A stretch of DNA of 31,629 nt, taken from the NCBI GenBank assembly GCA_030148625.1, contig JASBTC010000354.1:1-31629 (forward strand). The letters run 5' to 3'. Shown here one piece after another: positions 1-31,629 of this stretch (position 1 is the first letter of the stretch; every line of letters begins with the position of its first letter). The notes beneath the pieces were generated by a model that worked only from the letters and a program-made list of their open reading frames with translations, was not told the origin of the DNA and did not search any database. The position numbers were made by a program, and so were the translations under genes. Source of the DNA: Sphingobium sp. GTDB taxonomy: Bacteria; Pseudomonadota; Alphaproteobacteria; Sphingomonadales; Sphingomonadaceae.

Positions 1-924
1 GCGGCTGGCGAAGCCCGCCTTTCTGGCGACCTCGTCCATCTCCGCCCGGATTCGCGCGACTTCGTTCAGCCCGATCCGGTGGATCGCATCGGCGCTCAGA
101 TCGGTCGTGGTCTCCTGACGGATGCGAAAGGCGTAATAGGCGGCACCACCCGGCTGCGCCGATATGCCCGGTGCCTTCGCGCATTTCTTCGCATAGGTGC
201 CGACATAGAAATCATGATGCCTGGTGTAGGCCGGATTGAGCACATCGGTCACGATCGCGCGGGCGCGGGCCTTCATCGCCGTCCAGTCGGCGTCGGACAT
301 GTCGACGGGGCGGGGTTTCAGGAAGGGCGCGTAGAAGCGCGATTTCTCCGGATCGGCGGAGACGACGCCGATGATCCCCTTTTCATAGCCCTTGAGCGCG
401 ATGCAGGGCAGGACATAGCCGCCATCGACTGCCTGCCCGGTGATCTTCAGCGCTTCGTCGTTGAGTTTCGGATATTGGGCGATGCGGGCCAGATAGCTCT
501 GATAATCTGCGCGCGTGCGAAAGGGCAGGTCGTCCGCCATGCTCGCGAAACCCTGGTGCCAGCCATAATAGGTGGTGAAGAGCATGGTGCGCTGGCCGAA
601 ACGATTTTCCTCGACGGCCTCGGCGAAGGTCCGGCGCAGGATCGCCTTGTTGACGCGATCGGCGGCGGACAGGCTCGCGTCCGGAATCGCATCGAGCCGC
701 TTCAGGAATGCCGCATTGTCGCTCGTGCGCCGGTCGGCCGCCGCCAGGCTGATGTCGCGGATGCGATCGTCATAATCGCGCACCCCGAGCGATGTCGCCA
801 GCGTCGGCGATTCGCGCAGCATCCAGGCCTCGTAGTCGCTCTGCAGCCGCTTGAAATCGTCGGCGGGTGCAGCCGTGGCGGGATGGGCGGACAGGAGCAG
901 GGCGGTCAAGAACCAGCGGCGCAT
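1..924 (-). CDS. DUF885 family secreted protein (N-terminal part, runs off the window)
   Basis: The frame is open from an ATG at 924 to the window edge, 308 codons. The N-terminus (MRRWFLTALLLSAHPATA) is a typical signal peptide, so the product is probably periplasmic or outer-membrane associated. Further on it has hallmarks of the DUF885 family: segments on length-matched helices such as TTYYGWHQGFASM, and TTDLSADAIHRIGLNEVARI near residues 280-300, a conserved block of this family. Many DUF885 proteins carry a zinc-metallopeptidase-like HExxH motif, but that part would lie outside the window, so activity cannot be judged. A GAGGAT ribosome site lies about 9 bases before the start. The gene is read away from its right-hand neighbours and appears to be transcribed on its own. 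Family call is fairly sure; function is not. Confidence 0.85.
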   Translation of the reverse strand, partial: MRRWFLTALLLSAHPATAAPADDFKRLQSDYEAWMLRESPTLATSLGVRDYDDRIRDISLAAADRRTSDNAAFLKRLDAIPDASLSAADRVNKAILRRTFAEAVEENRFGQRTMLFTTYYGWHQGFASMADDLPFRTRADYQSYLARIAQYPKLNDEALKITGQAVDGGYVLPCIALKGYEKGIIGVVSADPEKSRFYAPFLKPRPVDMSDADWTAMKARARAIVTDVLNPAYTRHHDFYVGTYAKKCAKAPGISAQPGGAAYYAFRIRQETTTDLSADAIHRIGLNEVARIRAEMDEVARKAGFASR

Positions 925-1066
925 CGGACGATCCTCGCGAATTGTGATGTGCTTGAAACGCTAGTCATTTTGTCGGCGGATGCCCACTCCGCTCTTCCGG
1001 TTCGGCTATGCGACGAACCGTCGGCGCGATCCGGAACTCCCGACCGCGCCGTCCATTCTACAGGCC

Positions 1067-1420
1067 ATGAGCGGAATGAATATCGGTGGTGCGCGGCGGT
1101 TGCAGCGCTCCGGAAAGTTGCGGCGTGAAGCGGAAAATTGTCTGGCCATCGCGGTTCGCGAGACACAACCGGATATGGCGGCGCTGCTGATCGACGAGGC
1201 GGTAAGGTTGGCGGTGCGCGCACGCGAGCTTGGCGGAGAAGCGAACGACGCTGGAGGCTTTGGCGATCCACGCGACGCTCAAGCGCGCCGAGGATTCCTC
1301 CTCGACCGGCCATCGGAATCAGCGAACAACGCGGACGACGGCGGAGAAAACCGCCCGATGGTCGCCGCGAATGCCGCGTATCCCGCCTGGCTGCTGAAGC
1401 GGGCACCCCGCTCCGACTGA
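1067..1420 (+). CDS. Small helical hypothetical protein, possibly frameshifted
   Basis: The N-terminal half, from the ATG at 1067 (or 1076), reads as a charged amphipathic helical pair (LRREAENCLAIAVRETQPDM, then AALLIDEAVRLAVRARELG). This resembles the short proteins common in alphaproteobacteria with the pattern RxxAExCxxLAxxxxDP..A.LL..A..Y..LA. After about position 1225 the reading frame turns into low-quality sequence rich in Gly, Asp and Asn. The next frame from about 1224 instead continues the helical pattern (ASLAEKRTTLEALAIHATLK) and ends at a stop at 1395-1397. A one-base shift near 1215-1230 would therefore give a more natural protein of about 110 residues. Function unknown. The coordinates given follow the unshifted frame. 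Confidence 0.45.
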   Translation: MSGMNIGGARRLQRSGKLRREAENCLAIAVRETQPDMAALLIDEAVRLAVRARELGGEANDAGGFGDPRDAQARRGFLLDRPSESANNADDGGENRPMVAANAAYPAWLLKRAPRSD

Positions 1421-1616
1421 TTGACTTTACCGTTACGTGCGATTAACGACCCGCCCGCTCGCCAATCCCGGTGAGCGAAAGGAACTGCAATGTTCGGACG
1501 CTTTTATCTGTCGGGATTGATCCCCGCAGCCGTCCGGACCTCGCCGAAGCGCTAGTCGCGTCCTCGGCCGGGTCCGTGGACCTGGCTGCAATCATCCCGA
1601 AAAATTCAGAGAACCA

Positions 1617-3638
1617 ATGCCTGCGGCACCTTTGCGTCCGACGGGTGGACCGGGTGAAGACATGGGCGAGAAAGACCTTGCGCGGGGCATGATCCTGCTG
1701 CTGCGCGAACATATCGAAGCGGATTCCGGCGCCGGAAAGGCGCTGGTCGAATGGATGGAGAAACGACGCGACTGGCTGTGGCCTGCGGGCGAAGCGCCCG
1801 AGGCCATCGACTGGGAGTCGATCGAGGGTTTCGCCGGCCGGATTCCGGCGGGCGAAACACCGGGCACGCCGTTGCGGCTGGCGGAGGCGATCGCCGACGT
1901 GCTGTCGCTCGACGGTTTCGATCGCGCGCTGCTTGTCGCCGTGATCGGTTTCCATCGAGCCAACCGGCTGACCGAGTTGCGTGCCGTGCTGGAAAAGGAA
2001 CGCGCCGACATGCCGGTGGTGTTCGGCATGCTGGCCGGTGCCGAACGGGGGCGTGCCGCCTTTGCGGTCCGCACCAGCCTGCCGGTCGGGCTCGGGCTGC
2101 TCGAAGTGGCGATGAAGTCGCTTGGCGGCGTCGATCTCGATCTGAGCTGGACGTTCGAGCGGCTGCTCAATCGCGGCGTTCCCGAACCCGACTGGCTGGC
2201 CGATGCACTTGCCGGCCCGCGGCAGGGCGCGGTGCTGACGCTCGACGATTTTGCGGGTGTCGCCGAGGCCGATCTGCTCGTGCGGCTCCTCAAGGGAGCT
2301 GTCGCGGGGCGCGAACCCGGGGTCAACATCCTGATCCATGGCCCGCCGGGTACGGGCAAGACCGAGCTGGCGCGGACGCTGGCAGCGGCGGCCGGGGCCG
2401 CGCTCCATGCCGTGGGCGAAGTCGACGAGGATGGTGACGAACCGTCACGCTTCGACCGCATCTCGGCGCTTCGTCGCGCCCAGCGCGCGCTGGAGCGGCG
2501 CGGCGGTACATTGCTGCTGTTCGACGAGATGGAGGATCTGATCGGCGACACGCGGCAGGGCGGCAGCGGCTATTCCGACGCCCGCATGGGGTCGAAGATC
2601 TTCATCAACCGGATGCTGGAAACCAATGCGATTCCGGTGATCTGGACGAGCAATGCGATATCGCGGATCGATGCCGCGCATCTGCGCCGGATGAGCTTCG
2701 TGCTGAAGCTCGATCATCCGCGCGGACGCGATCGCATGCGCGTCCTGTCGCGCATCGCCGCGCTGGAGGAGATGCCGGGTGCGGCCGAGCCGCTGGCCGG
2801 CCTTGCGCGCGACGCGGTCGAATTGCCCAGCATCGCACGCGTCGCGCTGCGCTCGGCGCGGATCGCCGGCGGTGATGCTGCGGAGGCCGCGATGGTTGCC
2901 GGGGCGCTGGTGCGCGGGCTGCGTGACGAAGAGGGGATGCCGCGTGAAACGGCGAAGCCGCTGCTCGATCTCGACCTGTTCGAGAGCGATCCGCCGGTGG
3001 CCGATCTGATCGAACGGCTGACCGCACCCGGTGCGCCCGTTGATTTCACGATGCTGCTCACCGGCCCGCCCGGCACCGGCAAGACCGCGCTGGTCGGCCA
3101 TGTCGCGCGCGGGCTCGATCGTCCGCTGCACGTCAAGCGGACGTCGGACGTACTGAGTAAATGGGTGGGGGAGACCGAGCGCAACATCGCCGACGCCTTT
3201 GAGGATGCACGGCGCGAGGGCGCGGTGCTGCTGTTCGACGAGGTCGATTCGCTGCTATTCGATCGGGCGGACGCGACGCGGTCGTGGGAAGTGGCCCAGG
3301 TCAACGAATTGCTGACCTGGCTGGACGGGCACGGCCTGCCGGTGTTCGCGGCGACCAACCATCCCGGACGGCTCGACCCCGCGGCGCTTCGGCGTTTCGT
3401 GTTCAAGCTGTCGCTTGGGCCGCTGTCACGGGCCCGCGCGGCACGGGCGTTCGAACGCTTTTTCGGCATGCCGGCGCCGACCGGCATGCCGATGCCGGAG
3501 AATCTGACGCCCGGCGATTTCGCCGTGGTGAAGCGCCAGCTTCGCTTCAGCACCGGGCTGGAACCGCATGTCGTCGTCGCGCTGCTCGAAGCCGAGGCGC
3601 GCGCGAAGCCGGGCATGGCGGGGCGGATCGGGTTCTGA
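1617..3638 (+). CDS. Double AAA+ domain ATPase (SpoVK/Cdc48-like superfamily)
   Basis: A 673-residue protein with two AAA+ modules. Module 1 has Walker A GPPGTGKT at residues 242-249 and Walker B LLLFDEMEDL with D303/E304. Module 2 has Walker A GPPGTGKT at 483-490 and Walker B LLFDEVDSLLF with D541/E542. Both modules keep arginines after the sensor-1 strand (LRRMSF, LRRFVF), so both look able to hydrolyse ATP. The first 200 residues are a helical region with no domain I recognise; it may select the substrate. Such proteins normally form hexamers that unfold or remodel protein partners; the partner here is unknown. The start at 1617 has a weak GAG element; an ATG at 1662 (MGEKDLARG) preceded by GGGTGAAG is a serious alternative. 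It lies just upstream of, and on the same strand as, the SOS-linked group, separated by a large hairpin. Confidence 0.88.
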   Translation: MPAAPLRPTGGPGEDMGEKDLARGMILLLREHIEADSGAGKALVEWMEKRRDWLWPAGEAPEAIDWESIEGFAGRIPAGETPGTPLRLAEAIADVLSLDGFDRALLVAVIGFHRANRLTELRAVLEKERADMPVVFGMLAGAERGRAAFAVRTSLPVGLGLLEVAMKSLGGVDLDLSWTFERLLNRGVPEPDWLADALAGPRQGAVLTLDDFAGVAEADLLVRLLKGAVAGREPGVNILIHGPPGTGKTELARTLAAAAGAALHAVGEVDEDGDEPSRFDRISALRRAQRALERRGGTLLLFDEMEDLIGDTRQGGSGYSDARMGSKIFINRMLETNAIPVIWTSNAISRIDAAHLRRMSFVLKLDHPRGRDRMRVLSRIAALEEMPGAAEPLAGLARDAVELPSIARVALRSARIAGGDAAEAAMVAGALVRGLRDEEGMPRETAKPLLDLDLFESDPPVADLIERLTAPGAPVDFTMLLTGPPGTGKTALVGHVARGLDRPLHVKRTSDVLSKWVGETERNIADAFEDARREGAVLLFDEVDSLLFDRADATRSWEVAQVNELLTWLDGHGLPVFAATNHPGRLDPAALRRFVFKLSLGPLSRARAARAFERFFGMPAPTGMPMPENLTPGDFAVVKRQLRFSTGLEPHVVVALLEAEARAKPGMAGRIGF

Positions 3639-3671
3639 AGTGGCTCGGAACCACGGCAAACAAGGGATATT

Positions 3672-3710
3672 CGGTGATGATCCGGTTCGATCCGAACTGG
3701 ATCATCGCCG
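3672..3710. repeat. Long inverted repeat after the AAA+ gene
   Basis: Two 18-base arms (3672-3689 and 3693-3710) separated by only three bases pair along their whole length, with two G-T wobble positions. A second small hairpin, ATCCG-CCTT-CGGAT, follows at 3716-3729. There is no run of T after either, so a classic intrinsic terminator is not proven. The structure could still end or stabilise the AAA+ transcript, or be a member of a dispersed palindrome family. It separates the AAA+ gene from the LexA-controlled start downstream. Confidence 0.6.
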
Positions 3711-3759
3711 ACCCGATCCGCCTTCGGATTGATCAAAATCAGCGACAGGCGGACTTTAA

Positions 3760-3774
3760 GAACATATAGTGAAC
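3760..3774 (+). promoter_or_regulatory. LexA (SOS) box overlapping a putative -10 element
   Basis: The sequence GAAC-ATATAGT-GAAC is an exact match to the alphaproteobacterial LexA operator (GAAC-N7-GAAC, equal to GTTC-N7-GTTC on the other strand). Inside it lies TATAGT (3765-3770), a good -10 hexamer. Seven bases further is the ATG at 3777, so transcription would begin at or next to the start codon. LexA bound here would cover the -10 element and repress the radical SAM gene until DNA damage. The same operator type occurs at 28846-28860. Confidence 0.85.
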
Positions 3775-3776
3775 AC

Positions 3777-5021
3777 ATGTCCCAGCTCGATGTCCGCCAG
3801 AAGCTCGAAATCCTTGCCGATGCCGCCAAATACGACGCGTCCTGCGCGTCGTCGGGAACGGTCAAGCGCGACTCGGCCAGGGGCAAGGGGATCGGTTCGA
3901 CCGAGGGCATGGGAATCTGCCATGCCTATGCGCCCGACGGCCGCTGCATCTCGCTGCTCAAGATCCTGCTGACCAACAGCTGCATCTTCGACTGCCATTA
4001 TTGCATCAATCGCAAGAGTTCGAATGTGCGGCGCGCGCGCTTCACTGCGAAGGAGGTCGTGGACCTGACGCTCGCTTTCTACCGGCGCAACTATATCGAG
4101 GGGCTGTTCCTCTCCTCGGGCATCATCCGATCGTCCGACTATACGATGGAGCAGATCGTCGAGGTGGCGCGATCGCTGCGCGAGGATCATGATTTTCGCG
4201 GCTATATCCATCTCAAGACGATCCCCGACGCCGATCCAGACCTGATCCATCAGGCAGGGCTTCATGCCGATCGCATGTCGATCAATGTCGAGCTGCCCAC
4301 CGAGCGCGGCCTCAAGCGGCTGGCGCCCGAGAAATCGGGCGTACGGATCGAAGGGGCGATGGCGGGGCTGAAGGCCGCGATCGTCGATACCGCCGATGCG
4401 CGCGCGCATTACAGGCACGCGCCGGATTTCGCGCCGGCCGGCCAGTCGACCCAGATGATCGTCGGCGCAGACGCTGCGACCGATGGCGACATCGTGATGC
4501 GTGCGAACAGCCTTTACGATCGTTTCGCGCTGCGGCGCGTCTATTATTCGGCATTCAGCCCGATCCCCGATGCCAGCGCGGTGCTGCCCTTGCGTCGTCC
4601 GCCGCTGATGCGAGAGCATCGGCTCTATCAGTCCGACTGGCTGATCCGCTTCTATGGATTCGCGGCGGACGAGGTTGTCGCCGCCGCCGACGATAGCGGC
4701 ATGCTGCCGCTCGATATCGATCCCAAGCTTGCCTGGGCGCTCAAGCATCGCGATCGCTTTCCGGTCGACGTCAACCGCGCGCCGCGCACGATGCTGCTCC
4801 GGATTCCGGGGCTGGGCGTGAAGGCGGTGGACGCGATCCTGACCGCGCGGCGCTGGCGCCGGCTGGGCCTTGCGGATCTTGCGCGGCTGACCGTCTCGGT
4901 CACGAAGCTTCGACCGTTCCTGATCGCGGAGGACTGGCGACCGGTCGCTTTGGCCGATGCCGCGGACCTGCGTCCGCTGGTGAGGCCGAAGCGCAAACAG
5001 CTGGAACTGTTCGACGCATGA
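3777..5021 (+). CDS. Putative DNA modification/repair radical SAM protein
   Basis: 414 residues. The radical SAM cluster motif CX3CX2C is present as CIFDCHYC (C69, C73, C76) and should bind a [4Fe-4S] cluster and S-adenosylmethionine. The surrounding sequence (GRCISLLKILLTNSC before it; NIELP-like NVELPTERGL and YYSAFSPIP later) matches the family annotated as DNA modification/repair radical SAM protein, whose genes are typically next to a DUF4130/UdgX-type gene, as here. A helix-hairpin-helix segment (RIPGLGVKAVDAIL, from about residue 342) near the C-terminus suggests DNA binding. The chemistry and substrate are unknown. The start at 3777 fits family length; an earlier in-frame TTG at 3729 would place the LexA box inside the gene and is unlikely. 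No ribosome site precedes 3777, consistent with leaderless translation. Confidence 0.9.
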   Translation: MSQLDVRQKLEILADAAKYDASCASSGTVKRDSARGKGIGSTEGMGICHAYAPDGRCISLLKILLTNSCIFDCHYCINRKSSNVRRARFTAKEVVDLTLAFYRRNYIEGLFLSSGIIRSSDYTMEQIVEVARSLREDHDFRGYIHLKTIPDADPDLIHQAGLHADRMSINVELPTERGLKRLAPEKSGVRIEGAMAGLKAAIVDTADARAHYRHAPDFAPAGQSTQMIVGADAATDGDIVMRANSLYDRFALRRVYYSAFSPIPDASAVLPLRRPPLMREHRLYQSDWLIRFYGFAADEVVAAADDSGMLPLDIDPKLAWALKHRDRFPVDVNRAPRTMLLRIPGLGVKAVDAILTARRWRRLGLADLARLTVSVTKLRPFLIAEDWRPVALADAADLRPLVRPKRKQLELFDA

Positions 5022-5064
5022 GCGATTCGGATCGTCGCATTCATGCCGTCTTGCCATGGCGCTC

Positions 5065-5091
5065 CGACTCGGCTTCATTAGGGCCGAGTCG
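5065..5091 (+). other. Hairpin immediately before a ribosome site
   Basis: CGACTCGGC (5065-5073) and GCCGAGTCG (5083-5091) form a perfect nine-pair stem with a nine-base loop. The 3' arm ends one base before the ribosome site GGGAGAAG of the membrane protein gene at 5103. No T run follows, so a role as terminator is doubtful. It may protect or pace the message between the radical SAM gene and the next gene. Confidence 0.5.
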
Positions 5092-5102
5092 AGGGAGAAG
5101 AC

Positions 5103-5411
5103 ATGGCATCCCAACCGTTCGATCGCGATATCTGGAAGCGGCGTGTGTCGAACAACAGCGCGGGCGCGCTGATCGTGTTCGCGCTGTTGCACATATTGTG
5201 CCTCGCCGCCGCGTCGGGTCATGCCGCGCCGCTGCATATGATCGCGCTCGTGCTGCCGGTGATGGCCGTGATTCCGCTGATGGCGCGCTTCGAGGCCTAT
5301 TGGATTGCCCGCCCCGATGCCGGTGCCTTTCGCCGCGCGGCGGGTCTGCTCTGGGTGGCGGCGGTGGTCGTACCTTTCCTCTGGAGCGGGCTCTATCGCC
5401 TGATCGGTTGA
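5103..5411 (+). CDS. Small integral membrane protein, three predicted helices
   Basis: 102 residues with a charged N-terminus (DRDIWKRRVSNNS) and three hydrophobic stretches: about residues 20-38 (ALIVFALLHILCLAAAS), 44-61 (LHMIALVLPVMAVIPLMA) and 80-98 (AAGLLWVAAVVVPFLWSGL). It should sit in the inner membrane with its N-terminus in the cytoplasm. I do not recognise a named family. A strong ribosome site (GGGAGAAG) lies at the right distance before the ATG. The gene lies 81 bases after the radical SAM stop and 52 bases before the hemerythrin gene, so it is probably co-transcribed with them, but no function can be assigned. Confidence 0.78.
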   Translation: MASQPFDRDIWKRRVSNNSAGALIVFALLHILCLAAASGHAAPLHMIALVLPVMAVIPLMARFEAYWIARPDAGAFRRAAGLLWVAAVVVPFLWSGLYRLIG

Positions 5412-5413
5412 AC

Positions 5414-5456
5414 CCGGACGCAGGTCCGGCCGTTGAACCTCCGAACTGAACGGAGG
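5414..5456 (+). promoter_or_regulatory. Tandem hairpins; the second hides the ribosome site of the hemerythrin gene
   Basis: Hairpin 1: CCGGAC (5414-5419), loop GCAG, GTCCGG (5424-5429). Hairpin 2: CCTCCG (5438-5443), loop of seven, CGGAGG (5451-5456). The second 3' arm contains GGAGG, the Shine-Dalgarno sequence of the ATG at 5464. When folded, the ribosome site is fully paired, which would reduce translation of the hemerythrin gene unless the stem is opened by heat, a factor or ribosomes arriving from upstream. Confidence 0.55.
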
Positions 5457-5463
5457 CATATCG

Positions 5464-5919
5464 ATGGCAAACGCCGAAATCTTCGAACGACTGAAGCAGG
5501 ATCATGACCGGCATCGCATGATGCTGGCGAAGATCGACGAGACCAAGGGCGACAGCGAAGAGCGCCGCGCGCTGTTCGAGGCGTTTCGCATCGAGGTCAC
5601 TGCGCATGCCGCGGCTGAAGAGGAATCTCTCTACGCGACGATGCTCGCCAAACCCGACCTGCGCGAGGACGCCCAGCATTCGGTGTCGGAGCATAAGGAG
5701 ATCGACGATTTCCTCGAGGAGCTCGACGAGATGGAATTCTCGTCGCCCGGCTGGCTGACGCGCTTTCGCGCGATGCGTCATCGCTACGAGCATCATATCG
5801 ACGAGGAAGAGGAAGAGATGTTTCCCGACGCGGCGAAGCAATTGACCGGCGAAGAGGAAGCCCGGCTCGCCGAAGTCTTCAAGCGGCGCAAGCCGGCCGA
5901 ACTCGAACGGGCGAAATAG
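5464..5919 (+). CDS. Hemerythrin-like (HHE) domain protein
   Basis: 151 residues forming a predicted four-helix bundle. Likely diiron ligands are in the expected order: H14 (LKQDHDRH), H48 and E52 (TAHAAAEEE), H77 (SEHKEID), H110 or H111 and a nearby glutamate (YEHHIDEEEEE). Proteins of this family bind two iron atoms and sense or store oxygen, nitric oxide or iron; which applies here is not known. The protein is acidic and has no signal peptide, so it is cytoplasmic. The ribosome site GGAGG is strong but lies in a hairpin. The stop codon is only six bases before the start of the UdgX gene, which strongly suggests translational coupling with it. Confidence 0.9.
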   Translation: MANAEIFERLKQDHDRHRMMLAKIDETKGDSEERRALFEAFRIEVTAHAAAEEESLYATMLAKPDLREDAQHSVSEHKEIDDFLEELDEMEFSSPGWLTRFRAMRHRYEHHIDEEEEEMFPDAAKQLTGEEEARLAEVFKRRKPAELERAK

Positions 5920-5925
5920 ACAGGA

Positions 5926-7317
5926 ATGCGTGTCGCGTCGCTGGCCGGCGAAGATGATTTCGAAGGTTGGCGGCGTGATGCGAGGACGCTGGCGCTTGCC
6001 GGCATCTCACCGGCGGATATCGTCTGGCAGGTGGGTGAAACCCCGGTCGATCTGTTCGCGGATATACCGGTGATGCCGACGGCGCGTGCCGCCTTTTCGG
6101 TGCCGCGCCCCTTTCTCGAGCTCGCCGAAACAGCGATCCTGCATCGCGATGCCGAACGTTTCGCCTTGCTCTACACTTTATTGCTGCGGTTGCTGAGCCA
6201 GCCGGGCCTGATCGAGGATCGCGCCGATCCGCTGATCAGGCGACTGGAACATATGGCCGGATCGGTGCGGCGCGACATCCACAAGATGCGCGCTTTCCTG
6301 CGCTTCCGCGAAGTGACCGAAGCCGATACCACGCGTTTCGTCGCCTGGTTCGAGCCCGAGCATCATATCGTGCGCGCCAATGCCGGTTTCTTCGTGCGTC
6401 GCTTCCCCAATATGCGCTGGTCGATCCTGACGCCCGAATTGTCACTGCACTGGGATGATGAAACGCTTTCCGAGGGGCCGGGTGCGTGCCGCGAGGATGC
6501 GCCTGACGACGATCCGGTCGAAGCGGTGTGGAAGACCTATTATGCGTCGACCTTCAATCCGGCACGGCTGAAGCCCGGCATGATGTTGAAGGAGATGCCG
6601 CGAAAATATTGGCACAACATGCCCGAAACCGCGTTGGTGCCGCAGTTGATCGCAGGCGCGCAGGCGCGGGAGAGTGGCATGATCCGGACGGCCAGGGCGA
6701 CGGCGCCGACCAATATAGGCGCGGCCTGGACAGCGCTCCGCGAGGAAGCTGCGGGTTGCACGCGCTGCGACCTCCACAGATATGCGACGCAGACCGTCTT
6801 CGGCGAAGGGCCGCTCGATGCCGAGATCATGCTGGTCGGCGAACAGCCCGGCGATCAGGAGGATCAGCAGGGCCGCCCATTTGTCGGGCCGGCCGGCAAG
6901 CTGCTCGACGAGGCGCTGGCGGCGGCGGGGATCGATCGCGGCAAAGTCTATGTCACCAACGCCGTCAAGCATTTCAAATATGAGCAGCGCGGCAAGCGCC
7001 GCATCCATCAGCGTCCGCTGACCAGCGAGATCAAGGCCTGCAAATGGTGGATCGAGCAGGAAACTCTCTTGATCCGGCCCAAAGTGACCGTGGCGCTGGG
7101 CACGACCGCGGCGCAATCGATCTTCGGCCGGGCGATGAAGATCGGCGACAGCCGAGGCAGGGCGCTCGACCTGCCCGATGGCGGTGAAGGCTGGATCACC
7201 ATCCATCCCAGCTATCTGCTGCGCATGCAGGGCGATGTGGAAGCGGAGCGTGCGCGCTTCGTCGATGAATTGCGTATGGCGGCGCGAAGCGTGGCTGGGC
7301 CGACTCAAATGCAATAA
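5926..7317 (+). CDS. udgX: DUF4130 - UdgX fusion, uracil-DNA-binding/glycosylase superfamily protein
   Basis: 463 residues. Residues 1 to about 245 match the DUF4130 partner domain of the radical SAM family (start DFEGWRRDARTLALAGISP; later FVAWFEPEHHIVRANAGFF). Residues from about 262 are a UdgX-type family 4-like uracil-DNA glycosylase domain: cluster cysteines C278 and C281 (CTRC) and C372 (KACKWW), active-site motif GEQPGDQED at 305-313, the KRRIHQRP loop at 357-364, and HPS at 427-429. In mycobacterial UdgX the histidine of this loop becomes covalently joined to the sugar after uracil removal; the matching residue here is H361. The protein should therefore trap uracil-containing DNA. Start at 5926 fits the family; the AGGA before it is very close, so coupling to the hemerythrin gene probably helps initiation. 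Confidence 0.93.
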   Translation: MRVASLAGEDDFEGWRRDARTLALAGISPADIVWQVGETPVDLFADIPVMPTARAAFSVPRPFLELAETAILHRDAERFALLYTLLLRLLSQPGLIEDRADPLIRRLEHMAGSVRRDIHKMRAFLRFREVTEADTTRFVAWFEPEHHIVRANAGFFVRRFPNMRWSILTPELSLHWDDETLSEGPGACREDAPDDDPVEAVWKTYYASTFNPARLKPGMMLKEMPRKYWHNMPETALVPQLIAGAQARESGMIRTARATAPTNIGAAWTALREEAAGCTRCDLHRYATQTVFGEGPLDAEIMLVGEQPGDQEDQQGRPFVGPAGKLLDEALAAAGIDRGKVYVTNAVKHFKYEQRGKRRIHQRPLTSEIKACKWWIEQETLLIRPKVTVALGTTAAQSIFGRAMKIGDSRGRALDLPDGGEGWITIHPSYLLRMQGDVEAERARFVDELRMAARSVAGPTQMQ

Positions 7318-7324
7318 TGCCTGT

Positions 7325-7370
7325 TTGTCCCGAGCCCTTCGACAGGCGTTCAGGACAGGGCTCGGGACAA
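7325..7370. repeat. Palindromic repeat between convergent genes, probable two-way terminator
   Basis: TTGTCCCGAGCCC (7325-7337) and its exact reverse complement at 7358-7370 form a 13-pair stem around a 20-base loop that contains TTCGACAGG. It sits between the ends of udgX (7317, plus strand) and the DJ-1 gene (7392, minus strand). The element type, a CCCGAGCCC/GGGCTCGGG palindrome with the TTCGACAGG core, is familiar to me from dispersed repeats in sphingomonad genomes. It may end both transcripts. Confidence 0.75.
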
Positions 7371-7391
7371 CGGTGCAATTGACTGAACGGT

Positions 7392-8096
7392 TCAGCCAGA
7401 AACGCCGGGATCTTCCCCTACAAACCCCAATGCTTCCGCGATCGCCTTCACCTTGTCCTCGCGTCCCGGCGCATGTTTGGCCACCAGCGCGCGGTAGGCG
7501 GTGAGGGTTTCGGGCGTCGCCTTGTCGGGCGATCCCGAATCGAAGGGTGGGGCAGGATCATATTCCAGGCTGAGCTGGATGAAACGGGCATGCGCCTCGC
7601 CGCGGATCGCGGCGGCAAGCGACAGGCCGAAATCGATGCCCGCGGTAACCCCGCCGCCCGTCACGCGATTGCGGTCGAACACCACGCGCTCCGCCACGGG
7701 AATCGCGCCGAACCATTCGAGCTGGTGGCGCGACGCCCAATGGCATCCGGCGCGATAGCCCTTGAGCAGCCCTGCGGCGGCGAGGATCAGCGATCCGGTG
7801 CAGACGCTCGTTACCCATTGGGCGTCGGCCGCGATGCGGCGCACCCAGTCGAGCGTTTCCGTATCTTCCATCACCGCGACGGTGCCGAATCCGCCGGGCA
7901 CGCAGAGAATGTCGGCGCTCTCGATCTCGTCGAAGGTGGCTGTCGGCAGCAGTGGAAATCCCGCATCGGTCCGCACCGGATCGCGCGTCTTCCAGACCAG
8001 CTCGACCGACACGTCGCCGATCCGCGAGAGCACCTGCGCCGGCCCGGTCAGGTCGAGCTGGGTGACGTCGGGAAAAAGGAGGAAGGCGATGCGCAT
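7392..8096 (-). CDS. DJ-1/PfpI family protein, isonitrile hydratase-like
   Basis: 234 residues from the ATG at 8096. That start has GGAG nine bases upstream; an earlier ATG at 8111 is less likely. The protein has the class I glutamine amidotransferase-like fold seen in DJ-1/PfpI proteins: DVTQLDLTGPAQVLSR at 10-25, ILCVPGGFGT at 63-72, and the nucleophile elbow SVCTGSLILA with C99. D15 in LDLTGP and C99 match the placement of the catalytic Asp and Cys of Pseudomonas isonitrile hydratase (InhA). The true substrate is not shown by sequence, and many relatives are general detoxifying or uncharacterised hydrolases. It stands alone, convergent with udgX and 37 bases from the end of smc's reading frame. 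Confidence 0.88.
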   Translation of the reverse strand: MRIAFLLFPDVTQLDLTGPAQVLSRIGDVSVELVWKTRDPVRTDAGFPLLPTATFDEIESADILCVPGGFGTVAVMEDTETLDWVRRIAADAQWVTSVCTGSLILAAAGLLKGYRAGCHWASRHQLEWFGAIPVAERVVFDRNRVTGGGVTAGIDFGLSLAAAIRGEAHARFIQLSLEYDPAPPFDSGSPDKATPETLTAYRALVAKHAPGREDKVKAIAEALGFVGEDPGVSG

Positions 8097-8133
8097 GGGA
8101 TGATGCTCCACTTCGATCCGGTATCGCGGCCGA

Positions 8134-11100
8134 TTATTCCGCCGCCAGCAATTGTTCGGCGCCGCCGAGATCGACCGAGACCAGCCGGCTGACGCCGCGT
8201 TCGATCATCGTCACGCCGAACAGACGGTGCATGCGGCTCATCGTCACGGCATTGTGCGTCACGATCAGGTAACGCGTCTCGGTCTCACCCACCATCACGT
8301 CGAGCAGGTCGCAGAAGCGCTCGATATTGGCGTCGTCGAGCGGGGCGTCGACTTCGTCGAGCACGCAGATCGGCGCCGGATTGGTCAGGAACAGGCCGAA
8401 GATCAGGGCGACCGCGGTCAGTGCCTGTTCGCCACCCGACAGCAAGGTGAGCGTCGACAGCTTCTTGCCCGGGGGCTGCGCCATGATCTCCAGCCCGGCT
8501 TCGAGCGGATCGTCCGAATCGACGAGTTCGAGATGCGCCTGGCCGCCGTTGAACAGCGTCGTGAACAACCGGCGGAAATGTCCGTCGACCGCCTCGAACG
8601 CGGCAAGCAGCCGCTGGCGCCCCTCGCGGTTGAGGCTGCCGATCGATCCGCGCAGCCGATTGACCGCCTGGCCCAGTTCCTCGCGCTCGGCCGCCGATGT
8701 CGTGCGTTCAGCCTCCAGTTCGGACAATTCCTGTTCGGCGATCAGATTGACCGGCCCGATCCTTTCGCGATCGAGCACCAGCCGGTCGTTGCGCGCGGAT
8801 TCGGTGTCGGCATCGCCGACATCGGCGCTGGCGAAGCCGATCTTCTCCGGCAGCACCGGGGGCGGGCATTCGAAACGCTCGCCCGAAATGCGCCCCATCT
8901 CTACCCGGCGCTGTTCCTGATTCTCGGCGCGCGCGACCGCGCCTGCGCGCGCCTCACGGACCACGGCGAGCGCTTCGCCTGCCTCGGCAAGCGCGGCTTC
9001 GGATTTGCGTAGAGCCGTATCGGCCTCGCGCTCCTCGACCAACAGCGTTTCCGATGCGGCGGTGAGCGTGCGGCTCGACTCTTCCTGCGTCGCGATCTTC
9101 GCGTCGAGTGCGGCGGGCGCTTTTGCAAGCGACGCGGCTTCCTTCTCCGCCGCCTCGCTGCGCTTCGCCATTTCCTCGATGCGTCGGGCCGCCTCGCCAG
9201 CGCGCGCGCGCCAGCCCTTGGCTTCGGCCTGCGCCGCCGACAGCCGCTCGCGATCGGTGGCGATGGCGCGGTCGATCGTCGCGCTTTCGGCTTTCAGATG
9301 CGCGACGGCGCTGCGCGCGGCTTCGTTCACCGACTGCAGCGCGGCGACCTGCTGTGCTGTGGCCGATCCGTCGGGCAGCGCGGCAACGGCGCTTTCGCCA
9401 CGGCGGACCTCGTCCTGCGCCTCGCCGGTTTCGGCATTGGCGCGCCCGATCCGTTCGACCATCTCGCCGCGCCGGGCCGCCAGCCGCTCGATCTGGCCGT
9501 TCGCCTGATCCTCTTCGCGCGCGGCATTGCGCGCCGCCTGTTCGGCGCGGGCAAGCGTCGCGCGTGCCGCATCGGCCGCAGCGCGTGCGGCCTCCACCGC
9601 CGCGCGCGCCGTATCCGCATCCTCGCCCGCGCGCGTGACGGCCGCCTGCGCCTCGGGCAGCAGATCCTCGATCTCGGCAAGCCGGTTCAGTCGGATCAGG
9701 CGTTCGGCGGCGGCAGCACCGCCTTCGGTCGCGACATAGCCGTCCCAGCGCCGGAGCACGCCGGCCAGCGTGACCAGCCTTTGCCCGACCGCGAGCGGCG
9801 CACCGTCATCGGTTTCGACCACCGCGATCTGCGCCAGCCGGCGTGCCAACGCTTCGGGGGCCTGGACATGTTCTGCGAGCGGCCTCGTGCCGGCGGGCAG
9901 CCCCGGGTCGCCGCTTACGGGCTGGGCCCCGGCCCAATAGCGCTTCGCCTCGGCGGACATGCCGGCATCGAGATCGTCGCCGAGCGCGGCCGCCAGCGCG
10001 CGTTCATAACCCGGCGCCGCCTTGACCTTGTCGAGCAGCCGATCCTTGCTGCCGCCCTGCTCGACCGCGCGGACGAGCGCCTTGGCTTCGCTCTCCAGTG
10101 CCGAAAGACCGGCTTTGGCTGCCGCCATCGCGCTTTCCGCCGCCTGGCGCGCGGTCGCCGCCTCGTCGCGCCGGCGCTCGGCGTCACCGATCGCAACGGT
10201 TGCGGCCGCGGCTTCGGCCTCCGCTGCTTCGCGCGTCGCCACCGCCGCATCGCGCGCGGCGATCAGCGGGGCCTCGTCACCCAGTCCGTCGCGTTCGCCC
10301 GCCAGCCGCGTCGCTTCGCGCTCGGCACGTTCCAGCCGTGCGCGCGCATTGCCCAGCGCGGCCTGGGCGACGCGCGCCTCGGCCTGCTCGCTGGCCTGTG
10401 CCGCCATCGCCTTGGCCAGGCTCACTTCGGCATCGCGCGCCGCGGCTTCGGCATCGAGCACGCGCCGTTCGAGCCCCGGGCGGTCCTTTTCGGCGGTCGA
10501 GACCCGGGCATCCAGCAGCTTCGCTTCTTCGCCGAGCCGCGCCAGCGCATCCGCCGCATCGTTCGCCAGCGCGCCTTCGCGCTCGCGATCCTGCACCATG
10601 CGTTCCTTTTGCGCGGCAAGTTCGGCGATCCGCCGGTCGAGCGCGGCGCGTTCGCTGCGCAGCGTCGCCAATATATGGCCCGCTTCCGACGCTTTTTCGC
10701 GCGCGGCCTGCGCGGCGGACCGTTTGTCGGCCAGCACCTGCACTGCCTGTGCCTGCCATGCGACGGTGCCGCGATGGGCTTCGCTCGCGCGCGCGACCGC
10801 GGCTTCGGCGGCTTCGGCTTCCTTGCGCGCCGCATCCGCCGCCGCGGCGGCATCGCGCCAGCGCGCATAGATCAACCGGGCTTCGGCCACCTTGATCTGG
10901 TCGGTCAGCAGCCGGTAGCGCTCGGCCTGCTTCGCCTGCCGCTTCAGTGCCGCGGCGCGCACTTCCATGTCGGCGAGCAGTTCGTCGAGCCGCGTCAGAT
11001 TGGTCTCGGTCGCGCGCAGCTTCTGCTCGGCATCCTTGCGGCGAACGTGCAGGCCCGCGATGCCCGCCGCTTCCTCTAGCATCTGGCGACGCTCGGCGGG

Positions 11101-11574
11101 CTTCGCCGCGATCACCGCGCCGATCCTGCCCTGGCTGACAAGTGCCGGCGAATGCGCGCCGGTGGCGGCATCAGCGAACAGCAGCGCGACGTCCTTCGCG
11201 CGCACGTCGCGCCCATTGACGCGATAGGCGGAGCCGGCGCCGCGCTCGATCCGGCGGATGACCTCGACGTCGCCGTCATTGGCGGCGGCGATGGGGCCGG
11301 GCGTCTCACCCGGCGGGCGTTCGGTCAGGATCGCGACTTCGGCGAATGCGCGCGCGGGACGCGTATCGGTGCCCGCGAAGATCACGTCCTCCATGCCGCC
11401 GCCGCGCATCGACTTGGCGCTGGATTCGCCCATGACCCAGCGGATCGCTTCGAGCAGATTCGATTTGCCGCAGCCATTGGGGCCGACGATTCCCGTCAGC
11501 CCCGACTCGATCCTCAGCTCCGCCGGCTCGACGAAGCTCTTGAAGCCGGCAAGTTTGAGGCGCTTGATTTTCAC
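8134..11574 (-). CDS. smc: Chromosome partition protein SMC
   Basis: 1146 residues with the full SMC architecture. N-terminal ATPase half: MKIKRLKLAGFKSF and Walker A GPNGCGKS at 31-38. Then a long coiled coil very rich in Ala, Glu and Arg, a hinge at about 510-635, and a second coiled coil. C-terminal half: signature LSGGEQ at 1045-1050 and Walker B VLDEVDAPLDD from about 1072. The protein forms dimers that, with ScpA and ScpB (not in this window), organise and segregate the chromosome. The start codon is GTG at 11574, preceded by only a weak ribosome site. It is the last gene of the dciA-dsbA-dsbA-smc series, 34 bases after the lipoprotein gene. The high alanine and arginine content produces long meaningless open frames on the opposite strand. 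Confidence 0.98.
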   Translation of the reverse strand: MKIKRLKLAGFKSFVEPAELRIESGLTGIVGPNGCGKSNLLEAIRWVMGESSAKSMRGGGMEDVIFAGTDTRPARAFAEVAILTERPPGETPGPIAAANDGDVEVIRRIERGAGSAYRVNGRDVRAKDVALLFADAATGAHSPALVSQGRIGAVIAAKPAERRQMLEEAAGIAGLHVRRKDAEQKLRATETNLTRLDELLADMEVRAAALKRQAKQAERYRLLTDQIKVAEARLIYARWRDAAAAADAARKEAEAAEAAVARASEAHRGTVAWQAQAVQVLADKRSAAQAAREKASEAGHILATLRSERAALDRRIAELAAQKERMVQDREREGALANDAADALARLGEEAKLLDARVSTAEKDRPGLERRVLDAEAAARDAEVSLAKAMAAQASEQAEARVAQAALGNARARLERAEREATRLAGERDGLGDEAPLIAARDAAVATREAAEAEAAAATVAIGDAERRRDEAATARQAAESAMAAAKAGLSALESEAKALVRAVEQGGSKDRLLDKVKAAPGYERALAAALGDDLDAGMSAEAKRYWAGAQPVSGDPGLPAGTRPLAEHVQAPEALARRLAQIAVVETDDGAPLAVGQRLVTLAGVLRRWDGYVATEGGAAAAERLIRLNRLAEIEDLLPEAQAAVTRAGEDADTARAAVEAARAAADAARATLARAEQAARNAAREEDQANGQIERLAARRGEMVERIGRANAETGEAQDEVRRGESAVAALPDGSATAQQVAALQSVNEAARSAVAHLKAESATIDRAIATDRERLSAAQAEAKGWRARAGEAARRIEEMAKRSEAAEKEAASLAKAPAALDAKIATQEESSRTLTAASETLLVEEREADTALRKSEAALAEAGEALAVVREARAGAVARAENQEQRRVEMGRISGERFECPPPVLPEKIGFASADVGDADTESARNDRLVLDRERIGPVNLIAEQELSELEAERTTSAAEREELGQAVNRLRGSIGSLNREGRQRLLAAFEAVDGHFRRLFTTLFNGGQAHLELVDSDDPLEAGLEIMAQPPGKKLSTLTLLSGGEQALTAVALIFGLFLTNPAPICVLDEVDAPLDDANIERFCDLLDVMVGETETRYLIVTHNAVTMSRMHRLFGVTMIERGVSRLVSVDLGGAEQLLAAE

Positions 11575-11608
11575 CGAATGCGGCGCCCCCCGGTCCGCAT
11601 CGCTTCGA

Positions 11609-12346
11609 TCAGGCCCCGGCCGCGATCAGCAGCGGTTCGACGGCTTCCCAGGTGTTCACCTCCTGCTTCTTGCCGTTCACGATGAAGGTGGGCGTGCCGG
11701 TGATCTGGAACTTGGCGGAGCCATCCTGGGTGATCTTGCCGAGCGCGTCGATTGCCGCACGGTCGCTCAGACAGGCCTGGGCCTGGGCGCTGGTGACGCC
11801 GCGCTGCTGGACGAAGCTGTCCAGCCCGAGCTTGGCGGCGAGCGTCGGCGCAAGCTTTTCAGGCGGCAGCCCCTGCCAGCTCTGCTGCTCGGCGGGGGTG
11901 ATCGATGCGGTGCGGCCGAGCCAGTCCTTCTGCGCCGCGAACATCTGTTCGGCGATCGTGAAGAAGGGGCCGGGGCCCGAGCAGCGCGCGAGCAAAGTCG
12001 CGGGGATATCGAGCGGACCGAGCAGGAACGGCCTGAACTCGTAGCTCACCGTGCCCTTGGCGATATAGCCGCGGAGCTTCTCGGAGGATTTCTCGGCGAA
12101 TTCCGCGCAATGGCTGCAGCTGAGCGCGCCATATTCGATCAGTTTCACCGCTGCGTCGGGATTGCCCATCACGAAGCCGCCATCCGCGGTCTTGGAAACC
12201 GTATCGGTCCAGGCCGATCCGGTGGGGGCGGCGACGGCACCCGCGCTGCTGTTGGTGGCGGTCGCATTATTGCCACCGGCATCGCTGCCGCATGCGGCCA
12301 GGGTGAGCGCGAGGCTCAGGACGGGGAGGGCGGAAAGGATTCTCAT
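11609..12346 (-). CDS. DsbA-like thioredoxin-fold lipoprotein
   Basis: 245 residues from the ATG at 12346, which has AAGGAG at a good distance; an earlier frame start at 12373 is not needed. The N-terminus is a lipoprotein signal with lipobox LAAC (C19), followed by a flexible Ser/Ala/Asn linker, so the protein should be anchored on the periplasmic face of a membrane. The DsbA active site is CSHC (C77, C80), and the cis-proline loop is TGTPTFIVNG. Two more cysteines (ARCSGPG, QACLSD) are shared with the neighbouring paralogue. It should oxidise or isomerise disulfides in exported proteins. It lies 23 bases after the upstream dsbA-like gene and 34 bases before smc, in one operon. Confidence 0.92.
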   Translation of the reverse strand: MRILSALPVLSLALTLAACGSDAGGNNATATNSSAGAVAAPTGSAWTDTVSKTADGGFVMGNPDAAVKLIEYGALSCSHCAEFAEKSSEKLRGYIAKGTVSYEFRPFLLGPLDIPATLLARCSGPGPFFTIAEQMFAAQKDWLGRTASITPAEQQSWQGLPPEKLAPTLAAKLGLDSFVQQRGVTSAQAQACLSDRAAIDALGKITQDGSAKFQITGTPTFIVNGKKQEVNTWEAVEPLLIAAGA

Positions 12347-12369
12347 CTTGGTCGTCGCTCCTTGGAAAA

Positions 12370-13071
12370 TCATTTCGCGGCGGCGTCGAGCTTCGGCTTG
12401 AGCGCCGCCCAGCTATTGGTGTCGGCCGCCAGCGTGCCGTTGATCAGAAAGGCCGGTGTTCCGGGAACCTTGCGGACCTTCCATGCCTCGTCGGCCATGC
12501 CGGCAAGCAGTGTGAGCTGGGATTTGTTCGCCAGGCAGGCATTGATCTTCGCCTGCGGCATGCCGCGCGAGCGCATCAGCGCGACCAGACCCGATCCATT
12601 GGCGAATTCGCTGGCGATCTGGGTTTCGGGCAGCTTGCGGACGCGTTCGCCGTTCGTGATCATGAATTGCTGGCCCTTGGCGAGCAGGTCGGGCTGCGCA
12701 GCGAAGATCGCTTCGCTATGTTCCAGGAAGCGGGCCGGGCCGTCGCAGCGCGCGAGCAAGGCCGCAGCCATGTCGATCGGATCGCGTAGCGCGTGGCGCA
12801 CTTCGATGCTGGCGGTGCCGCGCGCAAGATAATCGCGCTTGAGCGCCGGCCAGGCCTCTTCGGTGAAATGCGCGCAATGCGAGCAGGTATAGCTCAGATA
12901 TTCGACCAGCTTGGCCTTGGCGGCGGGATTGCCGAACACATAGGTACCGGCCTTGGTCGGCACGACGGTGCGCGTCCAGTCGCGCGCGGGTGCGGCCAGT
13001 CCGGTCCCGCCCAGTCCCGTCCCGACAATGCCGGCCAGCGCCAGCGAAGCGAGAATCGCGACGCGCTTCAT
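12370..13071 (-). CDS. DsbA-like periplasmic thiol:disulfide oxidoreductase
   Basis: 233 residues with an ordinary signal peptide (MKRVAILASLALAGIVGTGL, cleavage near LAAPA), active site CSHC (C63, C66) and cis-proline loop VPGTPAFLING. It has the same extra cysteine pair (ARCDGP, NACLAN) as the downstream lipoprotein; the two look like tandem duplicates that differ in how they are delivered. Two ATG codons stand side by side (13074 and 13071). The AAGGAG before them is better spaced for 13071. The dciA stop codon overlaps these ATGs, so translation is coupled. Expected role: disulfide formation in exported proteins. Confidence 0.92.
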   Translation of the reverse strand: MKRVAILASLALAGIVGTGLGGTGLAAPARDWTRTVVPTKAGTYVFGNPAAKAKLVEYLSYTCSHCAHFTEEAWPALKRDYLARGTASIEVRHALRDPIDMAAALLARCDGPARFLEHSEAIFAAQPDLLAKGQQFMITNGERVRKLPETQIASEFANGSGLVALMRSRGMPQAKINACLANKSQLTLLAGMADEAWKVRKVPGTPAFLINGTLAADTNSWAALKPKLDAAAK

Positions 13072-13607
13072 CATCCTTCTCCTTCGAACACCGGAGGCCC
13101 TTGCGTCGCGGCGACGCCGCGCGCGAGCGATTCGAGCACGGCCTTCAATTCGGGATCGCCGATCGCACGCAGGCTGTCGCCCAGATCGATCGGCAGCGGT
13201 TTGAGCGATGGGGGCGCCTTGCGCGGCGCAGCCGGTTTCGGCGCCATGCCCTGGCGGATCACGATGCGGGCGACCGCCGGATAGCCGAAGAAGCGATTGA
13301 CCCGCTCGATGATCTCGGGCGCGACATGCTGCATCATCGGCGCATGTGCCCCGACGACGCCGAGCGTCAGCACGCCGTCCGAACGCTGGCCCTGCGGAAA
13401 GCGGATCGATTCGGGGGCCGAGACGCCAGCATAGCGGTCTCCGACGATTTCCGACCAGCGGCTCACCACCGCGCTCTGCACGAAACCGAAGCGGCGATAG
13501 GCGGCACGGCCGATATCGGGCAGCATTTCGGCCACGGTGCGCGTGCGCCCACCGCGCGGTCCGTCCGCCTGTCCGTTCCTCGGTTTGCGTGTATGCCCTT
13601 CGCTCAT
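13071..13607 (-). CDS. dciA: DUF721 protein, DciA-like replicative helicase loader
   Basis: 178 residues from the ATG at 13607, which has GGAG six bases upstream. The DUF721 domain covers about residues 30-125: VVSRWSEIVGDRYAGVSAPE, then RSDGVLTLGVVGAHAPMM and INR-like ERVNRFFGYPAVARIVIRQG. DUF721 proteins are DciA, the ancestral loader of the DnaB helicase in bacteria that lack DnaC. The C-terminal tail (LKPLPIDLGDSLRAIGDPEL) is short and possibly disordered. The gene is divergent from mutY across 82 bases and heads the operon with the two dsbA-like genes and smc, an order seen in many alphaproteobacteria. Confidence 0.88.
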   Translation of the reverse strand: MSEGHTRKPRNGQADGPRGGRTRTVAEMLPDIGRAAYRRFGFVQSAVVSRWSEIVGDRYAGVSAPESIRFPQGQRSDGVLTLGVVGAHAPMMQHVAPEIIERVNRFFGYPAVARIVIRQGMAPKPAAPRKAPPSLKPLPIDLGDSLRAIGDPELKAVLESLARGVAATQGPPVFEGEG

Positions 13608-13689
13608 CCGACACTCCATGCCATAGCCGACCCATGCCAGTCGAGTTCGCGCGAAGACTTATCCACGGATTTCGGAAAGGGGAAACCCG

Positions 13690-14733
13690 GTGAGCGTCGC
13701 GGCGTCGCTGCTCGCCTGGTATGATCGCAATGCCCGTGCGCTGCCCTGGCGGAGTCCGCCCGGCACGCCGCCGCCCGATCCCTATCGCGTCTGGCTGTCC
13801 GAAGTGATGCTCCAGCAGACGACGGTTGCCGCGGTCAGGCCGCATTTCGCGCGCTTCACCCAGCGCTGGCCGACGGTGCAGGCGCTGGCGGCCGCGCCCG
13901 ATGAGGAGGTGATGACCGCCTGGGCCGGGCTCGGCTATTATGCCCGTGCGCGCAACATGCTGGCCTGCGCGCGCGTCGTCGCGGCCGATCATGGTGGGCA
14001 ATTCCCCGATAACGAAGCGGCATTGCTGACGCTTCCCGGCATCGGCCGCTACACCGCCGCGGCGATCGCGGCGATCGCCTTTGCGCGCCGTGCCGTCGTG
14101 GTGGACGGCAATGTCGAGCGCGTGGTCGCGCGGCTGTTCGCGGTGGAAACGCCGCTGCCTGCCGCCAAGCCCGAACTCTATGCGCTCACCGATACGATCA
14201 CGCCGTCCGATCGACCCGGCGATTTCGCGCAGGCGATGATGGATCTGGGCGCGACGCTCTGTACGCCGCGCAATCCGCTCTGCGCGCTTTGCCCGCTCGA
14301 CCGGAATTGCACCGCCTTCGCCGCTGGCGACCCCGCACGGCTGCCCCGCAAGGCGCCGAAAGCCGCAAGGCCGCGACGGCGCGGCACGATCTTCTGGATC
14401 GAGCATGATGGCGAGGTGCTGCTCGTCCGCCGGCCCGACAAGGGTTTGCTCGGGGGCATGCGCGCGCTGCCCACCGGCCCCTGGACCGAGACCGATTCCG
14501 GGTTGGCGGATGCGCCGGCACCGCTCGACTGGCGCTGGATCGACGGGCATGTCGAGCATGTCTTCACCCATTTCGCGCTCGAACTGCGTGTCGTGCGGGC
14601 ATCGCTGGAAAAGGGTTGCGTTCCGCAACTGGGCGGAGAATGGTGGGCGATAGAGCGGCTGGACGCGGCGGGATTGCCGACGGTCTTCGCCAAGGCTGCC
14701 CGGCACGCGATCGAGGGAGATGCGGATGGTTGA
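13690..14733 (+). CDS. mutY: A/G-specific adenine DNA glycosylase MutY
   Basis: 347 residues. It removes adenine mispaired with 8-oxoguanine or guanine in base excision repair. Features in order: catalytic glutamate E38 in SEVMLQQTTV, helix-hairpin-helix LPGIGRYTAAAIAAIA, catalytic aspartate D139 in VVVDGNVERV, and the iron-sulfur loop with C191, C198, C201 and C207 (CX6CX2CX5C). The C-terminal Nudix-like 8-oxoG recognition domain starts at about residue 228 (RGTIFWIEHDGEVLLVRRPD). The start is GTG at 13690 with AAAGGGG upstream. The end overlaps the start of the next gene by a few bases, so the mutY message probably continues into the serine hydrolase and nudC. Confidence 0.97.
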   Translation: MSVAASLLAWYDRNARALPWRSPPGTPPPDPYRVWLSEVMLQQTTVAAVRPHFARFTQRWPTVQALAAAPDEEVMTAWAGLGYYARARNMLACARVVAADHGGQFPDNEAALLTLPGIGRYTAAAIAAIAFARRAVVVDGNVERVVARLFAVETPLPAAKPELYALTDTITPSDRPGDFAQAMMDLGATLCTPRNPLCALCPLDRNCTAFAAGDPARLPRKAPKAARPRRRGTIFWIEHDGEVLLVRRPDKGLLGGMRALPTGPWTETDSGLADAPAPLDWRWIDGHVEHVFTHFALELRVVRASLEKGCVPQLGGEWWAIERLDAAGLPTVFAKAARHAIEGDADG

Positions 14734-16006
14734 GATGGTGCTCGAACGGCGCGATTTCCTTCGTGGTCTTGCGGCATTGGGACTGGCGGGTGCGCTGCCC
14801 GTGCCAGCGCTGGGACGGGCAGCGGGCGGGGATTGGCCGCTCGTCCGTGCTGTGATGGACGCGCTGGCGCCCGCCAAGCTTCCCGGGCTTGCGGGCGCGA
14901 TCGGGCGGGGAACGGCGCCTGCGGATTTCCTCTTCGCCGGCACGCTTGCCAAGGAAAGCACGGTCAAGGTCGATGCCGATACGCTGTGGCGCGTCTATTC
15001 GATGACCAAGCCGATCACCGGCATGGCGGCGATGATGCTGATCGAGGACGGCAGGCTGAAGCTTGACCAGAATATCGCCGATTTCATTCCCGGCTTTGCC
15101 GCGCCCAAGGTGCTCGTCGATCCCGCAAGGAGTCTCGACAGCCGCCCCGCCAAGGGGCCGATCACCGTCCGCAATCTGCTGACCCACACCGCCGGGCTTG
15201 GCTATTCGATCATCACCAAGGGGCCGTTGCTCGATGCCTATAACCGTCTCGGCATCCTGCCCGGTCAGGTCAGTCGCCAGAAAATGCCGGGCGCGCCCGA
15301 TTTCGCGACGGCACCAAGCCTGGCGGAGTTCGCCGACCGGCTGGCGACATTGCCGCTGATCGCCGATCCGGGGACGCGGTGGAGCTATTCGGTCGCGCTC
15401 GACCTGCTCGGCCGCGTGATCGAGATCGCCTCGGGCAAGAGCTTCGACGGTTTCCTGCAGGAACGCATCTTCGATCCGCTCGGTATGAAAGACACTTATT
15501 GGCAGGTGCCGGCGAGCGAAGCACACCGGCTGGTCACCAATCATCTCGCGATCGCGATCGGCCTGATCCCGATCGATCCGGGTGCTACCAGCATCTATCT
15601 CGACACGCCTGCCTTTCCGTTCGGCGGCGCGGGCCTGGTGATGAGCGCGCGCGACTATGATCGTTTCCTGCTCATGCTGGCAGGGCAGGGTGCGGTCGAT
15701 GGCAAGCGGGTGACGAAGGCGGAGACGGTCAGGCTCGGCATGTCCAACCTGCTGCCGCCCGGCGCGGATACCGCCGGCACCTTTGCCGAGGGTCAGGGTT
15801 TTGGCGCGGGTGGCCGCGTCACCATCAATCCCACGCCGGGTGGTCAGGGTCTCGGCACCTATGGCTGGGGCGGGGCGGCTGCCACCATCGCCTGGGTCGA
15901 TCCAGCGCGCGGCATCCGTGCTGCGGGCTTCGCGCAATATATGCCCGACAGTGCCTTCGGCTTTCCAAAGGAATTCGCCAAAGCCGTCTACGCGGATCTC
16001 GCATGA
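14726..16006 (+). CDS. Tat-exported serine hydrolase (beta-lactamase/class C-like family)
   Basis: 426 residues from the ATG at 14726; GAGGGAG lies about seven bases before it. Alternatives are 14720 and 14735. The N-terminus has a twin-arginine export motif (ERRDFLRGLAALGLAGALP), so it is probably folded in the cytoplasm and sent to the periplasm. The nucleophile motif SxxK is S92-M-T-K95 (YSMTKPITGMA), the second motif is the tyrosine in RWSYSVALDLLG, and a TYGWGG turn comes near the C-terminus. The family includes EstB-type esterases, D-amino-acid peptidases and beta-lactamases; the substrate cannot be told. It overlaps mutY by eight bases and nudC by four (ATGA), so the three form one operon. 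Confidence 0.9.
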   Translation: MVEMVLERRDFLRGLAALGLAGALPVPALGRAAGGDWPLVRAVMDALAPAKLPGLAGAIGRGTAPADFLFAGTLAKESTVKVDADTLWRVYSMTKPITGMAAMMLIEDGRLKLDQNIADFIPGFAAPKVLVDPARSLDSRPAKGPITVRNLLTHTAGLGYSIITKGPLLDAYNRLGILPGQVSRQKMPGAPDFATAPSLAEFADRLATLPLIADPGTRWSYSVALDLLGRVIEIASGKSFDGFLQERIFDPLGMKDTYWQVPASEAHRLVTNHLAIAIGLIPIDPGATSIYLDTPAFPFGGAGLVMSARDYDRFLLMLAGQGAVDGKRVTKAETVRLGMSNLLPPGADTAGTFAEGQGFGAGGRVTINPTPGGQGLGTYGWGGAAATIAWVDPARGIRAAGFAQYMPDSAFGFPKEFAKAVYADLA

Positions 16007-16896
16007 CGCTGTGGCACGATGGTCATCAGCCGGGTTTCACCGGCAGCGCGCTCGACCGCGAGGACCTGATCCGCACCGACCCCGATCGGCTCGCCGCGAT
16101 GATATCGAGCCTGTCGGCGCGGCTATTGTCGCTCGACGGGATCGATCCGGTGCTCGGCGAGGCTGGCATGCTGAGCTGGAAGAGCCTGGCGGAAGCAGAT
16201 CCGGAGAGCGAGTTGATCTTCCTGGGGACGATCGAGGGCAAGCCGCGCTTCACCGAGGTTCGGTCCGACCTGCCCGAAGGGGCGACGCGATCCATGGCGA
16301 TCTTTCGCATGCTCGACATATTGCCGCCCGAGGAAGCGTCGACCTATGCCGCGGCGCGCAGCCTGATCGACTGGCATGTCCGTCACGGTTTCTGCGCGAA
16401 ATGCGGGACGGCGACCATGATGTTCCGCGGTGGCTGGGGCCGGAATTGCGGCGCGTGCGGCGCCGAGCATTTCCCGCGCGTCGATCCGGTGGTGATCATG
16501 CTCGCCGAATATGAGGGGCGTGTCCTGGTCGGCCGCCAGCCACGCTATCCGCCGCGCCGCTATTCGGCGTTGGCAGGTTTCCTGGAGCCGGGTGAATCGA
16601 TCGAGGAAGCGGTGGCGCGAGAACTGCACGAGGAAGCGGGCGTGAAGGCCCGACAGGTGCGCTACCTCGTCAGCCAGCCCTGGCCCTTTCCGTCGTCGCT
16701 GATGATGGCCTGTATCGCCGAGGTCGAGGATGATGCGCTCACCATCGACTATACCGAGCTGGAGGATGCGATCTGGGTGACGCGCGACGAAGTGGCGGCC
16801 AGCATGGACGGCGATCCCGACGCCCGTTTCCTGCCGCCGCCGCCCTATGCCATCGCGCATACATTGTTCCGGCGATGGCTGGACGAGACGGGGTGA
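16003..16896 (+). CDS. nudC: NAD(H) pyrophosphatase / NAD-decapping Nudix hydrolase NudC
   Basis: 297 residues. It splits NADH and NAD-capped RNA into nicotinamide mononucleotide and AMP. The zinc ribbon is C131, C134, C149 and C152 (CAKCG and CGACG), followed by the family hallmark FPRVDPVVIML. The Nudix box starts at GFLEPGESIEEA and ends RELHEEAGV. The substrate signature SQPWPFPSSLMM sits about 15 residues after it, as in characterised NudC enzymes. The start overlaps the serine hydrolase stop as ATGA, so the two are translationally coupled. Confidence 0.96.
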   Translation: MTLWHDGHQPGFTGSALDREDLIRTDPDRLAAMISSLSARLLSLDGIDPVLGEAGMLSWKSLAEADPESELIFLGTIEGKPRFTEVRSDLPEGATRSMAIFRMLDILPPEEASTYAAARSLIDWHVRHGFCAKCGTATMMFRGGWGRNCGACGAEHFPRVDPVVIMLAEYEGRVLVGRQPRYPPRRYSALAGFLEPGESIEEAVARELHEEAGVKARQVRYLVSQPWPFPSSLMMACIAEVEDDALTIDYTELEDAIWVTRDEVAASMDGDPDARFLPPPPYAIAHTLFRRWLDETG

Positions 16897-16914
16897 TTGG
16901 CAAACTAGCGCAAC

Positions 16915-16995
16915 CGTCATCGCGAGGAGCGTAGCGACGAAGCGATCCAGGGTGCGGACACATCGCTGGATTGCTTCGCTCCGCTCGCAATGACG
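16915..16995. repeat. Palindromic dispersed repeat with CGTCAT/ATGACG ends
   Basis: The left part (16915-16950) starts CGTCATCGCGAGGAGCG and ends AAGCGATCCAG. The right part (16966-16995) starts CTGGATTGCTTCGCT and ends GCTCGCAATGACG. They are imperfect reverse complements around a 15-base centre. It lies between convergent nudC and the DUF3052 gene. This GATCCAG/CTGGAT, TCGC(A/G)ATGACG element is of a type scattered through sphingomonad intergenic regions. It may fold as a terminator on both strands. Confidence 0.8.
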
Positions 16996-17013
16996 ACGAG
17001 GATCAGATGCCCC

Positions 17014-17418
17014 TCACCGTCGGTCCTTGCGGATCATCAGCTTGAGCCCCGACCAGATCTGATCGACTGCGCAGACCTTCACATCGACCAGGTCGGATGC
17101 GGGCAGGATGACCGCGCGGATCGCGTCTTCGGTGATGTCGGTCGGCTGCTTCGACGCCTTTTTCGGCCAGCTCACCCAGATGAAGCCGGCGGGCGAGAGC
17201 AGGGGCCGCAGCATGGCGAGCTTCGCCGCCATATCGGTGCGCTCGGTCACGAAGATATGCGCGACGTCGATCGGCGCGGCGGGGGTCGTCAGGCGATCGA
17301 GCCCGACATCGCCGATCTCGGCGAGCACGCTTGCCGGCATGGCGTCGAACCAGGCGCGCTGCCCGGGTTTCAGCGACAATTTCTTCGCGAGTGGCGTGCC
17401 TGAATAGCCGGCGGTCAT
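17014..17418 (-). CDS. DUF3052 family protein
   Basis: 134 residues from the ATG at 17418; a longer frame to 17574 lies inside the neighbouring gene and is not real. The start MTAGYSGTPLAKKLSLKPGQ and the later AGFIWVSWPKKASKQPTD and DQIWSGLKLMIRK are the conserved blocks of DUF3052, a small cytoplasmic protein family of unknown function. In actinobacteria a member, PepA/BldD-unrelated, has been linked to development, but no function can be transferred here. The start overlaps the stop of the membrane protein gene as ATGA, so the two are co-translated. Confidence 0.85.
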   Translation of the reverse strand: MTAGYSGTPLAKKLSLKPGQRAWFDAMPASVLAEIGDVGLDRLTTPAAPIDVAHIFVTERTDMAAKLAMLRPLLSPAGFIWVSWPKKASKQPTDITEDAIRAVILPASDLVDVKVCAVDQIWSGLKLMIRKDRR

Positions 17419-17864
17419 GCGCGCGGCGCGAGATACCGTCTGGCGACCAGCGCGATCGGGATTCCGACCAGGATGCAGTGCGAGAACAGCGCATTGCCGA
17501 TGCCCCAGGCCGTGTGCGGCAAGGGCATCTCCGGCCAGCGCATCGGGCGGACGATCCAGTACATGACGATCCACAGGAACAGGCCATAGGCGATGCCCGC
17601 GACCACCGGATGGCGCAGCAGCGCCGGAATGCGGGGTGCGGCGATCATATAGGCTGTCGCCATGCAGGTCATGATCGCGAAATGGACGAGCAGTCCGGCG
17701 ATCGCCCAGCCCATGGTGGCGGTCGGCGCGTCGCCGAACGGCCCGCTCGCGACGAAGACGAGCACGGCCATCGGCGACATGCCGGCCATGCCGGCGAATA
17801 CGAAAGCGGAAATGATATCGAGCGTTCCGGCGATCAGCGTCGCCAGTACAATGGGTCTGAGCAT
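17415..17864 (-). CDS. Four-helix integral membrane protein
   Basis: 149 residues with four hydrophobic helices: about 3-28, 48-74 (MGWAIAGLLVHFAIMTCMAT), 85-105 (PVVAGIAYGLFLWIVMYWIV) and 119-143 (AWGIGNALFSHCILVGIPIALVA). It contains the conserved-looking segment YGLFLWIVMYWIVRPMR before a short loop. Similar proteins are annotated only as hypothetical membrane proteins in sphingomonads. A strong ribosome site (GGGGGAGGA) precedes the ATG. It overlaps the DUF3052 gene by four bases, forming a two-gene operon of unknown function. Confidence 0.85.
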   Translation of the reverse strand: MLRPIVLATLIAGTLDIISAFVFAGMAGMSPMAVLVFVASGPFGDAPTATMGWAIAGLLVHFAIMTCMATAYMIAAPRIPALLRHPVVAGIAYGLFLWIVMYWIVRPMRWPEMPLPHTAWGIGNALFSHCILVGIPIALVARRYLAPRA

Positions 17865-17931
17865 GCGATCCTCCCCCTTTATCGGCGGGGACTGTAACCC
17901 ATTGTGCCCGGCGAGAGAATGCGGTCCCTCT

Positions 17932-19917
17932 TCAATAATGGCTGCTGAAATTGGTCAGGTTGAACGCGAAGGCGATCCATAGCAGCACGATGCAGCCGAT
18001 CGCGACCAGGATCGACCAGAGCTTGCCTGCCCAGCCTTTCCGCAGGGACCAGTGCGCGACCAGATCGTAGAGCGCGGCCGCCGATCCGGCGACGAAGATC
18101 GCGACGGCCGCCAGCTTCACGCACAACAGCCAGGGATCCATCGTTTCGCTGAACCGCTCGATATCGGCGGCCATGTAGATCAGCGTCCCCATCAAGATGG
18201 CGATGACGGCGACCGCGGCCAGGCTCAGCGCGCGCGTGATCCGGTAGAAGGTCGCCGCCCGGCCGGTATAGGGCGGCGGCGCGCCGAAGCGGCGTCGCAC
18301 GATCGCACGGACCGGCCAGGCCAGGCCGTTGATCAGCAGGATGGCGAGCGAAGCCAGCAGCGCGGGCATCAGCCATGACGGGGAGCGCCAGGCTGGTACC
18401 GGGATGAATGCCTGGGGTGCGGCTATGTCGAAGCCGAGCATGATTGGTCGTCCGTCCTTGACCAGGGCCTGGATCTTGTCGGTCCCGTCGGCCTCCTGCC
18501 AGACGAAAGGCGCGATCTCCCGCCACTTCACCATGCCTTGGCCGGGCATATCGAAGCCGATCGTGCCGTCGGCATTGGCGGCGATCGTGAACGGCCCCAT
18601 CAGGCTGCTCAGACGGAGGAAACTCGAATCCGACCTGCGACTGGAATCCCATGCGCCAGCCATGAGCTGTGCGTGGCGCGCTGCCGTCGCGGCATCGATG
18701 CCGGACGGCTTCGCGGATGGGCGGGCGGGGAAATAGCGATCGGTAAAGCCGCGGAAGAACGCGTCGTGCAGGCCCGATGCGGCGCCCTCGAGGCCCGGAC
18801 TATTGAGCGAGATGAAGATGCCGACACCGTCGTCGAGGAACAGGTGCATGTCGCTGTGGAAGAATTGCGTGCCGCCATTATGCGCAAGGATGCGATGGCC
18901 GTTGCGGCTATGCTCGTAAAAGCCCAGCGCCATGCCATTGAGCGCGGGGAAGATACGCGGCTGGATCGCATGCATCTTCGCAGCCGTCGCCGGTGCCAGG
19001 ATCTGCGCGTTACCGAAACGCCCCTGCTGGAGATGCGCGATCATGAAGCTGCCCATGTCGTGGCCGGTCGCCAGCAGGCTGCCAGCGGGGGCGACGCTCC
19101 AATGCTCGAAATAGGCAGGGTCGTCTGAACCCGCCGCATAGCCCTGGCTGAGCAGCGGCTGCAGCTTCGTGGGCGCCGGCTGGCGGAAACTCGACAATGT
19201 CATGCCGAGCGGGCTGAAGAGATGGGCGTCCATATAGTCGTAATAGTCCTGCCCGGAGACGCGCTGGACGACATAGCCGGCAAGCGCCGAGGCATAGTTG
19301 GAATAGGCGGGGACCGTGCCCGGCACGAAAATGCGCTCCGGCACCCAGGTTTTCAGGTAGGTGCCGAGTGCGGGCGCAGGCTTGCTCCCGGTCGTCAGGT
19401 TCTTGATCGACTCCTCGAAGCCCGGCGTGTGCGTCATGATCTGCCGCATCGTCACCGGCTTGCCGTCGCGCGGCGGAATCCTAAAATCGAGATAGCTGTT
19501 CACATCGGCGTCGAGGTCGATCCTGCCCTGTTCGACAAGCTGCATCACCGCAGTGAACGTGAAGGTCTTGGAAATCGATCCGGGATGGAAGACCGTTGTC
19601 CTGGGATCGACCTTCCGCTTCTTTGCGACATCGGCATAGCCATATCCGCGTTCGGTCAGGATCTCGCCGTCCTTGACCACCACGACCACGCCGCCCGGAA
19701 TCTTGCCCCTGCGCATCGCCGCCGGGATCAGTCCGTCGAGCCAGGCATCGACATCGGCGCGCTCCAATCGCGGCACCTGAACCGAGGCGGGGTTCGATGG
19801 CGCCGTCGTGGTGGGCGATGCAGGGGGTGAAGGCTGGGTCAGCGCCACGGCCGGCGCAATCAGCGCGATTGCCATGGCGGACAGGACGATATGCCTCACG
19901 CGTGCGAACGAGATCAT
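17932..19917 (-). CDS. Serine hydrolase (class C beta-lactamase fold) with C-terminal membrane domain
   Basis: 661 residues. There is a signal peptide at 1-26, then a Pro/Ser/Thr linker. The beta-lactamase-like domain covers about residues 50-390, with SxxK S114-I-S-K117 (HPGSISKTFT), YxN in PAYSNYASALAG, and HNGGTQFF near the third motif position. A beta-sandwich-like linker follows (MGPFTIAANADGTIGFDMPG). The C-terminal part from about residue 515 has four hydrophobic helices (LMPALLASLAILLINGLA, ALSLAAVAVIAILMGTLIYM, LCVKLAAVAIFVAGSAAALY, LWSILVAIGCIVLLWIAFAF). The catalytic domain would therefore be tethered in the periplasm. Substrate unknown; peptidoglycan or D-amino-acid peptides are possible. 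A GGGGGAG ribosome site supports the start. Confidence 0.92.
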   Translation of the reverse strand: MISFARVRHIVLSAMAIALIAPAVALTQPSPPASPTTTAPSNPASVQVPRLERADVDAWLDGLIPAAMRRGKIPGGVVVVVKDGEILTERGYGYADVAKKRKVDPRTTVFHPGSISKTFTFTAVMQLVEQGRIDLDADVNSYLDFRIPPRDGKPVTMRQIMTHTPGFEESIKNLTTGSKPAPALGTYLKTWVPERIFVPGTVPAYSNYASALAGYVVQRVSGQDYYDYMDAHLFSPLGMTLSSFRQPAPTKLQPLLSQGYAAGSDDPAYFEHWSVAPAGSLLATGHDMGSFMIAHLQQGRFGNAQILAPATAAKMHAIQPRIFPALNGMALGFYEHSRNGHRILAHNGGTQFFHSDMHLFLDDGVGIFISLNSPGLEGAASGLHDAFFRGFTDRYFPARPSAKPSGIDAATAARHAQLMAGAWDSSRRSDSSFLRLSSLMGPFTIAANADGTIGFDMPGQGMVKWREIAPFVWQEADGTDKIQALVKDGRPIMLGFDIAAPQAFIPVPAWRSPSWLMPALLASLAILLINGLAWPVRAIVRRRFGAPPPYTGRAATFYRITRALSLAAVAVIAILMGTLIYMAADIERFSETMDPWLLCVKLAAVAIFVAGSAAALYDLVAHWSLRKGWAGKLWSILVAIGCIVLLWIAFAFNLTNFSSHY

Positions 19918-20081
19918 GGCCGGCTCCCCCGATTTTATCGCCGGATCATGATCCAGTTCACAGCCGTATGCAACCTAACTGAGACAGTATGATCCTGATT
20001 GGATAATTGATGTCGGATTCGGCCCGGTGGCAAGTCGCGCCGGGATCGATGGTGTCCAGGCGTCGCGGTGTCCTCGCTCCG

Positions 20082-20675
20082 CTATCGGACGCGGCGCACC
20101 GTGAGAATGCGGATCGGTTCCTTGATATGCTGGCCCTTGGTGGTGATCGATCGACCGCCCGGCCAGGTCGGCAGCGCCAGGATGCGATGGACGATCGGCA
20201 TGCCGCTGACCACGCGGCCGAACGCGGCATAGCCCGGATTGCCCTCGCGTGCGTCGAGATAGGATGCAGGGCCGACGGTGATGAAGAAATCGCCCATCGC
20301 GCTGCCCGGGGCGTTGCGCGCCATCGACAATGTCCCGTCGATATGGCGCAATCCCGTCTTCGTCGTCGGTTCGTGATCGATCGGCCAGCGCGCCTTGCGG
20401 ACCTTGCTGTCGATGCCGCCCTGGACCAGACCGCGCTTGGGATCGCCCTTGTTGCGCGCCGCGCGGTAGAAGCTGGTGCCGTCGAGCCGCTTTTCCTCGG
20501 CATAAGCGAGGAAATTGGCCGAGGTGATCGGCGCGCGCTTCATATCGAGCTCGACGACGATCGCACCCAGGCTGGTCTCGATCCGGACGCGCGGAGTCGC
20601 CGATCCCGCTGCGCTTGCCGGTAACGCGGACAGGGCAAGCAACAGTCCGATCAGGACACGAATCAGGGCCGTCAT
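20082..20675 (-). CDS. Cyclophilin-type peptidyl-prolyl isomerase, exported
   Basis: 197 residues with a signal peptide (MTALIRVLIGLLLALSALPASA). The cyclophilin domain follows: IETSLGAIVVELDMKRAPIT, FLAYAEEKRLDGTSFYRAAR, VQGGIDS, GTLSMARNAPGSAMGDFFIT and YAAFGRVVSGMPIVHRI. It should speed cis-trans changes at proline in periplasmic proteins. The usual active-site arginine/phenylalanine block (FHR..F..QGG) appears as FYRAAR...VQGG. The ATG immediately follows the purL stop (TAAATG, no gap), so the gene is read with purL. Confidence 0.93.
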   Translation of the reverse strand: MTALIRVLIGLLLALSALPASAAGSATPRVRIETSLGAIVVELDMKRAPITSANFLAYAEEKRLDGTSFYRAARNKGDPKRGLVQGGIDSKVRKARWPIDHEPTTKTGLRHIDGTLSMARNAPGSAMGDFFITVGPASYLDAREGNPGYAAFGRVVSGMPIVHRILALPTWPGGRSITTKGQHIKEPIRILTVRRVR

Positions 20676-22850
<2,175 letters not shown>

Positions 22851-22957
22851 GCGCCGCGCCTTAGCGGCGGCGGCGCGCTTCGACTAGACCTTGATCGTCT
22901 CAGGCTCGGCCCCAACGGAGGTAAAGTGCCGATCCCGAAACTTCGGCCGGGCTTGCT

Positions 22958-23707
22958 TCAGGCCGCGGCTGCCGCTTCCGCCACCGGCTTGGAACGATCG
23001 CGGCGCAGGCGGCTGAGATCGTCGCGCGCGGCGAGGAAATCGATGCCCTGCGCGCGGGCCAGCCGCATGGCGGCGATATGCACGGTCTCGCCGGGTTCGA
23101 GCGATTCGACATAGACATAGCCGGGACCCGGCAACCCCCACATCTCGCGCATCGATTTGACGAGTGCTTCATTCACATCGACCTCGAGCGCGAAGCCCGA
23201 TCCTTCGCCATAGGGAACCGCGTCGCCGAGAATGCGGAACTGCCAGCCCATATTGACGACGAACGTGAACATGCGCGTGTCGGTGAAGGCGACCAGCCGA
23301 TCGAGGCCGCGGGCCAGCATGATCTCGAACGGCGCCGACATGCAGGCGCCCTTGCGCTGCATGTTCCATGGCTTGCGGCCATATTCCAGGCAGAAGCCGC
23401 GAGTCGCTTCCCAGGTCCGGCCATCGGTCAGCGGACGCATATCGGCGGGCAGGGTATGGCCGAACAGATCGCCGAGCAGCGAGATGTCATCGGTCGGGCG
23501 CAGCCGGAGCGACATCACCGAATTATGGGCCGAATCATATCCGACGACATATTCCGCACGCGCATCGTCATATTGGTCGATGTCCATGCCGTTGGTGAGC
23601 TTCAGATCCCAGCCGAAACCGTCGACGAAGATCTGCTTTCGCGCGCGATACAGGTCCTCGAGCTCGGGCCCGTAGAGATGCTGATTGCCTGCATTGATCA
23701 GATGCAT
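22958..23707 (-). CDS. Acyl-homoserine-lactone synthase, LuxI family
   Basis: 249 residues from the ATG at 23707; a GTG at 23713 is an alternative. It joins S-adenosylmethionine and an acyl chain from acyl carrier protein into an acyl-homoserine lactone signal. All residues conserved in LuxI enzymes are present one position from the usual numbering: R23, F27, W33, D44, D47, R68, F82, E100 and R103 (motifs RARKQIF, GFGWDL, MDIDQYDD, LRLRPT, WEATRGF). The C-terminus is longer than the usual 200-220 residues and ends in an Ala-rich tail. It lies downstream of a LuxR-type gene on the same strand, 86 bases after its stop, with an inverted repeat in between. Confidence 0.95.
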   Translation of the reverse strand: MHLINAGNQHLYGPELEDLYRARKQIFVDGFGWDLKLTNGMDIDQYDDARAEYVVGYDSAHNSVMSLRLRPTDDISLLGDLFGHTLPADMRPLTDGRTWEATRGFCLEYGRKPWNMQRKGACMSAPFEIMLARGLDRLVAFTDTRMFTFVVNMGWQFRILGDAVPYGEGSGFALEVDVNEALVKSMREMWGLPGPGYVYVESLEPGETVHIAAMRLARAQGIDFLAARDDLSRLRRDRSKPVAEAAAAA

Positions 23708-23764
23708 GACCACGGTGACGAAGACCCCTGATTTGTTTCACCGGAGTCTAGATCGAAATGCAGG

Positions 23765-23785
23765 TGGTTATCAATCAGTTAACCA
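23765..23785. promoter_or_regulatory. Inverted repeat upstream of luxI: candidate lux box or CtrA site
   Basis: TGGTTA (23765-23770) and TAACCA (23780-23785) are a perfect inverted repeat around nine bases, 57 bases before the luxI start. The dimension fits a LuxR-type operator. The same bases also read TTAT-N7-TTAA (23768-23782), one mismatch from the CtrA consensus TTAA-N7-TTAA, and include the CtrA half-site TTAACCAT. The left half, TGGTTATC-N5-GTTA, recurs upstream of the luxR gene at 24483-24499. Confidence 0.5.
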
Positions 23786-23793
23786 TATTACAT

Positions 23794-24462
23794 CTAATTC
23801 GGTGCGAAAAGAATCTCCGGCTCGCGATCGAGACCGGCCAGCCAGCCGCGCCGTGCGGCGATCGAAACCGCCTCTGCTCTCGTGCGTGCCGACAGGAATT
23901 TCATAGCGCTTTCAATATGTCCGCGTACGGCGAGCGGGGTCAGGCCAAGCGCCTCGGCGATCTGCGGATCGCGTTCTCCGGTCAGCAGCCGGGCGAGGCA
24001 CTGACGCTGGGCCAGGCCCATTCCGGACGAAGTCATCACGTCGCGTTCGCGCTCGAGCAGCGCCATGCCATAGGTGGCATAGACTTCGGCGCGACCCTGG
24101 AGCGACGCACGTAGCGTCGGACCGATCGGAATGCGCCGCCCGCCCAGGCCGATGAACAGGTCGGCTTCATGCCAGCATTGCAGGGGCAGCAGCAGATAGC
24201 CCGGCCGCACCGCCGCCGCTTCGCCCGGCGCGCGCTGCACCGGGAGCGAATCGGCGTCGCCGAACAGCGGTTCGACGTCGCCGTCTTCACCGATTTCAAA
24301 GCAGAAATGCGATCGGAAGCCATCGGCGGCGATCGATGCGGTGAAGGCTTCGATAAGGTCTTCGAGCGTTTCCGCGGCCTGCGCGCGCGCATGAAGCGCA
24401 CCCATTGTTACGGGCGCGGGCCGTTCATCGTGTTTGGTAACGGGGCGGGTCGCTCGCGCCAT
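23794..24462 (-). CDS. LuxR-type transcriptional regulator with atypical N-terminal domain
   Basis: 222 residues from the ATG at 24462 (AGAGGA five bases before it). The C-terminal 148-205 is a LuxR/FixJ helix-turn-helix: GLAQRQCLARLLTGERDPQI, AEALGLTPLAVRGHIESAMK, then FLSARTRAEAVSIA. The N-terminal 20-140 begins like an autoinducer domain (ETLEDLIEAFTASIAADGF). It lacks the block with the conserved Trp, Tyr and Asp-Pro that hold an acyl-homoserine lactone in TraR or LasR, and goes from a short acidic stretch (EIGEDGDVEPLFGD) straight to a strand-rich part. It probably regulates luxI and perhaps itself, but whether it binds the signal is uncertain. Confidence 0.85.
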   Translation of the reverse strand: MARATRPVTKHDERPAPVTMGALHARAQAAETLEDLIEAFTASIAADGFRSHFCFEIGEDGDVEPLFGDADSLPVQRAPGEAAAVRPGYLLLPLQCWHEADLFIGLGGRRIPIGPTLRASLQGRAEVYATYGMALLERERDVMTSSGMGLAQRQCLARLLTGERDPQIAEALGLTPLAVRGHIESAMKFLSARTRAEAVSIAARRGWLAGLDREPEILFAPN

Positions 24463-24482
24463 GGCATCCTCTGTCGATGCGA

Positions 24483-24539
24483 TGGTTATCGCTGCGTTAC
24501 GTTAAAAAAGACCGAAGCAGGAATTTACAGATGCGTTAA
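24483..24539. promoter_or_regulatory. Paired TTA-N7-TTA elements in the luxR / GGDEF-EAL divergent promoter region
   Basis: Two elements lie in the 143 bases between the divergent genes. The first, TGGTTATC-N5-GTTA (24483-24499), shares eight contiguous bases and the spacing with the luxI upstream element; it reads TTAT-N7-TTAC at 24486-24500. The second is TTAC-N7-TTAA at 24525-24539, ending GTTAACC as in the luxI element. They could be sites for the LuxR-type protein or for CtrA. The second is 66 bases before the GGDEF-EAL start, the first 20 bases before luxR. Confidence 0.4.
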
Positions 24540-24605
24540 CCGATTTGCAGGGCCCCGCGCCTTAATGGGGATAACGATGATCCGGGTGCCAGCCATGACG
24601 GGGAC

Positions 24606-26792
24606 ATGACGAACGAGCGCTCCACCTTTGCGACGCTCGATCCCGACCGCGTGAAACGCGTGCTCGAACGGATCGAGGATGTCCCTGCGCCGATTCGCGC
24701 GGCGCTCGCCGATGCGGGCGTCGCGATGGCGTATCTGCTGCGCGCGGAGCGGCAGCTCGTGCTCGGCGACGCTGCCCGCGCGTTGCTCGGCGCACGCTCG
24801 ACCACCGTTTCGATCGAACAGGCGCTGCGGTCGGTGGACCGCCGCAAGCGGCGTGCGCTCGTCCGCTTCTTCGACCAGCAACTCGCCGGCAACGGCGACC
24901 CGGGCGGCGAGATGGTGGTGCCGATCACGGCCGGCACGGCGGCGCGTCGCTTCATCAAGATGAGCCTGTCTCCCGACGAGAAGGGCGAAGGCTATTTCGT
25001 CGTGATGCGCGACAACACCGCGCAGACCGAATATGTCGAAAGCCTGGAGACCGAGCGCGATCACCTGCGCCACACGGTCGAACTCAACCCGCAGCTTCCC
25101 TGGCTGGCGGACGCGAACGGCAACATCATCGCCTTCACCGAACGCTATGAGAAATTCACCGGACGCACGCAGGAGGAACTGGTCGGCGGCGGCTGGGCGC
25201 TCGTCGTGCACCCCGACGATATGGCGGTGACGCAGGAGCGCGTGATCCATTCCGTGACGACCGGAACGGTGCTCGATGTGCGCTGTCGTGTGCGGACGGC
25301 GGCGGGCGCCTATCGCTGGATGCGCGCAACCGCCTATCCGCTGCGCGACGACAATGGCAAGGTCATCCGCTGGTTCGGTTACAGCGAGGATATCGACGAT
25401 CATGTCCTGATCGAGCAGCAGATCCGCTGGACCGCCGAACATGATGCGCTGACGCGCCTGCCCAATCGCATGGTCTTCAATCGCCAGCTCGAACGGATCA
25501 TCCGCGAAGAGAACAAACTGGGCCTGAAGGTCGCGATCCTGCTGGCCGACGTCGACAATTTCAAGGACGTCAACGACGTGCTCGGCCACGATGCCGGTGA
25601 TTCGCTGCTGATGGCCTTTGCCGACCTGATCGGGCGCGTGCTGCCGGAAAAGGCGCTGCTCACGCGCATCGGCGGCGACGAATTCGCGATCATCCTGCCG
25701 TTCGATGGCCCGTTGAGCGAACTCCACGACGTCAGCGGAACGATCTTCGAAGCGTTGCGCGATCCCGTGACGGTCAACGGTCAGAGCGTGGAATGCCGCG
25801 TCTCGATCGGCGCCTCGATCTTCCCCTTTCATGGTCAGAGCCCGACCGAGCTGTTCAAGAACGCCGATATCGCGCTTTACCAGGCCAAGGCGCGGGGCCG
25901 CGGCCAGATGACGATCTTCTCGCTCGACATGAAGCAGGAGACGCAGCGCCGCGTCGCGATGATCAATCTCGGCCGCAAGGCGGTCGAGACCGATTCGATC
26001 ATTCCCTATTATCAGATGCAGGTCTCGCTGGAGGGCAATCGCCCGATCGGGTTCGAGGCGCTGCTGCGCCGCAAGGATCGCCAGGGCCGGATCTGCGCGC
26101 CGTCCAGCATCGCGGCGGCGTTCGAGGATGCCGGCGTGGCCGAGGCGATCGGCGACGCGATGCTGCGCGCGGTGCTGGCCGACATGGTACGCGCCAAGCA
26201 GCAGGGCACCGATCTGGGTACGGTCAGCGTCAATTTCTCGACCGCCGAGTTCCGCAGCACCACTTTCGTCGATCGGCTGACCAACCGCATCGCCGATGCC
26301 GGCATCTCGTTCAGCGAAGTCATGATCGAGGTGACCGAGGGTGTCTTCCTCGGCCGGCAGGTCGACACGGTCTCCGAAACCGTCCGTACGCTCGACAAGC
26401 TCGGCTTCAAGATCGCGCTCGACGATTTCGGGACGGGCTATGCCTCGCTGGTCCATTTGCGGCAGTTGCCGGTGGACACGTTGAAGATCGATCAGTCGTT
26501 CATTCGCACGCTGGCGGAAAGCAAGGACGATCTCGCGATCGTGACCGCGATCATCAACCTGGGCGCCAGCCTGGATATCAACATCATCGCCGAAGGGATC
26601 GAGACCGAGACCCAGCTCGGCATATTGCGCGGTCTCGGGCTGAAATATGGCCAGGGCTATCTGTTCTCGCACCCGCTGCCGATCGCCGACGCCTGCGCGC
26701 TGGTCGCGCCCTTCCAGACGATCGAGCCCAGCATGGCCGAATCTCTCTGGGCGTCGTCGGGCCGTGGCAAGCGGGTGATCGGTTTGCGCTGA
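24606..26792 (+). CDS. PAS-GGDEF-EAL c-di-GMP signalling protein
   Basis: 728 residues, no membrane segment. The N-terminal 1-140 is a degenerate sensor region and is followed by a PAS domain (about 150-265: PWLADANGNIIAFTERYEKF ending YRWMRATAYPLRDDNG). GGDEF domain: RIGGDEFAIIL with G356-F360 intact; the usual RxxD inhibitory site is absent (PEKA at that place). EAL domain: E484-A485-L486, VSVNFS, EVTEG, DDFGTGYASL, LKID, EGIE and GQGYLF are all present. Both synthesis and breakdown of c-di-GMP therefore look possible. The ATG follows GGGG five bases upstream. The gene is divergent from the luxR-type gene, suggesting a link between quorum sensing and c-di-GMP. Confidence 0.95.
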   Translation: MTNERSTFATLDPDRVKRVLERIEDVPAPIRAALADAGVAMAYLLRAERQLVLGDAARALLGARSTTVSIEQALRSVDRRKRRALVRFFDQQLAGNGDPGGEMVVPITAGTAARRFIKMSLSPDEKGEGYFVVMRDNTAQTEYVESLETERDHLRHTVELNPQLPWLADANGNIIAFTERYEKFTGRTQEELVGGGWALVVHPDDMAVTQERVIHSVTTGTVLDVRCRVRTAAGAYRWMRATAYPLRDDNGKVIRWFGYSEDIDDHVLIEQQIRWTAEHDALTRLPNRMVFNRQLERIIREENKLGLKVAILLADVDNFKDVNDVLGHDAGDSLLMAFADLIGRVLPEKALLTRIGGDEFAIILPFDGPLSELHDVSGTIFEALRDPVTVNGQSVECRVSIGASIFPFHGQSPTELFKNADIALYQAKARGRGQMTIFSLDMKQETQRRVAMINLGRKAVETDSIIPYYQMQVSLEGNRPIGFEALLRRKDRQGRICAPSSIAAAFEDAGVAEAIGDAMLRAVLADMVRAKQQGTDLGTVSVNFSTAEFRSTTFVDRLTNRIADAGISFSEVMIEVTEGVFLGRQVDTVSETVRTLDKLGFKIALDDFGTGYASLVHLRQLPVDTLKIDQSFIRTLAESKDDLAIVTAIINLGASLDINIIAEGIETETQLGILRGLGLKYGQGYLFSHPLPIADACALVAPFQTIEPSMAESLWASSGRGKRVIGLR

Positions 26793-26840
26793 GGCGGAAC
26801 GTTGGGCTGGCGATATGCCCTTTGGCGGGCGCGACCTACA

Positions 26841-26909
26841 TCGTCATGCTGCAACTCGAAACGCTGCGTCTGTTTGAACATGGACCCTGAAACGAGTTCA
26901 GGGTGACGA
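26841..26909. repeat. Short dispersed repeat with TCGTCA/TGACGA ends
   Basis: The ends TCGTCATGCTGCAACTCG and CGAGTTCAGGGTGACGA are imperfect reverse complements; an inner hairpin ACCCTGAA-ACGAG-TTCAGGGT lies at 26884-26904. The remainder (TCTGTTTGAACATGGACC) is like the centre of dispersed repeats I know from sphingomonads. It lies in the 213-base gap between two convergent genes. No coding content. Confidence 0.65.
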
Positions 26910-26945
26910 AAAACTGCGGCCGCCATGGGGCGAGATCGGCTTCTC

Positions 26946-26984
26946 AAAGAAAAGGGCCGGTCGGATCGCTCCGCCGGCCCCTTT
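26946..26984 (-). terminator. Intrinsic terminator of the MliC-like lipoprotein gene
   Basis: On the minus strand a GC-rich stem (GGGCCGG at 26954-26960 pairing with CCGGCCC at 26974-26980) is followed by TTTTCTTT (26953-26946). This is a classic stem plus U-rich tail, 22 bases past the end of the lipoprotein gene. On the plus strand it ends only with CTTTG, so it is weaker there. Confidence 0.8.
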
Positions 26985-27005
26985 GCGTTCAATGGGACGG
27001 AATGA

Positions 27006-27392
27006 TCAGGATTTGCAGCTCTGGCTGCCCTTGCCCGGAAGGGTGATCGTGATGGCCGACTTGCTGCCTTCCAGCGAATAGCCCTCGGCGACCATCGGCT
27101 TGCCGGCCTCTTCCGCCTTGACGAGGGTCGGCATGCCGCCCTTCTCGGTGCGGACGTTGGCCGATTTGTCGCCCGACAGCCAGTCGATGTAGACAATGCT
27201 GCTGTCCTTGCAGCGATAGCTCTTGCTCTCCTTCACCGAGGGCGGCAGCTCGACCGGCGCCGCGTTGGCGAGTTCCGCCGCCATGTCGTCCGGCGTACCG
27301 CCGCCGACGATGGTCTCGGGCTCAGTGGAGCACGCCGCAAGGGCGAGAAGCGCGGAGGCCGCGGCGATGGGGAGGGTGAATCGAATGTTCAT
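27006..27392 (-). CDS. Lipoprotein with MliC-like (C-type lysozyme inhibitor) domain
   Basis: 128 residues from the ATG at 27392, chosen because a signal peptide begins there (MNIRFTLPIAAASALLALAA). A lipobox with C21 follows (LAACS), so it should be an outer-membrane lipoprotein. From about residue 55 the pattern YRCKDSSIVYIDWLSGDKSA ... TLVKAEEAGKPMVAEGYSLE ... GKGSQSCKS with two cysteines matches the MliC/PliC fold, which blocks lysozyme. Similarity is by motif only. No good ribosome site is visible in front of the start, so it may be weakly translated or leaderless. A clear terminator follows. It stands 103 bases after the Y-family polymerase gene. Confidence 0.8.
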   Translation of the reverse strand: MNIRFTLPIAAASALLALAACSTEPETIVGGGTPDDMAAELANAAPVELPPSVKESKSYRCKDSSIVYIDWLSGDKSANVRTEKGGMPTLVKAEEAGKPMVAEGYSLEGSKSAITITLPGKGSQSCKS

Positions 27393-27495
27393 AGTGGGCA
27401 GACGCTTTGCGGCTGCGGCGCCATTCGTCAAGTTCACATCCATGACAGTCGGCGATTTTCCTTGTGCGGCGCAATAATGTTGCGTTGTAACGTGT

Positions 27496-28818
27496 CTATT
27501 CGTGGAATTCAGCCAAGCTGGGGATACGTCCGAACGCGATGCGCGCACCGACATGGTCGATCCGGCCGCCATGAAGCGGCCCGACGCTGACCGCATTGCG
27601 CCCGAATCGCTCGTTGATCCGGTCCATGGCGCAACTCAGCGCAAGGTTTCGGGTCTCGCGCGCCAGCGGATCGTCGGGATCGAGATGCGCGAAAAGCGAT
27701 GCCTGTTCGCCGTCGACGGGTTCGATCTCGGCGATGGTGACGCCCACCATGCGCATCCGAAAACCGCCACGCCGCGCACACCCGGCATCGCGCAGCCGCA
27801 GCCACAGTTTTTCGAGTGCCGCTAGGATCGCGAAACTGTCCTGCGTCGCGGGCAGCTTGTGACTGGCGCGCCAGTTGCTCTTGTCGTCCTCGAACTTGGC
27901 ATGGAGCACGAGCAGCCGGGCGCGACAGGCCTTGCGCCGCAGCCGGCTGGCGCATTTGAGCGCGAGCCGGCGCGCGGTGAGCCGCGTCGCCTCGATCCCG
28001 CGCTTGGTTGGCGACAGCACATGACTGTGACCGATCGTGCGATGCTGGGTGGGTTTGTTCGGCAGATCGACGCCGTGCAGCAGATACCAGAGCCTGTCGC
28101 CGTTGACGCCGCCCCAGGCATTGCCGGCGTCGCGCGGCCGCCGTGCGCAGAGCTGGGCGATATCGTTGATCCCGTCCTGGGCGAGGCGCCGTTCCATCTT
28201 CGCGCCGATCCCGGCGATCGCGCGCAGCGGCAGGTCGAACAGCCGGTCGGGCAGTTCCTCCGCGCGCAATATGGTGAGTCCGTCGGGCTTCACCATGTCC
28301 GAGGCAAGCTTGGCGAGCAGCCGATTGGGCGCGATCCCGACCGACGCGGTCAGGCAGTCTCCGACATGGGCGCGGATCCCGGCCTTGATGCGGCATGCAA
28401 GGGCATGTGCGCCGGCCTCGTCATTCTCGTTGTCGAGCAGGCGACAGGCGACCTCATCGATCGAGCAGACCGCATGGACCGGCACGTGCCGCTCGACTTC
28501 GGCGACGATGGCGTCGTGGAAACGGACATATTCCATGTGCCTGGCCGGGGTGACGATGATGTCGCGGCACCGGCGTTTCGCTTCCCAGACCGGGGTTCCG
28601 GTGGAAATGCCGTAGCGCTTGGCTTCGACCGAAGCGGCAATGGCGACGGTCGTGTCACTTCCCACCGGCGCCACGATGACCGGCTTGCCGCGCAGTGCGG
28701 GCTGGAGCTGCTGTTCGACCGCGGCGAAATAGCTGTTCAGGTCGACATAGAGCCAGCGCAGCGGCCGCGGCGGAAAGGTGAGGGGCTTGCCCGTGCTTGG
28801 GGGCGACTCGGTCTGCAT
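27496..28818 (-). CDS. SOS-controlled Y-family DNA polymerase (DinB/UmuC superfamily)
   Basis: 440 residues. Palm motifs with catalytic acids are intact: LYVDLNSYFAAVEQQ (first Asp) and CSIDEVACRLL (Asp-Glu), so unlike ImuB it should be an active translesion polymerase. A tyrosine/phenylalanine pair sits at the sugar-selecting position. A helix-hairpin-helix (AGIGAKMERRLAQDGI) follows, then a thumb and a little-finger domain. QASLF at 372-376 resembles a beta-clamp-binding motif. The name ImpB/MucB/SamB family protein has been used for such genes. The ATG at 28818 lies 28 bases inside a LexA box at 28846-28860. It is not the dnaE2/imuAB cassette; no imuA or dnaE2 is in the window. Confidence 0.93.
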   Translation of the reverse strand: MQTESPPSTGKPLTFPPRPLRWLYVDLNSYFAAVEQQLQPALRGKPVIVAPVGSDTTVAIAASVEAKRYGISTGTPVWEAKRRCRDIIVTPARHMEYVRFHDAIVAEVERHVPVHAVCSIDEVACRLLDNENDEAGAHALACRIKAGIRAHVGDCLTASVGIAPNRLLAKLASDMVKPDGLTILRAEELPDRLFDLPLRAIAGIGAKMERRLAQDGINDIAQLCARRPRDAGNAWGGVNGDRLWYLLHGVDLPNKPTQHRTIGHSHVLSPTKRGIEATRLTARRLALKCASRLRRKACRARLLVLHAKFEDDKSNWRASHKLPATQDSFAILAALEKLWLRLRDAGCARRGGFRMRMVGVTIAEIEPVDGEQASLFAHLDPDDPLARETRNLALSCAMDRINERFGRNAVSVGPLHGGRIDHVGARIAFGRIPSLAEFHE

Positions 28819-28845
28819 CTTCGGGTGCGGACGCTATCACTATAA

Positions 28846-28860
28846 GAACATAAAGTGAAC
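28846..28860 (-). promoter_or_regulatory. LexA (SOS) box of the Y-family polymerase gene
   Basis: GAAC-ATAAAGT-GAAC on the plus strand (GTTC-N7-GTTC in the direction of the gene) is an exact alphaproteobacterial LexA operator. On the minus strand TATAGT (28844-28839) follows at once, a good -10 hexamer; transcription would begin near 28832, about 14 bases before the ATG at 28818. LexA bound here would lie next to and upstream of the -10 element. Confidence 0.9.
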
Positions 28861-28864
28861 AATA

Positions 28865-28899
28865 TTGGCCGAAGCCGGGGCGGATTTGGCCGAACCCGG
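28865..28899. repeat. Direct repeat with 21-base period in a divergent promoter
   Basis: TTGGCCGAAGCCGG (28865-28878) and TTGGCCGAACCCGG (28886-28899) differ at one position and start 21 bases apart, two turns of the helix. They lie between the LexA box and the start of the MASE1-GGDEF gene. Spacing of this kind suits cooperative binding of a protein to one face of DNA, but no known factor is recognised. Confidence 0.5.
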
Positions 28900-28917
28900 C
28901 CATTTCGGGCTGTGTCG

Positions 28918-28931
28918 TTAACCTTCGTTAA
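28918..28931. promoter_or_regulatory. TTAA-N6-TTAA element before the MASE1-GGDEF gene
   Basis: TTAACC (28918-28923) and TTAAC (28928-28932) repeat directly, 12 bases before the ATG at 28944. A CtrA site would have seven bases between the TTAA halves; here there are six, so this is a near match only. Each half is GTTAAC, itself a palindrome. Confidence 0.3.
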
Positions 28932-28943
28932 CTGCGAGCCGCT

Positions 28944-30743
28944 ATGACCGCGACGATGTTTGCGTCGCGTTCCTTCGGTACCGCCGCTCGCCGTCGCCGT
29001 GCGGCCCTGCTTGGGCTGGCCTATTTCGTGGCGGCGAGCGCTGCGGTCGCGCTGACCCGTTTCGAGGGTGGCGTCGCCTGCCTCTGGATTGCCAATGCCC
29101 TGCTGCTCGCCGCTCTGTCGTCCCGGCTCTTTCGCGACTGGGCCGCGCCGATGCTGGCCTGCGGCGTGGCGGGGGTGGCGGCGACGACGGTCTTCGGCCT
29201 GGGCTTCGGTCCGGCGCTGCCGATGGCAGTGTCGAACATGGCGGAGGTCGCGGTCTCGGCGGCGCTGCTCGCGCGCTGGCGGTTGCGCAAGGATGCGCTG
29301 GGCTCGCTTTCGCAATTCTCGGCCTTCGTGCTTGCCGCCGGCTTTGCGGGGCCGATCCTGGGTGCACTCGCCGGCGGCCTGACGGCATCGCTCGCTTCGG
29401 CGACGCCGCTCTGGTCGAACATCGTCAACTGGTATCTCGGCCATGCGCTTGGCGCACTCGCCTTCTTTCCGGTCTTCGCCTTTGTCCTGAACGGCGACAT
29501 CAAGCGCTGGGTCGGCGGGGCCGGTCGTCGACAGTTGAGCGAGGGGATCGCGGTGCTGACGCTGGTCGCTGCGACCACCTTGGCGGTCTTCGTGCAGAAC
29601 CGGTTTCCCGTCCTGTTCCTGCCGATCCTGCCAGTGATCCTGGCGACGTTCTGGCTCGGCCGGTTGGGGGCCGCGGTCTCGGTGGTGCTGATCGCGATCA
29701 TCGGCGGCACGCTCACCGCGCGTGGGATGGGGCCGATCTATCTGATCGAAGGCGGTACGCTGGCGCATGTCCAGTTCTTCCAATTCTACCTGGCCGCGAC
29801 GGTGCTCTCCGCCTTGCCGGTCGCCGCGGAACTCAAGCGTCGCAAGCGGCTGGGCGACCGGCTGCGCGACAGCGAGGCGCGCTATCGGCTGATGACCGAC
29901 AATTCGACCGATATCGTGATGAATCTCGATCCGGGCGGCATCATCCGCTACGTGTCGCCCTCCATCGTCCAGATCGGCGGCTATTCGGTCGAGGCGCTGA
30001 TGGGCACGCCCGTGATCGAACTGGTGATAGCCGAGGACCGGGAACGTGTCCGCACGGTCCATGTCGCCGCGCTCGGTGCACCCGCCCAGACCTTCATGGT
30101 CGAATATCGGGGCGTGACGGCAGACGGATCCGTGCGCTGGTTCGAGACCACGACACGCAGCGTCCCCGACGAGAATGGCAGGATCGTCGGCGTTGTCAGC
30201 GCCATCCGCGACATTTCCCATCGCAAGCTGGTCGAGGCCGAACTGACGCGCGCGGCAACCATCGATCCGCTGACCGGATTGTTCAATCGGCGCGGCTTCA
30301 ACGCGGAGTTCAACCGGCGGCTCGCCGAGGCGCGGGGCTCGCGGCTGAACGGGTGCCTCGCGATCTTCGACGTCGATCACTTCAAACGGGTCAACGATAC
30401 CTATGGCCATGACGCCGGCGATCAGGTGCTCGAAAGCTTCGCGTCGATCGCCAAGCGGACGGTGCGCGATTCCGATCTGATCGGGCGACTGGGCGGTGAA
30501 GAATTCGCGATCATCCTTCCCGGCGTGACGATCGATCAGGCGCACTATATCTGCGACCGGCTCCGCATCGCGGTGGGCGAGACCGCCTTGTTCTGGGGAA
30601 CGGCGAGCATCCGGGTGACGGTGAGCGCGGGTGTCGCCAGATTCGACGGCCATGCCAATCCCGAACGTGTGCTGAAGGCGGCGGACACCGCGCTTTATGC
30701 CGCGAAGAATGCGGGGCGCGACAGGTTGATGATCGCGGCCTGA
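28944..30743 (+). CDS. Membrane-bound diguanylate cyclase: MASE1-PAS-GGDEF
   Basis: 599 residues. Residues 20-295 are a polytopic membrane domain of the MASE1 type (eight or so hydrophobic helices; FEGGVACLWIANALLLAALS and WYLGHALGALAFFPVFA are typical blocks). A PAS domain follows at about 305-430 (DSEARYRLMTDNSTDIVMNL), then GGDEF at 440-595 with active site G517-G-E-E-F521. The inhibitory site RxxD (R508-D511) is present, so product feedback by c-di-GMP is expected. No EAL domain, so synthesis only. The start at 28944 has no clear ribosome site; an ATG at 28956 is possible. The gene is divergent from the polymerase gene. Confidence 0.93.
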   Translation: MTATMFASRSFGTAARRRRAALLGLAYFVAASAAVALTRFEGGVACLWIANALLLAALSSRLFRDWAAPMLACGVAGVAATTVFGLGFGPALPMAVSNMAEVAVSAALLARWRLRKDALGSLSQFSAFVLAAGFAGPILGALAGGLTASLASATPLWSNIVNWYLGHALGALAFFPVFAFVLNGDIKRWVGGAGRRQLSEGIAVLTLVAATTLAVFVQNRFPVLFLPILPVILATFWLGRLGAAVSVVLIAIIGGTLTARGMGPIYLIEGGTLAHVQFFQFYLAATVLSALPVAAELKRRKRLGDRLRDSEARYRLMTDNSTDIVMNLDPGGIIRYVSPSIVQIGGYSVEALMGTPVIELVIAEDRERVRTVHVAALGAPAQTFMVEYRGVTADGSVRWFETTTRSVPDENGRIVGVVSAIRDISHRKLVEAELTRAATIDPLTGLFNRRGFNAEFNRRLAEARGSRLNGCLAIFDVDHFKRVNDTYGHDAGDQVLESFASIAKRTVRDSDLIGRLGGEEFAIILPGVTIDQAHYICDRLRIAVGETALFWGTASIRVTVSAGVARFDGHANPERVLKAADTALYAAKNAGRDRLMIAA

Positions 30744-30779
30744 ATTTGCGGCGCGCATGCCGCTGCGTTACGCTGGGCC

Positions 30780-31127
30780 ATGGACAGGCCGATCACGCGC
30801 TATGCCGATTTCTGGCCCTATTATCTGCGTGAGCACGCCCGGCCCGCCACGCGGCGGCTTCATTATGTCGGGACGGCGCTGACCTTCGTCTTTGCGGGGC
30901 TGGCATTGTCCCGGGGCGGCTGGTGGTGGCTGGCGGTGCCGATCGCGGGCTATGGTTTTGCCTGGGCCGCGCATTTCATGGTGGAACGAAACCGGCCGGC
31001 GACCTTCACCCATCCGCTCTGGTCGCTGGTCAGCGATTACCGGATGTTCTTCCTGGCGTTGTCCGGCAAGCTGGCATCGCATCTCGCACGTGCCGGCATC
31101 GGCCGATCCGGAGACAAGCCCTGCTGA
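30780..31127 (+). CDS. DUF962 / Mpo1-like membrane protein
   Basis: 115 residues with the conserved blocks of DUF962: [26 protein letters not shown] and [19 protein letters not shown] followed by SLVSDYRMF. Two hydrophobic helices lie at about residues 30-48 and 49-70. Yeast Mpo1, in the same family, is an iron-dependent 2-hydroxy fatty acid dioxygenase, and the conserved histidines of the HARP, RLHY, AHF and FTHP blocks are kept. The start has no strong ribosome site. The gene follows the diguanylate cyclase by 36 bases on the same strand and may be read with it. Confidence 0.88.
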
Positions 31128-31224
31128 ATCCCGCCCTGCAAAGCCTTGCTTGGCGTCGCGCCGCTTTCGCCCTAGATCGAACATAAGACCCTTCCTCGAA
31201 CGATCAGGCTTCAGTGACCCGCGC

Positions 31225-31629
31225 ATGACCGTCTCTCCCGACACGCTTTCGCTCATCGGCAACACCCCGCTCGTCCGCCTGGCCGGGCCCAGCGCCGAGA
31301 CGGGCTGCGAGATCCTCGCCAAATGCGAATTCGCCAATCCGGGCGCGTCGGTGAAGGATCGTGCCGCGCTGTTCATCGTCAACGACGCGGAAGAGAAGGG
31401 GCTGATCGGCCCCGGCGGCACGATCGTCGAGGGAACGGCTGGCAATACCGGTATCGGTCTGGCCCTCGTCGCCAATGCCAAGGGCTATAAGACGATCATC
31501 GTCATGCCCGAGACGCAGAGCCGCGAGAAGATGGACACGCTGCGCGCACTCGGTGCCGAACTGGTGCTCGTGCCCGCCGCGCCCTATTCGAATCCGGGGC
31601 ACTTCGTTCACACCTCGCGCCGGATCGCC
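31225..31629 (+). CDS. cysK: Cysteine synthase, PLP-dependent (N-terminal part, runs off the window)
   Basis: 135 codons visible, open to the window edge. The start [20 protein letters not shown] is typical for O-acetylserine sulfhydrylases, and K44 in [12 protein letters not shown] is the PLP-binding lysine. The phosphate loop reads [20 protein letters not shown] rather than the common bacterial TSGNTGIALA. Together with [20 protein letters not shown] this resembles the cysteine synthase type of fungal mitochondria and many alphaproteobacteria. It makes cysteine from O-acetylserine and sulfide. The ATG at 31225 has no strong ribosome site. The C-terminal half is not visible. Confidence 0.93.

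What the first reader, a model, noticed from the sequence alone, without database searches (positions are those of the whole stretch)
3760..7317. SOS-controlled radical SAM / membrane protein / hemerythrin / UdgX group
Seen: a LexA box starts a four-gene same-strand run in which the DNA modification/repair radical SAM gene and the DUF4130-UdgX fusion, normally neighbours, are split by a small membrane protein and a hemerythrin-like gene. The last two genes are six bases apart. Known: the radical SAM family and DUF4130 co-occur, and UdgX binds uracil in DNA covalently. Inference: the group is one DNA-damage response unit in which the diiron protein may sense or handle oxygen or iron for two iron-sulfur enzymes. 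The product chemistry is not described to my knowledge.
Basis: partly seen in the sequence, partly recalled or inferred. Interest (0 to 1): 0.78.

Follow-up and report, generated by a model that had tools for sequence, protein, structure and literature searches.

The report
DNA-repair gene group with two switches
A bacterial DNA-repair gene group that appears to be switched on by DNA damage also carries, in front of its iron-protein gene, a second switch that looks like the one for general stress, which may help explain when the puzzling uracil-trapping protein UdgX is made.

Summary
Four same-strand genes (3777-7317) follow a LexA box (3760-3774): radical SAM (TIGR03916), a small membrane protein, a hemerythrin (HHE), and a DUF4130-UdgX fusion six bases behind it. 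The box lies at a fixed place before the radical SAM gene in 78 of 80 relatives and overlaps the -10 of a probably leaderless promoter. SOS control of such a pair is already in print. The one-unit reading is only half right. HHE lies behind radical SAM in 37 of 80 relatives, a membrane-protein relative in 3 of 80. HHE appears to have its own promoter, matching the published sphingomonad EcfG (general stress) motif: 39 of 46 HHE genes beside radical SAM and 20 of 21 others reach 8 bits, against 0 of 81 radical SAM and 10% of 588 other upstreams. HHE and the membrane gene also occur beside UdgX in genomes without radical SAM. Best model: an SOS promoter with read-through plus an internal general-stress-type promoter for HHE-UdgX. 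No expression data; the roles of HHE and the membrane protein are inferred or unknown.

The parts
3742..3770 (+). sigma-70-like promoter: GCGACA (3742-3747), 17 bases, TATAGT (3765-3770); the -10 lies inside the LexA box
   Evidence: relatives share CTTGACA at -19..-13 from the box start and TATA inside the box
3760..3774 (+). LexA box GAACATATAGTGAAC, two bases before the start codon; a leaderless transcript is inferred
3777..5021 (+). TIGR03916 radical SAM protein (CxxxCxxC at C69/C73/C76; further invariant C23, C48, C57)
5062..5095 (+). strong hairpin between radical SAM and membrane genes (-22.1 kcal/mol, z -3.4), no T tail, one stem mismatch in S. colocasiae
5103..5411 (+). 102-residue hydrophobic protein (three membrane spans by eye), no Pfam or NCBIfam family
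5409..5434 (+). EcfG-type promoter-like site TGAAC-N17-CGTT before HHE, overlapping the stop codon of the membrane gene
5438..5456 (+). hairpin CCTCCG/CGGAGG that would pair with the HHE ribosome-binding site; one stem pair changed on both sides in S. colocasiae
5464..5919 (+). hemerythrin-like (HHE) protein, 151 aa; H14, H48, E52, Y57, H72, H77, H111 among the residues invariant in 67 rows
5926..7317 (+). DUF4130-UdgX fusion, 463 aa; GEQPG, KRRIH and HPSYLLR motifs
6154..6627 (+). DUF4130 domain (residues 77-234 of the fusion)
6799..7272 (+). UdgX uracil-DNA glycosylase domain (residues 292-449 of the fusion)
28846..28860 (.). second exact LexA box GAACATAAAGTGAAC, upstream of the minus-strand Y-family polymerase gene 27496-28818 (internal control for the motif)

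Best explanation
The group is a LexA-controlled radical SAM + DUF4130-UdgX repair pair into which a general-stress hemerythrin gene with its own promoter has been built. Step 1 (box shown, control inferred): LexA sits on the -10 of the radical SAM promoter; DNA damage frees it and a leaderless transcript starts at or near the ATG. Step 2 (inferred): this transcript reads on through the membrane, HHE and UdgX genes. Step 3 (motif and its conservation shown, sigma factor inferred): an EcfG-type promoter at 5409-5434 gives a second transcript of HHE plus DUF4130-UdgX under general stress. Step 4 (published for relatives): UdgX cuts out uracil and stays covalently on the abasic site. Step 5 (co-occurrence shown in a chosen set, chemistry unknown): the radical SAM enzyme goes with DUF4130, not with UdgX as such. 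Step 6 (inference): the diiron HHE protein removes peroxide or nitric oxide and so spares the iron-sulfur clusters and lowers the damage that UdgX must cap. The membrane protein belongs to a family that is widespread in sphingomonads; its role here is unknown.
For: LexA box at a fixed place in 78 of 80 relatives; lexA over cut-off in 5 of 5 relatives searched and a NepR (general stress) match in 5 of 5, over cut-off in 4. EcfG-type site before HHE: two-block pattern in 30 of 46 HHE genes beside radical SAM (shuffle mean 0.46, maximum 2) and 12 of 21 others, but in 0 of 81 radical SAM, 0 of 37 and 0 of 39 UdgX, 0 of 7 membrane-gene upstreams. With a matrix made from 26 published S. melonis sites: at least 8 bits in 39 of 46 and 20 of 21, against 0 of 81 radical SAM, 2 of 37 UdgX behind HHE, 6% of 3000 random 110-mers and 10.4% of 588 other gene upstreams; the best site lies between -65 and -46 in 65 of 67. 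The site also precedes HHE at loci without radical SAM. HHE-UdgX spacing is at most 46 bases in 25 of 37 sequences. In genome G311 no radical SAM match was found, but a LexA box identical to the window's stands 2 bases before an ATG, followed by an EcfG-like site, HHE and a UdgX fusion whose DUF4130 part skips about 96 residues. In 42 chosen genomes radical SAM is present in 19 of 19 with a DUF4130 match reaching residue 248 or beyond and absent in 18 of 18 with UdgX but no DUF4130 match. The only PDB sequence match of HHE is 6q09 (43 bits), by recall the M. kansasii protein that is reported as an NO peroxidase with weak catalase activity (PMC8913304, abstract).
Against: No transcript or protein data were seen for any of this. 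HHE genes beside radical SAM have GAAAC, TGAAC or other -35 forms, none the strict GGAAC pattern (0 of 46), so another ECF sigma factor is possible. The window's own site (11.1 bits) is one of ten that good in the window, both strands, and a 10.5-bit match lies 100 bases before the membrane gene, inside the radical SAM coding end; the weight comes from conservation alone. UdgX genes without HHE also exceed background at 8 bits (11 of 39; 12 of 39). HHE is in the gap in only about half of the relatives, and among pairs of 86-90% identity it is shared less often (0.32) than the flanking genes (0.56 and 0.42). In the printed lists of 298 family genomes I count by eye 16 HHE genes within a few kb of UdgX and about 60 not (the UdgX list was cut). 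The gap also holds unrelated genes. A strong hairpin at 5062-5095 might hinder read-through.
Confidence: 0.52

Rival explanations
1. One reading: one SOS operon, a single transcript 3777-7317, with HHE made only as part of the DNA-damage response.
For: All genes are on one strand, the last two 6 bases apart; the LexA box is conserved; in G311 a LexA box stands directly upstream of HHE-UdgX.
Against: A conserved EcfG-type site stands before HHE here and at loci without a LexA box near HHE; hairpin at 5062-5095.
Confidence: 0.2
2. Passenger model: the space between radical SAM and UdgX tolerates insertions in sphingomonads; HHE and the membrane gene are neighbours without functional link to repair.
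For: Other genes sit in the same gap: a beta-helix protein in 6 loci, a 3-keto-disaccharide hydrolase, an ABC transporter, OmpW; HHE presence changes at least 13 times on the radical SAM tree, 5 of them forced by starred branches; HHE also occurs elsewhere with varied neighbours.
Against: In pairs under 78% identity with HHE in at least one, flanking genes are shared in 4% and 0% of 114 pairs but HHE in 33%; HHE and the membrane gene each recur next to UdgX without radical SAM, in two genomes each; dN/dS of HHE 0.05.
Confidence: 0.23
3. Growth-brake model: HHE (a distant relative of the P. aeruginosa persister protein PA2171, which binds ribosomes and FtsZ) and the small membrane protein slow translation or division during damage, while the other two genes repair.
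For: NF053874 matches residues 8-143 of HHE at 56.6 bits; PA2171 represses translation and division (PMC13041383, passages); small membrane proteins act as SOS division inhibitors in Caulobacter (recalled).
Against: The score is far below the family cut-off of 190; the membrane family is widespread (149 of 298 genomes), and distant copies sit beside an ABC ATPase gene in 15 of 16 loci examined and a pmbA/tldD gene in 10 of 16.
Confidence: 0.05

Closest known systems
SOS-regulated COG1573-COG4277 (UDG + partner) operon predicted in Bacteroidetes; UDG-based repair system reported under SOS in Verrucomicrobia and Alphaproteobacteria (PMC8565304, passages)
   Same: the same two gene families (COG4277 = this radical SAM family is recalled) behind a LexA box
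   Different: here the pair is split by two genes, and a second, EcfG-type promoter is predicted inside the group
UdgX with solved structures (PDB 6ajo and others; organism M. smegmatis recalled)
   Same: KRRIH loop and GEQPG motif present; 168.9 bits over the UDG domain
   Different: fused to DUF4130, and the fourth residue of motif B is Y (HPSYLLR) where the abstract of PMC10359453 gives S or A
EcfG (general stress) regulons of Sphingomonas melonis Fr1 and Sphingopyxis granuli TFA (PMC6599016, PMC7083833, passages)
   Same: two-block promoter GGAAC-N16/17-CGTT; sites mostly within 100 bases of the start
   Different: -35 is GAAAC or TGAAC in most matched HHE copies beside radical SAM; the word hemerythrin does not occur in either main text, but their supplements could not be read
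Mycobacterium kansasii hemerythrin-like protein (PDB 6q09 by recall)
   Same: the only PDB sequence match; a tyrosine aligns with invariant Y57
   Different: 43 bits only; whether Y57 binds iron is untested, and PMC8913304 calls the Tyr ligand special to mycobacteria

Membership tests
TIGR03916 radical SAM | score over curated cut-off 343.5 | tested here: met
   567.9 bits
TIGR03916 radical SAM | CxxxCxxC cluster motif | tested here: met
   C69, C73, C76 invariant in 35 rows
UdgX | TIGR03914 score over cut-off 189.95 | tested here: met
   297.4 bits
UdgX | KRRIH loop and motif A GEQPG | tested here: met
   both in the translation and aligned to 6ajo; motif list from the start of the abstract of PMC10359453
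UdgX | covalent bond to the abasic site | not testable with these tools
   needs a gel-shift assay on uracil DNA
TIGR03915 / DUF4130 | score over cut-off | tested here: met
   203.8 against 112.25; PF13566 131.2 against 27
Hemerythrin HHE (PF01814) | score over cut-off | tested here: met
   58.9 against 25.3; candidate His/Glu ligands invariant in 67 rows
PA2171 persister family (NF053874) | score over cut-off 190 | tested here: not met
   56.6 bits
RIC iron-sulfur repair (TIGR03652) | score over cut-off 204.7 | tested here: not met
   17.6 bits
SOS (LexA) regulon | LexA box at the promoter | tested here: met
SOS (LexA) regulon | induction by DNA damage, LexA binding | not testable with these tools
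   no expression data held
EcfG general stress regulon (HHE) | match to the published EcfG motif near the start, above control upstreams | tested here: met
   39 of 46 and 20 of 21 HHE upstreams at 8 bits or more against controls; window 11.1 bits
EcfG general stress regulon (HHE) | strict -35 GGAAC | tested here: not met
   0 of 46 HHE genes beside radical SAM, window included; 7 of 21 others
EcfG general stress regulon (HHE) | loss of expression in an ecfG mutant | not testable with these tools
   published supplementary tables not readable here
DHH/RecJ-like fold (DUF4130) | structural similarity | tested here: inconclusive
   [not shown]

The most novel reading that the evidence does not exclude
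HHE plus UdgX is the selected core: a two-input module (SOS and general stress) in which a diiron peroxidase-like protein is made together with the self-sacrificing UdgX, independently of the radical SAM/DUF4130 pair. G311, which lacks the radical SAM gene and part of DUF4130 but has a LexA box, an EcfG-like site, HHE and UdgX in a row, would be the reduced form.
Probability: 0.3. Interest if true: 0.7.

Novelty: new variant of a known kind. Interest (0 to 1): 0.52.

Why it matters
The physiological role of UdgX is called largely unknown by a group that studies it (PMC10359453, passage). If HHE-UdgX is driven both by LexA and by the general stress sigma factor, the conditions under which to look for a UdgX phenotype become concrete: DNA damage and general stresses such as salt or starvation. 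The co-occurrence pattern also suggests that the unsolved radical SAM chemistry should be studied with DUF4130 rather than with UdgX.

Tried and rejected
Inverted-repeat LexA box: no exact match; dropped. Heme-binding reading of the membrane protein (one source calls a relative 'cytochrome b'): no conserved histidine in 35 aligned rows. Terminator reading of the 5062-5095 hairpin: no T tail, and the scan lists no terminator there. Ribosome-binding-site hairpin before HHE: seen in the window, S. colocasiae and G037, not a general feature of the other HHE upstreams printed. A motif model trained on the HHE upstreams themselves is circular and was not used as evidence. Class-wide search for TIGR03916: 10 of 190 genomes, three of them (G001, G107, G057) already met, so too few to test insertion outside the family. 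Radical SAM structure prediction: mean pLDDT 62, not used. DUF4130 fold: no Foldseek match at E 0.001; weak DHH-like lead only. Papers: no hit for UdgX with radical SAM, UdgX with LexA, or hemerythrin with EcfG in the held library; hemerythrin + general stress response + alphaproteobacteria gave one Brucella paper, seen in the listing only. EcfG matrix before UdgX without HHE: where UdgX adjoins radical SAM, 6 of 24 reach 8 bits and 1 reaches 10, five of the six sites beginning inside the aligned radical SAM coding end; where it is 240 bases or more away, 6 of 15 reach 8 and 3 reach 12, which may be real and was only partly followed.
Full report
WHAT IS THERE. The radical SAM protein is a firm member of TIGR03916; the last gene carries DUF4130/TIGR03915 and UdgX/TIGR03914 domains with the UdgX loop KRRIH and the motif GEQPG. 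The third gene is a hemerythrin-domain protein. The second matches no family in Pfam or NCBIfam but looks to be under purifying selection: dN/dS against S. colocasiae is 0.17, and 0.09, 0.05 and 0.16 for radical SAM, HHE and UdgX. No whole genome is held for the window; the nearest relative found is S. colocasiae, 93% identical in radical SAM.

THE SOS PROMOTER. The box GAACATATAGTGAAC begins 17 bases before the radical SAM ATG. Eighty radical SAM loci from genomes and metagenome bins were fetched, the best 80 of 588 confirmed stretches; 78 of 80 have an exact GAACN7GAAC box beginning 17-19 bases before the start. L064 has none, and L076 has one in the other orientation at -42. Only 25 other boxes occur in 1,178,014 bases of these loci and the window. 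Aligning 79 promoters on the box shows CTTGACA at -19 to -13 and TATA inside the box; a separate scan finds GCGACA-17-TATAGT at 3742-3770 in the window. The -10 thus lies inside the operator, and a start 7 bases after it would fall on the ATG, so a leaderless transcript is likely (inference). A second exact box at 28846 stands before a Y-family polymerase gene; in the three lexA loci fetched from relatives, boxes lie within about 35 bases upstream of the lexA match. SOS regulation of a COG1573-COG4277 operon was predicted in Bacteroidetes, and a UDG-based repair system under SOS is said to be reported in Verrucomicrobia and Alphaproteobacteria (PMC8565304, passages; the two older papers it cites are not held). 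That COG4277 is this radical SAM family is recalled.

THE INSERTED GENES IN RELATIVES. Of 80 loci, 36 have HHE between radical SAM and UdgX and one more (L035, contig end) has HHE behind radical SAM; in 24 the pair is adjacent (gap under 240); 15 have a longer gap without HHE; in the remaining 4 neither UdgX nor HHE was found in the held DNA. A membrane-protein relative lies in the gap in 3 of 80 (L001 at 83% identity, L059 and L079 at 28-33%) and also in genome G037. The full four-gene order was seen in L001, L059 and G037 besides the window. Other inserts occur: a beta-helix protein in 6 loci, and single hydrolase, ABC transporter and OmpW genes. HHE presence changes at least 13 times on a radical SAM tree of 77 classified rows, 5 of them forced by starred branches.

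IS THE HHE LINK MORE THAN CHANCE NEIGHBOURHOOD? In 66 sequences with full flanks, pairs under 78% radical SAM identity with HHE in at least one (114 pairs) share the upstream gene in 4% and the downstream gene in 0%, but both have HHE in 33%. At 78-82% (507 pairs) the figures are 14%, 6% and 24%; at 82-86% (760 pairs), 26%, 19% and 37%. At 86-90% (209 pairs) the order turns: 56% and 42% for the flanks but 32% for HHE; above 90% (27 pairs), 78%, 56% and 78%. So HHE outlasts the neighbourhood over long distances but is also often gained or lost between fairly close relatives.

HHE HAS ITS OWN PROMOTER-LIKE SITE. While checking the gap I saw a repeated two-block sequence before HHE. The pattern G[GA]AAC or TGAAC, 15-18 bases, [CG]GTT occurs within 110 bases upstream in 30 of 46 HHE genes beside radical SAM (shuffles: mean 0.46, maximum 2) and 12 of 21 HHE genes not beside it in the held DNA, but in 0 of 81 radical SAM, 0 of 37 and 0 of 39 UdgX and 0 of 7 membrane-gene upstreams. 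It resembles the published EcfG motif, GGAAC-N16-CGTT in S. granuli and GGAAC-N17-20-GTT in S. melonis. As an independent test I built a matrix from 26 published S. melonis sites: at least 8 bits in 39 of 46 and 20 of 21 HHE upstreams, 0 of 81 radical SAM, 2 of 37 UdgX behind HHE, 11 of 39 UdgX without HHE, 6% of 3000 random 110-mers and 10.4% of 588 other gene upstreams; at 10 bits, 33 of 46 and 17 of 21 against 6%. The best site lies between -65 and -46 in 65 of 67. The window site is TGAAC-N17-CGTT at 5409-5434, 11.1 bits. The same matrix finds sites of 14.2-14.6 bits within 300 bases upstream of the nepR match in the three loci looked at, among other sites. Limits: among HHE genes beside radical SAM none has the strict GGAAC pattern (0 of 46; 7 of 21 of the others do), and the window has ten sites of 11 bits or more on both strands, so one site alone means little.

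WHO BELONGS TO WHOM. In 298 genomes of the family, HHE relatives (E 1e-20) occur in 124, UdgX (E 1e-30) in 205, membrane-family members (E 0.001, mostly distant) in 149. I then took 42 of these genomes, chosen because their UdgX match was weak, partial or missing, and searched radical SAM and the fusion again. All 19 with a DUF4130 match reaching residue 248 or beyond have radical SAM, 5 of them without a UdgX match (one of these, G286, with two stops inside the matched stretch); all 18 with UdgX but no DUF4130 match lack radical SAM; two with a shortened DUF4130 (G062, G311) lack it; three have neither match. Because the 42 were chosen, this is no frequency estimate, but the pairing radical SAM-DUF4130 is clear in them. 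HHE stands next to UdgX without radical SAM in G294 and G311, and a membrane-protein relative does so in G184 and G231. In G311 a box identical to the window's stands two bases before an ATG, followed within about 70 bases by an EcfG-like site and HHE, then UdgX. In the other 16 HHE loci fetched at 10 kb (L133-L148) no LexA box lies close to HHE, and the four neighbours identified one by one differ.

VERDICT. The most likely design is an SOS promoter at the front and a general-stress-type promoter in front of HHE-UdgX. The parts are known families, SOS control of the pair is known, and the second promoter is a prediction from conservation, so I rate it a new variant of a known kind with medium interest.

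Noticed in passing
window 5062-5095: Strong hairpin (-22.1 kcal/mol, z -3.4) between radical SAM and membrane genes without a T tail; G037 appears to have a different inverted repeat at the same place (read by eye).
   Followed up: partly
window 5438-5456: Hairpin pairing with the HHE ribosome-binding site, with a two-sided base-pair change between the window and S. colocasiae; not general among the other HHE loci.
   Followed up: partly
window 27496-28860: Y-family polymerase gene with its own LexA box GAACATAAAGTGAAC; a diguanylate cyclase gene (MASE1-PAS-GGDEF) starts divergently at 28944.
   Followed up: partly
window 3777-5021: Radical SAM protein has three further invariant cysteines (C23, C48, C57) besides the CxxxCxxC motif in 35 rows, which could hold a second cluster.
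   Followed up: no
L046, L055, L056 (upstream of UdgX): Where UdgX is separated from radical SAM and HHE is absent, UdgX itself has EcfG-like sites of 12.5-13.1 bits at about -36.
   Followed up: partly
L191, L194, L205 (upstream of UdgX without DUF4130): Of 21 loci examined, these three have an exact LexA box within 170 bases before the UdgX match, in genomes without radical SAM.
   Followed up: partly
L008, L023, L037, L071, L075, L077 (radical SAM-UdgX gap): A beta-helix/NosD-like protein recurs in the same gap in six loci; the gene behind it in L077 has only a sub-threshold cytochrome match.
   Followed up: partly
[not shown]
   Followed up: partly
L115-L130: Distant relatives of the membrane protein sit in a conserved neighbourhood with an ABC ATPase gene (LptB-like by eye; 15 of 16 loci) and a pmbA/tldD gene (10 of 16 loci).
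   Followed up: partly
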